A DNA stretch of 64,000 nucleotides from PVC group bacterium (GTDB taxonomy: Bacteria > Verrucomicrobiota > Kiritimatiellia > CAIKKV01 > CAITUY01). The notes below the pieces were generated by a model. The model saw nothing but the letters and a program-made list of their open reading frames with translations. It made no database searches and had not been told where the DNA came from. Position 1 is the stretch's first letter, and the number at the start of each line of letters is the position of its first letter. Position numbers and translations under genes: made by a program. Below, piece by piece: positions 1-64,000 of this stretch. The DNA lies in contig CAMDCX010000003.1 in the NCBI GenBank assembly GCA_945890715.1, forward strand, positions 1 to 64,000. The letters are read 5' to 3'.

Positions 1-143
1 AAGGCGCTCTAGCGGTGTGGCACACTCCGCGGACGCTCTTCGGCCGGGACCGATAGAATATTATGTTGAGTCGCTGCCGGCAGCGTCCTGTGCCGGCATG
101 CGACTGGGCGACGGAACTGCACATAACCACTGCCTGAACATAA

Positions 144-175
144 TAAATCTTATGTGCAGCTGCACATAAGATTTA
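144..175. repeat. Perfect 32-bp palindrome
   Basis: The sequence is its own reverse complement over 32 bases; each arm contains CTTATGTGCA and the two meet at an AGCT centre. A further copy of the right half-site, TGCACATAA, lies at 118-126 in the same orientation. The hexamer ACATAA or its complement occurs about five times between 61 and 169. There is no T-run on either side, so a rho-independent terminator is unlikely. A binding site for a dimeric regulator is the simplest reading. Confidence 0.6.
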
Positions 176-260
176 CACCCATGTGGTAAAGGACATGCGC
201 AATCCTGCAAAAAGCCCACTGGATGTTTTGCGGTCTATCAAGATGGCATAACATATCGTT

Positions 261-278
261 TGCTTAAACTGTTAAGCA
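261..278. repeat. Inverted repeat TGCTTAA-4-TTAAGCA
   Basis: Two perfect 7-base arms are separated by ACTG. It is an operator-like element in the non-coding region. A hairpin role is possible but no U-tract follows. Confidence 0.4.
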
Positions 279-365
279 TTGGCTGATATAGCGTTGGGAT
301 CAGCCGGTGTCTCGGGTGGCAGGGGTTCCTGAGCGGCTGGTCCTGTTGCGTCCACGAAGACTCGC

Positions 366-1061
366 TTACAGCGTCGGCTCTTCTGAGACACCAGGAACCG
401 GCTCCCCTTCTCTCACCACGGCAATTGGTTCTGGCACCAGCTCCGGCATAACAATCTCGGGCGCTGGTTGCGATACCTCAGGCACCGGCTCCAGCAGAAG
501 TTCACCGGGCGGCATACCCTGGCTCGCCATCTGAAGCCACCGAGCGGTGGCCAGACCAAGCTGGTTCACTGCCGACGGGCTACAGTCGGAAGGCAATCCA
601 ACCCCGGCTTTTCCGACCATAACGACGGGGCAGGCGATTCCTGGAAGCGGCAGGGCCCGCGCCGGGAAGATTGCCAATCCTCCAATGCCGTACCGCGCCA
701 AATTGGTGATACGGTCGACAGCCGCCGCCGAGTCCGCTGGCAAACAAATCACGAGGAGTCTGAACCCAGCCTGCGCGAGCGCGGGCTCCATGGCGGCAAT
801 GAGTCGCTCCGACCCTGGATAATCGGTGGTGATGGCCAGTCCCACCAGTGAATTGCGCCCGGCAACCATGTCCAAAGCGGAAAGACTCGGCGCGTAACCC
901 ATCTGGCGGATAGCCGCCAGGACCTTTTCTTGGGTGGCCCTGCAAATCCCATACTGTGACGCCCGGCCATTGACGACAGCCGAGACAGTCGCCGTAGATA
1001 CCCCGGCGACAGCGGCCACATCGCGCTGCCTCGCCCCCGCCTTTATTCGTTTCCTAGCCAT
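366..1061 (-). CDS. Shortened LacI-type transcriptional regulator
   Basis: A LacI/GalR helix-turn-helix occupies roughly residues 12-35 (RQRDVAAVAGVSTATVSAVV), followed by the hinge region and the start of a periplasmic-binding-protein-like effector domain (about 62-185). Normal family members are about 330-350 residues. This one has 231: it loses the C-terminal half of the ligand domain and ends in a tail of about 45 residues rich in Pro and Glu. The DNA-binding part looks intact. The frame is open and ends in TAA, so this may be a genuine short form or an old truncation. The start codon sits inside a perfect LacI-type operator and has no obvious Shine-Dalgarno, so translation may be leaderless. 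The target genes are unknown. Confidence 0.75.
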   Translation of the reverse strand: MARKRIKAGARQRDVAAVAGVSTATVSAVVNGRASQYGICRATQEKVLAAIRQMGYAPSLSALDMVAGRNSLVGLAITTDYPGSERLIAAMEPALAQAGFRLLVICLPADSAAAVDRITNLARYGIGGLAIFPARALPLPGIACPVVMVGKAGVGLPSDCSPSAVNQLGLATARWLQMASQGMPPGELLLEPVPEVSQPAPEIVMPELVPEPIAVVREGEPVPGVSEEPTL

Positions 1062-1077
1062 CTGAATCGATTCAGAT
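1060..1077. promoter_or_regulatory. Predicted LacI-family operator (autoregulation)
   Basis: ATCTGAATCGATTCAGAT is a perfect 18-bp palindrome. Its core TGAATCGATTCA has the TGxxxxCGxxxxCA layout with central CG typical of LacI/GalR operators. It overlaps the ATG of the LacI-type gene. A possible -35 (TTGACC on the minus strand, 1096-1101) lies just upstream, so a bound repressor would cover the transcription or translation start. Confidence 0.65.
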
Positions 1078-1194
1078 CGCAGTTTTACCCGATTGGGTCA
1101 AGGGAAATTAGTCAGGGAGAACGGCTCCCACCCCCTTCATTTACACCCGGCACAGGGCGGGGAGATCTGTCGGGGGGAGCTCTCATAGCCACTC

Positions 1195-1223
1195 TTGTTT
1201 CCACCGCCGTCCCGTGATAGTGT
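1195..1223 (+). promoter_or_regulatory. Possible sigma70 promoter of the PP2C phosphatase gene
   Basis: TTGTTT (1195-1200) and TAGTGT (1218-1223) are separated by 17 bases, with the Shine-Dalgarno GGAG at 1241 and ATG at 1255 downstream. Both hexamers are imperfect. Confidence 0.3.
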
Positions 1224-1254
1224 AAATCCGAAATGTCGTAGGAGCGCGGACATT

Positions 1255-2985
1255 ATGGAAAACACAGAGTCGAACAGCCCGTCGTCATCGGTTGCGCGTG
1301 AAAGTTCCCGCACCATGCGCATCGACCTGACCCCTGACCTTCTTGAGGAAAAGAAGCTGGGCCGCGCTGCTACGGTCCCCCGGCGCCCGATCATCCGAAT
1401 CACAAAGGCCAAAGCCAGCAGCAGTATGATCGGCGACTCGGATTTCCAGCAACTCCTCCAGAATGTCTACGATGGCGCCGTCATCACGGATTATTCCGGC
1501 CGGATTGTGGACGCCAATGTTCGCGTCAGCCAGTTTCTCGGCCACGAACATGATGACCTCTGCCGCATGGAAGTCTTCGACCTGCTCTACGGAGCGGACG
1601 AAACCCTTCTGCCCATGATCCGGGAAAATCTGGCCAATACCCGCTTCGTGCTGCTCCAGTCATTTTTTGTCCGAAAAGATGGATCGGTCTTTCCGGCCGA
1701 AACCGCCATCAACCGCCTCTTCCTTTCCGGTCAGGATTATCTCTGCTTCTTTGTCCGCGATATCTCTCTGCGCCGGCAGGCCGAAGAACAACTGCGAACG
1801 GAACACACCGCCATCCAACTGGCTGGAAGCGGCATCGCCATCGCCGACCTTCAATCCCACCTGATGTACGGAAACCCAATGGCTCTGCGTATGTGGGGCA
1901 TTGAAAACCAGGCGGTCGCGCAAAAATTATCCCTGGCGGATTTGTTCAGTAACCCTGATCTCGGCCTCGCCATTACGGACCGGGTGGCAACCGGGGAGGC
2001 CTGGTGTCAGGAAGTTGAAGCGCGCCGAACCGACGGATCAACCTTCTATGTCCAGGCCGCCGCCACGGCCAACTTCAATACCGACGATGAACTGATCGGG
2101 ATCGTCCTCTCATTCAATGACGTCACCGAACGCAAGCGGGCTGAAGCCCAGCGCGAGCAGTATGCCGAACAGCTCCGCATCCGGAACAACGAGATGGAGG
2201 CCGACCTCGACATGGCCAGGGAAGTCCAACTCGCCCTTCTCCCTAAAACTTTCCCCACCTTTCCTCCGGAAGCATCCGCCGTCGAAAGCATTCTTAAATT
2301 CAACCACTTTTACCGACCCAGCACCACTCTGGGTGGCGACTTCTTCTACATCCTCCCTATTTCCAACCATCAGGCAGGACTGTTCGTATGCGATGTCATG
2401 GGGCACGGAATGCGCGCCGCCCTCATTACCGCCATCATCCGAAGCATGATGGAGGAATTGAAACCCATCGCAAACAACCCCGGACTGCTTCTTTCCCGTA
2501 TGAACAGGGAATTCATGACCATCCTGCGTGATGCCCAGGAATTCATGTTCGTCTCGGCGTCCTATGTCCTTTTCGACCTTGCCGCCAGACGTCTCTTGTT
2601 CAGTGATGCCGGTCATCCGAATCCGCTTCTGATCAACCGAATCCAGCGCACCGTCTCCCCGTTGCGAAAAAACAAGGAACCCCTCGGGCCCGCCCTCGGG
2701 ATTCTGGATAAACATGCTTACAAAACCATCGAACTTCCACTGAAGTCCGGCGACGGGGTTCTCATCTATACCGATGGCATCACTGAAGTCGAAGGGGCGA
2801 AACGTGAGGAATATGGCGTGGAACGGCTTTACGCCAGCGCCCAGCGGCATCTTGACTCACCGCCCGAAGCTTTGCTTCCCGCCATGGTGGCCGATGCCGA
2901 AGCCTTTGCCACCATTTCCGGGTTTGATGACGATGTCTGCCTCGTCATTGCCGAAGTCGCCCAACTGCCCGGCGAACAACCCTAA
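1255..2985 (+). CDS. PAS-PAS-PP2C protein phosphatase (RsbU/SpoIIE type)
   Basis: A predicted cytoplasmic phosphatase of 576 residues. Two PAS sensor domains (about 60-175 and 180-295) each end in a DIS/DVTERK-type PAC motif. A short coiled coil with the DMAREVQLALLP signature follows, then a PP2C SpoIIE domain (about 350-565) with GGDFF, CDVMGHG, SDAGHPNP and YTDGITE, which carry the metal-binding acidic residues. Such proteins dephosphorylate anti-sigma-factor antagonists in partner-switching pathways; no antagonist or kinase gene lies nearby. The ORF track starts at 1195, but ATG 1255 is preferred because GGAG lies about 10 bases upstream. There is no membrane segment, so the signal is presumably sensed in the cytoplasm. 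The gene converges on the VWA gene with a 15-base gap. Confidence 0.85.
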   Translation: MENTESNSPSSSVARESSRTMRIDLTPDLLEEKKLGRAATVPRRPIIRITKAKASSSMIGDSDFQQLLQNVYDGAVITDYSGRIVDANVRVSQFLGHEHDDLCRMEVFDLLYGADETLLPMIRENLANTRFVLLQSFFVRKDGSVFPAETAINRLFLSGQDYLCFFVRDISLRRQAEEQLRTEHTAIQLAGSGIAIADLQSHLMYGNPMALRMWGIENQAVAQKLSLADLFSNPDLGLAITDRVATGEAWCQEVEARRTDGSTFYVQAAATANFNTDDELIGIVLSFNDVTERKRAEAQREQYAEQLRIRNNEMEADLDMAREVQLALLPKTFPTFPPEASAVESILKFNHFYRPSTTLGGDFFYILPISNHQAGLFVCDVMGHGMRAALITAIIRSMMEELKPIANNPGLLLSRMNREFMTILRDAQEFMFVSASYVLFDLAARRLLFSDAGHPNPLLINRIQRTVSPLRKNKEPLGPALGILDKHAYKTIELPLKSGDGVLIYTDGITEVEGAKREEYGVERLYASAQRHLDSPPEALLPAMVADAEAFATISGFDDDVCLVIAEVAQLPGEQP

Positions 2986-3000
2986 ACACGGGCGACCGCC

Positions 3001-4815
3001 TTATCGGCTCCATTCGTTCCGATAGGGAATTTTGATGTCGTAGGTCTTACCCAGAGTCTTCAACTCGGTGAGAATGCCGGGTTGCTTCATGCGGTTGTGC
3101 TCGCCAATCAGGAAATAGGCTCGCTGCCAGGCCCACTGTGTCCGGATATCCGATGAGCCTTCCAGCGCCTTCGCCAGATCAATGTCAAAAACCATATCGC
3201 ACTGGATTTCAGCCGCCTGACCCGTCGCCTGAAAAACCAATTTTCCCGTGTTCCGGGGAACCCGCCCGAACAAGATCAACGGACGATCCATGTACAGGTT
3301 TGCCGTCAGCACCGGATAGGCCTCGCAATAGGTTTGGCCCGAGAACCTGAATCGCACATCCGACAAGACCGGCCGACTCACCTCGCGCGCCCGATTTTCA
3401 ATCACATCGGGAATATCCCACCGGCCCGTCTTCACCACAAAGGTGTCACCCCGGTTACGATAGCTCAACAGATCAAGCAGGTAGGCGTTGACCCCCGGAT
3501 AAGTTCCCACCGTAAAAACCGATACAGCCCCGCGGTTCACCTGACTGAATGCCTCAATAATCACCGAATGATCCGTCACTCCCGCCGTGGCCACGCCATC
3601 GCTCACCACCATTAAAATCACCGGCCGCCCCGACTGGCGGGGGGTCGCCAAAAGATCCTTCAGGGAATCAAAAATATCCGTGTTCCCCACCGATTCCATG
3701 CGACCGATAAAGTCCCGCGCTTGTTGCAGGGTATCCGGATTCACCGTGGCCCAGGTTTCGAAGCAGCGCGAGACAGAATCCCGGAATTCAACGACATTAA
3801 ACCGATCACCGGGTGCCAGCAGGTTAAGAGCCTTGAGCAGTCCCTCCCGGCAGAAACGAAGTTTCTGTTCGGTAATGCTTGCCGAACCATCCTGCACAAA
3901 CAAAAGATCCTTTCCCAGAACCGGCAATAGCTCCGTCGTCCTTCGCTTAATCTCAATCCTGCAGTAATCATAAAGGGGATCCATCGGGGTCCGGTAGAGA
4001 TACACCTCCGCCTTCAGATACTTCTCCAAAGCCTTGAGAATGGGAATGCGATCAGCATCCACCAGCTTACGCGGCTCCTCCCGAAGCGTGGTTTGCGGCG
4101 GCGGCACATCCCTCGCCGCACCAGAAAACCCCGCACTGGACGCGAGGTTTTTCCCCCAGGTGAACAGGGAGGGGTCATCAACCAGATAATAGGCGCCCGT
4201 CGAAGAAATCCCCCGCTCCAGAGACTCCCGACTCGCCGGGGCTGCAATATCCACCCCCTGTTTTTCGCGTGGCACCATCTGAATATACCGACGAGGCCGA
4301 CTGACGGCGGCATCATCCTTCACAATTGTCTGATTGATGCTCAAAATTTCCTGGCGCGGCTCCCACAGCAGGCGATCCACGGGAATCGGCTCTGCCAGTG
4401 TGCGTTGCTCCCCGATCAAGACCCCTGCCCCCACCTGCCGGGGCTCTACCGAGGATTCATCCAGAGATCGCCGAACCGTCGTCATCTCCGCACCAATTTC
4501 ACCGGCCACCGCCGTCCCCTTCGCGGCTTCCGGCTTGAACTTTGGCGGGCGCCGCTCCGACTCCGAGGTTTGTGCAACCACTTTGACGTCCTCTAACCGC
4601 AATGAAATCGGCTTCTCGCCTGATCGCCCCGGCTCGATCTTGTACGCGCTGATTCCGGGCAGGAACAAGATCAACAGCAGATGTAGCAGCACCGAAACTA
4701 CCACGGCCAGGCCATACCACATCACATTCCGCCGATGCAGCTGCCGGACAATCTCCACCGCACCCAACGGCTGGTTCTTACGGCGAAAACTCAGTTGTCG
4801 TGCAGAATAGTTCAT
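3001..4815 (-). CDS. TonB-anchored von Willebrand factor A protein
   Basis: A 604-residue protein, last gene of the exbB-exbD-TPR-VWA operon. It has a basic cytoplasmic N-terminus and one membrane segment at about 32-53. That segment contains SVLLH (S41, H45), the SxxxH pattern that TonB uses to contact ExbB. A long proline/charge-rich periplasmic linker follows, then a VWA domain at about 300-475. The metal-ion-dependent adhesion site is complete: DGSAS (D309, S311, S313), T379 in GNTD and D406 in VSDG. No TonB C-terminal domain is seen; about 130 beta-rich residues follow the VWA domain. I infer an ExbB/ExbD-driven transducer whose effector is a metal-dependent binding domain. The partner at the outer membrane is unknown. 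Confidence 0.8.
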   Translation of the reverse strand: MNYSARQLSFRRKNQPLGAVEIVRQLHRRNVMWYGLAVVVSVLLHLLLILFLPGISAYKIEPGRSGEKPISLRLEDVKVVAQTSESERRPPKFKPEAAKGTAVAGEIGAEMTTVRRSLDESSVEPRQVGAGVLIGEQRTLAEPIPVDRLLWEPRQEILSINQTIVKDDAAVSRPRRYIQMVPREKQGVDIAAPASRESLERGISSTGAYYLVDDPSLFTWGKNLASSAGFSGAARDVPPPQTTLREEPRKLVDADRIPILKALEKYLKAEVYLYRTPMDPLYDYCRIEIKRRTTELLPVLGKDLLFVQDGSASITEQKLRFCREGLLKALNLLAPGDRFNVVEFRDSVSRCFETWATVNPDTLQQARDFIGRMESVGNTDIFDSLKDLLATPRQSGRPVILMVVSDGVATAGVTDHSVIIEAFSQVNRGAVSVFTVGTYPGVNAYLLDLLSYRNRGDTFVVKTGRWDIPDVIENRAREVSRPVLSDVRFRFSGQTYCEAYPVLTANLYMDRPLILFGRVPRNTGKLVFQATGQAAEIQCDMVFDIDLAKALEGSSDIRTQWAWQRAYFLIGEHNRMKQPGILTELKTLGKTYDIKIPYRNEWSR

Positions 4816-4858
4816 AATCAGCCCAATCCAACAGATCGATCAGATCCTATGGATCACT

Positions 4859-7183
4859 TTATTGCTTCACTTTCTTCGCCCATTCGCTTTCCGGGTAGCG
4901 TTCCTGCAATTCCTTTTTAGCTTTTCTGGAATCTTCCTTGCGCCCCATGACATCAAACGACTGGGCGGCCTCATACAGGCACTCGGGAACCAGCACAGGA
5001 TCATCGAACAGCACGGCCACACTCAGAAAATGACGGGAGGCACCTGCCGGATCCCCCTGAGCCTTCAAAGCCCGACCAATCCCCGCATAGGCCTTCACAC
5101 GAATGGGCAGCAGGATATCGGAGGCTGCCAGTGTAGCCGCCTCCTCGAACGCCCGCTTCGCCTTGGCCGCATCCCCTGCCGCCAAAGCTAATTCGCCCAG
5201 TTTCAACCAGGCCTCGGCCATAGCCTGGCTCTTGAAATCGATTCCCACCACCCGCTCAAACGCCTGTCGGGCTTCCTCGTTCTTTCCCTGCCCCAGAAGC
5301 GCCTTACCCTTGAGACACCAGGCAATTTGACGCCAGTTCCCTGATGTTGCACGGGTTGCCAACCAATCGGCAACCAGCCCCGCCTCAACAAATTCACGTT
5401 GATTAATCTGGTAATCGGCAAGCCACTCCGCCAATTCAGGCGGGAACTTTTCCCGCATTGGCGTCGCCATCAATCCCTGTAACAATGCCGCCGCCTCACC
5501 GGACTTTCCGCCACGCCGCTGCAACACCAGCGCCAATCGAAATCTGGCGCGCTGAACCAGCTCGTCCGCAGGCGGGGGGACCGCCTTCAAGGCCGACCTG
5601 AAAGCCATCTCGGCTTCCTCCAACTTTCCGTTTTCTTCCAGAAGGACCCCATTCCAGAACCGGGCATCGGCCCCGTATTTCGTTACCGGAAAGCGGGTCA
5701 ACAAGTCGCGCCACGTTTCCAACGCCTGGTCGTCCCGGCGCAGAAAAGTCTCCACCGTGGCTTTCTGATAAAGCGAATCTTCGACAAACGAACAGTTCGG
5801 GTATTTCTCAACCAGTCGGGCATAGGCGGCTACCGCCTGCGTGTGCTTCTGCGCCTTGCCCAGGCACGATGCCTGGGCGAAAACCGCCTGCGCCGCCAGA
5901 TCGTGCGTTGGAAATTCGGAGGCCAACCGCCCGAACATCTCCGAGGCCTGCAAAAAATCGCCTTTTTTCTGCAGCCCATGAGCCAACCGGTACAGGGCAT
6001 CACCCGCCAGAGGAGACGCAGGATACTGCTCCACCAAAAGCCGGTAATTCTGAACGGCACCGTCCTCGTCCTTCATCGAGGCATAGGATTCCGCCAGAAG
6101 CCAATATACATCCCGCCGGATTGACTCGTTTGAGGTCAGTCCCTTGGCCTGGCTGATCGTCTCCTGAAACCGGCCCAACTTGAAAAACGACAGAGCTCGC
6201 TCATAGGCCGCACTACCCGCCATCGCCCCCTGGGGATACGCCTTCAAAAGCTCAGCATAAGTGACCACCGCCTCATCGTTCTTCAAAAGTTGCCGCTCGC
6301 AATTCCCCTTGAGATACAGCCACCCTTCCGTTCTGCCACCCTCACAGAGCTTAAGGGCATCGGAAAACCGCCCGGCATGATACAACGCCCAGGACTGCTG
6401 AAGCCGCGCCTCGGCAACCCGGCTGTCGGAAGGAACCTGCGACGCCAACTCTTCATAAGCACGGGCACTCTGTTCATACTCCTTCCGGCCAAAGTGATAA
6501 TCTCCCAATTGAAACCAGGCTTCGGCCCTCACCCGCGGGGAGGCAACGTTTGTAGCCGCCAACCGATAAAGCCCGGCGCTCCGGTCACCCCCGGCCTTGC
6601 GATCCAGACCGGCCAGAGCCAGGGCGGCATACGACACAAAGGGAGTGCCGGGATATTTTTTTATCACCGCCTCATACGCCTCAACGGCCTCAGCCACCTT
6701 TCCCTGCTTCTCAAGCGCGGCACCCAGCGTGTAACGGCAAGCAGAGGCAAGATCCGGCGGCGGGGAGGAAGCCAGCATAGCCACGAGTAGTTGCACCTGT
6801 TCCAGACCCTGACCCGCCTGCTCCAGGAACTCCGCACGGCGCAAGCCAGCGCGATAGTGGAATTCGCCGTTTGGATAATCGTCATAGACCCGATGATAGG
6901 CCGCTTCAGCCTCCTGGAGCCGACCCAGCGCCCGGTAGCTCTCGCCCATGCGGTAGTAAACAGCTTCGCTCTCGCCCTTTTTGTCAGGATTCTGAGCTAA
7001 AAAAGCCTGATATTCCTTCAACGCCGTATCCCACATCCCGCGCGCATAAAGGCCGTCGGCGAATTGAAGCTGTTCCGCTGCATCGAGGGCGAAACACGGT
7101 CGCGGAAATAACAGAACAGATCCGATCAATCCGATGACTATGACTGATCGGGCAGATCGAATGCTGGAACGAACGTGTTTCAC
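4859..7183 (-). CDS. Secreted tetratricopeptide-repeat protein
   Basis: A 774-residue protein with a cleavable-looking signal peptide (hydrophobic core at about 14-32, ending PCFA). The rest is almost entirely TPR units of the YbgF/BamD-like style (A..Y..... YP.s..a..A.y..g), about fifteen to eighteen by eye. It is presumably a periplasmic scaffold. It begins with GTG overlapping the exbD stop (GTGA), which implies translational coupling. By analogy with CpoB/YbgF beside the Tol system, it may bridge the ExbB/ExbD motor and the VWA protein. No lipobox was seen. The operon context is firm; the binding partners are inferred. Confidence 0.8.
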   Translation of the reverse strand: MKHVRSSIRSARSVIVIGLIGSVLLFPRPCFALDAAEQLQFADGLYARGMWDTALKEYQAFLAQNPDKKGESEAVYYRMGESYRALGRLQEAEAAYHRVYDDYPNGEFHYRAGLRRAEFLEQAGQGLEQVQLLVAMLASSPPPDLASACRYTLGAALEKQGKVAEAVEAYEAVIKKYPGTPFVSYAALALAGLDRKAGGDRSAGLYRLAATNVASPRVRAEAWFQLGDYHFGRKEYEQSARAYEELASQVPSDSRVAEARLQQSWALYHAGRFSDALKLCEGGRTEGWLYLKGNCERQLLKNDEAVVTYAELLKAYPQGAMAGSAAYERALSFFKLGRFQETISQAKGLTSNESIRRDVYWLLAESYASMKDEDGAVQNYRLLVEQYPASPLAGDALYRLAHGLQKKGDFLQASEMFGRLASEFPTHDLAAQAVFAQASCLGKAQKHTQAVAAYARLVEKYPNCSFVEDSLYQKATVETFLRRDDQALETWRDLLTRFPVTKYGADARFWNGVLLEENGKLEEAEMAFRSALKAVPPPADELVQRARFRLALVLQRRGGKSGEAAALLQGLMATPMREKFPPELAEWLADYQINQREFVEAGLVADWLATRATSGNWRQIAWCLKGKALLGQGKNEEARQAFERVVGIDFKSQAMAEAWLKLGELALAAGDAAKAKRAFEEAATLAASDILLPIRVKAYAGIGRALKAQGDPAGASRHFLSVAVLFDDPVLVPECLYEAAQSFDVMGRKEDSRKAKKELQERYPESEWAKKVKQ

Positions 7184-7608
7184 GGCCCGGCTTTCTTTTC
7201 CACCAACCCCGTGGCGAAGGACACATTCCAGATATCGGCCTGCCTGCAGAAATCAAGGACCTTGATCACATGCTCGTAGTCGGTCTGCTTATCCGCCCGA
7301 AGCAGAACCGGCTGACCGGGAAACAATTCAACCAGGCGCCTGAGTAGCGAAGCCAGCTCAGGATCGCTCAACGTGCGGCCATTCACAACCGTCGCCCCGT
7401 TTTTCATGATGTTCAGGATGATTTCACCAGGAAGGCGTTGCTCGATCTGAGCCGATGCCGCGGTCGGCAGCTTGACATCCAACTCGGCCTCCCACTGCGT
7501 GAAAATCTGACTCATGATCGAGTAACAGAGCAACACGAGCAAAAAATCCACCATCGGCGCGATCTGGAACGCGATGGGGTTGGGCTGGTGCCTGCCTCGA
7601 AAGTTCAT
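7180..7608 (-). CDS. exbD: ExbD/TolR-family biopolymer transport protein
   Basis: A 142-residue inner-membrane protein with a single N-terminal membrane segment. It contains the family acidic residue in IAPMVDFLLVLLCY, where the aspartate is needed for proton coupling, and a periplasmic domain with the usual hydrophobic tail region (PVLLRADKQTDYEHVIKVLD). It overlaps both neighbours by four bases (ATGA with exbB, GTGA with the TPR gene). It forms the proton-driven motor with ExbB. Calling it ExbD rather than TolR rests on the absence of tolA, tolB and pal here, so the symbol is family-level. Confidence 0.88.
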   Translation of the reverse strand: MNFRGRHQPNPIAFQIAPMVDFLLVLLCYSIMSQIFTQWEAELDVKLPTAASAQIEQRLPGEIILNIMKNGATVVNGRTLSDPELASLLRRLVELFPGQPVLLRADKQTDYEHVIKVLDFCRQADIWNVSFATGLVEKKAGP

Positions 7609-8348
7609 TTGCTCCTCTTGCTCAGAAGAATATTCATGACCTGGCCGGACGCCACCTCAAGCTCGGCAATCAACCGGGCCGCCCGGTTCCGGAAAAAGGC
7701 ATAGAACGCCATCGTCGGGATGCCGACAATCAACCCGGCGGCCGTGGCCACCAGCGCCTCACCCACGCCCGCCGCCAGCAACATGGGCTTGGCCTTTGTT
7801 AAATCCAGCGCCACCGCGTTAAAGGCGTGAATCATGCCAAACACCGTCCCCAAAAGCCCCACCATCGGAGACAAAACCGCAAGGTCGAAAAGATACTGGG
7901 TCTGACCCTGAATAATCAAAGCCTGCCGTCCGCCCTCTCCCTCAATGACATCCTTCAAGAGCGCCGGATCCGGCTTCTCATCAGATCGGGCATAATCAAT
8001 CGCCGAAACGGCAACCTCTGAAAAAGCGCAAGGCTTGTACCCGCAGGCGGATCGGGCATCAACCCACTCGCCCGTCTCAAGTTTGTCAAGAACGTCATCT
8101 CGAAGCGCAGGCGGAACCACCTGACTACGACGCAAAATAACGAAAAAGTATATCACCAGCGCCAGGCCGACTACCGACATCAGTCCAAGCACCACCATCA
8201 CCGCCCCCCCCCGGCTCACCATATCCAACAAAGGAACCTGTTGAGTGGCCAGAAGGTCATCCTTACCAGCCCCCTGTGAAAAGACGGCCGCAGACGATGC
8301 AAAAAACACAACGACAAGCATTGAGAAAACTTTTTTTATTTTGTTCAT
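7605..8348 (-). CDS. exbB: ExbB/TolQ/MotA-family proton channel protein
   Basis: A 247-residue protein and the first gene of the operon. An N-terminal signal-like segment (about 7-25) is followed by three membrane helices: about 48-72, then about 148-175 and 190-220 in the conserved ExbB block (LSPMVGLLGTVFGMIHAF and GEALVATAAGLIVGIP). It forms the pentameric proton channel that powers TonB-type transducers with ExbD. The extra N-terminal signal-like segment is common in ExbB of PVC and Bacteroidetes bacteria. It likely energises the VWA-bearing TonB-like protein encoded three genes downstream. Confidence 0.9.
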   Translation of the reverse strand: MNKIKKVFSMLVVVFFASSAAVFSQGAGKDDLLATQQVPLLDMVSRGGAVMVVLGLMSVVGLALVIYFFVILRRSQVVPPALRDDVLDKLETGEWVDARSACGYKPCAFSEVAVSAIDYARSDEKPDPALLKDVIEGEGGRQALIIQGQTQYLFDLAVLSPMVGLLGTVFGMIHAFNAVALDLTKAKPMLLAAGVGEALVATAAGLIVGIPTMAFYAFFRNRAARLIAELEVASGQVMNILLSKRSK

Positions 8349-8402
8349 GGTTTCCCTTCCTCTGTTTCACTGACTTGAAAAGCATTGCCCTCAAGGGCTT
8401 TG

Positions 8403-9791
8403 TCACTCCACCGGGTACTTAATCCCCATGAGTTTCGTCACAGCCTTGCAATGGGCGGACCACTCCTCGTTATGCCATTCCCGACCTGCCTTGATTCGCT
8501 CCCCATACCACCCAAAGTCAAGCCCGTTGGGCGCACCCCAATGCGTTTTCTTCAACACCGACTCGACCGCATCCATCGTCTCCAATTCGTCCAAATTGGC
8601 CTTGATATAGTTGTAGGCATCCCGGAACGGCATGCCCCGCCCCACCAACTCCAGCGCGCGATCAGTGGCAAAAACGCCGGGCGAAAAACTTTTGAGCAAC
8701 GCCCCGGGATTGACCTCCATTCGTTCCGTCATCTGCGCCATGCTTCGCAGACAGGATCGGGTTGTGGCAACACCCTCCATGAAGGGACCCTTGGTTTCCT
8801 GAAGGTCGCGGTTATACCCACTGGGCAGGCTTCGGGCAATGTCCATCACGGCCAGTTCGCAGGCCATCACTCGAGCCACACGAGCCCGAACCAACTCCAC
8901 CACATCGGGATTATTCTTCTGCGGCATGATACTGCTTCCCGTGCCGTATTCCGCCGGCAAAGTGAAATATCCGAATTCGGGCATGGTGAACAGCATCAGA
9001 TCCTGCGCCAGGCGGGACAGCGAAAGCATCACCTGCGTCATCGCCTGAAGAATCAGCGTCTCGATCTTTCCGCGGGCATTGTTGGCATACAAGACATTGT
9101 GAACCGGGCGACTAAACCCGAGTAGGCGCGCGGTGAGCACCCGGTCAATCGGAAGCGGGACGCCATAACTGGCCGCCGAACCAAGCGGACACTGGTCATT
9201 CAAGTCATACACCGCCATCAGCAAAGCGACATCGTCAAGCAGACTCTCCGCATGCGCCGACGCCCATAACCCCACCGAACTGGGCATGGCTGGTTGCATA
9301 TGCGTTCGCCCGACCATGGGAACCGTCTCGTGCCGCTTGGCAAATCCCACCAGAACGGCCGCTAGCGCCAGAGTTTCAGATACCGCTCCAATTAACTCTT
9401 CCCGGGCAAATAAACGAAGATCCACCGCAACCTGGTCGTTCCGACTACGACCCGTGTGAATCTTTTTGCCCAAATCTCCCAGCTTCGCAGTGAGAATCCG
9501 CTCCACGGCCAAGTGAACATCCTGATCGTCCAGGGAAATCGAAAACTGCCCCGCTGCCGCGCGCTGCATGATGGATCCCAATTCCCGAATCACAGCCTTG
9601 CACTCGGCTCCGGTGATCACCTTCGGACGGATTGGCATTCGCGAAAGCATGGTGACATGGGCGGCCGATCCAATACAGTCAGCTTGAACCAACGCCAAGT
9701 CAAGTTGCAGGTCACTTCCGGCGGTAAAATCAAGAACAGAGGGATCAATTGAGCCCACCGTAGTTTTGCGTGTCATCTTACGAGATGTCAT
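8403..9791 (-). CDS. argH: Argininosuccinate lyase
   Basis: A 462-residue cytoplasmic enzyme that splits argininosuccinate into arginine and fumarate, the last step of arginine synthesis. The fumarase-superfamily signature GSSIMPQKNNPD is present and carries the mobile serine loop. The conserved TGRSRNDQ-like block (HTGRSRNDQVAVD) and the MVGRTHMQPAMPSS block, with its catalytic histidine, are also seen. The length is normal. A possible second start is Met6. No other arg genes are adjacent, but speA, which consumes arginine, lies 5 kb away on the same strand. The upstream neighbours are two uncharacterised envelope proteins. Confidence 0.96.
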   Translation of the reverse strand: MTSRKMTRKTTVGSIDPSVLDFTAGSDLQLDLALVQADCIGSAAHVTMLSRMPIRPKVITGAECKAVIRELGSIMQRAAAGQFSISLDDQDVHLAVERILTAKLGDLGKKIHTGRSRNDQVAVDLRLFAREELIGAVSETLALAAVLVGFAKRHETVPMVGRTHMQPAMPSSVGLWASAHAESLLDDVALLMAVYDLNDQCPLGSAASYGVPLPIDRVLTARLLGFSRPVHNVLYANNARGKIETLILQAMTQVMLSLSRLAQDLMLFTMPEFGYFTLPAEYGTGSSIMPQKNNPDVVELVRARVARVMACELAVMDIARSLPSGYNRDLQETKGPFMEGVATTRSCLRSMAQMTERMEVNPGALLKSFSPGVFATDRALELVGRGMPFRDAYNYIKANLDELETMDAVESVLKKTHWGAPNGLDFGWYGERIKAGREWHNEEWSAHCKAVTKLMGIKYPVE

Positions 9792-9820
9792 GGAATCTTT
9801 TCCTCTGCTGACCCGGATTT

Positions 9821-11092
9821 TCAGGGCTTCTGGTATCGTTTCTCAGCGTCGTCAATATAGGACTCTATTTTACTTTTTTCAAGCTCGGGAACCAACCCCT
9901 CCCCGGGCCTCGGATTCTGATCTCGTCGCTTCCCGTCCATATCCCGCTCCACTTCATCAAGATAGGCTTCGCGGGAACGGGTCAGGGCTTCCAACTGTTT
10001 CAGGGCGGATTCAGCCCGGCTTAATCGCCATTTCAAGATCGGGGTCCAGGCTCCAGAAACCACTCCCTCGTAAAAACGGCCATACAAATTGGCAATCGCC
10101 CCCAGTTCCGGAGCCTTTCCCATCGTGACCATCTGAAGCCGCTCCATCTTAAGGGCTGCCCCGTTCGCGACAGCAACGGGCCATTTCTTCCGCGCCTCCA
10201 TGATTTCACGGGGTTGGAGGCACACTGGTTCCGGGGTATTGAATTCCATGGGCAACTCCGCCTTCACCTGATCAATCAGGGCTAGAGAAAGCCCGCCAAA
10301 TTCCTGAATGGCGAGACCCTGCCGCTGCCGCCACTCCTTCCACTGGACTTCCATCCCTGCCACGGACTCCATCTGAACGCCCGCCACGGCAAGCCATTCC
10401 GGAGATATCGCCTCCTGTCGCACCACTCGCTCCAGAACCCGGTCGAGGGCCTCGGGAACAGAATTGATCCACGCCACCAGAAGCCCGCACAGCGCCTGCC
10501 GACTATGCCACCCCTCGGGAAGGTGTTTCCACCCCATCACGGCCGAGGCAGGGGTTGTCCCCAAGTCCACTCCGGAAACCTTCAGGATTTTTCGATTCAT
10601 GGCCACTTGTTCCTTGTTCAGATTCCGGGCAAGTCCCACGCTCAACCACCGGGGAATCTCAGGAATAACAGCGGGCAACTCCGCCTCACGACGGCGACGA
10701 TCCACAATTCCCGTCAGAATCAACCGGATCAACCCTTCCTGAATCAGGTCGTAATCCACTGTGCCCGTCCGGGACAGGATAAGGTCGCGCTTCAACACCT
10801 CTCCGTTTCGTGAGCAGGATACGGATACGGGTCCGGACTCCTCCAGGACAATTTCGATTACGTTCCGACGCTCCGAAGAAATGGGCATTCCCAGAAACCG
10901 CTCGAACTGAAGGGTCATGTCTTCAGCCCAGCGAGTATAATTGGTATTTTCGAGAGTATCTGATCCCACCACCCGGTAGCGGCCTGAGGCACTCAGGGTT
11001 ACAACCGGAACGGAAAATGCAGAAGGCACCCATAAAAGCAGGAGGCAGGCGGTGAACCATTGACTATTCAGCATCGGGAATTGAAAACTCAC
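9821..11092 (-). CDS. Secreted protein of unknown function
   Basis: A 423-residue protein that I do not recognise. It has a signal peptide (about 8-28, cleavage near AFS) and a charged C-terminus likely to form a helical coiled coil (about 365-420). A middle section resembles the layout of MA-like gluzincin peptidases (a conserved IPRWLSVGLARNL after a helical block), but no HExxH zinc motif exists. If related, it is therefore an inactive or structural form. The GTG start overlaps the stop of the upstream zinc-ribbon gene (GTGA); an alternative ATG is at 11074. The coupling suggests the two proteins work together at the membrane. Confidence 0.6.
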   Translation of the reverse strand: MSFQFPMLNSQWFTACLLLLWVPSAFSVPVVTLSASGRYRVVGSDTLENTNYTRWAEDMTLQFERFLGMPISSERRNVIEIVLEESGPVSVSCSRNGEVLKRDLILSRTGTVDYDLIQEGLIRLILTGIVDRRRREAELPAVIPEIPRWLSVGLARNLNKEQVAMNRKILKVSGVDLGTTPASAVMGWKHLPEGWHSRQALCGLLVAWINSVPEALDRVLERVVRQEAISPEWLAVAGVQMESVAGMEVQWKEWRQRQGLAIQEFGGLSLALIDQVKAELPMEFNTPEPVCLQPREIMEARKKWPVAVANGAALKMERLQMVTMGKAPELGAIANLYGRFYEGVVSGAWTPILKWRLSRAESALKQLEALTRSREAYLDEVERDMDGKRRDQNPRPGEGLVPELEKSKIESYIDDAEKRYQKP

Positions 11093-11790
11093 GGAGCCAG
11101 CACCAGGGTGACCTTGGTGTCCTCGATCGCAACATTCTTCAGGAATGAAACCACTCGCTTTTCTCCGGTGATATCTGAAAACAAAGACCCAAAATAATCG
11201 ATCACAACATTTTTCGAGGATCCAGGCAGCGGAAGATGTCCGACTCGAGCCCGCTCAATCATCAAGACCCCGGCTTGAAATCCCGCCCGCATGTCCATGG
11301 TAACGGGAATCTTCACTTTAGCCAACCAGGCGATGTTCGTGGTCGGCACCCAGTCAAATCCTGCATAAAGGTCAAACATGCCCGTCTTGAGGTCAATGAT
11401 CAATTTCCCGGCCTTTCGGGACTTGGCCCGTTCCGTCAGAAATCCATTCAACTCCGCTTCCGTCAGGTCGATTTTGATTTCACGATTGTAGGACAACGCG
11501 GTTCGGGCCGCCTTTGCCTTGATCGGGATCTGGACCGAACCCGCGGCCTCGAAAAAGACAGGAGGTGCTTTGACCGGCCAGAGAATCGCCCCCGCCAATC
11601 CACCCACACTCAGGATCAGCACTCCCATCAACAAAACCCGGATCCATTTCCCATAATCAACTTCCCGCCGGGCATTCAAATCCGTCATGGATGTATCCTG
11701 CAGATTAAGCTTCTGTCCGCACGATGAGCAAAACACACGTCCCAGTTCATTTTGAAAACCACACTTTGAACACTCGATGCGAATAGCCAT
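11089..11790 (-). CDS. Zinc-ribbon single-pass membrane protein
   Basis: A 233-residue protein. The N-terminal zinc ribbon carries two CxxC pairs (CSKCGFQN and CSSCGQK, residues about 8-28). A linker and one membrane helix (about 50-70) follow, then a soluble domain of about 150 residues, presumably outside the cytoplasm, with alternating hydrophobic beta-strand patterns. I recognise no family for the distal domain. The gene is translationally coupled to the downstream secreted protein gene. The small cytoplasmic ribbon facing inward with a distal beta domain suggests a structural or sensory envelope role, but nothing shows this directly. Confidence 0.6.
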   Translation of the reverse strand: MAIRIECSKCGFQNELGRVFCSSCGQKLNLQDTSMTDLNARREVDYGKWIRVLLMGVLILSVGGLAGAILWPVKAPPVFFEAAGSVQIPIKAKAARTALSYNREIKIDLTEAELNGFLTERAKSRKAGKLIIDLKTGMFDLYAGFDWVPTTNIAWLAKVKIPVTMDMRAGFQAGVLMIERARVGHLPLPGSSKNVVIDYFGSLFSDITGEKRVVSFLKNVAIEDTKVTLVLAP

Positions 11791-11813
11791 GGCGGTCCTT
11801 TCGAGCCTCGGGA

Positions 11814-12047
11814 TTATTTTTTACTCTCGGTCGATCCGGAGTCGGCGCTGGCGCCACTCTTGTAACTGGAACTCCGGTAGTCGGTTTGATAAAAACCCGA
11901 TCCTTTGAAAATAATCCCGGACCCGGAGCCCATTAATCGCTTCACAGTTCCCTTGCATGTGGGACAACGCTTTAGTTTCGCGTCTTTGATATTCTGAAAG
12001 ACTTCAAAATGGCCGCATTTCTTACATTCATAATCATAGGTCGGCAT
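11814..12047 (-). CDS. FmdB-type zinc-ribbon protein
   Basis: A small 77-residue protein of the FmdB/CxxC_CxxC_SSSS family. It starts MPTYDYEC and has two CxxC pairs (CKKC and CPTC). The family G-S-GFYxTDYRSSSY segment follows, then a low-complexity Ser/Lys tail. The function of the family is not firmly established; a regulatory or RNA-associated role has been proposed for relatives. It lies 23 bases upstream of the zinc-ribbon membrane protein gene. Confidence 0.85.
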   Translation of the reverse strand: MPTYDYECKKCGHFEVFQNIKDAKLKRCPTCKGTVKRLMGSGSGIIFKGSGFYQTDYRSSSYKSGASADSGSTESKK

Positions 12048-12159
12048 AGTAACTCCAATTCAGAAAAGGCCTAAATCGTATCGGCGAAGCTCCGTCCTGT
12101 CAATGCTTCGAGAAAAACGGAGATACGGGAAACAGGAAGCATTCGCAGCCCGAAAAAGC

Positions 12160-12828
12160 CTATCCATTGACGTGAAGCCGATGAAGAATCTGCTCCACAA
12201 CCTGGTCAATGGAAAGGCCGGTTGTATCGACCACCTGGGCGTCGGGGGCAAGCTTAAGGGGAGCGGTTTTCCGCCCGGAATCACGCTGATCGCGTGTTTT
12301 TAGGGAATCCATGACCCGGTTGACATCCGCCGTTTCTCCGGCGGGCTTAAGTTCCGCATGACGGCGCCGGGCACGCTCCTCGGGACTTGCATCGAGATAA
12401 AACTTGGCGTCAGCCCCGGGAAACACCACCGTTCCAATATCGCGCCCTTCCATCACCAGATCTCCAAATTCGGCCATAGCCTGAAGCCATTGCGTCACCT
12501 GCGTCCTCACTTCAGGAATTGCCGCCACCCAGCTGACCTGTTCGCTGACGCGTTCGGTTCGAATCTCGGCCCGGGGCTCGACCCCATCAATCCGGTACCG
12601 CACCGCGCCCGCCTCGACAAAAAACACAACCTTCATGCAACCCATGGCGGCCACAACAGCCGCCGACTGCGCAGGGTCACAGCCCATCCCGGCGGCTTTC
12701 CAGGCAATCCCCCGGTACAAGGCGCCGGAATCCACATAGTGATACCCAAGCCCCGCCGCCACCTTTCGCGCCACGGTCGATTTCCCGGAGGCCGACGGCC
12801 CGTCAATTGCAATCACTTTATTCGGCAT
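12160..12828 (-). CDS. cmk: Cytidylate kinase
   Basis: A 222-residue enzyme that phosphorylates CMP and dCMP with ATP. The Walker A loop is IDGPSASGKST near the N-terminus. The DSGALYRG block, which takes the place of the usual DTGAMYR, and the GRDIGTVVFPGADAKFYLDAS block bind substrate. The LID arginines (ERARRR) are present. The start was moved from 12852 to MPNKVIAIDGP at 12828, which still overlaps the aroA stop by about 11 bases. Pairing with aroA is a common bacterial arrangement, often followed by rpsA, which is not found here. Confidence 0.95.
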   Translation of the reverse strand: MPNKVIAIDGPSASGKSTVARKVAAGLGYHYVDSGALYRGIAWKAAGMGCDPAQSAAVVAAMGCMKVVFFVEAGAVRYRIDGVEPRAEIRTERVSEQVSWVAAIPEVRTQVTQWLQAMAEFGDLVMEGRDIGTVVFPGADAKFYLDASPEERARRRHAELKPAGETADVNRVMDSLKTRDQRDSGRKTAPLKLAPDAQVVDTTGLSIDQVVEQILHRLHVNG

Positions 12829-14143
12829 GGCCGCCAACCTTTCGAAAATCATCCCAGAATTCCGGATAGGATTTGTTCACACAGGCAATATCGTCAAATC
12901 GCACGGGTGCGTCCGCAGTCATGGCAAGAATGGTCATCGCCATCGGAAGACGATGATCGCCGTAACTGTCAATCGACACTCCACCCCGCACCGTCGCCGG
13001 GCCCTCAATAACCATCCCGTCGGGTCGCTCTTCCACCTTGACCCCCATCCGGGTAAGATTGTCTACCACACTGCGGATCCGGTCGGATTCCTTGACCCGC
13101 AACTCGGCAGCGTCCCGGATAACCGTACGCCCCTCTGCGAGCGCACCGGCGACAGCGACCAGCGGAAGTTCATCAATCAAGTCAGGAATCTCAGCCCCGC
13201 AGATCTCAGTTCCCCGAAGCCGCCGCCCCTCGACGCGAATCGTGCCCATGTCCTCACAGGCTGTGGCATCAGTGCTTGCCTCAAAATGAATGGAAGCCCC
13301 CATGCGCCGCAAAACCGAAACCAGGGCATTCCGGCGGGGATTCCAGCCCACACCGGGCAACTCAACCGACCATCCCTCTCGGCAGGCTGCGGCCGTCATC
13401 CAGAATGCGGCGGAGGAAATATCGCCAGGCACATTCCAAGCGCGAGCCTGGATTTTCGGGCCTGCAGCGCCACAGCCCTTCAGGGAAACCCGAAGGCCAT
13501 CCACCCTGACCGGGATACCCATCGCCATCAGCAGTCGCTCCGTATGGTCACGCGTGGGACTGGCCTCCACAACCGTGGTCCGCCCTTCTGCAAACAAGCC
13601 GGCAAACAGCACGCAGGACTTCACCTGAGCCGAGGCGACCGGCGGGGCATACTCGATCCCACGCAGGGTTCCGCCCGTGATCCGGATCGGTGCGCACCCG
13701 TTATTCCCCAACAAATCAACAGCGGCTCCCATCCGGATCAATGGTTCGGAAATACGGCGCATGGGACGCGAGCGCAAGGAAGCATCCCCGGTCATTTCGG
13801 TGGTGAAAGTCTGTCCAGCCAGCAATCCGGCCAACAACCGGATACCGGTTCCTGAATTTCCCATATCCAATACTCCGGCAGGGCAATGAAACAATCCCCC
13901 GGTTCCCGTGATCCGGAGCTCATCCCCCATGAATTCAGCGTGGGCTCCCAGCCGGGTCATGGCCTCAAGAATCGTCACGCAGTCCTCACTCCGGAGAAAC
14001 CCCCGAACCGTCGAGGTGCCTGAAGCCAAGGATGCAAGCATGGCAATCCGGTGCGAAATACTCTTGTCTCCCGGAACCGACAAAACGCCGCGCATAGGCG
14101 GGCAAGGCGAGACCGTGATGCTCTTGGACTGTTGTGCGCTCAT
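12818..14143 (-). CDS. aroA: 3-phosphoshikimate 1-carboxyvinyltransferase (EPSP synthase)
   Basis: A 441-residue shikimate-pathway enzyme that joins phosphoenolpyruvate to shikimate-3-phosphate. The N-terminal VPGDKSISHR motif, the LDMGNSGTGIRLLAGLLAG phosphate/PEP loop, and the C-terminal blocks LRVKESDRI and SYGDHRLPMA are all seen. In the loop Gly-Thr-Gly lies where other enzymes have GNAGTAxR. The ORF track starts at 14215, but the extra 24 residues do not resemble the family, so ATG 14143 (MSAQQSK) is preferred; neither start has a strong Shine-Dalgarno. The gene sits in the same-strand series speA-rlmN-aroA-cmk. Confidence 0.94.
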   Translation of the reverse strand: MSAQQSKSITVSPCPPMRGVLSVPGDKSISHRIAMLASLASGTSTVRGFLRSEDCVTILEAMTRLGAHAEFMGDELRITGTGGLFHCPAGVLDMGNSGTGIRLLAGLLAGQTFTTEMTGDASLRSRPMRRISEPLIRMGAAVDLLGNNGCAPIRITGGTLRGIEYAPPVASAQVKSCVLFAGLFAEGRTTVVEASPTRDHTERLLMAMGIPVRVDGLRVSLKGCGAAGPKIQARAWNVPGDISSAAFWMTAAACREGWSVELPGVGWNPRRNALVSVLRRMGASIHFEASTDATACEDMGTIRVEGRRLRGTEICGAEIPDLIDELPLVAVAGALAEGRTVIRDAAELRVKESDRIRSVVDNLTRMGVKVEERPDGMVIEGPATVRGGVSIDSYGDHRLPMAMTILAMTADAPVRFDDIACVNKSYPEFWDDFRKVGGHAE

Positions 14144-14230
14144 AAAAAGTGCCGCCACTTTAACGAGCGGAAGAGGCAAGATCAAATTCAAATCACCCCT
14201 CTCCACGCTTGGCATGAAAACCGGCGGGCG

Positions 14231-15271
14231 TTACCGGGCCAGTTGTCCGCAGGCGGCCTGGATGTCGGCACCCAGCGAATGGCGACGCGTTGCCTTGAAC
14301 CCGGCTTTCTTTAGTTCCGCCAGGAATTCCCCTACCCGCTGCTCCTGAGACCCGCGCAGAACCTGTCCCGCAACAACCGGCGCAGGGCCGGGTGCCGGAT
14401 TATAAGGGATCAGGTTTACATGCACTTGCAATCCGGTCAGCCATTCCTTTAGCCCCGCACAATCAGCATCCGTATCCGTCAATCCCTCCAGCATCAGAAT
14501 CTCGATCATCACCGGTTGACCGTGAACTGTATTCCGCTCCAGGATTGCCTCACGAAGTTCCGGGAGCGGCCATTGGCGGCAAAACGGCATCAGTTCATCG
14601 CGGATACCCTGCCGCACGCTGTGCAGACTCACGGCAAGCCCGACCGAGGGAAAGCACGAGGACAGACGGCGTATGCCCTCCGGGATCCCAAGCGTGGAAA
14701 CCAGAAGATGCCGGCCCGAAAGATGAAATCCGCCCGGGCTACTCAACTGCTCCAGCGCCGGGAACACGTTCTCCATGTTGTGAAAGGGCTCACCCATTCC
14801 CATAAAAACCACATTCCTGAGACGGCGTCCCTCCGCCTGAAGCATTTCCCCCGTCTGGACAATCTGATCCAGAATTTCCGCCGGGGTGAGGTTACGAACA
14901 TCCTTCAGTCTTCCGGTGGCGCAGAACAGGCATCCCGCAACGCACCCGGTCTGTGATGACACGCATACTGAGGATCGACCGGTCTTGATGCGAAGCAGAA
15001 CGCTTTCGATACGGCGGTCATCCCGGGTTTTGAACAACACCTTGCTGGCTCCATCCAAAACCGAATGAAGGGTTTCAATCCGCTCCAGTTCATGGAATCT
15101 CACCGCCGTGCTCACTTCGGATCGCATCCCTTCCGGCACCTCGCCGAGGGCGGCATCCTGACCTGAAAAAGAACGGAGAAAAACGGCTCGCACGCGCCGG
15201 ATCACCTGCGGGTCAAGCCGGAGCCGACGCCTCAGCGCTTCTAGTCCAACTTGGTCGACAAAGGAAATCAC
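14231..15271 (-). CDS. rlmN: Dual-specificity rRNA/tRNA adenine-C2 methyltransferase RlmN
   Basis: A 346-residue radical-SAM enzyme that methylates C2 of A2503 in 23S rRNA and of A37 in some tRNAs. The CxxxCxxC cluster motif is CVAGCLFC. It is followed by VFMGMGEPFHNMENV, and the methyl-carrying cysteine region lies near the C-terminus (GADIQAACGQL). The GTG start overlaps the speA stop codon (GTGA), so translation is probably coupled. Cfr differs in insertion pattern and is less likely given the chromosomal context. Confidence 0.93.
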   Translation of the reverse strand: MISFVDQVGLEALRRRLRLDPQVIRRVRAVFLRSFSGQDAALGEVPEGMRSEVSTAVRFHELERIETLHSVLDGASKVLFKTRDDRRIESVLLRIKTGRSSVCVSSQTGCVAGCLFCATGRLKDVRNLTPAEILDQIVQTGEMLQAEGRRLRNVVFMGMGEPFHNMENVFPALEQLSSPGGFHLSGRHLLVSTLGIPEGIRRLSSCFPSVGLAVSLHSVRQGIRDELMPFCRQWPLPELREAILERNTVHGQPVMIEILMLEGLTDTDADCAGLKEWLTGLQVHVNLIPYNPAPGPAPVVAGQVLRGSQEQRVGEFLAELKKAGFKATRRHSLGADIQAACGQLAR

Positions 15272-17181
15272 TGTTCAAAATAGGTGTAACCGCGAATACC
15301 GGCTTTGTAGTCCTTCAGAAACGCATTCTTTTCCTTGGCGGTGATGAAGCCGTGCTTATAGGCCTTATCGGCACGCGACTTGATCGTCGCCACCATGCTT
15401 TCCGGGTCGTATTCCATGTACTTCAGAATTTCATCCACCCGATCCCCCGTGATCTGCTTGGCCGACTCAATACGGCCCTTGTCGTCAATCCTCACATGCA
15501 ACACGTTTGTGTTCCCCAGAAGATTATGCATATCCCCGATGGTTTCCTGATAAGCACCCGTCAGAAAAATGCCCATATAGTATTCTCGTCCATCCCATTC
15601 ATGGAGCGGCAGGACATGCTTGATATCGTGCAAATCAATGAACTTGTCGATCTTTCCATCCGAATCGCAGGTGATGTCCGCCAAAACCCCTTTGCGGGTC
15701 GGGCGCTGGCTGAGCCGGTGGATCGGCATAATCGGGAACAACTGATCAACGGCCCAGAAATCCGGAATGGACTGAAATACACTGAAGTTCCCGTAATACA
15801 CGTCGGCAATTGCGGAATCCAGACCCTCGAGTTCGTCGGGAATATACTTGCGTCCCCGCGTCATTTCGGACATCTGGCAGACGATGTGCCAGAAAATCGT
15901 TTCCGCCAGAGCCCGTTCGCGGAGCGAGATCGTTCCGTGAAGGAACAGGGTGCGCAGTTCGTCGCGATAGAACACGGCATCATGATAAGCCTCCTGCATG
16001 TTCCGGGGGGAAAGGGAATGGCAAACTTCCATCAGGTTTTGAAGCATCTCATGGGCATTCACATCCAGTTTCTCTGGAATGTTGAGGGGCTCGAAACGAC
16101 GCACATCCAGAATGTTGAAAATCAAAACCGAGTGATGCGCCACCGTGGCGCGCCCGGACTCGGTAATGAGTGTGGGATGCGGCACCCCACACTCATCAAG
16201 GGTATTCATGATCGTCTCGACCACCGTGGACGCATATTCGGCAGTAGAGTAATTGGTGCTACAGGCGAAATTGGTGTGGGAACCATCATAGTCCACGGCC
16301 AACCCTCCGCCCATATTCAGAATCCCCATTCCCGCCCCCTCACGAACGAGCTCAACATAGAAACGGCAGGCTTCCCGCAGCGCGGTACGCACCCTGCGGA
16401 TGTCCGACACCTGGCTACCCAGATGGTAGTGCAGCATCTGCAGACAGTCCAACCTGTCGCGCTGACGCAACTGATCGACCATCTCTATGATCTGACTGGC
16501 ATCGAGACCAAACTTGCTACGATCCCCACCCGACGAATCCCAATGCCCGCCGGCCCGACTCGACAACTTAGCGCGCACTCCCAGTACAGGCCGGATATCC
16601 AGACGCTCCGCTCGAGACAAAACAAGCTCCAGTTCACTGGGCATTTCTATAACCAGCACGGTGCGGGTCCCCATCTTCAAAGCCTGGAGAGCCATGTCGA
16701 TGAATTCCTCGTCCTTGTAGCCGTTGCAGATCACAAAGGCTTCCGGATCCTTCATGAGGGCGAGCGCGGCAATGAGCTCGGCCTTGCTGCCCGCCTCAAT
16801 GCCGTGGTGATACTCACGCCCGTATTCCGTGATATCGCCCACCACGGCGTCCTGCTGATTCACCTTGATGGGGAAAACACCACGATACTGCCCCTGGTAG
16901 GCGGCATCAAATATGGCCCACCGGAAACTCTCGTTGATCTCCTTGATGCGTGAGGCCAGGATGTTGGAAAAACGAATCAGAACGGGCATATTCAGCCCGC
17001 GCCCATGACACTCGTCAATCAAGTGCATGAGACTGATTTCCGTGGGACTTTTCGGACCGTTCGGGCGAACCATGACTTCACCGCCGGGCGAGATGTCAAA
17101 ATACCCCTGTCCCCAGTTCCGGATCCCGTACAATTCGGCGGAATTTTCCGCCGTCCACCGTGTCAATGCCTCATGCCTCAT
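15268..17181 (-). CDS. speA: Biosynthetic arginine decarboxylase
   Basis: A 637-residue PLP enzyme of fold III that converts arginine to agmatine, the first step of polyamine synthesis by this route. The PLP lysine lies in FPIKVNQQ, with the conserved GSKAEL block, LHYHLGSQ and NMGGGLAVDYDGS phosphate loop, and the C-terminal SIPDFWAVDQLFPIMP block. The length fits the family (about 630-660). An aguA/aguB or speB partner was not found in the window. It leads the speA-rlmN-aroA-cmk series. The large opposite-strand ORF (15352-16953) is a codon shadow. Confidence 0.96.
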   Translation of the reverse strand: MRHEALTRWTAENSAELYGIRNWGQGYFDISPGGEVMVRPNGPKSPTEISLMHLIDECHGRGLNMPVLIRFSNILASRIKEINESFRWAIFDAAYQGQYRGVFPIKVNQQDAVVGDITEYGREYHHGIEAGSKAELIAALALMKDPEAFVICNGYKDEEFIDMALQALKMGTRTVLVIEMPSELELVLSRAERLDIRPVLGVRAKLSSRAGGHWDSSGGDRSKFGLDASQIIEMVDQLRQRDRLDCLQMLHYHLGSQVSDIRRVRTALREACRFYVELVREGAGMGILNMGGGLAVDYDGSHTNFACSTNYSTAEYASTVVETIMNTLDECGVPHPTLITESGRATVAHHSVLIFNILDVRRFEPLNIPEKLDVNAHEMLQNLMEVCHSLSPRNMQEAYHDAVFYRDELRTLFLHGTISLRERALAETIFWHIVCQMSEMTRGRKYIPDELEGLDSAIADVYYGNFSVFQSIPDFWAVDQLFPIMPIHRLSQRPTRKGVLADITCDSDGKIDKFIDLHDIKHVLPLHEWDGREYYMGIFLTGAYQETIGDMHNLLGNTNVLHVRIDDKGRIESAKQITGDRVDEILKYMEYDPESMVATIKSRADKAYKHGFITAKEKNAFLKDYKAGIRGYTYFEQ

Positions 17182-17261
17182 TCCGTCGCCCTCCTACCAA
17201 GACATCAAAGCCGGAACATAACATGAGACGGGGTGATGTACAGTGAAAATGAACCCCTCTT

Positions 17262-18593
17262 TTACCGAATCTTCACCGGCTCAAACCGAGGCGCAAGGAG
17301 ATGATTAACGGCGAAAGCGACCAGATAGGCAAACGCACAAATGCTGAAGAGAATGGCATAACCAGCTGTCTCGCTGCCTGCCAACCTATAGTGATCCAGC
17401 ATCTTGCCTGTCATAATGGGAAAAATCATACCGCCCAACGATCCCGCCATACCCCCCAGCCCGATAATCGAGGCAATCGCCCGCTTGGGGAACATATCGG
17501 ACACCGAGGTGAATAGATTAGCAGACCAGGCTTGATGCGCAGCCCCCGCCAACCCGATCAACAGTACCGCAGGCCAGTCACCGACTTTTGTAACGAAAAA
17601 AATCGGCAGCACGCAAAGCGCAAACAGGAACATTCCAGTCTTACGGGCACGGGTCACACTCCATCCGGATTTTGCCAAATGACCGGTGATCCACCCGCCA
17701 AAAATACTGAGCACGGTAATGATCCCGTAAATGACAACGAGTAATGGCCAACTATGCTTGATGTCCAGATTTCGGGTCGTCTTGAAGTAGTCCGGGAGCC
17801 AAATGAGAAAAAACCACCAAACAGGGTCAGTCAGGAATTTCGCGACAATGAAAGACCAGACCTGACGGTAGCCCAAAAGAGCTTTCCAGGGAATCTTTTC
17901 CACCCGATCACTTTCCTCACGGTCACTAAGGATATGCTCAAGCTCCTTTGCATCCACCTCCTTATGCTTTTCGGGAGAATCATACATTTTGATCCAGAAC
18001 CAGAGCCAAACAAAGCCAATTATACCGGCCACGATGAAGGGCATCCCCCACCCGAACTTGATCGCCAGAAGCGGAACTAAAGCGGGTGCCAACAAGGCCC
18101 CAACATTAGTTCCTGAATTAAACAAACTGGTCGCAAAAGCACGTTCCCGCTTGGGGAACCACTGCGCCGTACTTTTGACGGCGGCGGGGAAGTTCCCGGC
18201 CTCGGCAAGCCCGAGCAGAACCCGACACAGTCCAAACGCCGCCACGGCCAATGCGGCAGCCCCGAATACCCGCCCTCCGATCTGAATACTGGCATGGCCG
18301 GGCATAATTGCCACGATGGCATGAGCCATCGCCGCCAGGCTCCAGCCTACCATCGAGACGGCATACCCGACCTTGACCCCGAACCGATCCACAAACCAGC
18401 CAAAGAACAACAGACCCAGTCCATAAGCGGCCTGGAACAGGGAATTAACAAGCCCGAAATCGGCCTTGCTCCATCCAAATTGCACATCCAGAAACTCTTT
18501 GATCAGGGAAAGAATTTGCCGGTCAATGTAATTGACCGTCGTGGCGAAAAAAAGCAGCGTGCAAACAACCCACCGGTAATTGCCCTTGAACAT
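17262..18593 (-). CDS. Hexuronate transporter, MFS superfamily (ExuT-like)
   Basis: A 443-residue inner-membrane permease with about 12 membrane helices in the anion:cation symporter branch of the major facilitator superfamily. NYIDRQILS in the first helix and FFGWFVDRFGVKVGY in the loop between helices 2 and 3 match ExuT-type hexuronate carriers. The ORF-track start (18707) adds 38 unlikely residues; ATG 18593 has a GGAGAG site upstream and follows the SDR gene directly. As last gene of the hexuronate operon it probably imports glucuronate or galacturonate with protons. Confidence 0.88.
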   Translation of the reverse strand: MFKGNYRWVVCTLLFFATTVNYIDRQILSLIKEFLDVQFGWSKADFGLVNSLFQAAYGLGLLFFGWFVDRFGVKVGYAVSMVGWSLAAMAHAIVAIMPGHASIQIGGRVFGAAALAVAAFGLCRVLLGLAEAGNFPAAVKSTAQWFPKRERAFATSLFNSGTNVGALLAPALVPLLAIKFGWGMPFIVAGIIGFVWLWFWIKMYDSPEKHKEVDAKELEHILSDREESDRVEKIPWKALLGYRQVWSFIVAKFLTDPVWWFFLIWLPDYFKTTRNLDIKHSWPLLVVIYGIITVLSIFGGWITGHLAKSGWSVTRARKTGMFLFALCVLPIFFVTKVGDWPAVLLIGLAGAAHQAWSANLFTSVSDMFPKRAIASIIGLGGMAGSLGGMIFPIMTGKMLDHYRLAGSETAGYAILFSICAFAYLVAFAVNHLLAPRFEPVKIR

Positions 18594-18607
18594 AGAGTTC
18601 TCTCCTT

Positions 18608-19435
18608 CTAAACGCCTGAATAGGCTAGAAATCCGCCATCCACAGGAATCACAACACCCGTGACAAAGGAGGCTTCGTCGGAAACCAGGTAGGTCAGCGC
18701 ACCGCACAAATCTTTCGGATCCCCGAACCGGTGCATCGGCGTCTTGTTAATAACCTTCTGTCCGCGAGCCGTGAGGGTCGTGCCATCCGGCTCAAGCATT
18801 AGAAACCGGTTCTGCTGGGTGATGAAAAAGCCCGGGGAAATGGCGTTGACCCGGATGTTGGCGGGAGCCAGGTGAACGGCTAACCAACGGGTGAAATTGT
18901 CGATTGCCGCCTTCGCTGCGGAATACGCCGCCACCTTCGTCAACGGTTGCGTTGCGGACATCGAGGATATATTGATGACGCTACCCCCCGTTTTCAGCAT
19001 GGACTGACAAAAAACCTGAGCCGGCAACAGGCTGCCGATGAAATTGAGTTTGTTGACAAATTCGAACCCCGCCAAATCAAGACCGAAAAAGGAGTCTTCC
19101 AGCTTCGTTCCCTCTACAAACTGTTCGGCGGGACAGGTGCCCTTGGGATGATTTCCTCCGGCACCGTTAACCAGGATATCAATCCGACCCCACTTTTCCA
19201 GCACCGCCTCCCGAGCCATCTCGAGGGAGGCGCGCTCCAACACATTAACCCCAAAGGCCAGAGTTTCTCCGAGTCCTTTCGACGCAAGGGTCTTCTGAAA
19301 GGTTTTGGCATGATCCTCATTCAGATCAGCCAAGACGACCTTGGCTCCCTCCCTCAGCAGGGACTCCGTCATCACCGAACACAACACACCCGCCGCTCCC
19401 GTCACTACCGCTACTTTTCCGTCAAGCCGCCCCAT
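18608..19435 (-). CDS. SDR oxidoreductase, probable fructuronate reductase
   Basis: A 275-residue short-chain dehydrogenase. It has the nucleotide-binding motif VTGAAGVLCS (12-20) and NGAG (90-93), with catalytic S158, Y171 and K175 (YSAAK). The insertion GGNHPKGT and the length resemble SDR-type mannonate oxidoreductases such as Bacillus UxuB/YjmF. Those interconvert D-fructuronate and D-mannonate with NAD(P)H. Placed between uxaC and an ExuT-like carrier, this is the most likely reaction. A gluconate 5-dehydrogenase or another sugar-acid dehydrogenase cannot be excluded on sequence alone. Confidence 0.8.
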   Translation of the reverse strand: MGRLDGKVAVVTGAAGVLCSVMTESLLREGAKVVLADLNEDHAKTFQKTLASKGLGETLAFGVNVLERASLEMAREAVLEKWGRIDILVNGAGGNHPKGTCPAEQFVEGTKLEDSFFGLDLAGFEFVNKLNFIGSLLPAQVFCQSMLKTGGSVINISSMSATQPLTKVAAYSAAKAAIDNFTRWLAVHLAPANIRVNAISPGFFITQQNRFLMLEPDGTTLTARGQKVINKTPMHRFGDPKDLCGALTYLVSDEASFVTGVVIPVDGGFLAYSGV

Positions 19436-19464
19436 AATGCCATCCTTCTGCGGGTTTACCGCTG

Positions 19465-20877
19465 CTAATTAAAAAAACCGAAATACCGGCGGGCATTGTG
19501 GTAACAGATGTCCGCCACCATTTTTCCCGTCAAATCCATATCATTCGGAAGACGCCCGCGCGCCATATCGTGGCCAAGAATGTTGCACAGCAGGCGCCGG
19601 AAATACTCATGCCGCCCATAGGACAGGAATGACCGGCTGTCCGTCAGCATGCCGACAAATTGGCTCAGCAATCCAAGTTGGGAAAGCGCCTCGATCTGGC
19701 GGGTCATACCGTCAAGTTGATCCAGAAACCACCACCCGCTCCCGAACTGAATTTTTCCCGGCGTCACGCCATCCTGAAAACAACCAGCCAAGGTGGCAAT
19801 GAGTTCATTATCACAGGGATTGATATTATAAAGAATCGTCTTTGGCAGTTTCCCAATCTGATCCAGACGGTCAAAATGACGAATCATCCCTTCACCCGTC
19901 GGCCAATCACCGATGGAATCAAATCCGGTATCAGGCCCCAGTATCGCCGCCATGCGACTGTTGTTATTGCGCAAAACACCATAATGGATCTGCATCGTCC
20001 AGCCCCGGTCGGCATCCATCACCGCCAGCTCATGAAGCATGAACGCCTGAAACGCCAAGGCCTCCTCGGCTGAAACCGGCTTTCCGGAACGAGCTTTCTC
20101 AAAAACAGTCCCGGCAACCGCCTGGGTGCATCCTTCGGCGGGGATAAAAGCAACCCCACGGTCAGACAGTCGACACCCACAGGCATGAAAGAAATCATGA
20201 CGCTTTTGAAGCGCGGCGAGAAATCCATCCAGATTTCCAATATCCGCATTGACGGTTCCGGCAAGTCGGTCGGTCCAGGCATTGAAGGCCGCCGGATTGG
20301 CAACAGTCCAGCATTTATCCGGACGCCATGTGGGCCGCACCTGAACAGAAAATCGATCCGCAGCGATAGCCTGGTGGTGCTCCAAAGAATCCACGGGATC
20401 ATCGGTGGTGCAGACCACCTCAACTTTGGCCTTTTTCATCAGGCTGCGGGCAGAAAACTCCGGCGCGGCAATGACCTTAAGCGATTCAGTCCAGATGGAT
20501 TCGGCGGTAGCGGGCGACAACAGGCGGTCGGCAATCCCAAAAACATTTTTTAGCTCCATGTGCGACCAGTGATACAGGGGATTCCGGAGAGCCTGCGGCA
20601 TGAGTTCGGCATACTTGTCGAACTTTTCCCGATCGGAAGCGTTGCCGGTGCAATACCGCTCCGCAATCCCGGCCGTGCGCATCTGCCGCCATTTGTAGTG
20701 GTCGCCATAGAGCCAGACCTGGGTAATGTTGTCCCATCGCTTGTTACTCGCGATTTCAGCCGGAGGCAAATGGCAGTGGTAATCAATAATCGGAAGATCC
20801 GCCGCATACCCGTGGTACAATTCACGAGCCTGCTCCGTCTCCAGTAGGAAATTTTCACCAATGAATGTGTTTGCCAT
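19465..20877 (-). CDS. uxaC: Glucuronate (uronate) isomerase
   Basis: A 470-residue enzyme of the amidohydrolase-like UxaC family that converts D-glucuronate to D-fructuronate and D-galacturonate to D-tagaturonate. The N-terminal metal-binding motif DYHCHLPP (H34, H36), the block KVEVVCTTDDPVDSLEHH, the QIHYGVLRNNN strand and the C-terminal FLSYGRHEYFRR block are all diagnostic. Its length is normal. It starts 6 bases after the stop of the LarA-type gene. It is the entry point of the predicted hexuronate pathway in this operon. Confidence 0.95.
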   Translation of the reverse strand: MANTFIGENFLLETEQARELYHGYAADLPIIDYHCHLPPAEIASNKRWDNITQVWLYGDHYKWRQMRTAGIAERYCTGNASDREKFDKYAELMPQALRNPLYHWSHMELKNVFGIADRLLSPATAESIWTESLKVIAAPEFSARSLMKKAKVEVVCTTDDPVDSLEHHQAIAADRFSVQVRPTWRPDKCWTVANPAAFNAWTDRLAGTVNADIGNLDGFLAALQKRHDFFHACGCRLSDRGVAFIPAEGCTQAVAGTVFEKARSGKPVSAEEALAFQAFMLHELAVMDADRGWTMQIHYGVLRNNNSRMAAILGPDTGFDSIGDWPTGEGMIRHFDRLDQIGKLPKTILYNINPCDNELIATLAGCFQDGVTPGKIQFGSGWWFLDQLDGMTRQIEALSQLGLLSQFVGMLTDSRSFLSYGRHEYFRRLLCNILGHDMARGRLPNDMDLTGKMVADICYHNARRYFGFFN

Positions 20878-20883
20878 AAGATC

Positions 20884-22179
20884 CTACTCCCGATCCGAGA
20901 AATTCCCGCGGAATGACCAAAGGCCCAGCGCAGGGTTGCTAATGAAAAAGACCCGCTCCCCTTCAACCTCATTCATGCCGTCCGAAAGTGTTTGCGGGTT
21001 GTATTGGGCCATCAGGGTCTTGAGATCGCCATACCGATATCCCACCGATTCAATTTCGGTCCGAGAGAGGTACCCGGGGCAATAGGTAATCCCAAACCGG
21101 TCTTCTGAAGAGCCGTGAATAAGATGAGCCGCCGCAGACAGATTGTTTCGCAACTCCAAATTTTCCGCTACACAGCGAAGTGTATAAGGAGTGCCCTTGT
21201 AGCCATAGTGACGAACCAGACGGTCGATTTCGCGATCTTCACCGAACTCTTTCAACCCAGGGGCAAGAACAACCAATTCCCCGGCATCGGCAATGGCCAT
21301 ACGAGTCCTGTAAATAGCCTTATTACCCAGCCATGTGGAACGAAATTCCTCAGGATCCAGCCAGACCACCACTTTTGTCAAAGGCTCATCAAGCAATGTG
21401 ATGTTGACCTTCCGACAAAGTTGGCAGGCCTCCTGAAAAAGCGAGTCTCCCTTTCCAGCATAAAACCCGCGCATTTTCATCCGACCAGCCGCATGGTCAC
21501 GCTCCATCACCGTGAGAATATACTGGATCGGAAGCCCACTCAGGAAGGTTGAGACACCATAATTGAACAGACGACGCACCGGCGTATCGGCATGACCAAG
21601 CGCCTTCTCCATATTGCAAACGGCACCTAGAAAATGCGATTTGTTGATGGTTTCGGCTCCCCCTACCCCGACCAACACATTCTTCGTGTAGTTGGCCATC
21701 CCGACCACTTCATGAGGAACCACCTGCCCAATGGAAAGAATAAGGTCATACCCTGAAAACAGGCGTTTATTGACCTCAATATTGACATCGTAGTCCACTC
21801 GGCCATCGGACCATTCCCGAAGTTTGTCTCCGGGAATAACACCTCGTGAAACCACGTCTTTCCGCCAATCATGAGGCAAGAAGCACTCCAGAGGAATGCT
21901 ATCACCAAACATCAACCGGAGCTCCGCCTCCCCCATTGGGGCATGCGTGCCCAGCGCCGGCATAATATCCGTTTTTGCACCCCAGCCTGAAAGCAACCGG
22001 TAGGCAATTGCGGTAATCGGACCGGCCATGGAGTTGAGCCGAGTGTGATCCGGGGGAAGGAGAAGCACCCGGCGAAGCGTTCTCCCGCCGAATGTCTCCA
22101 GCGCCTGAAGCACCAGTTGCTCCAATTCAGGAGACTGGATATCCAATTTCACACCGGCCTGTTTGATCACAGCGGTCAT
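20884..22179 (-). CDS. LarA-type nickel-pincer hydroxyacid racemase/epimerase
   Basis: A 431-residue member of the DUF2088/LarA family. Compared with Lactiplantibacillus LarA (D72, R75, H108, H174, K184, H200, from memory), the equivalents here are D44 and R47 (PPDHTR), H79 (GTHAPM), H156 (VVPHEV), K166 (NYTKNV) and H182 (NKSHF). The H174-K184-H200 spacing of 10 and 16 residues is exact. The protein should therefore bind the nickel-pincer nucleotide. LarA homologues act on many 2-hydroxyacids, including D-gluconate 2-epimerisation. Beside uxaC, a fructuronate reductase and gnd, a mannonate-gluconate C2 epimerase is the most economical role; this is inference. Start 22179 follows the gnd stop. 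The cofactor genes larB, larC and larE are not in the window. Confidence 0.82.
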   Translation of the reverse strand: MTAVIKQAGVKLDIQSPELEQLVLQALETFGGRTLRRVLLLPPDHTRLNSMAGPITAIAYRLLSGWGAKTDIMPALGTHAPMGEAELRLMFGDSIPLECFLPHDWRKDVVSRGVIPGDKLREWSDGRVDYDVNIEVNKRLFSGYDLILSIGQVVPHEVVGMANYTKNVLVGVGGAETINKSHFLGAVCNMEKALGHADTPVRRLFNYGVSTFLSGLPIQYILTVMERDHAAGRMKMRGFYAGKGDSLFQEACQLCRKVNITLLDEPLTKVVVWLDPEEFRSTWLGNKAIYRTRMAIADAGELVVLAPGLKEFGEDREIDRLVRHYGYKGTPYTLRCVAENLELRNNLSAAAHLIHGSSEDRFGITYCPGYLSRTEIESVGYRYGDLKTLMAQYNPQTLSDGMNEVEGERVFFISNPALGLWSFRGNFSDRE

Positions 22180-22184
22180 CCTAT

Positions 22185-23645
22185 TTACACAACGTAGGTC
22201 GACGATGTGGTTGAGCCTCCCAGCTTGCACCAGTCCGTGTGGAAGAACTGACCGCGCGGCTTATCAATCCGTTCGTAGGTATGGGCGCCAAAATAATCTC
22301 GCTGTGCCTGAAGCAGGTTGGCGGGAAGTGTTTCGGCGCGATACCCGTCATAATAGGCCAACGCGGACATGAAAGCGGGAATCGGGATTCCGTGCTTCAC
22401 AGCGCGGGCCACTGCCCGGCGCCAGGCCTTCTGGCTCTGACGAATCGCCTTCTTAAAATATTTATCCAGAAGCAAATTGGCCAGTTTCGGATTCCGATCA
22501 AAAGCCGCCTTGATATCGCCCAGGAAACGCGCCCGAATGATGCACCCGCCACGCCACATCAGAGCAATGGATCCATAATCGAGCGTCCAGTTCTGCTCTG
22601 CGGCCGCCGCACGCATCAATTGAAAACCCTGAGCATAGGAACAGATCTTTGAGGCATAGAGAGCTTGACGAACATCCTCGATAAAGGCTTCCTTATCTCC
22701 TTTAAATTTGGCTTTCGGCCCTGACAACACCTTGGCGGCCGAAACACGTTCATCCTTCATCGCGGACATGCAACGGGCAAACACAGCCTCCGAAACCGTC
22801 GGTGCCGCGACTCCGTAATCCAACGCCGCAATGCTGGTCCACTTACCCGTCCCCTTCTGGCCGGCTGTGTCCAGAATGATATCCACCACATGCTTCCCGG
22901 TCTCTGGATCCTTCTCCGCGAGGATATCACGCGTAATCTGAATAAGGTAGGAGTCCAAGTCGCCTTCATTCCACTGCGTAAAGACCTTGTGCAACTCCTC
23001 ATTCGACAGCCCGAGCACCCCTTTGAGCAGGGAGTACGCCTCACAGATCATCTGCATGTCGCCGTACTCGATTCCATTATGAACCATTTTGACAAAGTGG
23101 CCGGCTCCATCAGACCCCACCCAGTCGCAGCAGGGAACATCGCCCTCCACCTTGGCAGAAACAGCCTGAAAAATCGGCTTCACATGGGGCCACGCAGCGG
23201 GTGATCCACCGGGCATGATGGATGGTCCCTTAAGCGCGCCCTCTTCGCCTCCGGAAACACCGGTTCCTATAAACAACAATCCCTTCGACTCGACATAGTT
23301 TGTCCGGCGGATCGTATCCGGATAATGGCTGTTACCGCCATCAATGATGATGTCACCAGCCTCCAGGTGCGGCAGGAGTTGCTCGATACACTCATCCACC
23401 GCCTTGCCAGCCTTGACCAGCATCATAACCTTGCGAGGACGCTTCAGCGCCGCGCAAAGCTCGGTAACTGTTTTGCATCCCACAATCTTTTTTCCCTTCC
23501 CACGCCCTTGAACAAAGGCTTCAACCTTATCCACCGTGCGGTTGTAGACAGCAACGGTAAACCCATGGCTCTCCATGTTGAGGACGAGATTTTCCCCCAT
23601 GACGGCGAGTCCGATCATGGCCATATCCGCAGTTTGATTACTCAT
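22185..23645 (-). CDS. gnd: 6-phosphogluconate dehydrogenase (decarboxylating)
   Basis: A 486-residue enzyme of the long form that oxidises 6-phosphogluconate to ribulose-5-phosphate and CO2 with NADP. The Rossmann motif is [13 protein letters not shown]. The signatures GISGGEEGA (here [19 protein letters not shown]), [13 protein letters not shown] and [12 protein letters not shown] are all present. The ORF-track start (23720) adds 25 atypical residues; [12 protein letters not shown] at 23645 is preferred. Its position in a hexuronate operon is unusual and suggests that carbon enters the pentose phosphate pathway through 6-phosphogluconate. No gluconate kinase or glucose-6-phosphate dehydrogenase is adjacent. 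Confidence 0.95.
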
Positions 23646-23679
23646 GCTTTTATTCCTTTGTCTTGTTCGTTTATTGAAA

Positions 23680-24567
23680 TTAGTTTTTCCAGTGAGGCTG
23701 GGACGGTAACGCCGCTTCAAATTCGTCGACTAGTCGCTTCTGGTATGCTCCCGCGAAAGACCCGTTGAAGAATCGCTTCAACCCCTCTCCCGCAAGCTCA
23801 GCCCAGGACGACTCTTCCCGCCCGGGAAGGATCGGAAAGAAAAGGGCCTGGTTCCCATCGGCGGCCTTACGGTCTCCGGGCGCATCACCGACCATCAACA
23901 CCTTACCTTCGGCGTAGTGCCCCTTGGTCGCGTGGGTAAGATGCTCAGTCTTGGTGCCATGCTCCTGACCGGCAATCACACTGACGGTTCCACGAATTCC
24001 CGCTTCCTCCCATTCCCGCTCCAAGGCTTCCAGTGGGGTCTGGGACACGACAATCATGTCAGCTTTTCCCGTGCCGGCTGATAACACCTCGCGCACACCA
24101 GGAAAGGGCGGAATTCCAAACACCATTTCTTCAATACGGCGATTAACCTCCAAGCTCCATTCCAGCAACCGTTTCAGCTCGGGAGTAGGATCATCGGCGA
24201 CTTTCTTCTTGAGCGCGGGATTCCCAAGCTTAGTCTCCACTTTGAGCCAGGCGGAAAGCTCCGAGGTATCCGCCAGTTTCACTCCCCGCTGACTGAACTG
24301 GCTACGCAATCGCATCAACGCAAAGGTTTTTTCAACAGCCAGAAAACGGTTACAACCCCGATCCTTGCTGTAGAGATTTACAAATTCCCAGGTCTCCCGG
24401 GCATATTTGCTCGCAGATTGAAGGCCGAAATGCTTGATGAAAGCCGGGCAGAAACATTCCTTCTGCTTAATCTCCATCGAATCGAACACGCACCCATCAC
24501 TGTCAAATCCGATAAAGAACCCATGCTTTCTGGGCAACTCCACTAATTGCTTTACATACTGATCCAT
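23680..24567 (-). CDS. HAD-superfamily hydrolase
   Basis: A 295-residue protein with the four HAD motifs: DSDGCVFDS (nucleophile D22, acid D24), VVSQT with the motif II Ser, a Lys in GHYAEGK, and the acidic motif GDAPGD. A helical cap of type C1 occupies about residues 35-180. It is probably a small-molecule phosphatase. Start 24567 is chosen because it follows the pfp stop with a purine-rich site; the track start lies inside pfp. The substrate is unknown; the operon suggests a sugar or sugar-acid phosphate. Confidence 0.75.
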
Positions 24568-24571
24568 TACA

Positions 24572-25867
24572 TCACTTTCCCTTCCGATTTCCCTCTGGAA
24601 CATAGGCCGCCAGCTTTCTGGCGGCAAACACCGGCTTGAACTGCGCGAATCGTTGTCGCCCGCCAATAGTCGGAACCGACGCCCAGTCCTCGCCGATCAG
24701 GGGCTGGGCATAGCGAATAAACTCATCCGTCACATCGGTTTTGCTCGGCGAAATCCAGTTTTTCGGAAACGTACGTTCGGAATTGGCAACCAGCTCCAAC
24801 GGAACCTTGTCATAGCGAACCTGATAAATACGCCCTGGATCCCTCAAAATCGTGGACATAAAGCCGCCCTCACCCCCCACCGCCAACTCAACCGCCTTCT
24901 GTCCGCACCGGTACGCTTCATCCAGATCAACCACCGAGGCATAGACCGCCGTGGAACGCTGATCCGTCCCAAAGACCTGGCCGCGCGCTGCGCCCGCCGC
25001 CTTAATCCCGTGGTCATTCAGATAGTTGACGAGCATCTGCTGAGCCGTTGTTTTGCTCGCGCCAAAGGTGGCATGCCCGAATTTGTCTTTCAAGGCACCC
25101 AGATCCCCCACATCGCAGCCCTCGCTGAGCACCACCACCGCACGGCCGCGCGCGGCTACCATCTCATTCGTCTTTTCTGCCATCTCACCCAAGGACAATC
25201 CGGCTTCAGCCAAAAAAATCAGCAGAGGCATCTCGCGCTTGGGATCCGCCAGACGGGCGGCTGCGGGGATATAGCCGATCTTGCGACCCATTGCCTGAAG
25301 CACCAGCACGGGATCCGCCGGATAGGAACCCCGGTTCTCCTCTTCGGCATTTTGAACGATCATGGTCCAGTAACGTGCCACAGAGCCGTATCCCGGAGTA
25401 TGATCAATCAATTTAAAATCGCTGTCGCCAACATCGTTGTCAATCGTTTTGGGAACGCCGATCCCGACAACATCCAACCCACGTTCACAGGCCAGTTTCG
25501 CGATCTTGTTGGCGGTGTCCATGGAGTCATTCCCGCCATTGTATAAAAAGTATCCAATATTATGAGCCCGCAAAACATCAATAACACGTTCGAAGTCCGC
25601 CTTCTGGCTGGATTTGATCTTATAACGGCAGGTTCCAATCGCACCCGCGGCAGGAGTCCACCGAAGGAGAGCGACCTCCTCTTCACTCTGAATGGATAAA
25701 TCAAGCAATTCCTCGGTGAGAACCCCCTCAATTCCATGCCATCCCGCATAAATACGATCAACCTGATCCGGATAACTTCGGGCCGCTTCGATGACGCCTC
25801 GTAATGAGCTATTGATCACCGGCGAAGGCCCACCGGACTGAGCGATAAGAAGGTTTTTTCTGGTCAT
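24572..25867 (-). CDS. pfp: Pyrophosphate-dependent 6-phosphofructokinase
   Basis: A 431-residue phosphofructokinase. GGNDS (111-115) has Asp in the second discriminating position, as in PPi-dependent enzymes (GGDDS), where ATP enzymes have GGDGS. PKTIDND (139-145) supplies the Lys that also favours pyrophosphate. It would reversibly phosphorylate fructose-6-phosphate, and many relatives also use sedoheptulose-7-phosphate. The track start adds 73 residues; ATG 25867 with GGGGAG upstream and the family-typical NLLIAQSGGPSPVINSS beginning is preferred. It is the first gene of the operon, directly downstream of the regulator's divergent promoter region. Confidence 0.92.
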   Translation of the reverse strand: MTRKNLLIAQSGGPSPVINSSLRGVIEAARSYPDQVDRIYAGWHGIEGVLTEELLDLSIQSEEEVALLRWTPAAGAIGTCRYKIKSSQKADFERVIDVLRAHNIGYFLYNGGNDSMDTANKIAKLACERGLDVVGIGVPKTIDNDVGDSDFKLIDHTPGYGSVARYWTMIVQNAEEENRGSYPADPVLVLQAMGRKIGYIPAAARLADPKREMPLLIFLAEAGLSLGEMAEKTNEMVAARGRAVVVLSEGCDVGDLGALKDKFGHATFGASKTTAQQMLVNYLNDHGIKAAGAARGQVFGTDQRSTAVYASVVDLDEAYRCGQKAVELAVGGEGGFMSTILRDPGRIYQVRYDKVPLELVANSERTFPKNWISPSKTDVTDEFIRYAQPLIGEDWASVPTIGGRQRFAQFKPVFAARKLAAYVPEGNRKGK

Positions 25868-25943
25868 CACTGAACTCCCCTTAATTCGGTTGATATAGGC
25901 TTCAAAATAGGCTTTCGCGCCGCCTTCTACAATCTGAAATAAT

Positions 25944-25965
25944 CGCAAATTGGTTGACATTTGCG
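25944..25965. promoter_or_regulatory. Inverted repeat in the pfp/regulator divergent region
   Basis: CGCAAAT and ATTTGCG form perfect 7-base arms separated by 8 bases. They lie in the 120-base gap between the pfp operon and the XylR-type regulator. The position and symmetry suit an operator for the adjacent regulator, although AraC-type proteins more often bind direct repeats. A TTGACA hexamer (25954-25959) overlaps the spacer but has no convincing -10. Confidence 0.4.
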
Positions 25966-25987
25966 AACTATATTTCCATGTTAAGTC

Positions 25988-27112
25988 ATGGCCGGAAAAA
26001 TGAAAAATGTTCTGGTGGCGCTGGAATTCTACCGGGGGCCTCTGTTTGAGGGAATTGCGGAATATGCCCGATCGCACCACTGGCACCTGTCTTTGGAAAT
26101 GCTACATAATCCTGGAAACATCCCTTGGGGGTGGGATGGCGATGGAATCCTCACCATGCTCATCCGTGACGAAACCGCCCTGTTGAAATTTCTACAGAAA
26201 ACTAAAAAGCCCACTGTCAATCTGGAGGGCCGACGACTGACCACCTCCTATCCCCGGGTTCTCAGCGACACGAAAAAGGCAGCAGAAATGGCCTTTCATT
26301 ATTTCAGGGGAAAAGGATTTGAGCACTTCGCCTTCTATGGCATTGAACATTCCGTGCGCGGTCGCGACTTTGCCCTTGTTACACAGGCCAACGGCTATCC
26401 TTGCACGTTCCTGCTCGAGGGCGCGGTTTCATGGAGGACGCAGCTGGCCGTCACCCGTCGTTGGCTCAAGGATCAACCCAAGCCCCTCGCTGTTCTTTGC
26501 TGGGCTGATTATGCCGGGGCACGCTTTGTCGATATGGCGCACAGTCTGGGATGGCGTATTCCCGATGATGTCGCCGTTCTGGGAATGGATAATGAGAACC
26601 GCATTTGTGATTGTGCAGCAGTTCGCCTATCCAGTATTCAGACCGACATTCAACGCGTTGGCATTCTGGGAGCCGGGCTTCTTGATCGCATTATGGCGGG
26701 CGAAGCCATTGAGCCCAAAAGCCAGCTCATCCCTCCCCGCGAAATCGTGGAACGCCACAGTACCGATACCTTTGCGGCAGACTCCCCGTTGGTAACTCAG
26801 GCCGTCCGGTTCATGAAAGAGCATCATCCGTCAGGAATTAATGTGGCATCCGTGGTCGCCGCCTGCGCCGTGTCACGGCGCGGTCTCGAAAAAGCGTTTC
26901 TCAACAGTTTAGGAAAAACCCCGTACCAGACGCTACTCCAGATCCGCATGTATAAAGCGCGCCTTCTGTTAAGGGAGGGACAAGAAAAAATTGCAACAGT
27001 CGCCCGTCTGGTTGGAATTCCGGACCCCAAGCACTTTTCCTCGCTCTTTCGCCATGAATACGGAGACGCGCCCCGCAATTACCGTCAGCGCTGGGAGCAA
27101 GCGAATCTCTGA
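25988..27112 (+). CDS. XylR-type AraC-family transcriptional regulator
   Basis: A 374-residue regulator. A LacI/periplasmic-binding-like sensor (about 5-255; VAVLGMDNENRICDCAAVRLSSIQ is the family hinge region) is fused to a C-terminal AraC double helix-turn-helix (about 270-370; KIATVARLVGIPDPKHFSSLFRHEYGDAPRNYR). This domain order is that of XylR of Escherichia coli, which binds a free sugar. It is transcribed away from the pfp-gnd-larA-uxaC operon and most likely activates it in response to a hexuronate or derived sugar acid. An alternative start is Met5. Confidence 0.88.
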   Translation: MAGKMKNVLVALEFYRGPLFEGIAEYARSHHWHLSLEMLHNPGNIPWGWDGDGILTMLIRDETALLKFLQKTKKPTVNLEGRRLTTSYPRVLSDTKKAAEMAFHYFRGKGFEHFAFYGIEHSVRGRDFALVTQANGYPCTFLLEGAVSWRTQLAVTRRWLKDQPKPLAVLCWADYAGARFVDMAHSLGWRIPDDVAVLGMDNENRICDCAAVRLSSIQTDIQRVGILGAGLLDRIMAGEAIEPKSQLIPPREIVERHSTDTFAADSPLVTQAVRFMKEHHPSGINVASVVAACAVSRRGLEKAFLNSLGKTPYQTLLQIRMYKARLLLREGQEKIATVARLVGIPDPKHFSSLFRHEYGDAPRNYRQRWEQANL

Positions 27113-27155
27113 GTTCAGCCTTCTCCATTGGCGTCCACTTTTATATCATCAGGCC

Positions 27156-28118
27156 ATGTCGCATTCACAAATCAACGGAACGGCGTTTCTTTATGACCCC
27201 ATTTTACAAAAACACAAAACGGGCTGCACGCATCCCGAAAAACGGCAGCGCCTCACCGCCATCATGAACGGACTAAAGCAAGCTGGGCTTTGGGAATTGC
27301 TCCAGCATCCCGCCATCCGGCCAGCAACGGCGACAGACCTCACTACGATTCACGACCCACAGTATGTTGATCACATCCGGCAGGCGTGTGAAGCCGGAGA
27401 ACTCTTCGCGCCCGATGATGTCACCATCGGATCCCCTGGCACCTACGACGCCGCCCTGATGTCCGCTGGAGCAGTTTTAACCGCGATCGACACCGTAATG
27501 GCCGGTCAAGCCTCCAACGCCTTCTGTGCCGTACGTCCTCCAGGCCATCACGCAGAACGGAACCGAGCCATGGGATTCTGCTTTTTTAATAATGTTGCCA
27601 TCGGCGCAAAATACCTTCAGCAGCATCATGGCATCCGCCGCGTCGCCATTATTGATTGGGATGTGCATCACGGTAACGGCACGCAACAGGCCTTTTACGA
27701 CGACCCTTCTGTATTTTATTTCAGCATTCATCAGCACCCTCTTTACCCGAACAGCGGGTGGTCTCATGAAACCGGAACCGGCAGGGGAAAAGGCTTCACC
27801 TTGAACTGCCCAGTCCCTGCAGGCTCCACCAACACAGACTACAATCGGGTATTCCAAGACTATCTCAGACCCGCGCTGGTGCGGTTCAGGCCGGAATTCA
27901 TACTAATCTCGGCGGGTTTTGATGCGCACCATGCCGATCCTCTCGCAGGCATAGCCCTCAACGAAAAGGGCTTTAAGGAACTGACCCACACCGTAATGAC
28001 GTTAGCAACGGAATACTCCGAAAACCGCCTCATTTCCGTGCTGGAGGGGGGCTACGATCTCACGGCACTCGCGGCGTGTGTCACGTCTCACATCGAAGCG
28101 CTTCTGGACGCTTCATGA
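27156..28118 (+). CDS. Histone-deacetylase-family (acetoin-utilisation-like) deacetylase
   Basis: A 320-residue class II-like HDAC-fold protein. The motif RPPGHHAE holds the catalytic histidine pair (H131, H132). Zinc ligands are D169 and H171 in DWDVHHGNGT and D256 in SAGFDAHHADP; the glycine-rich EGGYDL segment is near the C-terminus. Bacterial members deacetylate acetyl-polyamines, acetyl-lysine proteins or small amides. With speA on the same chromosome an acetylpolyamine substrate is conceivable but unsupported. The track start (26991) lies inside the regulator gene; ATG 27156 gives the typical family length. The gene converges with the NusG paralogue, 7 bases apart. Confidence 0.88.
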   Translation: MSHSQINGTAFLYDPILQKHKTGCTHPEKRQRLTAIMNGLKQAGLWELLQHPAIRPATATDLTTIHDPQYVDHIRQACEAGELFAPDDVTIGSPGTYDAALMSAGAVLTAIDTVMAGQASNAFCAVRPPGHHAERNRAMGFCFFNNVAIGAKYLQQHHGIRRVAIIDWDVHHGNGTQQAFYDDPSVFYFSIHQHPLYPNSGWSHETGTGRGKGFTLNCPVPAGSTNTDYNRVFQDYLRPALVRFRPEFILISAGFDAHHADPLAGIALNEKGFKELTHTVMTLATEYSENRLISVLEGGYDLTALAACVTSHIEALLDAS

Positions 28119-28125
28119 AAACCAG

Positions 28126-28647
28126 TTACACCGGCTCGAGAAATTCTATTCCAACCTCAACGGCCAGCGCCCGTCCGATCATCTCCACATTGAGCACCAC
28201 TTTAGTCCTGCCCTTGATCGTTTGAACCTGGCCCTCAAGCCCTTGGAAGGGTCCTTTTCGGATTAAAACACGCCTTCCGGCCTGAAAGGCTGCACAAGCA
28301 TCCAGAGTCGGATCAATACTTAAGGCTTGCTGAACCTGGGCCAGCTCCCGAATCAGTTGATCCTGATTCTCCACCGGCAGAATTCTAACGACCATGTTAC
28401 TCTTAAGAACCGCACCCTTTTCAACTGGAGAGTAATTCACAAACACATAACCCGGGAAGACGGGCTTTTGAACGGTTACCTTCCGTCGCTGATAAATCTT
28501 CGTCTCCTCCCTAAGGGGAAGATCCACCGCTATCGAATGCGCCACGCAGTACTCCGAAAACTTTTTCTCGCACCGTGGTTTGGCATGCACCACGTACCAT
28601 TTGGAAAGCTCCCCGAGAGTGTTATGATCCATTTTGTGCTGCATCAT
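28126..28647 (-). CDS. NusG-family paralogue (specialised antiterminator)
   Basis: A 173-residue protein with an N-terminal NGN domain (WYVVHAKPRCEKK... FPGYVFVNY, about 17-108) and a C-terminal KOW domain (RKGPFQGLEGQVQTIKGRTKV, about 128-160). A separate canonical nusG lies at 58137, so this is a paralogue of the RfaH/UpxY/LoaP kind. Such factors bind RNA polymerase and suppress termination in a few long operons, often for surface polysaccharides. No such operon is adjacent, and it stands alone between an HDAC-like gene and a Nudix gene. GAGG lies about 8 bases before the first ATG. Confidence 0.82.
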   Translation of the reverse strand: MMQHKMDHNTLGELSKWYVVHAKPRCEKKFSEYCVAHSIAVDLPLREETKIYQRRKVTVQKPVFPGYVFVNYSPVEKGAVLKSNMVVRILPVENQDQLIRELAQVQQALSIDPTLDACAAFQAGRRVLIRKGPFQGLEGQVQTIKGRTKVVLNVEMIGRALAVEVGIEFLEPV

Positions 28648-28667
28648 TGAAAAATCCTCAACACGGC

Positions 28668-29177
28668 TTATTCCGTACGCTTTTCAGTTGGGCTGGTCAA
28701 GGCGATCTCACAACCCAGCATCTGATCCCTGTCGAACAGGAACCGCCCCATGAAGGGCTTTCCCTCAACAGCCAACGGAAGCCAGATCCGATCATCAGCC
28801 CACATATTGTAATAGGGGATTTCGGACAAAGGAAACCAAACAGGAACCGCCTCCCTGGTTTCCTGTGGCTGTCCCTCGATCCCGGTGGCAGTAAACACAT
28901 AACCAAGAATTGAATGACCGTCGACAAACTGAAACCACAGTTCACCGGCCGGCTGAACGCCCAACGGGGTGACTCTGATTTCCTCTTCCACTTCCCGAAT
29001 GGCGCCCTGAAGTGGGGTTTCTCCCTCCTCGACCCGCCCACCCGGCCCATTAAATTTTCCAGCTCCCAGTCCAAGCTTTTTATGAATCAGAAGAATTTGG
29101 CCACACCAAATAATCATCACCAGGGTCGCCCTCTCACGAGGGCACCAAGTGTCCCAATCAATATCGCTATAGTTCAT
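28668..29177 (-). CDS. Nudix hydrolase (MutT-like)
   Basis: A 169-residue protein with the Nudix box GGRVEEGETPLQGAIREVEEEI (GX5EX7REUXEEXGU pattern, final residues relaxed). Its N-terminus has ATLVMIIWCGQILLIHKK. The layout resembles 8-oxo-dGTP diphosphatases of the MTH1/MutT type, but the substrate cannot be fixed. The track begins at TTG 29189 inside the upstream terminator's U-run; ATG 29177 is preferred. It lies directly after the rplQ terminator, so it probably depends on read-through or its own promoter. Confidence 0.85.
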   Translation of the reverse strand: MNYSDIDWDTWCPRERATLVMIIWCGQILLIHKKLGLGAGKFNGPGGRVEEGETPLQGAIREVEEEIRVTPLGVQPAGELWFQFVDGHSILGYVFTATGIEGQPQETREAVPVWFPLSEIPYYNMWADDRIWLPLAVEGKPFMGRFLFDRDQMLGCEIALTSPTEKRTE

Positions 29178-29187
29178 GCCTAGTGCC

Positions 29188-29218
29188 AAAAAAAGACGCC
29201 GATATTGCTATCGGCGTC
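29188..29218 (-). terminator. Rho-independent terminator of the rplQ end
   Basis: On the minus strand, GACGCCGATA pairs perfectly with TATCGGCGTC around a 4-base loop and is followed directly by seven U residues. It lies about 40 bases beyond the rplQ stop and closes the ribosomal supercluster. Confidence 0.92.
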
Positions 29219-29259
29219 AGTAAAGAAACCCTTCTCAACCTAAACGGAAAATCTAAAAA

Positions 29260-29712
29260 TCAAGCGTCCTTAATGGGATCCGCAGATTTCTCCAAATCAT
29301 CCGCTTTCGTCTTGCGACGCTTATCCACGGGCGCCAAATTGACCCATTCCAAAAGAACCATTTCAGAACTGTCGCTTCCCCGGCGGCCAAGCTTAACAAT
29401 TCTCGTATATCCGCCCAGACGATCCCTATACTGGGGCGCAATAGTCGAAAAAAGCTTGTCCATATGCTTGCGATGACGCAGAACGGCGAGAGCTTGTCGC
29501 TTGCCCTTCATGAGCGCTTCAGGCGTGCCGGCTACAAGAGCTTTCTTCGCAACGGTAACCATTTTCTCCGCCAACATCCTGGCCTGACGAGCCTTGGGAA
29601 GGGTGGTTTTAATCCGTTGCTCTTCAATAAAATTTGCCACCAACGAGCTGAGCAACGCTTTACGCGCCTCTGCCGGCCGGCCTAGTTTAACCATGTTTTT
29701 TTTATGTCGCAT
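29260..29712 (-). CDS. rplQ: 50S ribosomal protein L17
   Basis: A 150-residue protein with the family start MRHKKNMVKLGRPAEARKALLSSL, here with Lys-Asn where most have xLGR, and the TTLPKARQARMLAEKMVTVAKK block. The C-terminal part (GYTRIVKLGRRGSDSSEMVLLEWV) is typical. A tail of about 25 residues rich in Lys and Asp follows the conserved core (usual length 115-130). It is the last gene of the alpha operon and of the whole cluster; a terminator follows. Confidence 0.96.
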   Translation of the reverse strand: MRHKKNMVKLGRPAEARKALLSSLVANFIEEQRIKTTLPKARQARMLAEKMVTVAKKALVAGTPEALMKGKRQALAVLRHRKHMDKLFSTIAPQYRDRLGGYTRIVKLGRRGSDSSEMVLLEWVNLAPVDKRRKTKADDLEKSADPIKDA

Positions 29713-29789
29713 TACTGACTCCCGACAATATCCAGTCGTGATTGAGAATACCCGACCTGAACTCTTCAGTCTTCAATCGTGTTAACGGC

Positions 29790-30812
29790 TCAGGCTTTTT
29801 CCTTGGCGGCTTCTTGCCCCTTCAGAATCTTAATCACATCCTCGTCGAACTTAACCCCCAGACCCAACCCGAGATCCTGAAGTTTCGCCTTAATCTCATT
29901 CAGTGATTTCTTTCCGAAATTTCGATATTTCAGCATCTCTGCCTCAGACTTCTGGGCAAGCTGACCCACCGTAGTGATGTTGGCGTTATTCAGACAATTG
30001 GCAGCCCTCACACTAAGTTCAATTTCATTGACACTCATGTTCAACGTCTTCAAAAGCTGCTCGCGCGCAATATCCACCTTAGCCTCAACATCTTCAAACT
30101 CGACAACATTCTTGTCATAGTTCACGAACACATCAAGGTGATGCCGAAGCACCGCTGAAGCAACTGTCACGGCGTCATCAGGAGTTATCCTCCCGTCGGT
30201 AGTTACCTCGAGAACAAGTTTGTCATAATCCGTGCGTTGCCCAACACGGGTATTTTCAATAAAAAAGTTAACCCGTTTGACCGGCGAGAAGATGGAGTCG
30301 ATCGGGATTCGTCCAATATCCTGATTCTCCTTCTTGTTCAGATCAGCGGGACAGAATCCACGCCCAACTCGGATCTCCAAGGTCATATCCAACACCCCAT
30401 CACTAGACAGGGTGGCAATATGCTGATTTGGATTCAACACTTCGATGGTGCCATCCGTCTGAATATCGCTGGCCTTGACCTCACGCGCACCCTTCACCTT
30501 GAGATGAAGCTGCTTGGAGTCACGGTTCTGGGACTTCAATAGCACCTTCTTGAGATTCAGAATAATATCAGTAACATCTTCCACTACACCCGGAAGAGCG
30601 CAAAATTCATGCGGGGCACCCTCGATACGAACTGAGGAAATCGCCGCCCCTTCCAGAGACGACAATAACACTCTTCGCAACGAATTTCCGATGGTTCGTC
30701 CATAACCCACTTCAAGGGGTTCGGCAACAAAGCGCGTGAATGTCGGCGTGGCCGAAGCTTCATCTTTCACTAGACGCTTGGGCATTTCGAACTTGCTCAG
30801 TCTGATTGGCAT
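29790..30812 (-). CDS. rpoA: DNA-directed RNA polymerase subunit alpha
   Basis: A 340-residue subunit. The N-terminal dimerisation domain (about 1-235) has EPLEVGYGRTIGNSLRRVLLSSLEGAA. The C-terminal domain (about 255-330) has the helix-hairpin-helix block ELSVRAANCLNNANITTVGQL and RNFGKKSLNEI, which contacts UP elements and activators. The usual length is about 330. It is part of the alpha operon rpsM-rpsK-rpsD-rpoA-rplQ. Confidence 0.98.
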   Translation of the reverse strand: MPIRLSKFEMPKRLVKDEASATPTFTRFVAEPLEVGYGRTIGNSLRRVLLSSLEGAAISSVRIEGAPHEFCALPGVVEDVTDIILNLKKVLLKSQNRDSKQLHLKVKGAREVKASDIQTDGTIEVLNPNQHIATLSSDGVLDMTLEIRVGRGFCPADLNKKENQDIGRIPIDSIFSPVKRVNFFIENTRVGQRTDYDKLVLEVTTDGRITPDDAVTVASAVLRHHLDVFVNYDKNVVEFEDVEAKVDIAREQLLKTLNMSVNEIELSVRAANCLNNANITTVGQLAQKSEAEMLKYRNFGKKSLNEIKAKLQDLGLGLGVKFDEDVIKILKGQEAAKEKA

Positions 30813-30863
30813 GGTTCAATCCTTTTCCGGGAACAGCCTCACCATCCCCCGGTGCGAATATCT

Positions 30864-31487
30864 TTATTTAGAGTACAATTCAACGATCAACTGCTCATTG
30901 ACGAAGGGTGCTATTTCGTCCCTCGTCGGAACCCGTAACACCTCGCCCTTGAGGGCTTCCTTATCCAACGACAACCACGACGAAAGCTCGCCGCTTCGGG
31001 CATCCAGAACCCGCTTCACAGCATCCTGACTTTGCTTCCGCCCCTTGACCTCAATGCGGTCTCCCGCTTTCAAGGTCATAGAGGGCACATCGGAACGCTT
31101 TCCGTTCACGGTGACATGTCCGTGCAAAACCAACTGACGCGCATTGCGACGTGAAGCGGAAAATCCCAACCTGAAAACCAAATTATCCAACCGCATTTCA
31201 AGAAGCTGCAAAAGCATCTCACCCGTCACGCCGCGCTTTCGCAAGGCTCTCTGGAAAAAAAGTTTAAACTGACCTTCTTGAAGACCGTAAAACCGGCGCA
31301 ACCGCTGCTTTTCGCGCAACTGAACACCATAGTCCGACTTCTTGGAAGGACGCGCGCCATGCACGCCGGGGGCTGGACGTCCCGTTTCAACGGCACACTT
31401 TGACATGCGGCAACGATCACCCTTAAGAAATAGCTTCAAGCCTTCGCGTCGGCAAAGTTTGCATGCTGGCCCTGTATATCTACCCAT
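30864..31487 (-). CDS. rpsD: 30S ribosomal protein S4 (zinc-binding form)
   Basis: A 207-residue primary 16S rRNA-binding protein. The N-terminus carries four cysteines, C9, C12, C26 and C31 (ACKLCRREG, DRCRMSKC), the zinc form of S4. The S4 RNA-binding domain (RLDNLVFRLGFSASRRNARQLVLHGHVTVNG) lies at about 97-150. It may also act as an operon repressor, as in Escherichia coli. It lies 51 bases upstream of rpoA. Confidence 0.97.
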   Translation of the reverse strand: MGRYTGPACKLCRREGLKLFLKGDRCRMSKCAVETGRPAPGVHGARPSKKSDYGVQLREKQRLRRFYGLQEGQFKLFFQRALRKRGVTGEMLLQLLEMRLDNLVFRLGFSASRRNARQLVLHGHVTVNGKRSDVPSMTLKAGDRIEVKGRKQSQDAVKRVLDARSGELSSWLSLDKEALKGEVLRVPTRDEIAPFVNEQLIVELYSK

Positions 31488-31515
31488 TCGAATTCTCCTG
31501 TTCTCTCAAAACCCT

Positions 31516-31995
31516 TTACACACGGCGGCGCTTACGAGGCCGGCAACCGTTGTGCGGCATCGGCGTCACATCCTTGATCGTGGTGATATTCAGCCCCGCA
31601 GACTGAATGGCACGGATGGCAGATTCACGACCCGCTCCCGGCCCCTGAACCCTCACTTCCACTTCCTGCATTCCGCGCGAAACCGCTTGTCGAGCCGCTT
31701 CCTGAGCCACAACACTGGCGGCAAATGCCGTACTCTTCCGCGAGCCTTTGAATCCAGCTCGTCCCGAGGTACTCCAGGCAACCACGCCACCCTTGCTGTC
31801 CGAAATTGAAATAATGGTGTTGTTGAATGTCGCCCGAATATGGACGATTCCAAAAGGCACCACACGACCCGCACGAACACGAGGCTGCCGGGTCGTACGA
31901 GTTGCACCCTCGGCACCCGCTTCAGGAGCCGGAGATCCCGCACCTTCCGGCTTGACGCCAGCTTGTTCTTCACCTTTTTCTTTAACATCTGCCAT
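31516..31995 (-). CDS. rpsK: 30S ribosomal protein S11 with N-terminal extension
   Basis: A 159-residue protein. The conserved core begins near residue 47 ([21 protein letters not shown]) and ends in the usual [12 protein letters not shown]. About 30 extra residues at the N-terminus are rich in Glu, Ala, Gly and Pro (usual length about 129). No internal Met occurs at the conventional start, so the extension appears to be translated. It binds the 16S platform near the decoding site. Confidence 0.96.
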
Positions 31996-32028
31996 TGCGA
32001 ACCCGACCTTTTTTAGTACTGATGTTCT

Positions 32029-32430
32029 TTACGTCTTTGCAGCTGCCCGCGCTTCTTTTCCGCGAACTGCACCCACCGTACGCCGTGGTCCCTTGCGGGT
32101 TCGCGCATTGGTGCTCGTGCGCTGGCCGCGTACCGGCAATCCTCGCTTATGGCGAATGCCCCGGTAACTACCGATGCTGATCAGCCGCCTGATATTCTGC
32201 GCCACTTCCCGTCGAAGATCACCCTCGATCCGGTAGTTGTTCTGAATTACATTTATAATTCGGGCCAATTCTTCATCCGTCAGATCATCAGCTTTTGTAG
32301 CCGGATCAATCTTGGCCTGATCAATCACTTCACGCGCCGTTGTCGGACCAATTCCATAAAGATAACGCAGGGAATATTCAATGCGCTTCTTACCGGGAAT
32401 ATCTACACCTAGTATTCTGGGCATGCCCAA
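32029..32430 (-). CDS. rpsM: 30S ribosomal protein S13
   Basis: A 133-residue protein with [22 protein letters not shown] and the C-terminal [18 protein letters not shown] block that reaches the P-site tRNA. The tail continues in a basic, Ala-rich run. It is the first large gene of the alpha operon after rpmJ, and its length is within the usual range. Confidence 0.97.
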
Positions 32431-32436
32431 TTCTCC

Positions 32437-32550
32437 TTAACCTTGCCTCTGCTTGTGTCGTGAATTGGTGCAGATTACCCGCACCACACCCCGGCGGCGC
32501 ACAACCTTGCAGCGCTCACAGATTCGTTTTACTGAACTTCTGACCTTCAT
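32437..32550 (-). CDS. rpmJ: 50S ribosomal protein L36 (zinc-binding form)
   Basis: A 37-residue protein too short for the ORF track. Read on the minus strand it starts [15 protein letters not shown] and ends NSRHKQRQG. The zinc ligands C11, C14, C27 and H32 are all present, so it is the C+ form. It lies between map and rpsM, the standard place (secY-adk-map-infA-rpmJ-rpsM), but infA is missing from that order. Confidence 0.95.
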
Positions 32551-32637
32551 CCGATGTCTCCATTCCAAAAAGAGTCGACCAAAATATCAATGGCCGCATC
32601 CAATGTCCACACCAAAATTCAACCGTTCGGCAGTCTT

Positions 32638-33384
32638 CTATACCACCGTCAAAATCTCCGGCCCCTCATCCCCTATCGCCACCGTGTGCTCAAAATGAGC
32701 GGATGGCTTCCTGTCAACAGTTCGAACTGTCCACCCGTCGGAAAGCACTTCGACCGCACTCTCACCCATGTTAACCATGGGCTCAATAGCCAGTGTCATT
32801 CCCGATTTTAACTTCGGACCCCTTCCCGGATTCCCGAAATTCGGAATCTGCGGATCCTCATGCATCTTTCGCCCTACCCCGTGCCCAACAAAATCCCGAA
32901 CCACTGAAAATCCAGCATTCACTACTACCATTTCAATGGCATGGGAAAGATCACCCAATCGTTTTCCAGAACGAGCCATTTCCACGCCGGCCTTCAGCGC
33001 CAGCTCGGTGGCGCGAACCAACCGGATCACCTCAGGATCCGTTACGCCCACCATCACGGTTGTCGCCGTATCCCCGACAAAACCATCATACACAACCCCG
33101 ACATCCAAACTCACGATTTGACCCATCTCAATCCTTCGACCACCCGGAATCCCATGAACCACTTCAGAGTCAATTGAAATGCATACATTTCCAGGATAAC
33201 CGCGGTATCCCAAAAATGCACTTTTTGCACCCAACGAGGCAATCAGCCTCTTCGCGACATCATCCAATTCAAGGGTCGTAATCCCAGGCGATATCCGACT
33301 CGCGATTTCATCACGCACCTTCGCCGCAATCCGCCCGCTTTCCCGCATCTTACGGATTTCATCGCGATTCTTGAGAATGATCAT
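32638..33384 (-). CDS. map: Methionine aminopeptidase type I
   Basis: A 248-residue metalloenzyme that removes the initiator methionine from new proteins. Metal ligands lie in SLDVGVVYDGFVGDTATT (two Asp), the GHGVGRKMHEDPQIPN histidine block, IEPMVNMG (Glu) and the final FEHTVAIGDEG (Glu). Its ATG overlaps the adk stop (ATGA), so translation is coupled. It has no N-terminal zinc-finger extension. Confidence 0.97.
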   Translation of the reverse strand: MIILKNRDEIRKMRESGRIAAKVRDEIASRISPGITTLELDDVAKRLIASLGAKSAFLGYRGYPGNVCISIDSEVVHGIPGGRRIEMGQIVSLDVGVVYDGFVGDTATTVMVGVTDPEVIRLVRATELALKAGVEMARSGKRLGDLSHAIEMVVVNAGFSVVRDFVGHGVGRKMHEDPQIPNFGNPGRGPKLKSGMTLAIEPMVNMGESAVEVLSDGWTVRTVDRKPSAHFEHTVAIGDEGPEILTVV

Positions 33385-34040
33385 GGCCGAACCAACGGCC
33401 CCGCCACCTGCAGAATATCGGAAACGGTATCCTGCCTCGCCCGGGAAGAATCTACACGAATTAAAACACCCTTTGCCTCATAATACGAGATTAGGGTCTC
33501 AGTCTGTTTCGTATACACATCTAACCGGTTTAAAATCGTCGCCTCGCTATCATCCGCGCGCTGGTAAAGCTCACCACCGCACACATCACAGACTCCATCC
33601 CGCTTTGGCGGAATATTGACAACATGAAACCCCTGCCCACATGAACGACACACGCGCCGCCCTGTTAACCGCGAAATCAGAAGATCACGCCCAGCTTCAA
33701 GTAAAAAAACAAAATTCACCTTGGAGGCGTGCTTTTCCAGAGTCTGATCCAACAGGCGCGCCTGCTCACGCGTACGCGGAAAACCGTCAAACATATAGGC
33801 CGCATCAGGACTCCCCTTCGCGAGACGCTCTTCCACAATTCCAACAATCACATCATCAGGCACAAGCTCTCCGCGCTTCATATATCCCTCAGCTTGACGC
33901 CCGACGGTTGTGGCATTCTTAACTGCCTCGCGCAACATATCTCCCGTCGACACATGAAGAAATGGGCTTACCGTACGGATCCCATCCGCGATCGTTCCTT
34001 TCCCTGCACCCGGCCCACCTAAAAGAATAATTGTTTTCAT
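33381..34040 (-). CDS. adk: Adenylate kinase (zinc-LID form)
   Basis: A 219-residue enzyme that interconverts ATP, AMP and ADP. It has the P-loop GGPGAGKGT, the AMP-binding STGDMLREAV and the DGFPRT motif. The LID domain carries CRSC and CDVC, the four-cysteine zinc site typical of gram-positive and many other long-type kinases. The track start (34109) lies in the secY overlap; MKTIILLGGPG at 34040 is preferred. Confidence 0.97.
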   Translation of the reverse strand: MKTIILLGGPGAGKGTIADGIRTVSPFLHVSTGDMLREAVKNATTVGRQAEGYMKRGELVPDDVIVGIVEERLAKGSPDAAYMFDGFPRTREQARLLDQTLEKHASKVNFVFLLEAGRDLLISRLTGRRVCRSCGQGFHVVNIPPKRDGVCDVCGGELYQRADDSEATILNRLDVYTKQTETLISYYEAKGVLIRVDSSRARQDTVSDILQVAGPLVRP

Positions 34041-34065
34041 GCTGCTAAAAGCCTCAAAACCATGA

Positions 34066-35418
34066 TCAACGCCGTCCGCGAAGTTTGCCCTTGCGAAGGA
34101 AGCCGTCATAATGCCGCATCAATAGATGAGATTCCACTTGTCGCATCGTATCCAGCATGACCCCGACCGTAATCAACAGGCTGGTTCCCCCGAAAAAGGA
34201 CGCCACCAACGAGGGCACATCAAATTGCCGGTTCATTACCGTTGGGATCACAGCAATAATGGTAAGGAATAACGCTCCCGCCAATGTAATCTTCGTCATG
34301 GTAGAATCCAGGAATTCGGCAGTGGGCCTGCCAGGCCGTACACCGGGCACATACCCGCCATACTTTTTGAGATCATCAGCAATCTGAACTGGATTAAACT
34401 GCGTAGCGACCCAAAAATACGAAAAGAACAAAATCATCACCCCATACAGAATCATGTGAAATAGCGCATCCGGGCCAAGTTGATTTGCAAGGGCATGCGC
34501 CCACGTCCAGGACTCGGGAAATCGTCTCAGGATTATCGCAGGAAACATTAGGAGCGACTGGGCAAAAATAATCGGCATGACACCCGAATAATTGACCCGT
34601 AACGGCATATAGGTACTCTGCCCGCCATACACTTTGCGACCCACGACACGCTTAGCATACTGAACAGGGATTTTTCGTTGCCCTTGGGTCAGCAGAATCG
34701 TCCCTGCCACTACCGCAAAGAGCGCCACCAACAAAATCACGCTAAAGATCGGATTAAACTGGCGAACCCCTTCAACGGCTGTAAACATCTGAATCGCATA
34801 CGCCACTGCGGAAGGCAATCGACTTACAATGCCCTCGGTAATGATGAGCGAAATACCATTTCCGATCCCCCGTTGGGTGATTTGTTCCCCAAGCCACATG
34901 ATAAACATGGATCCAGCTGTCACGGACACCACCGTCATAAACTTGAATCCAATTCCCGGGTTCAGGACAATCTGGTGGTTAAGCCCCATGCTCCCGGGAT
35001 TTTCAAGTGTAATGGCAAGGAACCATCCCTGAACAATGCAAAGAAACACGGTGAGGATACGGGAATACTGCGTAATTTTTTGCCGTCCCGAATCACCCTC
35101 GCGCGACAATCGCCCCAAGGTTGGCACGACTGCTGTTAAAAGCTGAAGGATAATGGAAGAGCTGATGTAAGGCATAATGCCCAACGCACCCACCGCGCAA
35201 TTGCTTAGAGCTCCGCCGCTGAACATATCCAGCAATCCCAGCATCCCGCCACCCGAGCTTTTCTCAACATCTGCAATCAGTCGCTGAAGTGCAAGAGGAT
35301 CCACCCCGGCAATAGGTACATTGGCTACAATCCGGCAGACAAATATCAAACCCATCGTGAACAAAATTCGCGCACGAAGCTCAGGGATCTTAAAACAATT
35401 TGTAAACGCAGATAGCAT
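34066..35418 (-). CDS. secY: Protein translocase subunit SecY
   Basis: A 450-residue inner-membrane channel with about ten membrane helices. Recognisable blocks include the plug-side GGGMLGLLDMFSGGALS region, GIMPYISSSIILQLL, the FIMWLGEQITQRGIGNGISLII segment and the cytoplasmic KYGGYVPGVRPG loop. With SecE (58713) it forms the translocon. ATG 35418 (MLSAFTNCFKIPELR) replaces the track start, whose 31 extra residues lie in rplO. Gene order rplO-secY-adk-map is standard. Confidence 0.97.
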   Translation of the reverse strand: MLSAFTNCFKIPELRARILFTMGLIFVCRIVANVPIAGVDPLALQRLIADVEKSSGGGMLGLLDMFSGGALSNCAVGALGIMPYISSSIILQLLTAVVPTLGRLSREGDSGRQKITQYSRILTVFLCIVQGWFLAITLENPGSMGLNHQIVLNPGIGFKFMTVVSVTAGSMFIMWLGEQITQRGIGNGISLIITEGIVSRLPSAVAYAIQMFTAVEGVRQFNPIFSVILLVALFAVVAGTILLTQGQRKIPVQYAKRVVGRKVYGGQSTYMPLRVNYSGVMPIIFAQSLLMFPAIILRRFPESWTWAHALANQLGPDALFHMILYGVMILFFSYFWVATQFNPVQIADDLKKYGGYVPGVRPGRPTAEFLDSTMTKITLAGALFLTIIAVIPTVMNRQFDVPSLVASFFGGTSLLITVGVMLDTMRQVESHLLMRHYDGFLRKGKLRGRR

Positions 35419-35446
35419 TTCGCCGTATCTTCTTCCTCTTACTGAC

Positions 35447-35887
35447 TTAAATAACTTCGCAGGATCCGCCAGCCGCCTCAATCTTGGCCTTTGCGCCGGC
35501 GCTGAATGCATGAGCCTTTACCGTCAATTTCTTACTGAGGGTTCCAACACCCAAAATCTTGATCCCGTCAAAGACTCCGTTTGCCAACCCCATTCCCTGA
35601 AACAACTCGGGAGTCACAACCGCACCCGTCTCGAACACGTTGAGGGATGAGATATTCACCGCAAGGAACTCCCTTCGTGAAATATTCTTGAAGCCTCTTT
35701 TTGGGATACGTCGAATCAGCCGCATCTGGCCGCCTTCAAACCCTGGCTTATGCTTATGCCCCGAACGAGCATATTGCCCCTTGTGTCCACGCCCCGAGGT
35801 TTTCCCGAGTCCTGAACCGGTCCCCCGCCCTAAACGTTTACGCGTTTTCCGCGACCCGATTTTATTTTTCAAAGAATGCAAATTCAT
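35447..35887 (-). CDS. rplO: 50S ribosomal protein L15
   Basis: A 146-residue protein starting [22 protein letters not shown] and containing the glycine/lysine-rich extended segment [15 protein letters not shown]. The C-terminal domain ([17 protein letters not shown]) is normal. The track start (36001) overlaps rpsE and is not used. In most spc operons rpmD (L30) precedes this gene; only 37 bases separate rplO from rpsE here, so rpmD is absent. Confidence 0.97.
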
Positions 35888-35924
35888 TGTGTGTATCCCG
35901 CCTCTGGAGTCAGTTATTCCTTGA

Positions 35925-36422
35925 TTATCCCTGTCGTGCAGCCATGATCTCCTCGCGAGACCGGAGATTTTCAAGCGCATCAATCGTGGCCTTAACCACA
36001 TTCACTTTATTGCCGCTACCCAGGGATTTCCCGAGCACATCATGCACGCCAGAAAGCTCCAGAACCGCGCGCATACCGCCACCGGCAATCACGCCGGTAC
36101 CTGCCGACGCGGGCTTTAACATCACATAACCACCGTCACACTGCCCCGTCACCTCGTGAGGAATCGTTCGATCTTTAAGGGTTACCTGGAACATGTTTCT
36201 CCGCGCGATTTCCCCGCCCTTTCGAATGGCGTCCGCCACCTCATTGGCCTTGCCAAATCCGTAACCCACCATCCCATTCCGATTGCCCACGACGACAATC
36301 GCGCTGAAGCTAAAACGTCGCCCGCCCTTCACCACTTTCGCGCAGCGGTTGACAAACACCACGCGCTCCTCGACCTCAGAAGAGGATGTCGAATTTCTAT
36401 CCGCTGTTGATCGTTCTTTCAC
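35925..36422 (-). CDS. rpsE: 30S ribosomal protein S5
   Basis: A 165-residue protein. The dsRBD-like N-terminal domain has [24 protein letters not shown], and the [29 protein letters not shown] block covers the decoding-fidelity region. The N-terminal 20 residues are Ser/Glu-rich and slightly extended. It lies within the spc operon between rplR and rplO. Confidence 0.97.
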
Positions 36423-36448
36423 GTTCTTCTCTTTCCTGGCTATCGGGG

Positions 36449-36802
36449 CTAAAATTTAAATCCCGCTTCACGCACGGCATCAGCAATCGCTTTGACTCGG
36501 CCGTGATACTTGTACCCGCCGCGGTCAAACACAATATCCTTGACGCCAACTTTTTTGGCAATTTCAGCCAACCGCTGACCAATCATTCTGGCACCCTCGG
36601 CGTTCTTCTTCCCCACACCGTCCTTGCCGGATGAGGAAACCGAAGCCAAAGTTGCCGCCTTTTCATCATCTACCAGCTGTGCATAGATATGCTTATTCGA
36701 CACCATGACACACAACCGAGCACGATCCGCTGTCCCGGAAATTTGCTTCCGAACACGGGCGTGCCGGCGCACACGACTTTCTTTTCTATCCACAATTTTC
36801 AT
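36449..36802 (-). CDS. rplR: 50S ribosomal protein L18
   Basis: A 117-residue 5S rRNA-binding protein. The arginine-rich N-terminus ([41 protein letters not shown]) and the end block [26 protein letters not shown] match the family closely. It starts just after the rplF stop, with a gap of about 3 bases. Confidence 0.97.
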
Positions 36803-36805
36803 AGG

Positions 36806-37339
36806 TTAAGCCACCGTCTTTCCGGCCTTACGCCGGACATGTTCGCCTTTATAACGGACGCCCTTGCCCTTATAAGGCTCAGGCGGATAGAACGACCGGA
36901 TTCGGGCGGCGACATCGCCGACCATCTGCTTATCCGAACCGCTCACCGTAATGACACTTTCCTTAACCGACACCGTGATTCCCTTGGGGGTCTCGAACAC
37001 CACGGGGCTCGAATATCCAAGATTCATCGTCAGCTTGCTACCCTGCACGGCGGCACGAAACCCAACGCCTTGCAGTTCAAGTTCAATCACATATCCCTTG
37101 TCGACTCCCATCACCATATTAGCAATGAGACTTCGAATCAAACCATGCCGACTCCGTCCCGTCGCAGTATCCTCGGTGCAGGTTATGAGTACCGTACCAT
37201 CCTTGACATCCGCCTTAATAGACGGCATGAGTACAACGGATAGCTCTCCTTTGGGTCCCTTGGCCGACACCGTTGTGCCGCTCACCTGAACCGTCACACC
37301 GCTCGGGATGGCCACCGGTTTTTTGCCGATTCTTGACAT
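36806..37339 (-). CDS. rplF: 50S ribosomal protein L6
   Basis: A 177-residue protein starting MSRIGKKPVAIPSGVTV. The C-terminal signature PPEPYKGKGVRYKGEHVRRKAGK is the family hallmark. Two repeated alpha-beta domains bind 23S rRNA near the sarcin-ricin loop. The length is normal, and it lies 77 bases downstream of rpsH. Confidence 0.98.
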   Translation of the reverse strand: MSRIGKKPVAIPSGVTVQVSGTTVSAKGPKGELSVVLMPSIKADVKDGTVLITCTEDTATGRSRHGLIRSLIANMVMGVDKGYVIELELQGVGFRAAVQGSKLTMNLGYSSPVVFETPKGITVSVKESVITVSGSDKQMVGDVAARIRSFYPPEPYKGKGVRYKGEHVRRKAGKTVA

Positions 37340-37416
37340 TCTTTATCCCCTCTTTAAATCTGATTACCCGCGCCCTCCCAGGCAACGGAGCCGATCCATT
37401 CGCCGACTAAGGCGGT

Positions 37417-37815
37417 TTACCAAATCTGGCAGAGCAACTCGCCTCCAACACGTTTTTGACGCGCCTCACTATCCGTCATGATTCCCGCGGGTGTGCTAAT
37501 AATCGAGACACCCATGCCGCCCAGCACCAGCGGGATCTGATCGAACCCAACATAGCGCCGAAGTCCCGGTTTACTGACCCGACGCAATCCTCGGATCGTG
37601 GGCTTCCGGTTGGCATCATATTTTAGCACCACCCTCAAGGTCTTCTCCCGACCGATGCCCTCGACAGAAATATCGCGGACATAGCCTTCCTTTTTCAAAA
37701 TAACTGCAATCGCACCTTTCATCATTGAATGGCCGATGTCAGTTGTTTTCAAGCCCGCTTCGGATGCATTCCGTATGCGGTTCAACATGTCACTGATTGG
37801 ATCCGACAAACTCAT
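37417..37815 (-). CDS. rpsH: 30S ribosomal protein S8
   Basis: A 132-residue protein starting [21 protein letters not shown] and ending in the family block [34 protein letters not shown]. It binds helix 21 of 16S rRNA and in enterobacteria represses the spc operon. The track's extra 27 residues overlap rpsN and were removed. Confidence 0.97.
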
Positions 37816-37826
37816 AGGCTCTCCTT

Positions 37827-38012
37827 TTACCAGCTCGCCTTTATCACGCCGGGGATCAATCCCACGGACGCTAGTTCCCGGAAGCAAATACGACATACCT
37901 GGAACTTACGCATATACGCATGGCGTCGCCCGCAGCGCTTACAACGGTTATAGCGACGCGTGCTAAATTTCGGCTTGCGGCTCGCCTTTATTTCTTGTGA
38001 TTTCTTAGCCAA
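37827..38012 (-). CDS. rpsN: 30S ribosomal protein S14 type Z
   Basis: A 61-residue short, zinc-binding form. It has [25 protein letters not shown] with four cysteine ligands and the ASW C-terminus (PGVIKASW). It starts 21 bases after the rplE stop. The short zinc form is the usual one outside Proteobacteria. Confidence 0.97.
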
Positions 38013-38033
38013 AAGAACGTCCTCCCTGCCGCG

Positions 38034-38576
38034 CTACTTGTGCGCCTTCGCGAATGGAATTCCGGTCAGCGTGAGCAGTTCACGCGCCCGTGCGTCCGTT
38101 GACGCCGATGTGACAATCGTCACGTTCATACCCTGTACCTTCTTGACATCGTCTGGATCAATTTCTGGAAAAATCGTCTGCTCCTGAAGCCCAAAGGTGT
38201 AACTTCCTCGTCCATCAAAACCCCGTACCGGCAAACCCCGAAAATCCCGAATTCGAGGTAGCGCAGCGTGAATCAGGCGCTCCAGAAAATCATACATCCG
38301 CTCGCCGCGAAGAGTAACTTTTGCCCCCACCGGCATCCCCTGCCGAAGTTTGAAATTTGAGATACTCTTGCGCGCCTTGGTAATCACAGCCTTCTGACCT
38401 GTGATGCGTCCCAAATCATCCGCAATAGTTTTGATCTGATCCTTGTCCATGGATGCATTAAAGCCCATGTTTAGATTGACCTTTAGAATGCGCGGAACGT
38501 CCATCACGTTCTTGCATCCCAGCGCTTTCATCAGCGCAGGTACAATCTCCGTCTTATATTTTGCCTTAAGTCCCAT
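38034..38576 (-). CDS. rplE: 50S ribosomal protein L5
   Basis: A 180-residue 5S rRNA-binding protein. It has the LKVNLNMGFNASMDKD start region, where most have VVxNMGxGEA, then RITGQKAVITKARKSISNFKLRQGMPVGAKVTLRG and GLQEQTIFPEIDPDDV. The length is normal. It lies between rplX and rpsN. Confidence 0.97.
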   Translation of the reverse strand: MGLKAKYKTEIVPALMKALGCKNVMDVPRILKVNLNMGFNASMDKDQIKTIADDLGRITGQKAVITKARKSISNFKLRQGMPVGAKVTLRGERMYDFLERLIHAALPRIRDFRGLPVRGFDGRGSYTFGLQEQTIFPEIDPDDVKKVQGMNVTIVTSASTDARARELLTLTGIPFAKAHK

Positions 38577-38584
38577 AATCCACC

Positions 38585-38896
38585 TTACGTATCAAGCGCC
38601 TGGGCGCATTTTTTACACTTTCGAACGCGCTTATCACCTTCAGTCACGCGTTTCACCCTCACCGCCTTTTTGCAGTGCTGGCAATAGAGCATAAGATTCG
38701 ACAACTCAATAGAGGCTTCCTTCCGGGTAATCCCGCCCTTTGGATTGTCTTGCGACTTCCGAAGGTGTTTTGTCACCAGATTGAGTCCCTCCACAATGGC
38801 TCGGTTCTTGCCCAGAAGCATCTGAAGCACTTTTCCCTGCTTGCCCTTTTCGCGACCGCGAATTTTTACAACGATATCGTTTCGCCGAATATTCAT
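38585..38896 (-). CDS. rplX: 50S ribosomal protein L24 (with Cys4 site)
   Basis: A 103-residue protein with an N-terminal KOW motif (VVKIRGREKGKQGKVLQML). The C-terminal part carries two CxxC pairs (YCQHCKK and KCKKCAQ), as in L24 of many non-proteobacterial lineages. It initiates assembly of the large subunit. Confidence 0.96.
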   Translation of the reverse strand: MNIRRNDIVVKIRGREKGKQGKVLQMLLGKNRAIVEGLNLVTKHLRKSQDNPKGGITRKEASIELSNLMLYCQHCKKAVRVKRVTEGDKRVRKCKKCAQALDT

Positions 38897-38908
38897 GCAT
38901 TCCTCTTC

Positions 38909-39274
38909 CTACAACACTTCGGGTGCCAATGAGACGATCTTCATGTAGTTTTTCTCGCGAAGCTCTCGAGCAACCGGGCCAAAAATACGGGTTCCCAAAG
39001 GGTTCAACTTTTCATCCACAAGAACCACCGCGTTGGTATCAAACCGCACCGCCGAACCGTCCGAACGACGGATCGGTTGCTTGGTGCGGACAATAATCGC
39101 GCGACAGACCTGTCCCTTCTTCACCATCCCCGTGGGTTGGGCTTCCTTTACCGCAACCCGAATCAAATCTCCAATGTGGGCATACATCTTCCGCTGCCCG
39201 ATCAGGCGAAAACAACGAACGCTCCGCGCGCCGGTATTATCTGCCACATCAAGGTTTGTTTCTTCTTGAATCAT
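38909..39274 (-). CDS. rplN: 50S ribosomal protein L14
   Basis: A 121-residue protein starting [26 protein letters not shown], with the [26 protein letters not shown] signature. It is almost invariant in length among bacteria and fits here. It binds 23S rRNA near the interface with the small subunit. Confidence 0.98.
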
Positions 39275-39288
39275 GGTCGTTTATCCAG

Positions 39289-39564
39289 TTACTGGCGTTT
39301 CCCTATTTCCAAGACTTCGACCAGTCGCCACCGCTTAAGCTTGCTCAGCGGACGCGTTTCGACAATCGTGACATGATCGCCTACTTTGGCCTTGCCTTCC
39401 TCGTCATGAGCATAGAACTTCTTGGACTGACGCATTTCCTTGCCATACAAGGGATGCCTCGTCTTGCGCTCCACGCTTACCACTATGGTCTTCTGCATTG
39501 AAGCGCTGACTACCACACCTGCCCGCTCCTTGCGAAGGCCCCTATCGGTTTCCGTTTCTGCCAT
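39289..39564 (-). CDS. rpsQ: 30S ribosomal protein S17
   Basis: A 91-residue protein with [27 protein letters not shown] and the [26 protein letters not shown]-fold end block. ATG 39564 ([12 protein letters not shown]) is preferred over the track's TTG because GAGG lies just upstream. It begins 5 bases after the rpmC stop. Confidence 0.97.
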
Positions 39565-39569
39565 AATCC

Positions 39570-39767
39570 TCAACCTTGCTGGCGACGCCGCTCGATCATC
39601 ACCGTCTTCGCACGGGCAATATCCCGGCGAAGGCTGCGAATCCGTGACGGCTGTTCAATCTGGCTCGCCGATTTTCGAATTTTCAACGTACGCAACTCTT
39701 TCTCCATGTCGGAGTTTTGTTGCGCAAGTTCCTCTTTATTAAACTCTCTCAGTTTCGCGGCCTTCAT
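39570..39767 (-). CDS. rpmC: 50S ribosomal protein L29
   Basis: A 65-residue helical protein starting [17 protein letters not shown] and ending [24 protein letters not shown], which matches the family KxxRRxIARxxTxL motif. It lies near the peptide exit tunnel and contacts trigger factor and SRP. Confidence 0.95.
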
Positions 39768-39798
39768 GGCGTCCGCACCCCTGTCCTGTTTGGCCCGG

Positions 39799-40212
39799 TT
39801 ACCCGTGCCGTTTCACAAACATCGTCCGGATCGGCAACTTTGCCGCCGCCAGACGCAACGATTCCCTTGCCAACTGTTCGGTCACGCCGTCAACTTCAAA
39901 CAACATGGCCCCTGGAAGAATAACCGAAACCCAGCAGTCCAGAGGGCCCTTACCCTTACCCGACCGCGTTTCAAGAGGTTTCTTACTGACCGGCTTATCC
40001 GGAAAAATCCGCAACCAGACCTTGCCCCGGCGCTTCATATTTCGGTTCATCGCCACGCGACAAGCCTCAATCTGAGTCGCCTTGACCCACGCCCGATCCA
40101 ACGCTTTCAGCCCGTACTCTCCGAAAGCCAGGGTGTTCCCTGAATGCGCAGTTCCCTTCCGGGAACCCCGCTGCACCATACGGTGCTTCACACGTTTAGG
40201 CATAAGCGGCAT
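39799..40212 (-). CDS. rplP: 50S ribosomal protein L16
   Basis: A 137-residue protein with [21 protein letters not shown], the [33 protein letters not shown] block and [11 protein letters not shown]. The GKGKG region faces the A-site tRNA. The ATG at 40212 has AAGGGG upstream; a second ATG (40203) is in frame. It overlaps the end of rpsC by about 17 bases. Confidence 0.97.
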
Positions 40213-40864
40213 TAGATCGTCCCCTTACTGCCTTCTCAGGCTCTTCCTTTTCTTTACAAATCCAGACTTTGACACCAATTTTACCGGCCGTGGTATTTGC
40301 CTCGGCAAATCCGTAGTCAATGTTCGCGCGAAGCGTATGCAGAGGAATCGTCCCCTCCTTGTACCACTCCACACGGGCCAGTTCGGATCCCCCAAGCCGC
40401 CCGGCGCACTTGATGCGGATTCCCTTGACACCCAATTCCATGGCCATTTTGATCGCCCGCTTCATCGCCCGGCGAAATGACACCCGTCGCTCCATCTGCA
40501 ACGCCACGCTCTCGGCGACCAATTGCGCATTCGTGTCCGGACTCCGGATCTCACGAATCTCCAAATAGATCTCCTTGCTTGTTATCTTCGCGATTTCATC
40601 GCGTATTCGATCCAGATCCTGGCCCTTTCGGCCGATCACGATGCCAGGACGCGCGGTACATATGGTGGCGCGAACACGGTTCGCATACCGCTCAATAATG
40701 ATCTCCGCCACAGCAGCCGCATCCAAACGCTTTTTCACGAGGTCACGGATCTTCAGGTCTTCCATCAGCAGGGTACCGCAGGTTTTCTTATCAGCAAACC
40801 AGCGGGACTTCCACGCCTTAGTGACGGCAATCCTGAGTCCAATCGGATTGATTTTCTGTCCCAA
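40196..40864 (-). CDS. rpsC: 30S ribosomal protein S3
   Basis: A 222-residue protein starting [30 protein letters not shown] domain (about 40-110, [18 protein letters not shown]) and the C-terminal [41 protein letters not shown] block are conserved. It lines the mRNA entry site. The length is normal. Confidence 0.98.
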
Positions 40865-40900
40865 AACGAATCTCCTTTCACATCTCCCGGCATCCGCCGG

Positions 40901-41236
40901 TCACTTCCCGTCTGACAACACAATCGTAATGTGGCTGGTCCGTTTCCGGATCCGACTCACCATACCACGCGAACGCGCCCAAAAACGCTTCATCGCCGGT
41001 CCTTCGCCGATCGTGGCCTCTTTCACTCGCAGATCATCCGCAGAAAGCTTTGCGTTATTTTCCGCATTAGCCACCGCCGAACGAATCGTCTTCTCCAACT
41101 GCCGCGCGGCCTTGCGCTCACTAAATTCAACCGTCTTGATTGCATCGGCCACCGGCAGACCTTGAATAGCCCTCGCCATATCCCGCGCCTTACGCGGAGA
41201 CAGACGCACATACTTGGTCACTGCTTTGACTTCCAT
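40901..41236 (-). CDS. rplV: 50S ribosomal protein L22
   Basis: A 111-residue protein starting MEVKAVTKYVRLSPRKARDMARAIQG. The beta-hairpin that lines the exit tunnel (GPAMKRFWARSRGMVSRIRKRTSHITIVL) is intact. The track start (41353) adds 39 residues lying in the preceding unknown gene and is not used. Normally rpsS lies directly upstream; here a 164-codon gene intervenes. Confidence 0.97.
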   Translation of the reverse strand: MEVKAVTKYVRLSPRKARDMARAIQGLPVADAIKTVEFSERKAARQLEKTIRSAVANAENNAKLSADDLRVKEATIGEGPAMKRFWARSRGMVSRIRKRTSHITIVLSDGK

Positions 41237-41246
41237 TGCCTTACTC

Positions 41247-41741
41247 CTAGTTCCCGAAACCGGTAACAACAACTGCCCGGTCCTGAACCCTGGGAAATGC
41301 CCGATTCGTCTTCTGGATAACAGCTCCGGCAACCGCCGCCCGAACATCCACAACCCGCATCGTGGCCACAGCCCGATCCTCTTGCATCACCGCGAACTGC
41401 AGACCCGGCTTTACACCGTCCTGTCGCCCGCCGTCAAGGATCACCATGCCCAGCTCTTTGTTTACGTCTAAAATTCTAAACTCTTTTTTCCTCATTTCGG
41501 CTGGGGCAACGGGCCTTCCGCCCCTCCCCCCCGCCGTTTCATAGTCCCGGCTATCCTCCCGGGCTCTCAAAACATCCACTTCCGCCTTCGTCATGGCCAG
41601 CGCCTCGGTCAAGTATTTAACCTGACGCCGGAGACATTCGTCTTGGCCTCCGTCAACTCCCGCCTTTAAACTGTACCCCACCAGCAGGCACACAATAGCG
41701 AGAGTCAATCCAAACCGCCGCGCCTTATTTCCCGCACGCAT
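41247..41741 (-). CDS. Predicted envelope protein inserted in the S10 operon
   Basis: A 164-residue protein that I do not recognise by name. It has an N-terminal signal or membrane segment (about 10-28), a short helical, coiled-coil-like part (about 32-62), a Gly/Pro linker, and a small beta-rich domain at about 85-162. That domain (KEFRILDVNKELGMVILDGGRQDGVKPGLQFAVMQ) resembles the FlgT C-terminal-like repeat unit found in many PVC envelope proteins. It starts 4 bases after rpsS and ends 10 bases before rplV, so it must be co-transcribed and probably co-translated with ribosomal proteins. Nothing links it to the ribosome by sequence. Alternative readings are a recent insertion or a conserved clade-specific arrangement. 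Confidence 0.7.
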   Translation of the reverse strand: MRAGNKARRFGLTLAIVCLLVGYSLKAGVDGGQDECLRRQVKYLTEALAMTKAEVDVLRAREDSRDYETAGGRGGRPVAPAEMRKKEFRILDVNKELGMVILDGGRQDGVKPGLQFAVMQEDRAVATMRVVDVRAAVAGAVIQKTNRAFPRVQDRAVVVTGFGN

Positions 41742-41745
41742 ACGA

Positions 41746-42030
41746 CTACTTCAACGCCACCGTCTTATCGGTATGCGTGCCGTGCTTTCGGAAAATGCGT
41801 GTTGGTGCAAATTCACCCAAACGATGACTCACCATATGCTCCGTGATGTACACGGGAACATGCTGCTTGCCATTGTGTACGGCTAGCGTATGCCCGACAA
41901 ACTCAGGAACAATCATGGAACGACGGGACCACGTCTTGACCACGCGCTTTTCGCCAACGCGATTCATTTTCTCGACGCGCTCCAGAAGCTTCTCATCAAC
42001 AAACGGCCCCTTTTTTAATGAACGGCCCAT
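41746..42030 (-). CDS. rpsS: 30S ribosomal protein S19
   Basis: A 94-residue protein starting [23 protein letters not shown], with the [46 protein letters not shown] core. The length is normal. It forms a complex with S13 at the head of the small subunit. The next gene downstream is the inserted envelope protein rather than rplV. Confidence 0.98.
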
Positions 42031-42033
42031 GGC

Positions 42034-42858
42034 TTACTTTCTCCGCCTGACAATAAATTTGCTCGACGTCTTCCGTCCCGCACGGGTCTTCTTGCCCTTC
42101 GTGAGCTGACCCCACGGCGTCACCGGGTGACCACCGCCGGACGTACGACCTTCACCGCCACCCATCGGATGGTCAACCGGGTTCATCGCCACACCACGTA
42201 CAGTGGGCCGAATCCCCTTCCAACGCTTACGCCCGGCCTTGCCCAGGCAAATTCCATCATGATCCAAATTACCAACCTGGCCAATCGTCGCCTGACACTC
42301 CACATTGATTTGCCGAATTTCACCTGACGGCAACTTCACCTGAGCGTACCCCCCCTCACGCGACATCAACTGTGCGGTCTGACCAGCACTGCGAACCAAT
42401 TGCGCTCCGCATCCCGCCGTCAACTCGATATTGTGAATCGGCAAACCAAGCGGAATTTTCGCAAGGGGCAAGGCATTTCCATTAATCGGTTCGGCATCCG
42501 GACCTGACATCACCGTTGTGCCAACCTCCAACCCAACCGGGGCCAGAATATAACGTTTTTCCCCGTCCTTGTAGGCGAGAAGGGCAATGCGAGCCGTTCG
42601 GTTCGGATCATATTCAATCGCTTGAACCTTAGCGGGAATACCAACTTTATTCCGCTTGAAATCAATAATTCGGTAGTGATGCCGGTGCCCACCGCCACGA
42701 TGACGAACGGTGATTCGTCCCGCAGAATTGCGTCCCGCTTTCGACTTCTGTGATTTCGTGAGCGACCGCTCTGGCTTGCTCCGGGTTATTTCATCAAACG
42801 TCGAGAGCTGCGTGTGTCGCATACTCGGCGTCGTCGGTTTGTAGGTTTTCAGCGCCAT
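42034..42858 (-). CDS. rplB: 50S ribosomal protein L2
   Basis: A 274-residue protein with [43 protein letters not shown], and the C-terminal [23 protein letters not shown] peptidyl-transferase-proximal block, with His in [10 protein letters not shown]. The length is normal. It is required for subunit association. Confidence 0.98.
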
Positions 42859-42868
42859 GTCGTGCTTC

Positions 42869-43150
42869 CTATTCCAAATCTATCTTATCGCCTTCTCTCA
42901 AAGTCACCACCGCGCGCTTCCAGGCCGGCTTCTTACCGGAATGAACCGTGCGTTCACGACAAGCCTTACCATCGTAATTCATGGTATTGACCTTCATGAC
43001 CTTGACCTTGAAAAAATCCTCAATCGCCTTTTTAATCTCAAGCTTGTTAGCCGAGGGATCAACCTTAAATAAATATTTGTTTTGCCCAGCAAGTAACGAC
43101 CCCTTCTCCGTGATATGCAGACCACGAACTGCGGAAAGTGAATTTTTCAT
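42869..43150 (-). CDS. rplW: 50S ribosomal protein L23
   Basis: A 93-residue protein with [55 protein letters not shown], the family fold including the exit-tunnel loop. Its ATG overlaps the rplD stop (ATGA). It is a docking site for trigger factor and SRP. Confidence 0.97.
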
Positions 43151-43788
43151 GATTTCCTCCCCGGCTCGCCCTCAAGCCGCGCCTTCAACTGATCCATCGC
43201 GGCACGCGTTACCACGGTCACGGGAAAACGAACCAGTTGAAACGTGCTAACATCCCGGGCCGTTGTCGCCTCCACCTGAGGCAGATTTCGGAACGCGCAA
43301 AGCAGATTTTTATCCAGCTTGTCAACCACGATCAGAACGCCCTGCTTAAGCCCTAACGATTTCAACAACGCGACTGCGGTCTTCGTCTTAGGCTCCGTCA
43401 CCGTCAGCTTTTCCAGAACCCGTATACGATCTTCCCGGATCAGATCGCTTAAGGCGCTACGAAATGCCAGACGTGCGACTTTCACCGGAATGCGCTTCGC
43501 GTAACTCCGCGGATGGGGACCATGAGCCACACCACCGCCCCGCCACACAGGAGATTGCCGGAAACCAGCCCGGGCACGCCCGGTTCCTTTTTGTTTCCAC
43601 GGCTTCTTGTTGCTACCCGCCACGGCACCCTTTCCAAGAGTGGAGGCCGACCCCGCGCGTAATCCTGCCTGATAGGCCACGATAACATCACGAACAGCCT
43701 GCTGACCCTTGCTCGTCATCAGCTCGTCCGGGAAGTCAACCTTCGCCAACGAGGATCCTTTCATGTCATAGACAGAAAGCTTGCTCAT
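43147..43788 (-). CDS. rplD: 50S ribosomal protein L4
   Basis: A 213-residue protein with KPWKQKGTGRARAGFRQSPVWRGGGVAHGPHPRSY, the arginine-rich loop that reaches the exit tunnel, and an intact C-terminal domain (VLIVVDKLDKNLLCAFRNLPQVE). In Escherichia coli it represses the S10 operon; whether it does so here cannot be seen. It overlaps rplC by four bases. Confidence 0.97.
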   Translation of the reverse strand: MSKLSVYDMKGSSLAKVDFPDELMTSKGQQAVRDVIVAYQAGLRAGSASTLGKGAVAGSNKKPWKQKGTGRARAGFRQSPVWRGGGVAHGPHPRSYAKRIPVKVARLAFRSALSDLIREDRIRVLEKLTVTEPKTKTAVALLKSLGLKQGVLIVVDKLDKNLLCAFRNLPQVEATTARDVSTFQLVRFPVTVVTRAAMDQLKARLEGEPGRKS

Positions 43789-44432
43789 TTACCCTGCCCC
43801 GCCTTCGTCTTCTTCAATGCTTTTCGTATTTCAACCAGAGCTCCAGCCGGCCCGGGAACTGCCCCTTTAACCAGGATCAGATTCTCGCTCGCCCGCAACT
43901 GAACCACTTTCAAATTTTGCGTTGTAACCCGCACATTACCCATGTGTCCCGGCATGCGCTTACCCTTGTGAACGCGTCCAGGAAAGGAACGACATCCAAT
44001 CGAGCCTACGCGCCGCTTGGAATGGCCACCATGCGTCATCGGACCGCCCGCCATCTTGAAGCGACGGACAACACCTTGAAACCCGCGGCCCTTGGTAATC
44101 CCAATAATGTCGACGTAATCCGCTCCATCCAGAACAGAAGCCGTCACGGTATCTCCCGCCTTGACTTCATCACCGGAATCAACCTCAAATTCACGCAGAA
44201 AGCGCTTCGGCGTCGTGTTGACCGCCTTAAACTGTCCCGCATGCGCCTTGTTCGCTCGCGAGGCCTTAACCTCTACGAACCCGAGTTTCAGCGCCTCATA
44301 GCCATCCTGGCTCTTCGTCTTGCGCTGGACCACAACACATGGCCCGATTTCAATGACCGTGACGGGAGTCTGTTGACCTTCGTCGCCGAAAACCCGCGTC
44401 ATTCCGATTTTTTTTCCGAGTATCCCTTGCAT
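43785..44432 (-). CDS. rplC: 50S ribosomal protein L3
   Basis: A 215-residue protein starting MQGILGKKIGMTRVFGDEGQQTPVTVIE. The conserved GVVRRFKMAGGPMTHGGHSKRRVGSIGCRSFPGRVHKGKRMPGHMG loop near the peptidyl-transferase centre is present. Length and context are normal. Confidence 0.98.
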   Translation of the reverse strand: MQGILGKKIGMTRVFGDEGQQTPVTVIEIGPCVVVQRKTKSQDGYEALKLGFVEVKASRANKAHAGQFKAVNTTPKRFLREFEVDSGDEVKAGDTVTASVLDGADYVDIIGITKGRGFQGVVRRFKMAGGPMTHGGHSKRRVGSIGCRSFPGRVHKGKRMPGHMGNVRVTTQNLKVVQLRASENLILVKGAVPGPAGALVEIRKALKKTKAGQGK

Positions 44433-44442
44433 GGCTACCTGC

Positions 44443-44754
44443 TTAAATCTTGATCGTTATATCCACACCGGCGGGCATATTGAGTTTCTTCAACTCATCC
44501 ACCGTCCTTGCCGTCGGCTCCACAATGTCCAAAACCCGCTTATGGGTCCGGACCTCAAATTGCTCCATCGATTTCTTATCGGCATGCACACTGCGATTAA
44601 CACTGTAACTCTCAATGCGCGTTGGCATCGGAATGGGCCCCACCACCCGGGCTCCTGTTCTCTTTGCCGTTTCCACAATATCGGACACAGACTGATCCAG
44701 CACCCGATAATCGTAGGCTTTCAAACGTATACGTATGCGTTGCTTTTCCATCAT
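44443..44754 (-). CDS. rpsJ: 30S ribosomal protein S10 / NusE
   Basis: A 103-residue protein with [66 protein letters not shown]. It also acts as NusE in antitermination. It lies 4 bases after the fusA stop, so the str and S10 operons are physically joined. Confidence 0.98.
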
Positions 44755-44758
44755 TCAC

Positions 44759-46894
44759 TCACCGTTCCAGAAGTTGCTGTTGTATCGCCTCCGGCACTAC
44801 ATCAAAACACGCCGGCTCCATCGTGTAACTCGCCCGCCCCCGCGTCAGAGACCGGACGGCCGTCGAATATCCAAAAAGTTCCGCCAGCGGAACTCGCGCA
44901 TGGATCACCTGCACGGTTTCCTTACCAACCATGTCCTGAACATGTCCGCGTCGGGCGCTCACATCGTTCAACACATCCCCCAAATGATCTGCCGGAAGAA
45001 TAATCTCAAGCGACATGATGGGCTCCAGAATCGCCGGCCTTGACGCCTTCGCCGCCACTCTCAGGGCCATCACTCCTGCCGTCCGGAAGGACACCTCCGT
45101 GGATTCCTGATCATGAAACTCGCCGCCCACCACCCTGACCCTAACGTCTACCATTGGATAGTTCGCCAGAATTCCAGTCGTAAGTCCATCCCGAACCCCC
45201 TCCTCCACAGCGCCGCGGAATTCAGCCGGGATTCGAGTGTTCGACACATCAAATTCGACTGAAACTCCTGAGCCGCGTTCAGAGGGCTCGACATTCAGAA
45301 CGACCACGGCAAATTGAGGTTGCCCGGCAATGTCACGCTCAAAGCGATATTCACCCCGACCTGAAGCCAGAACGGTCTCCCGGTACGCCACCATCGGCCT
45401 CCCCGCATTCGCCTGCACCTTGTACTCACGAAACATCCGGTCTTTCAAAATCTCAAGATGCAACTCGCCCATGCCACTCAAAAGAGTCTGGCCGGTATCA
45501 GGATCCACCGACACGATACAGGTCGGATCCTCCGCTGCAAGTGCACTCATGGCCTCGCCCAACTTCTCGCGATCAGCCTGCGATTTTGGCTCGATCGCCA
45601 TGGAAATAACCGGCTCCGGAAAACGGATACGCTCCAGCTCGACGGGCATATTCTCGACACACAGAGTATCGCCTGTCGTGATCTGCTTCAATCCAACCAC
45701 CGCACCGATTTCCCCGGCATGCAAAACGTCCACCTCCTGGCGATCATCCGCATGCAGGAGCACCAATTTCATCACACGTTCACGTTTCCGGGTACGGGCA
45801 TTAAACACATTTTGCCCCTTCCGGATCTGTCCGGAATAGACACGAACAAAGGCGAGTCGCCCCATATAGGCATCGCTCATCAACTTAAAAACCAACGCAC
45901 TCTGAGGAGCGAAATCATCCGCTTCACGAGACACAACTTCACGGGTCTTGGGATGTTCGCCTCGAACCGGAGGAACATCTATCGGAGCCGGAAGAAAATC
46001 CACGACGGCGTCCAACAACTGCTGAACCCCCTTATTACGAAGTGACGATCCACACAAAACCGGCGTCAGGGTCTGTGCGAGCGTCGCACGTCGCAACCCA
46101 TCCCGTAGAACCTGCGCAGGAACATCGGCACAGTCCAGATAGGATTCAAGAACTTTTTCATCCCGTTCAGTTAAAATCTCGATGAGCTGAGCACGAGCCT
46201 TCTCAGCCTCCACGGCCAGCTCAGCAGGAATCGAAACCGCCTGAACCTTGCTCCCGAAGGAAGTGTCGTCATAAACAATGGCTTCCATGGCCAGCAGATC
46301 AATGACCCCGCGGAATCGATCTTCAGAACCCCACGGGATCTGAATGGGCACCGGAACTGCTCCCAAACGGGTTCGTATCTGAGCAACCACCGAATTGAAG
46401 TCAGCGCCAATACGATCCATTTTATTCACAAATGCAATGCGGGGAACATGATAGCGATCCGCCTGATGCCAGACTGTTTCAGACTGCGGCTGCACGCCGC
46501 CCACACCACAAAACACCACAACCGCACCATCCAGAACACGCAACGACCGCTCGACTTCAACTGTAAAATCAACATGCCCGGGAGTGTCGATGAGATTGAT
46601 CTGGTGATCCCGCCAGAAACAAGTCGTCGCGGCGCTCGTAATGGTGATGCCGCGTTCCTTTTCCTGCGGCATCCAGTCCATTGTGGCGGTTCCCTCATGG
46701 ACTTCACCCATACGATGCACTCGACCGGCATAAAACAGAATACGCTCGCTCGTCGTGGTCTTACCCGCATCGATGTGGGCAATGATCCCGATATTGCGAA
46801 CGGCGGACAGAGGACGTACACGATCCGCCGCTTCACGCTGGCGCGCGTCCCCTGTGGCTCCACCTTGTTTATTCTGTTCCAAAACTGTTTCCAT
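44759..46894 (-). CDS. fusA: Elongation factor G
   Basis: A 711-residue GTPase that moves tRNAs and mRNA through the ribosome. The G domain has AHIDAGKTT (G1), [16 protein letters not shown] (G3) and NKMDR (G4), and domains II-V follow in order. The conserved start [11 protein letters not shown] begins near residue 34, so an N-terminal extension of about 25 residues (Gln/Glu/Arg-rich) precedes it. ATG 46894 is used; the track's 46951 would extend it further. tuf is not next to it but lies 13 kb away at the head of the cluster. Confidence 0.96.
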
Positions 46895-46960
46895 TTGATT
46901 CACTAAACAAACAACACCCGCCGCCCGATCGTCGGACGACGGGATATTCATAAGCTCAAC

Positions 46961-47434
46961 TTACCATCGATAATGGGCAAACGCCTTGTTTGCCTGGGCC
47001 ATCTTATGCGTGTCGTCGCGCTTTTTAATGGCATTGCCCTGCTCGGCATAGGCATCCAGAATTTCCTGAGCCAGCGCACGCCGCATCGGCACACCCTTCC
47101 GGGTCTTCGCGTACTGGATCAACCAGCGCATTGCCAAGGCACCCTGTCGATCCGGAGTCACTTCAACCGGCACTTGATAGGTCGCACCACCGACACGGCG
47201 CGATTTCACTTCGACTTTCGGCTTCACGTTGTCAATCGCGCGAAGAATCACTTCCAGCGGATCGCCATCAGGATGCTTCTCTTGAATCACCTTCAGGGCA
47301 TCGTAAACAATGTTTACCGATACCGATTTTTTCCCAACCTTCATCAGGTGGTTCACCAGACGACCGACCAACTCGCTGTTGTACTTCGGATCCGATTGAA
47401 CCGCTCGCCGCACTGCTCTACGTCTTCGTCCCAT
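46961..47434 (-). CDS. rpsG: 30S ribosomal protein S7
   Basis: A 157-residue protein starting MGRRRRAVRRAVQSDPKYNSELVGRLVNHLMKVGKKSVSVNIVYDAL, with the conserved RVGGATYQVPVEVTPDRQGALAMRWL hairpin and a normal C-terminal tail (FAHYRW). It binds the 3' domain of 16S rRNA near the E site. It sits between rpsL and fusA. Confidence 0.98.
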   Translation of the reverse strand: MGRRRRAVRRAVQSDPKYNSELVGRLVNHLMKVGKKSVSVNIVYDALKVIQEKHPDGDPLEVILRAIDNVKPKVEVKSRRVGGATYQVPVEVTPDRQGALAMRWLIQYAKTRKGVPMRRALAQEILDAYAEQGNAIKKRDDTHKMAQANKAFAHYRW

Positions 47435-47448
47435 GATCTTGCGCCGTC

Positions 47449-47826
47449 CTACGCCTGCTTCGGTGTTTTGACGCCATACTTGGAACGGCCCCGGTGCCGT
47501 CCCTCTACGCCCAGTGTATCCAAAGTACCACGAACAATGTGATACCGCACACCAGGCAAGTCCTTTACGCGACCGCCCCGCACAAGCACAACACTGTGCT
47601 CTTGAAGATTGTGCCCTTCGCCCGGAATATAAGCGGTCACTTCCTCGCCATTGGTCAGACGAACACGCGCCACTTTACGCAGCGCCGAGTTCGGCTTTTT
47701 GGGTGTCTGTGTTTTCACGGACAGACACACGCCGCGACGCTGAGGACAATTCTTCAGCGCGGGCGATTTGCTTTTATTACGGATTTTCTTTCGTCCGTTT
47801 TTAACCAGTTGATTAATCGTCGGCAT
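47449..47826 (-). CDS. rpsL: 30S ribosomal protein S12
   Basis: A 125-residue protein starting [14 protein letters not shown]. The decoding-centre segments [11 protein letters not shown] and [13 protein letters not shown] keep the lysines whose replacement gives streptomycin resistance. The track start (47859) adds 11 residues that are not conserved. It follows rpoC by 65 bases without a visible terminator. Confidence 0.98.
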
Positions 47827-47891
47827 AGTTACATTCCCTTCCAAACGCAAAGCGCGCAAAAGTGCCAGAAGTGATAGGTCCTTGTCAAGCT

Positions 47892-50800
47892 TTATCCCAA
47901 AAGCTCCTGAGCTTTCTTCAGCGCTTCGCTTTCCTGACGCAAGTCTTCCTCAGGAATCGGCTCCGCAAGAGGCACTAATTTGATGTTCCGGAACATTGGG
48001 AAACCGGTTCCGCCCGGAATCAAATGGCCCATGATAACATTCTCCTTGAAGCCATACAGCGTATCCACACGCCCCAGCGTGGCAGCCTCGGTCAGCACTC
48101 GGGTGGTATCTTGGAACGACGCCGCCGAAATAAAACTCTCGGTCTCGAGCGCCGCCTTGGTGATCCCAAGAAGAGCCGGAGACGCTTCCGCCGGACGTTT
48201 GCCCTCGGCCTGTGCCTTGGTGTTCATCTCCTGGAATAACCGTTTTTCCACCTGCTCGCCCCAAAGAAAATCAGTATCGCCCGCATCCGTGATCCGGACT
48301 TTGCGCAGCATTTGACGGACAATGATCTCGATGTGCTTGTCGTTGATTTCAACACCCTGCAACCGGTAGACTTCCTGAACCTGATTGACTAGGTATTCCT
48401 GCAACTCCTGAGGGCCACAAATCTCCAGGATTTCCTGAGGAACCACGGGGCCTTCCGTGAGCTGTTGCCCCTTCTGAACATAATCGCCCTTATACACAAC
48501 GATATGCTTGCCCATCGGGATCAAATGCTGCTCCTCGTCACCCGTAACCGCATCACGGATCAACAAGCATCGACGTCCACGCTGATTCGCTCCAAAATCC
48601 ACCATACCATCGATCTTCGCAATCTCGGCAGCATCCTTCGGCCTGCGAGCCTCAAACAGTTCCGCCACACGCGGCAGACCTCCAGTGATGTCCTTGGTCT
48701 TGGACTCCTTACGAGGCGTCTTCGCGATCACCTCACCAGCCATGACCTTCTTCCCGTCCTTGATCATAACATGAGCGCCAGCCGGAATATTATACGCCAT
48801 GGGCGGCTCGTTATGACCGAAGGTAATCACGATCTGGGGATGCAAATCCTCCTTGTGCTCAAGAACGACGGTACCCATCAGACCGGTGGACTGATCCACC
48901 TCCTTCTTGACCGTTACATTCTCAATAAACCCCTGGAAGTGAACCGTACCGGGCTTCTCCGCAAGAATAGGCACACTGTAGGGATCCCATTCGATGAAGC
49001 TTTGCCCCTTCTTTACCCTACCCCCATCCGCCTCGGCAATGATCGCGCCAATGGCGATCGAATGTCGCTCAACCTCACGGCCGGTATCATCAAAAACAGC
49101 CACAGAACCATTCTTATTAAGCACCACAAATTTGCCCTGCTCATTCACTACCGTACGCATATTGGTATACTGAATGATACCGTCGTGCTTGGAGATCACA
49201 TGGGGCTGTTTAAAGACCGAGCTCGCGGTACCACCAATATGGAACGTCCGCATGGTCAACTGGGTACCCGGCTCACCAATGGATTGCGCCGCAATAATTC
49301 CGACAGCCGCACCCATTTCCACGGGGCGCCCATTCGAGAGATCGCGTCCATAGCACTTAGCACATATTCCTCGACGGGATTCGCATGTCAAAACACTGCG
49401 GATACGAACCTTCTCAATATCCGCGTTCATAACCGCCTCGGCCAGCGCCTCATCAATGAGCCCACCAGCGGGAACAACCAGTTGACGCGTCACGGGATTA
49501 ACAATGTCGTTCAACGCCGTACGACCCTTGATGCGATCAGCCAACGAAACCACATTCTCATCGCCCTCACCGATGGCTTTAACCTCGATACCATTAAGGG
49601 TGTTGCAGTCTTGTTCGATGATCCGGACATCCTGGGCCACATCGACCAGTTTACGGGTTAAATACCCGGCATCAGCGGTCTTCAGGGCGGTATCAGCCAG
49701 ACCTTTTCGGGCACCATGGGTACTGATGAAATACTCCAGAACACTCAGACCCTCTCGAAAATTCGACACAATGGGTCGCTCAATGATTTCCCCGGACGGC
49801 TTGGCCATCAAGCCTCGCATACCCGCCAGCTGACGAATTTGCTGGCGACTACCACGAGCCTTGGAGTCCACCATCATAAAGATCGGGTTGGCTTCCTCGC
49901 TCCCCGCATTCTCCTCGATCGCACGATACATGGCGTTCGAAGTTTCATCCGTCGCCTGGGTCCAAATATCGACGATCTTGTTGTAACGCTCTCCGTCCGT
50001 AATGATACCGCGTCGATACTGGCTTTCCACCTCGCCCACAGCCTTATGCGCCTTGGCAATGATGTCTTCCTTCTCGGCCGGAATAATCATGTCCGACAAA
50101 CCAATCGAGATGCCCGCCAGCGTCGCGTTCTCAAAGCCAATGTTCTTGAGGCTTTCCAAAACTTTCACGGTCTCGGTATGGCCGCTGACACGATAACACT
50201 GCCAAATCAACTTCCCGAGAAATGACTTATCGCAACAACGATTAATAAACCCAAGCGTCAAAGGAAGGATTTCGTTGAAGAAAACGCGACCAACGGTGGT
50301 GATCAACATCTTTGAATGATTGTCGCCAAAAACCGTCTTGCGTCCAAAATCGGGATTCCTGAACCGGATGCGGTTGTGGATCTTAAGTGCGCCGTCATCA
50401 TACGCCAGACGAACCTGGGACGCCTCATCAAAAATAGGAAGCCGTTCCTGCTCCTGACCCTGACCGGATGCTTTGCGTCGCACCTCCTTGATTCGATCCT
50501 TTTGGGCCGATGAAGTGAGGTAATAGATACCTAACGCAATATCCTGAGTAGGCGTCATAACCGGCTTGCCACTCGAGGGGGAGAACACATTGTTTGTTGA
50601 AAGCATCAGAAGGCGAGACTCGATCTGGGCCTCGATAGACAACGGCACGTGCACCGCCATCTGATCCCCGTCGAAGTCGGCATTATATGCTGTACACACC
50701 AACGGATGCACTTGGATCGCTTCTCCCTCCACCAGGATGGGCTCAAACGACTGAATGCTTAAACGGTGAAGCGTCGGCGCGCGGTTCAGCATGACGGTCT

Positions 50801-52073
50801 TGTCGCGCGTGATCTCCTCGAGAATTGCCCACACCTCGTCCGACTGCTTATCGATCAGTTTCTTCGCACTACGAACCGTGTGCGCTACACCCATTTCCTT
50901 CAGGCGACGAATGATGAAGGGCTCAAACAAAACCAGAGCCATCTTTTTAGGCAGTCCGCACTGATTCAGTTTAAGTTCGGGACCAACGACGATCACAGAG
51001 CGTCCGGAATAGTCGACCCGCTTTCCGAGCAGGTTCTGACGGAACCGTCCCCCCTTGCCCTTAAGCATATCGCTCAGGGATTTCAGCGGGCGATTCCCGG
51101 CTCCGGTAACGGCTCTTCCATGGCGCCCGTTATCAATGACGGCATCCACCGCCTCTTGAAGCATACGCTTCTCGTTTCGAATGATTACATCGGGCGTCTT
51201 GAGTTGGAGAAGATTCTTCAACCGGTTATTCCGATTGATGACCCGTCGATAAAGATCGTTCAGATCCGATGTCGCAAACCGCCCCCCCTCAAGAGGGACA
51301 AGCGGACGCAAGTCAGGCGGAATCACCGGCAAGACTTCCATAATCATCCACTCCGGGCGGGTATTGCTAGTCAGGAATCCTTCCAGGACTTTCATGCGTT
51401 TGGAGTATTTTTTGCGATTTTGCTTGCTGCGCGTGGTCTCCATCTGCGCATCAAGCTCCGCAAGACACTTTTCCAAGTCGATTTTCTTCATCAGGTCGCG
51501 AACCGCTTCAGCGCCAATACGGGCCACAAATGCGTCGCCGTACTTCTCCTGAGCTTCTCGATATTCCATTTCGCTGAGAAGTTGCTTTTCCTGAAGCGGC
51601 GTATCGCCCGGCTCCACCACAACATAATCCTCATAGTAAAGAATGCGCTCCAAAGATCGGGCCGTCATATCGAGAACCAGACCCAAACGACTCGGAGTAC
51701 ATTTAAAAAACCAAATATGGGATACAGGAACCGCTAAATCAATATGCCCCATGCGTTCACGCCTCACGCGTGACTGCGTAATTTCTACGCCACACCGGTC
51801 GCAAATCACACCCTTGTGCTTGATGCGCTTGTATTTCCCGCAACTGCACTCCCAGTCCCTCGTCGGGCCGAAGATGCGCTCGCAAAACAAACCGCCCTTC
51901 TCGGGCTTATAGGTACGATAGTTGATCGTTTCCGGGTTCTTCACCTCACCATGGCTCCACGACCGGATTGTTTCCGGTGAAGCCAGAGTGATGTTCACAG
52001 AATCAAACCCCTCCATCAGGGGCATTCCAAGCCGCTCACGGGCGGCAGAATTTGTCAAGGTACGTTCCGACAT
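47892..52073 (-). CDS. rpoC: DNA-directed RNA polymerase subunit beta prime
   Basis: A 1393-residue catalytic subunit. The N-terminal zinc ribbon ([22 protein letters not shown]), the active-site loop [13 protein letters not shown], the bridge-helix/trigger-loop region ([18 protein letters not shown] and [24 protein letters not shown]) and the second zinc site ([16 protein letters not shown]) are all present. ATG 52073 ([16 protein letters not shown]) is used; the track start adds 24 residues inside rpoB's end. The length is typical of non-cyanobacterial enzymes without large inserts. Confidence 0.98.
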
Positions 52074-52101
52074 AGGTGACTCAGCGTTACCGCCGCCTCC
52101 G

Positions 52102-55100
52102 TTAAACTCGTTTTTCCTTCGCTTCAGCCCGCACGTCCAACCCAATGGCCCTCAACTCGTTAATCAGCACGTTGAATGACTCGGGGCGATCCGCCTCAAG
52201 CACATTCTCGCCTTTCACGATGGACTCATAAATCCGGGTGCGCCCATTGGTGTCGTCGCTCTTGACGGTCAACAACTCCTGTAGCGCGAATGCCGCTCCA
52301 TAAGCCTCAAGCGCCCACACTTCCATCTCCCCCAAGCGCTGTCCGCCATACTGCGCCTTGCCCCCCAGCGGCTGCTGGGTGACGAGCGAGTACGGCCCTA
52401 CCGCACGGGCATGGATCTTGTCACTGACCAAATGGTGAAGCTTTAGCATATAGATATAACCCACCACCACCCGCTGATCAAATGATTCACCGGTACGTCC
52501 GTCAAAAAGTTGCGTCTTCCCATCGGACGGAAGTTTTGCATCCTTCATCAGATCGTGAATTCGCTTTTCAGAAATACCGTCAAAGACCGGTGTGCTGGCA
52601 TACAACCCAAGGATCTTACAGGCCCACCCCAAGTGCGTTTCAAGAACCTGCCCCACGTTCATACGTGACGGCACGCCGAGCGGATTAAGCACAATGTCAA
52701 CGGGAGTCCCATCAGGCAGGAACGGCATATCCGCTTCCGGCAGAATTCGAGCCACAACGCCCTTGTTTCCATGGCGTCCAGCCATCTTGTCACCAACCGA
52801 TAGCTTTTTCTTGCTGGCGATGTAAACACGAACCTGCTTGATAATTCCCTGATCCACTTCATCGCCGCTCTCTAGGCGATCCATGGCGTTTTCGTATTCA
52901 TGCTCAAGCTCAATGAACTTCTGCTGATATTCGCCAATGATTTCCTGTATCTTGATCTGAATAGGACTGCTTTCGATCGCAATATGAGCGCTCTCATTTG
53001 CCAGCTTGCGCAACAGCGTCTTGGTAATCTTCCGGTTGGCGGGAATAATAATCTCACTGGAATCAATATTCACAACATCCAGCGGAATTTTTTCACCCAA
53101 CAGGATGTTGCTCAGCGCTTCTGTAAGCTGATCCACCAATTCCTGCTTTTTGGATTGCTGCTCCTGAGTCACATTTTTGGCTTGGCGCTTCCGTTCCGCA
53201 GGTGTCATCTTTTCCCGGGCAATGTCCTTGTGAGCCGAGACCTTGACATCCATCACGATTCCATAGGTTCCGCTCGGAACTGTCAGGGACGTGTCGCGAA
53301 CATCCGCTGCCTTTTCACCGAAAATCGCACGCAACAAGCGTTCCTCCGGAGCCAGTTCGGTTTCGCTTTTGGGCGTGATCTTTCCGACAAGAATATCATC
53401 GGGCTTGACCTCCGCACCAATTCGAATCACCCCGTCTGAACCCAGATTACGAAGAGCCTCTTCTCCGACATTTGGAATATCCCGCGTGATTTCCTCCGGC
53501 CCAAGCTTGGTATCACGGGCGCCTGCCTCAAATTCCTGAATATGAATTGAGGTGAACACATCGTCCCGAACCACCCGCTCACTGATTAGAATGGCATCTT
53601 CGAAGTTGTAGCCGCACCACGGCATGAACGCCACGAGTACATTGCGTCCGATCGCCAATTCGCCACCCGCAGTGGCCGGACCGTCAGCCAAGACATCGCC
53701 CGTCCTGATCTTCTGACCAACTCGCACAACTGGTTTTTGATTGACGCAGGTTCCGGCATTCGAACGCATAAACTTGTTCAGGCTATACGTCCGCTCACTA
53801 TCCTTCTTCTTACCTGCCGCCTTATCATTCGTCACAACGACTTTATTGGCCGAAACATAGGTCACCACGCCGGGCTCCACGGCAAGCATCAGTACACCCG
53901 AATCATGCGCAATTCGCCCCTCGAGGCCGGTTGCCACAAACGGACGCTCCGTCTCCAGAAGAGGGACGGCCTGACGCATCATGTTCGATCCCATCAAGGC
54001 ACGATTCGCATCATCGTGCTCCAGGAAAGGAATCAATCCGGCCGCCACCGACACAACCTGCTTGGGCGACACATCCATGTAGTCCACCTTCTCCTTCGGG
54101 ACCTCCATAAACTCGCCACGATGCCGAACGGCAATCGCTTCACGCGACATGCGGCTACGGGCATCCAGCGGCGTATTGGCCTGGGCAATGACGAATTTCT
54201 CCTCGCGATCGGCACTGAGATATTCAACAGAATCCGAGACCGTCCCGTTATTCACCTTGCGGTAGGGCGTCTCAATAAATCCGTACTCATTGACGCGGGC
54301 ATAAATGCCCAGCGAGGAAATCAGGCCGATGTTCGGCCCTTCCGGTGTTTCAATGGGACAAATCCGACCATAATGACTGCTGTGAACGTCACGAACCTCA
54401 AATCCCGCACGTTCTCGGCTCAACCCGCCCGGACCCAGCGCGCTGAGACGTCGCTTATGCGCCAACTCGGACAACGGATTGGTCTGATCCATAAACTGGC
54501 TCAACTGACTGCGTCCGAAGAAATCCTTCACAACGGCAGACAATGTTTTGGGATTAACCAGGCGTTGCGGGGTTAGAGTCCCCGTGTTTGGATCAAACAA
54601 GGTCATTCGCTCACGCACCAGTCGCTCCGCACGAGCCAAGCCCACCCGGCACTGGTTTTCAATCAGTTCACCGATCGTACGCAATCGGCGGCTTCCAAGA
54701 TGATCAATGTCATCAATGGTTCCCTGCCCGCTTCGAATGCTGATCAGATAGCGAATGGCCGCAATCAGGTCGCTTCCATCCGGGCTCAATGTACGCAGGC
54801 GCTCCTCTTCCGTGACGGTGATGAAGGCATCCTTTTCTTTCGTGTCCTTCTTCCCCATAATCACGGAAATCAAGTCCATGGAATCCTTGATTTCCGAGTC
54901 CAATTTCTGGCTGATCTTGTACCGACCAACCCGACCCAGATCATAACGCCGCACATCAAAAAACAGCCGTTTGAGCAACTGGCGGGCATTTGACACCGTG
55001 GCGGGATCTCCCGGCCGTAATCGGAGATAAATGTCTTTCAGGGCGTCATCCATCGAATGCGTAGGATCTTCCTTGATGCTCTTCAACATCACCCCGGAGT

Positions 55101-55932
55101 CCCAGGAAACATCAACTACCTCGACATCCTTAAACCCTGCAGCCTTCATCTGAGACAGCACGTTTTCGGAAAGAGGTTCATAACGGCGAGCCAGCACGGT
55201 TTGGGAATCGACATCAATGACATCATCCCGGAAAACCAAGGTCGCAAGCTTCTCCGCGCTGACTGACTCAGACATCTTCATCTTTCGGAAGGTGTAGAAT
55301 AAGCCAAGCAGATCGGCATCAGTTCCATAACCTAATGCGCGAAGAAAAGTTGTCGCTAAAAATTTCCGGCGCCGGTGGCGACGATCCATGTAGATCCACA
55401 ACAGATCTGAGGCATCAAACTGAACCTCCACCCACGATCCCCGATCGGGAATAATGCGGAAGGAATACAGCATATTGCCGCTGGAATGAACGGACTGCTC
55501 GAAACAGATCCCGGGCGACCGGTGCAACTGACTGACAATAACCCTCTCGGCACCGTTGATCACGAAGGAACCCTGCGGCGTCATGAGCGGAATTTCGCCC
55601 ATATACACGGTTTCCTCGCGAACCTCTTCCCCGTCCTTGAGCCGGAACGTTACATGCAGGGTTCCGGCATAAGTCTGCCCTTCCCGAAGAACCTCAAAAG
55701 GATCTGCCTTGGGGAGAGTAAACTCATACTTCACAAAATCCAACACGTACCGCCCATCGTAGCTCTCGATGGGGAAAACTTCCTTGAAGACCGCCTGCAG
55801 TCCCATGTTATGGCGACCACCGGGGGCGATATCGAGTTGGAGGAAATCTTTGTAAGACGCCGTCTGAATTTCAATCAGATTGGGCGGCTCGATTACCTCG
55901 ACCAGTTTTCCGAAGTTCGTTCTCTCAACCAT
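52102..55932 (-). CDS. rpoB: DNA-directed RNA polymerase subunit beta
   Basis: A 1276-residue subunit starting [34 protein letters not shown]. The rifampicin-pocket segment reads [30 protein letters not shown], with the Asp, His and Ser of sensitive enzymes. The Sw3/[15 protein letters not shown]-terminal block is present, and a moderate coiled insert rich in Lys/Gln/Glu is seen around residues 900-1010. It follows rplL by 87 bases and precedes rpoC. Confidence 0.98.
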
Positions 55933-56019
55933 TCAAGCACCTGCTGAACCGGGTTTTCCAGGACACCACCACCGCGACCCCATGGCCGCCCGTCGCAAAC
56001 CACAACCTCAGAAGGGGGC

Positions 56020-56418
56020 TTACTTGATCTCGACGGTTGCGCCAGCCTTCTCCAAGACTTCCTTGAGCTTGGCGGCTTCGTCCTTGGAAACACCTTCCTT
56101 GACGGTCTTCGGGGCACCTTCGACCAGATCCTTCGATTCTTTGAGACCCAGACCGGTAATGCTACGGATTTCCTTGATGACGCCGATCTTGTTGCCACCC
56201 GCACTGGCGAGCACAACCGTGAACTCCGTCTTCTCAACCGCTGCTGCCGCCGCCGCACCCGCCGGGGCTGCCGCCGCCATGGCCATCGGCGCCGAGGCGC
56301 TGACTCCCAGGCGCTGCTCCAGGCCCTTCACCAGCTGTGAGAGCTCCAGCACGCTCATGCTCTCGATCGCTTTGACAATCTCTTCCATCTTGCCTTCCAA
56401 CTTGATTTCCTCAGACAT
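56020..56418 (-). CDS. rplL: 50S ribosomal protein L7/L12
   Basis: A 132-residue stalk protein. The N-terminal dimerisation helix (about 8-35) is followed by an alanine-rich hinge (about 42-62) and the C-terminal factor-binding domain ([39 protein letters not shown]). It recruits EF-G and EF-Tu to the ribosome. Confidence 0.98.
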
Positions 56419-56461
56419 GGTATTCTCCCTTTTCTTAACTCTAACACTAAAACAAACGTCA

Positions 56462-56977
56462 CTACGCCGCGTTCTTCTTGTCCTCGACAGCCTTCAATAC
56501 GTAAACAATAGTCGACACCTTCTGTTTCAACACGCCTACCAGACGCGACAGAGGAGCCGCCACGGTGCCCACCACCTGGCCCAACAACACTTCCCGGGGA
56601 GGCAGTTCCGCCAAGACATCAATCTGTTCCGAAGTAAGGATCAGGTTCCCCATGACCCCCGCCTTCATGGTTGGCAACCCGCCTGTACGACTGAATTGCT
56701 TGATCGTCTTGGCCGCCTGAACCACATCCGTACCGGTTATGATCGCGGACTGCCCCTTGAAGGACGTCTCCAGACCCGACCAGCCCTTATCCCGCATGAT
56801 CAAGCGCAGAAAACGATTTTTAACAACCTGCATCCGGGCGCCCGTCTTGCGAAGCTGACGGCGCAACTCGGAGAACTGATCCACCTTCATACCGCGGTAT
56901 TCCGCCACCAGCACAAAAGATGACCCGTTAATCCGGGCGGTTATTTCCTCATAAATCGATTGTTTTTCCGGTCTCAT
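56462..56977 (-). CDS. rplJ: 50S ribosomal protein L10
   Basis: A 171-residue stalk base protein with [40 protein letters not shown] and a C-terminal helix that carries L7/L12 dimers. The rplJ leader region is short: rplA ends 17 bases upstream, so the long autoregulatory leader of enterobacteria is not present. Confidence 0.96.
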
Positions 56978-56994
56978 AGCACCGAGCCTTTTTA

Positions 56995-57678
56995 TTAATC
57001 CCTCACATCCACACGGAGACCTACTCCCATCGTGGAACTGAGCGTACAGCGTTTGATAAATGCACCCTTGGCCGCAGCCGGGCGTGCCGCCCGAACCGCC
57101 ACGATCAGGGCGTTAACATTCTCCAGAAGCTTGGACTCATCGAACGATAGCTTCCCGAAGGGAACCTGGACATTGCCGCTGCGATCCATGCGGTATTCCA
57201 CGCGCCCCGCCTTGCTATCACGCACTGCTGAAGCGGTATCATCCGTGACCGTCCCGGTCTTCGGGTTCGGCATCAAGCCACGAGGACCCAACACTTTTCC
57301 CAGTTTGCGGACTTCCTTCATGGCATCCGGCGTCGCGATAGCGACATCGAATTCCGTCCACCCTCCCTTGACCTTTTCGATTAAATCTTCGTTCCCGACG
57401 ACATCGGCACCCGCAGCCCGGGCCGCATCAGCCGCAGCCCCGGCAGCAAACACCGCGATGCGGATTTTCTTACCCGTCCCGTGAGGAAGCCCGACCGTGC
57501 CGCGCACCGTCTGATCCGTCTTCTTCGTATCCACTCCAAGCCGAATCGCAATCTCTGCGGTTTCGTCAAACTTGGAAACCTTGTTCGCTTTCAGGAAGCG
57601 AATCGCCTCAGCCAGGTCATAGACCTTGTTCTCGACGCCGGCCTTCACCTTGTTATATTTTTTTCCGTGAGTTGCCAT
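56995..57678 (-). CDS. rplA: 50S ribosomal protein L1
   Basis: A 227-residue protein starting [30 protein letters not shown]. It contains [19 protein letters not shown] and [22 protein letters not shown], plus the C-terminal block [18 protein letters not shown]. It forms the mobile L1 stalk, and its mRNA binding makes it a common autorepressor of rplKA. The length is normal. Confidence 0.98.
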
Positions 57679-57680
57679 GG

Positions 57681-58106
57681 TTAACGAACCACCTCGATTC
57701 CCATGCTACGCGCCGTTCCCTCGATCATGCGGGCGGCGTGATTTTCATCGGTTGCATTCAGATCATTCATTTTGGTGCGCACGATCGCAAGCACCTGCTG
57801 GGCCGTCACCTTGCCAACCTTGTCGCGGTTAGGCTGCGCGGATCCCTTGGCCAGACCGGCCTCACGCTTCAACAGCGAGGAAGCGGGCGGGCTTTTGGTG
57901 ATGAACGTGAACGAGCGATCCTGGTAGACTGTGATGACCACGGGGATCACCAAGCCAGCCATGCTCTGCGTCGTCGCGTTGAATTCCTTGCAGAACTGCA
58001 TGATATTCACACCGTGCTGACCCAGCGCCGGCCCCACGGGGGGCGCCGGATTCGCCTGCCCGGCGGGAATCTGCAACTTGATTTTTCCTGTTACTTTCTT
58101 TGCCAT
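57681..58106 (-). CDS. rplK: 50S ribosomal protein L11
   Basis: A 141-residue protein with [35 protein letters not shown], the proline-rich domain that binds thiopeptides and release factors, and an end block [26 protein letters not shown]. It begins 30 bases after nusG and its stop almost touches rplA. Confidence 0.98.
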
Positions 58107-58136
58107 ATCTTTCCCCTGCCTCGCCGTCGCGAAGGC

Positions 58137-58688
58137 TTACTGCCGTTCCACCTGCCAGCACTCCAGTTCCACCGGAGCCGAGCGGCCGAAAATGGCCACC
58201 GACACCTTTAGTTTGCCTCGATCCGCATCCACTTCGTCCACGGTGCCGGTAAAATTCATGAAGGGACCATCCGTGATTTTGACCGTCTCTCCGGCCTCGT
58301 AAATCACCTTCGGCTTGACCTTCTCCTTCTTCTCTTCCACCTGGAACAGAAGCTGCTCAACTTCATCGGGTCTGAGAGGCGCAGGCCGTTCTCCACCCAC
58401 AAACCCGATCACACCGGGCGTCTCGCGAATAAAATACCAGACCGTGTCGACGACTTTCTTGTCATCGCCGTAAAGTCGCATGTTCACCAGGACGTACCCC
58501 GGGAAAAATTTACGCGTGATGACGCTCTTGACCCCTTTTTTCGTTTCGGAGACTTTTTCCGTGGGAATCAGGATCGGCCCGACATAGTCCCGCATCTCCT
58601 CCTTGTCGAGGCGGCGCTCAATGCTTTCCTTGACCTTCGCCTCCTGGCCGGTCAACGTATGCAGCACAAACCACTGTTTTTCACTCAT
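58137..58688 (-). CDS. nusG: Transcription termination/antitermination protein NusG
   Basis: A 183-residue factor with an NGN domain ([21 protein letters not shown] ... [11 protein letters not shown]) and a C-terminal KOW domain ([23 protein letters not shown]). It couples RNA polymerase to the ribosome through S10 and recruits Rho. It lies in the standard secE-nusG-rplK order. A divergent paralogue exists at 28126. Confidence 0.98.
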
Positions 58689-58712
58689 GAAAACCCCGGT
58701 CCTGAATGCCCG

Positions 58713-58934
58713 TTAATGACGCGCAAGAAAACCCATACACTTTCGCAACACGGTGTCGCAGAGTCCGATATAAATCGCGAACAAGATCACCGACACGATC
58801 ACCACCACCGTGGACTCGATCAATTCCCCCCGTGTCGGCCAGGTGGACTTGCGCAGCTCGTTCTGGACATCTGCCAGAAAAAACCGGACTTTTCTAAAAG
58901 TTTCCGTTACCGTGCTCACCAATTTACTCCACAC
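58713..58934 (-). CDS. secE: Protein translocase subunit SecE
   Basis: A 73-residue single-pass membrane protein of the short type. The amphipathic FRKVRFFLADVQNELRKSTWPTRGELIESTVVVIVSV segment contains the conserved K-x-TWPxRxEL motif, then one membrane helix. It clamps SecY. It follows tRNA-Trp directly. Confidence 0.96.
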   Translation of the reverse strand: MWSKLVSTVTETFRKVRFFLADVQNELRKSTWPTRGELIESTVVVIVSVILFAIYIGLCDTVLRKCMGFLARH

Positions 58935-58946
58935 TCATGTCTCATT

Positions 58947-59022
58947 TGGCAGGCCAGGAGGGCATCGAACCCGCAACCTCCGGTTTTGGAGACCGGCGCT
59001 CTGCCAATTGAGCTACTGGCCT
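58947..59022 (-). tRNA. tRNA-Trp (anticodon CCA)
   Basis: A complete cloverleaf on the minus strand, 76 nt including an encoded CCA end. Acceptor AGGCCAG pairs with CTGGCCT. The anticodon stem CCGGT/ACCGG encloses loop CTCCAAA, giving anticodon CCA. The T-loop reads TTCGATG. It lies between rpmG and secE, a common bacterial arrangement. Confidence 0.95.
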
Positions 59023-59038
59023 ATATCAAGTCAACCCC

Positions 59039-59191
59039 TTACCGGGTCTCCTTGTGAATCGTATGCTTCTTCTCGAATCGGCAGTACTTCTTAAGTTCCA
59101 TCCGATCCGGTGTCAGCCGTTTGTTTTTCGTAGTCGTGTAATTCCGACGCTTGCAATCCGTGCAGGCGAGCGTGACCAATTCCCTTGCCAT
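59039..59191 (-). CDS. rpmG: 50S ribosomal protein L33
   Basis: A 50-residue protein, [37 protein letters not shown] and onward. The first CxxC pair is present, but the second reads CRFE in place of CxxC, so the fourth zinc ligand is lost. ATG 59191 is used; the track start (59239) adds 16 unconserved residues. It lies between tuf and tRNA-Trp. Confidence 0.95.
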
Positions 59192-59279
59192 GGTGTTCCA
59201 TCCTTCATCAGAGCAACGGGCGGCGTCCCTGCGGCGCACCGCCCGCGCATATTATCCCGACCCACGGCCGGATGATTGG

Positions 59280-60488
59280 TTATTGCAAAATTTCCGTCAC
59301 CGTACCGGCGCCCACCGTGCGTCCACCCTCACGAATGGCGAACCGCATGGATTTCTCCATGGCGATCGGAGCGATCAGGGTCACTTCCATCGAAATATTG
59401 TCACCGGGCATCACCATTTCGACGCCTTCAGGCAACGTGACGTCACCCGTCACATCCGTCGTGCGGAAATAGAACTGCGGGCGATACCCCTTGAAGAACG
59501 GGGTATGACGTCCACCCTCATCCTTGCTCAGAACATACACTTCGCACTTGAACTTCGCGTGCGGCAGGATCGAACCCGGCTTCGCCAGAACCTGACCCCG
59601 CTCCACATCTTCCTTCTTCGTGCTGCGCAACAGGCAACCCACATTGTCACCCGCCTGGCCCTGATCCAACAGCTTACGGAACATTTCCACGCCCGTGACT
59701 GTCGTCTTGACTGTCGGCTTCAAGCCCACGATTTCAACTTCCTCGCCAACCTTGATGATCCCGCGCTCGATACGGCCCGTCACCACGGTTCCACGTCCTT
59801 CAATCGAGAACACATCTTCGATCGAAAGCAGAAACGCCTGATCAATTACGCGAACCGGCTCAGGAATAAAGGTATCCAGGGCTTCCATCAGCTCCTTGAT
59901 GCATTTCGTGCCGGGATCATCAGGAGACGTGGCCGAAATGGCCGCCAACGCGCTGCCGCGGATGATCGGGGTCGTATCCCCGGGGTAATCATACTTGCTC
60001 AGCAATTCGCGGATTTCCAGCTCGACAAGATCCAGCAACTCGGGATCATCCACCGTGTCCACCTTGTTCAGGAACACGACCACCTTGGGCACACCGACCT
60101 GGCGAGCCAACAGGATGTGCTCGCGAGTCTGGGGCATCGGACCGTCCGAGGCGCTGACCACAAGAATCGCGCCGTCCATCTGGGCCGCACCCGTGATCAT
60201 GTTCTTGACATAGTCCGCATGGCCGGGACAGTCGACATGCGCATAATGACGCTTCTCGGAGCTGTACTCCACATGCGAGGTCGCAATGGTCAGAATCTTG
60301 GTGGGATCACGGCGACCCTGCGATTCCGAGGCCTTCGCAACCTGATCATACTTGACATAGGTGCTCAAGCCACGCAATGACTGCACATAGGTAATGGCCG
60401 CCGTCAAGGTGGTCTTACCATGGTCAACATGCCCGATTGTACCCACATTCACATGAGGCTTGGTTCTGTTAAATGATTCCTTCGCCAT
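59280..60488 (-). CDS. tuf: Elongation factor Tu
   Basis: A 402-residue GTPase starting [35 protein letters not shown]. It carries [36 protein letters not shown] and the C-terminal [13 protein letters not shown] end. It delivers aminoacyl-tRNA to the ribosome. A good Shine-Dalgarno (AAGGAG) lies about 8 bases upstream. Its place at the head of the cluster, preceded by tRNA-Thr and followed by rpmG and tRNA-Trp, is the tufB-type location. Confidence 0.98.
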
Positions 60489-60565
60489 TGTCGTACTCCT
60501 TACTTTTTCCCTGCTTCAGTCGTTTTTTTTACCGTTCCGGCCAGCCGGATATTCCCAATCAAATC

Positions 60566-60641
60566 TGGAGCCCACGAGCGGGATCGAACCGCTGACCTCG
60601 TCCTTACCAAGGACGTGCTCTACCAACTGAGCTACGGGGGC
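60566..60641 (-). tRNA. tRNA-Thr (anticodon GGT)
   Basis: A complete cloverleaf of 76 nt with encoded CCA. The anticodon stem CGTCC/GGACG encloses loop TTGGTAA (anticodon GGT). The D-arm GCTCAGTTGGTAGAGC and T-arm AGCGG-TTCGATC-CCGCT are regular. The acceptor pairs GCCCCCG with CGTGGGC and has one C-U mismatch at the fifth pair. It is first in the tuf transcript. Confidence 0.94.
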
Positions 60642-60686
60642 TTCGCGTTCAATCCTTGCCAAAAACAAACACAAAAGAACGAATTC

Positions 60687-60714
60687 CTGTTGCTTTCATC
60701 AAATCCGGCAACAG
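60687..60714. repeat. Inverted repeat in the tRNA-Thr/tuf leader
   Basis: CTGTTGC and GCAACAG form 7-base arms around a 14-base loop, between the predicted promoter and tRNA-Thr. No T-run follows, so it is a leader hairpin or coincidental. The rest of the 60642-60778 leader shows nothing further. Confidence 0.3.
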
Positions 60715-60778
60715 AAAACTTCGCTCTCTATTATTTATCCCACAAAAAAAGGCCTACCAACTAAAAATCAGATCGAAG

Positions 60779-60806
60779 AAAGTACCACAGTCCGATTTGA
60801 TGTCAA
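60779..60806 (-). promoter_or_regulatory. Sigma70 promoter of the tRNA-Thr/tuf/ribosomal cluster
   Basis: On the minus strand a perfect TTGACA (-35) is followed after 16 bases by TACTTT (-10). It is the only strong promoter-like signal found upstream of tRNA-Thr and lies about 140 bases before it, in the 211-base gap after rng. Confidence 0.6.
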
Positions 60807-60852
60807 CCACTTTGTCTCTTTTTTGTAATTTTTTTTCATCCCCCGCTTCACC

Positions 60853-62448
60853 TTAGACTCGGGGTTCTCCCGGTTTCGGCGCCGTGTTGAAAAAACTCTC
60901 CCCCGTCTCAGCGTTTCGGATTTCAAAATCCTCAACATGCCGCCCGGGGTCCGCCCGGAAACTGAGATATCCCGAAAATTTACTCTCCAGATCCATCAGA
61001 ATCATTTCGTCTTCCTTGCGTAGACGCTCCAGCACCGTTGGATTGACTACGACCTGAAGCTTTCGCTGTCCTGCGTCCTTGAACCGTCGCATCAACGCCG
61101 AAACCTGCCGCTGGATCTCTACGCTCATTGAAAGCGAGGACTTCACACTGCCCTTGCCCTTGCAGTACGGACAATCGACATACATCGATGAAAGCACGCC
61201 CTCATCCACGCGTTGCCGGGTCATCTCCAGTAACCCCAGGTTCGAAATCGGAAGCACGTTCGTCTTCGCCTTGTCTCGATGCAGGGCGTCTTTGATCGTT
61301 TTAAAGACCGCGTTGCGATTCTTTTTCTGCTTCATGTCGATGAAATCGACCACGATCAACCCACCCACGTTGCGAAGTCGCAACTGACGGGCCACTTCCT
61401 CAGCCGCCTCTGTATTCACTTCAAATATCACATCCTCCTGGGTCTGGCCCCCTTTGTGTCGGCCCGTGTTCACATCCACCGAGATCAGCGCTTCGGTCTC
61501 CTCAAAGATGATGTAGCCACCGGACTTGAGCATCACTTTCCGGGCAAAGGCATTTTCAAGTTGCCGCTCCAGATTGAAATGCTCAAAAATCGGCACCGAT
61601 CCCTCGTACTGCTGAATTCGGGAGCGAACCCGTCTGGAAATCCGGGAGGCCAGATCCTTAATGCTTTCAAACTTGGCCGGGTCATCAACCACAATGCGAT
61701 CAATATCTTCAGTCAGCCAGTCGCGCACCACCCGTTCCACCAGGTCGAGCTCCTCATAAAGACAGCATGGCGCGGGCGTTTCGCGGATTCGCCGGGTAAT
61801 TTCGGTCCACCCATCCACCAGCCCGCGCATGTCACGGACAAAGCTTCTCTGCTTGGCGCCCATCCCCGCCGTGCGAATGATCAGCCCCACTCCCTCCGGC
61901 ATCGGCAGACGGGCCAGGACCTTCTTAAGGCGCATACGCTCTTTCTCGTCCTCAATCTTACGGGAAACCCCCTTCAGATTACTCCCCGGCATCATCACGA
62001 GATAACGACCCGGAATGCTCAGGTTTGCCGTCACGCGGGGGCCTTTTGTACTGATGGGCCCCTTAGTCACCTGCACGACGATTTCGGAGCCGATCGGAAA
62101 CATTCGCGCGATTTCTTCGCTCGAATACCGCTTCTTTTTAGCCATCGTCCGGATCGTGATATCTTCGGCCGCCTCCAATCGCGCCGCATCCTCCGGAATC
62201 ATATCCCAGTAATGCAGAAACGCATTTTTTTTAAGGCCAATATCCACAAAGGCCGCCTGCAACCCATCCTCAAGGTTCTTGACCACCCCTTTGTAAATGC
62301 CCCCCACAATCCGCTCCTCGGTGGGATGTTCCACCTGAAACTCCTCAAGCTTGCCATTCTCGAGCACCGCCACACGCGTCTCGAGGCTTTCGACATTGAT
62401 GACAATCTCACGCTTAAAACTCTTCCGCCCAAACCGGAATCCAAACAT
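60853..62448 (-). CDS. rng: Ribonuclease E/G family protein
   Basis: A 531-residue endoribonuclease core. It has an S1 RNA-binding domain (about 40-130, GGIYKGVVKNLEDGLQAAFVDIGLKKNAFLH), the RNase H-like and DNase I-like catalytic part with VDVNTGR and VVDFIDMKQKKNR (the two magnesium-binding Asp), and the zinc-link CPYCKGKG. The absence of a long C-terminal scaffold makes it RNase G-like. It probably matures 16S rRNA and degrades mRNA. It follows rodA by 24 bases, echoing the shape-gene neighbourhood of rng in other bacteria. Confidence 0.94.
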   Translation of the reverse strand: MFGFRFGRKSFKREIVINVESLETRVAVLENGKLEEFQVEHPTEERIVGGIYKGVVKNLEDGLQAAFVDIGLKKNAFLHYWDMIPEDAARLEAAEDITIRTMAKKKRYSSEEIARMFPIGSEIVVQVTKGPISTKGPRVTANLSIPGRYLVMMPGSNLKGVSRKIEDEKERMRLKKVLARLPMPEGVGLIIRTAGMGAKQRSFVRDMRGLVDGWTEITRRIRETPAPCCLYEELDLVERVVRDWLTEDIDRIVVDDPAKFESIKDLASRISRRVRSRIQQYEGSVPIFEHFNLERQLENAFARKVMLKSGGYIIFEETEALISVDVNTGRHKGGQTQEDVIFEVNTEAAEEVARQLRLRNVGGLIVVDFIDMKQKKNRNAVFKTIKDALHRDKAKTNVLPISNLGLLEMTRQRVDEGVLSSMYVDCPYCKGKGSVKSSLSMSVEIQRQVSALMRRFKDAGQRKLQVVVNPTVLERLRKEDEMILMDLESKFSGYLSFRADPGRHVEDFEIRNAETGESFFNTAPKPGEPRV

Positions 62449-62472
62449 ACTTGCCTTCCTTTCTTTACGGCC

Positions 62473-63651
62473 TCACAAACCCGGACGCCGCACATATACA
62501 CTCTGAATCAAACCTAAAGTAAACAGGGTGATCACCATGAACGTTCCGCCGTAACTCACCAGAGGCAGGGGGATCCCCACCACCGGAAGCACGCCGATCG
62601 TCATCGCTACATTCACGAACGCATGCGTAAAAAACATCGTCACGATGCCCACACATAACACCCGCCCCATCTTGTCGCGCGCCACCATGGCCGCGTATAA
62701 CCCGCAAACCGTCAGAATCCCATACAGCGCCAGCACCAGTAACGCCCCCGCAAATCCCGTCTCCTCCGCAATAACGGAAAAGATAAAATCGGTAGGGGCC
62801 ACTGTTCGCGGAAGGAAGCCCAGAATATTCTGGGTTCCATTCAGGAATCCTTTTCCCGTGAGTCCACCCGAACCCACGGCTATCTCAGACTGACGCTTGT
62901 TCCACCCCGTCCCCATCGGATCCTTCCCGGGGTGCAAAAACACCGCAATCCGGTCGCGCTGGTAATCGCTTAACCGGATCGTTTGAAAAAACTTCTCCTG
63001 GTGCTCGGGCGTCATGCCCAGCCGTTCAGGCAGGGCCACCGCCGCCAGCACCAACAGCACAACCAACGCCCCGCCAGCCATCAGCGTCACCAACGGCCGC
63101 ACCGGGGTTCCCGCCGCAAACAGCATGGCCGTCACAATCGGAAGAAACACCAGCGCACTCCCCAGATCGGGCTCCTTCATCACCAAAAGCATCGGCACCC
63201 CGGCTAGGGCGAACAGCTTCCACAAGGACGGCAACCGGGCATACTTTTCCACCAGCGGGCTCAACAGGCAGGCTCCAAGGATAATCACCGCCAGCTTCCC
63301 GATCTCAGACGGCTGCACCCCGACACCCAGAAACATCAGCCAGCGCTTCGCCCCATAGATCCGGGTTCCAAAAAACAACACCGCCACCAGCAGGATCACC
63401 CCCATGGCATAAAGCCCCCAGGAGACATCCCGGAGTCGGCGATAATCCGTCATCGCCGTCATCAGATAACATCCCAACCCCGCCGCCGCCCACACCATCT
63501 GCTTCCGGAAAAGATCCGCCGTGGAATCCTCCCGCATCGATGTGGCGCTATAAATAAAAAATACGCCGATCACAATCAGTCCCAGGATCGCCGCCAGCAT
63601 CAGCCAGTTCATTCGCTTAAGCAGGCGCAGACTGGAGAGAAATTCACTCAT
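62473..63651 (-). CDS. rodA: Peptidoglycan glycosyltransferase RodA
   Basis: A 392-residue SEDS-family membrane protein with about ten helices. It includes KRWLMFLGVGVQPSEIGKLAVI, KEPDLGSALVFLPI (the catalytic-site Asp/Glu region), VGSGGLTGKGFLNGTQ and GIPLPLVSYGGTFM. It polymerises glycan strands for cell elongation with its partner PBP2. Its start overlaps the end of the PBP2 gene, as in standard mrdA-mrdB operons, so this cell is likely rod-shaped or elongates by this system. Confidence 0.95.
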   Translation of the reverse strand: MSEFLSSLRLLKRMNWLMLAAILGLIVIGVFFIYSATSMREDSTADLFRKQMVWAAAGLGCYLMTAMTDYRRLRDVSWGLYAMGVILLVAVLFFGTRIYGAKRWLMFLGVGVQPSEIGKLAVIILGACLLSPLVEKYARLPSLWKLFALAGVPMLLVMKEPDLGSALVFLPIVTAMLFAAGTPVRPLVTLMAGGALVVLLVLAAVALPERLGMTPEHQEKFFQTIRLSDYQRDRIAVFLHPGKDPMGTGWNKRQSEIAVGSGGLTGKGFLNGTQNILGFLPRTVAPTDFIFSVIAEETGFAGALLVLALYGILTVCGLYAAMVARDKMGRVLCVGIVTMFFTHAFVNVAMTIGVLPVVGIPLPLVSYGGTFMVITLFTLGLIQSVYVRRPGL

Positions 63652-64000
63652 CCCCCCGCCCCCGTTTCCGTCGCCGGAGTACCGCCGAAAATCCCCAGCA
63701 TCAGCTCATGCACCCGAGGCCCCACGGTCAGCCCGCCCGATACCGCATCATCCACCACCATGGCTACCGCATAACGGGGCTTGTCATACGGCGCGAACAC
63801 GATCATCCAGCCGTGTTTCTTGCGATCTTCCTTTTGTCCGTATTCCGCCGTCCCGGTCTTGCCGGCCATTTCAACACCGGGAATCCCGGCCCGTCTTCCG
63901 GTACCCGTAGGCGCCATTACCACATCATGCATCCCCTGGCGCACCGCCTCCATCACCGCCGGGGCCACGGGAAGCTGCCTCACTTTGACGGATGGAAAAT
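63648..64000 (-). CDS. mrdA: Penicillin-binding protein 2, C-terminal fragment (partial)
   Basis: The frame is open to the window edge, so only the last 117 or so residues are seen. The transpeptidase KTG motif (MAGKTGTAEY) is followed by the class B end HGWMIVFAPYDKPRYAVAMVVDDAVSGGLTVGP. The GTG at 63983 in the ORF track is not a true start because coding continues upstream. Overlap with rodA by four bases identifies it as the elongation-specific PBP2. Confidence 0.9.
   Translation of the reverse strand, partial: FPSVKVRQLPVAPAVMEAVRQGMHDVVMAPTGTGRRAGIPGVEMAGKTGTAEYGQKEDRKKHGWMIVFAPYDKPRYAVAMVVDDAVSGGLTVGPRVHELMLGIFGGTPATETGAGG

Follow-up and report, generated by a model that had tools for sequence, protein, structure and literature searches.

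What does a proton-driven motor of the ExbB-ExbD kind act on when the protein encoded beside it carries a TonB-like anchor but ends in a von Willebrand A (VWA) domain? This question is raised by positions 3001-8348 of the window (the whole stretch of 64,000 nucleotides analysed here), where four adjacent genes lie on the minus strand, as do all features located below within the window, in the order ExbB-ExbD-TPR-VWA. Among the systems that carry proton-motive force across the periplasm, Ton and Tol are understood best: both are proton-driven, with a Ser/His helix that docks on ExbB and an ExbD dimer that serves as the rotor. The initial annotation had proposed for this locus an envelope machine distinct from both, with a motor pulling on a metal-dependent adhesion domain.

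The operon and its anchored VWA protein

The coordinates agree with the earlier description of four genes that overlap or nearly touch: the ExbB and ExbD genes share 4 nt, as do the ExbD and TPR genes, and a gap of 43 nt separates TPR from VWA. Genes were assigned by Pfam and NCBIfam profile searches. The first (7605..8348) encodes an ExbB/TolQ-type proton-channel protein of 247 aa (PF01618, MotA_ExbB, 8.5e-25) with a signal-like extension at its N terminus, and the second (7180..7608) an ExbD/TolR-type protein of 142 aa (PF02472, 8e-20), the only ExbD in the operon. The ExbB motifs LLGTVFG and GEALVATAAGL (T168, E197, T202) are kept, and the alignment to TolQ/ExbB structures runs through GTVxG and EALxATAxGL; D21, the proton-carrying Asp of ExbD, is invariant in 16 orthologues and lines up with the Asp that lies in the membrane segment (PFIDVML) in ExbD structures. 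By homology and by the residues of the proton path, the pair classifies, at the level of sequence, with the ExbB-ExbD/TolQ-TolR motors of the 5:2 type. The third gene (4859..7183) encodes a 774-aa TPR protein (TPR_6, 2e-51) with YbgF/CpoB- and BamD-like repeats (the TIGR02795 YbgF model matches at 5e-60 over 10 stretches); it has a Sec signal peptide, no lipobox was seen in it, and it is presumably soluble in the periplasm.

Upstream of the operon, on the same strand, positions 8403-11790 hold argH, a 423-aa protein and a zinc-ribbon membrane protein. The 423-aa protein is conserved and secreted-looking, with no Pfam match, and in several families argH adjoins the operon at most of the linked loci. 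A role in anti-phage defence was considered and rejected, as none of the four operon proteins has a meaningful PADLOC match.

The last gene (3001..4815) encodes the 604-aa VWA protein. Homologues were gathered from the family and the phylum and their neighbourhoods fetched; 66 were aligned, at identities down to ~21%. As the TonB-like reading had it, an SxxxH motif lies in the sole membrane helix (residues ~32-56 by hydropathy; 4648..4722), where the window protein carries the full TonB-type SHLS pattern (S-x3-H-x6-L-x3-S) as S41-VLL-H45-LLLILF-L52-PGI-S56. Position 41 is Ser in 63/66 homologues and Thr in 3, and position 45 is His in 64/66 and Tyr in 2, so that the pair is retained nearly as well as the five residues of the metal site (MIDAS) of the VWA domain, which are kept in 66/66. 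The window protein also has the L and final S of the SHLS pattern, which are not maintained across the 66. In a 16-sequence alignment of divergent members, M1, S41 and H45 are the only invariant residues N-terminal of the VWA domain, and the Ser/His pair is kept also in homologues unlinked to ExbB/ExbD; as far as the alignments go, conservation of the motif exceeds chance. Two VWA homologues from related genomes of one family (L138, L155) have Thr and Tyr in place of the helix Ser and His.

A possible D-box-like strand, P69-ISLRLED-V77 (4585..4611), lies 3' of the helix. The relaxed pattern behind it, chosen post hoc, occurs in 39/66 homologues where shuffled sequences would give 9.9, and the strict Loll D-box pattern was not enriched (4/66 against 2.7 expected). 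The protein has one transmembrane helix, and net positive charge is greater on its N side in 41/66 homologues and less in 16, a bias that favours an N-in orientation with the VWA domain in the periplasm rather than the cytoplasm. Some 240 residues of linker separate the helix from the VWA domain. An AlphaFold2 single-chain model of the protein was unusable (mean pLDDT 32).

The VWA domain itself (residues 303-463; 3427..3909; VWA_3, 7.5e-14) has a complete MIDAS made up of D309-G-S311-A-S313, T379 and D406. No match to a TonB_C, TonB_2 or TolA C-terminal domain was found in the protein with Pfam, which bears out the claim that a VWA domain with an intact metal site stands where TonB has its C-terminal domain. 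Profile matches to ITIH1 (6fpy; 297-543, 5e-18), ITIH4 (9c4f; 296-497) and TIGR03788 (300-566; 96.5 bits against a cut-off of 552) run into the C-terminal region past the VWA domain (3001..3426), the first part of which is ITIH/VIT-VWA-like. What the window protein has in common with these proteins is the VWA domain, the adjoining C-terminal region and the MIDAS; no VIT domain was found in it, and it carries a membrane anchor and linker instead. E. coli YfbK and the Bat proteins are likewise envelope VWA proteins, for which no SxxxH anchor or motor partnership is known.

Gene order and co-occurrence in related genomes

The complete operon was found at 23 loci in the class, and the surveyed gene order held throughout: each has exactly one ExbD, and the TPR gene lies directly 3' of ExbD in 23/23, as it does in nearly all split loci. 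At one locus counted as linked (L105) the TPR frame is open far upstream, so that the gene seems to start before ExbD. Among the nine genomes of the window's own family, the operon is intact in seven, split over two contigs in one and without an orthologue in one (85% complete). Judging by the published Tichowtungia case and by neighbouring genomes, the class is probably Kiritimatiellia-like, within the PVC group. In the tree, the linked loci fall within a single part of it. Many other class members carry the VWA gene by itself, as does every genome sampled from other classes, with one possible exception (L153), where ExbB and ExbD lie ~9 kb from the VWA gene on the opposite strand. The unlinked VWA genes of one clade (L110, L114, L115 and others) occupy a fixed place beside genes that, named by sequence appearance, are rho-, coaE- and type IV pilus-like.

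Most VWA homologues, then, are not linked to ExbB/ExbD. Had they routinely lacked the motor altogether, a dedicated transducer would be hard to maintain; the objection has substance at the level of the locus, where the genes are often apart, but not genome-wide, where the motor has its genes at another site. With a model of the operon-type ExbD (A2), a clear orthologue was identified in 46/47 genomes tested, ExbB adjoined ExbD in 30/30 ExbD loci fetched, and the TPR gene came next in most. Across 388 genomes of the phylum, an orthologous ExbD accompanies the VWA protein in 135/139 cases and is present in 60/249 genomes that lack that protein; the four VWA-positive genomes without the ExbD are assemblies whose completeness does not exceed 88%. 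Fisher's p for this co-occurrence, ~2e-50, is uncorrected for relatedness and is of descriptive use only. Because an orthologous ExbB-ExbD-TPR trio is found elsewhere in the same genomes, we rejected the reading of unlinked VWA genes as motor-free.

Exchanged heads, other motors and published relatives

Seven genomes from two families without the VWA type (f45: G016, G050, G062, G080, G159 and G273; f53: G086) encode, directly 3' of ExbB-ExbD-TPR, an SxxxH-anchored protein of ~340 aa. The six f45 proteins end in an OmpA peptidoglycan-binding domain (Pfam), and the f53 protein aligns with them over nearly its whole length. When an anchor-linker profile built from the VWA proteins was searched over 1408 neighbourhood proteins, the VWA family ranked first and the six f45 OmpA fusions next (E 3e-8 to 2e-4), the remainder being marginal; the f53 protein, at its own locus, matched at E 5e-8. 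Since a homologous SxxxH anchor occupies the same slot and ends in OmpA in one case and in VWA in the other, the anchor is shared and the head exchanged. The OmpA head on this anchor gives the best hint of what the machine acts on: by analogy, the wall, or a protein of the wall/outer membrane in the periplasm, would be the most likely target. Sixty genomes have the ExbD orthologue and no VWA-type match, and the OmpA head was seen in only some of them; the trio can therefore work with other or unseen partners. At two loci (L223, L245) the genes that come after it encode a small protein that looks secreted and a trypsin-PDZ protease, and no SxxxH transducer lies close by; at three loci in other classes (L234, L236, L248) they encode proteins that, by eye, appear to be FHA-domain and FtsH-like.

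The window genome encodes other ExbB/ExbD pairs besides that of the operon, as well as TonB_2 proteins and TonB-dependent receptors. Its second motor operon (L054:10542-17567; G000:C4) has two TPR genes, one gene for ExbB, two for ExbD and one for an SxxxH protein; the C-terminal part of this protein matches squalene-hopene-cyclase-like repeats, and its head would be an alpha/alpha-toroid. In two relatives, SxxxH-VWA proteins of 434-465 aa are encoded after TPR, ExbB and two ExbD (L060:6316-7713, L061:6485-7789). With E values of 1e-20 or lower, this family is matched in 38/97 class genomes, the weaker of these matches being partial, and it is full-length or nearly so in ~20/97; profile comparison with the window's VWA family aligns the VWA region only. 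Several further arrangements were observed: a duplicated pair of SxxxH squalene-hopene-cyclase-like proteins (L056:8761-11817); a 1269-aa membrane protein after TPR-ExbB-ExbD, with SILIH in a helix and weak matches to squalene cyclase and complement TED (L064:9346-13155); and, at L058, L062 and L063, TPR-containing proteins of ~2100-2400 aa, encoded upstream of ExbB-ExbD-ExbD and of a short TM protein whose helix contains a His.

The core idea of an SHLS-anchored vWA protein working with TPR and TolQ/TolR proteins is already published, and the window type is a variant of it, not a plain member. The text of that article describes vWA proteins with an SHLS helix in PVC bacteria, with a domain II of ~100 residues and a disordered linker, whose genes have TPR, tolQ and paired tolR genes as neighbours; its AF3 models put the SHLS helix at the TonB/TolA site, and a transducer driven by proton-motive force is proposed (Williams-Jones et al. 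2025, PMC12204202). The window type shares the single TM helix, the Ser/His motif, the disordered linker, the vWA head and the adjacent motor and TPR genes. Whereas the published proteins have a domain II of ~100 residues and go with two tolR genes, the window type has one ExbD at each of its 23 linked loci, a linker of ~240 residues, a TPR gene placed after ExbD and an ITIH-like VWA domain. The published description fits the L060/L061 family better than that of the window. The window type may already appear in Fig. 4a of the article (PMC12204202), whose text makes no mention of a toroid-headed transducer and speaks of OmpA only in other contexts.

The proposed machine and its alternatives

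We consider it likely that the operon encodes a proton-powered transducer with a dedicated VWA protein, a TPR partner, a probable wall-linked target in the periplasm and a Tol-like task; the content and order of the genes, the conserved motifs, the co-occurrence and the head swap are shown by the sequences, whereas docking on the motor, the transmission of force, the partnership with TPR, the target and the task are all inferred. An ExbB pentamer and a homodimer of the single ExbD would form a motor of the 5:2 type, with the VWA protein as its dedicated force transducer. The helix of the latter would dock outside the pentamer through Ser41 and His45, like TonB and TolA, and the strand after it may engage the periplasmic ExbD dimer. 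The linker would span the periplasmic space, and the ITIH-like head would bind its target, presumably via the MIDAS metal, with the periplasmic TPR protein as a dedicated partner acting as scaffold or adaptor. Such a machine would probably perform a Tol-like envelope task, which, by analogy with the OmpA head, may be related to the wall. The combination first proposed, a motor driven by proton-motive force with a TonB-like anchored VWA protein and a TPR partner, is well supported by the conservation of the Ser/His pair, the co-occurrence with the trio and the OmpA-headed homologue in the same slot.

The initial annotation also set this machine apart from Ton and Tol, and the comparison upholds that distinction. 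Ton shares with it the N-terminal SxxxH helix, the ExbB/ExbD motor and a periplasmic linker and head; the window protein, however, has no TonB C-terminal domain, and the genome possesses its TonB_2 proteins and receptors separately. Tol-Pal shares the motor, the anchor and a CpoB-like TPR protein encoded together with them, but the window protein has no TolA domain, and TolB_N, for which no match was found in the window genome or in the sampled genomes of its order, clears the cut-off in just 4/97 class genomes.

This near absence of TolB_N also bears on a more specific form of the explanation, possible though in our judgement less likely than not, in which the trio is equivalent to TolQ-TolR-CpoB, with the VWA or OmpA protein standing in for TolA, and for functions of Pal and TolB, in constriction of the outer membrane. 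The YbgF/CpoB-like repeats of the TPR protein, the resemblance of the OmpA-headed anchor to TolA and Pal in one chain and the conservation of the trio over much of the phylum are consistent with it, while the other ExbB/ExbD pairs in the same genome count against it.

Metal-dependent adhesion, as originally suggested, is less well supported: it was read from the MIDAS, and the OmpA swap suggests instead that the target is periplasmic or linked to the wall. A machine for surface adhesion or gliding, with the motor exposing or pulling on a VWA adhesin that extends to the outer membrane or beyond, is therefore unlikely in our view, even though the MIDAS is kept in 66/66 homologues, the nearest solved relatives of the head are the VWA domains of ITIH heavy chains, extracellular matrix-binding proteins, and a gliding role was suggested for the published vWA transducers, their function being left open (Williams-Jones et al. 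2025, PMC12204202). The VWA protein has its anchor in the inner membrane, no conserved outer-membrane or surface-export partner was seen beside its gene, and a peptidoglycan-binding head can fill the equivalent slot; the VWA domain, possible as a surface adhesin, probably works instead on the wall within the periplasm or at the outer-membrane interface.

That the protein is instead a motor-independent, inner-membrane-anchored periplasmic VWA protein of the YfbK/Bat kind, with its linkage to ExbB/ExbD incidental, is very improbable: most homologues are indeed unlinked and Bat operons likewise pair VWA and TPR proteins, but unlinked homologues keep the SxxxH pair, the specific trio accompanies the protein in 135/139 genomes, the OmpA swap retains the anchor, and the BatC match is weak (38 bits against a cut-off of 175).

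For the proton-powered transducer favoured here, a wider reading is tentative and, to us, a little short of probable: a phylum-wide ExbB-ExbD-TPR machine, driven by proton-motive force, would use exchangeable heads (ITIH-like VWA or OmpA) on a shared anchor to do a Tol-like job without TolB, with further ExbB-ExbD-ExbD systems using other VWA or toroid heads. What is new here is the comparison of Ser/His with MIDAS conservation over 66 homologues, the co-occurrence of unlinked VWA genes with the trio, and the OmpA head swap. If the proposal is true, proton motors would be modular, keeping the residues that bind the motor while metal-site VWA and wall-binding heads are swapped, and the analysis names a testable set of genes, a target compartment and a pair of residues in bacteria seemingly without canonical Tol-Pal.
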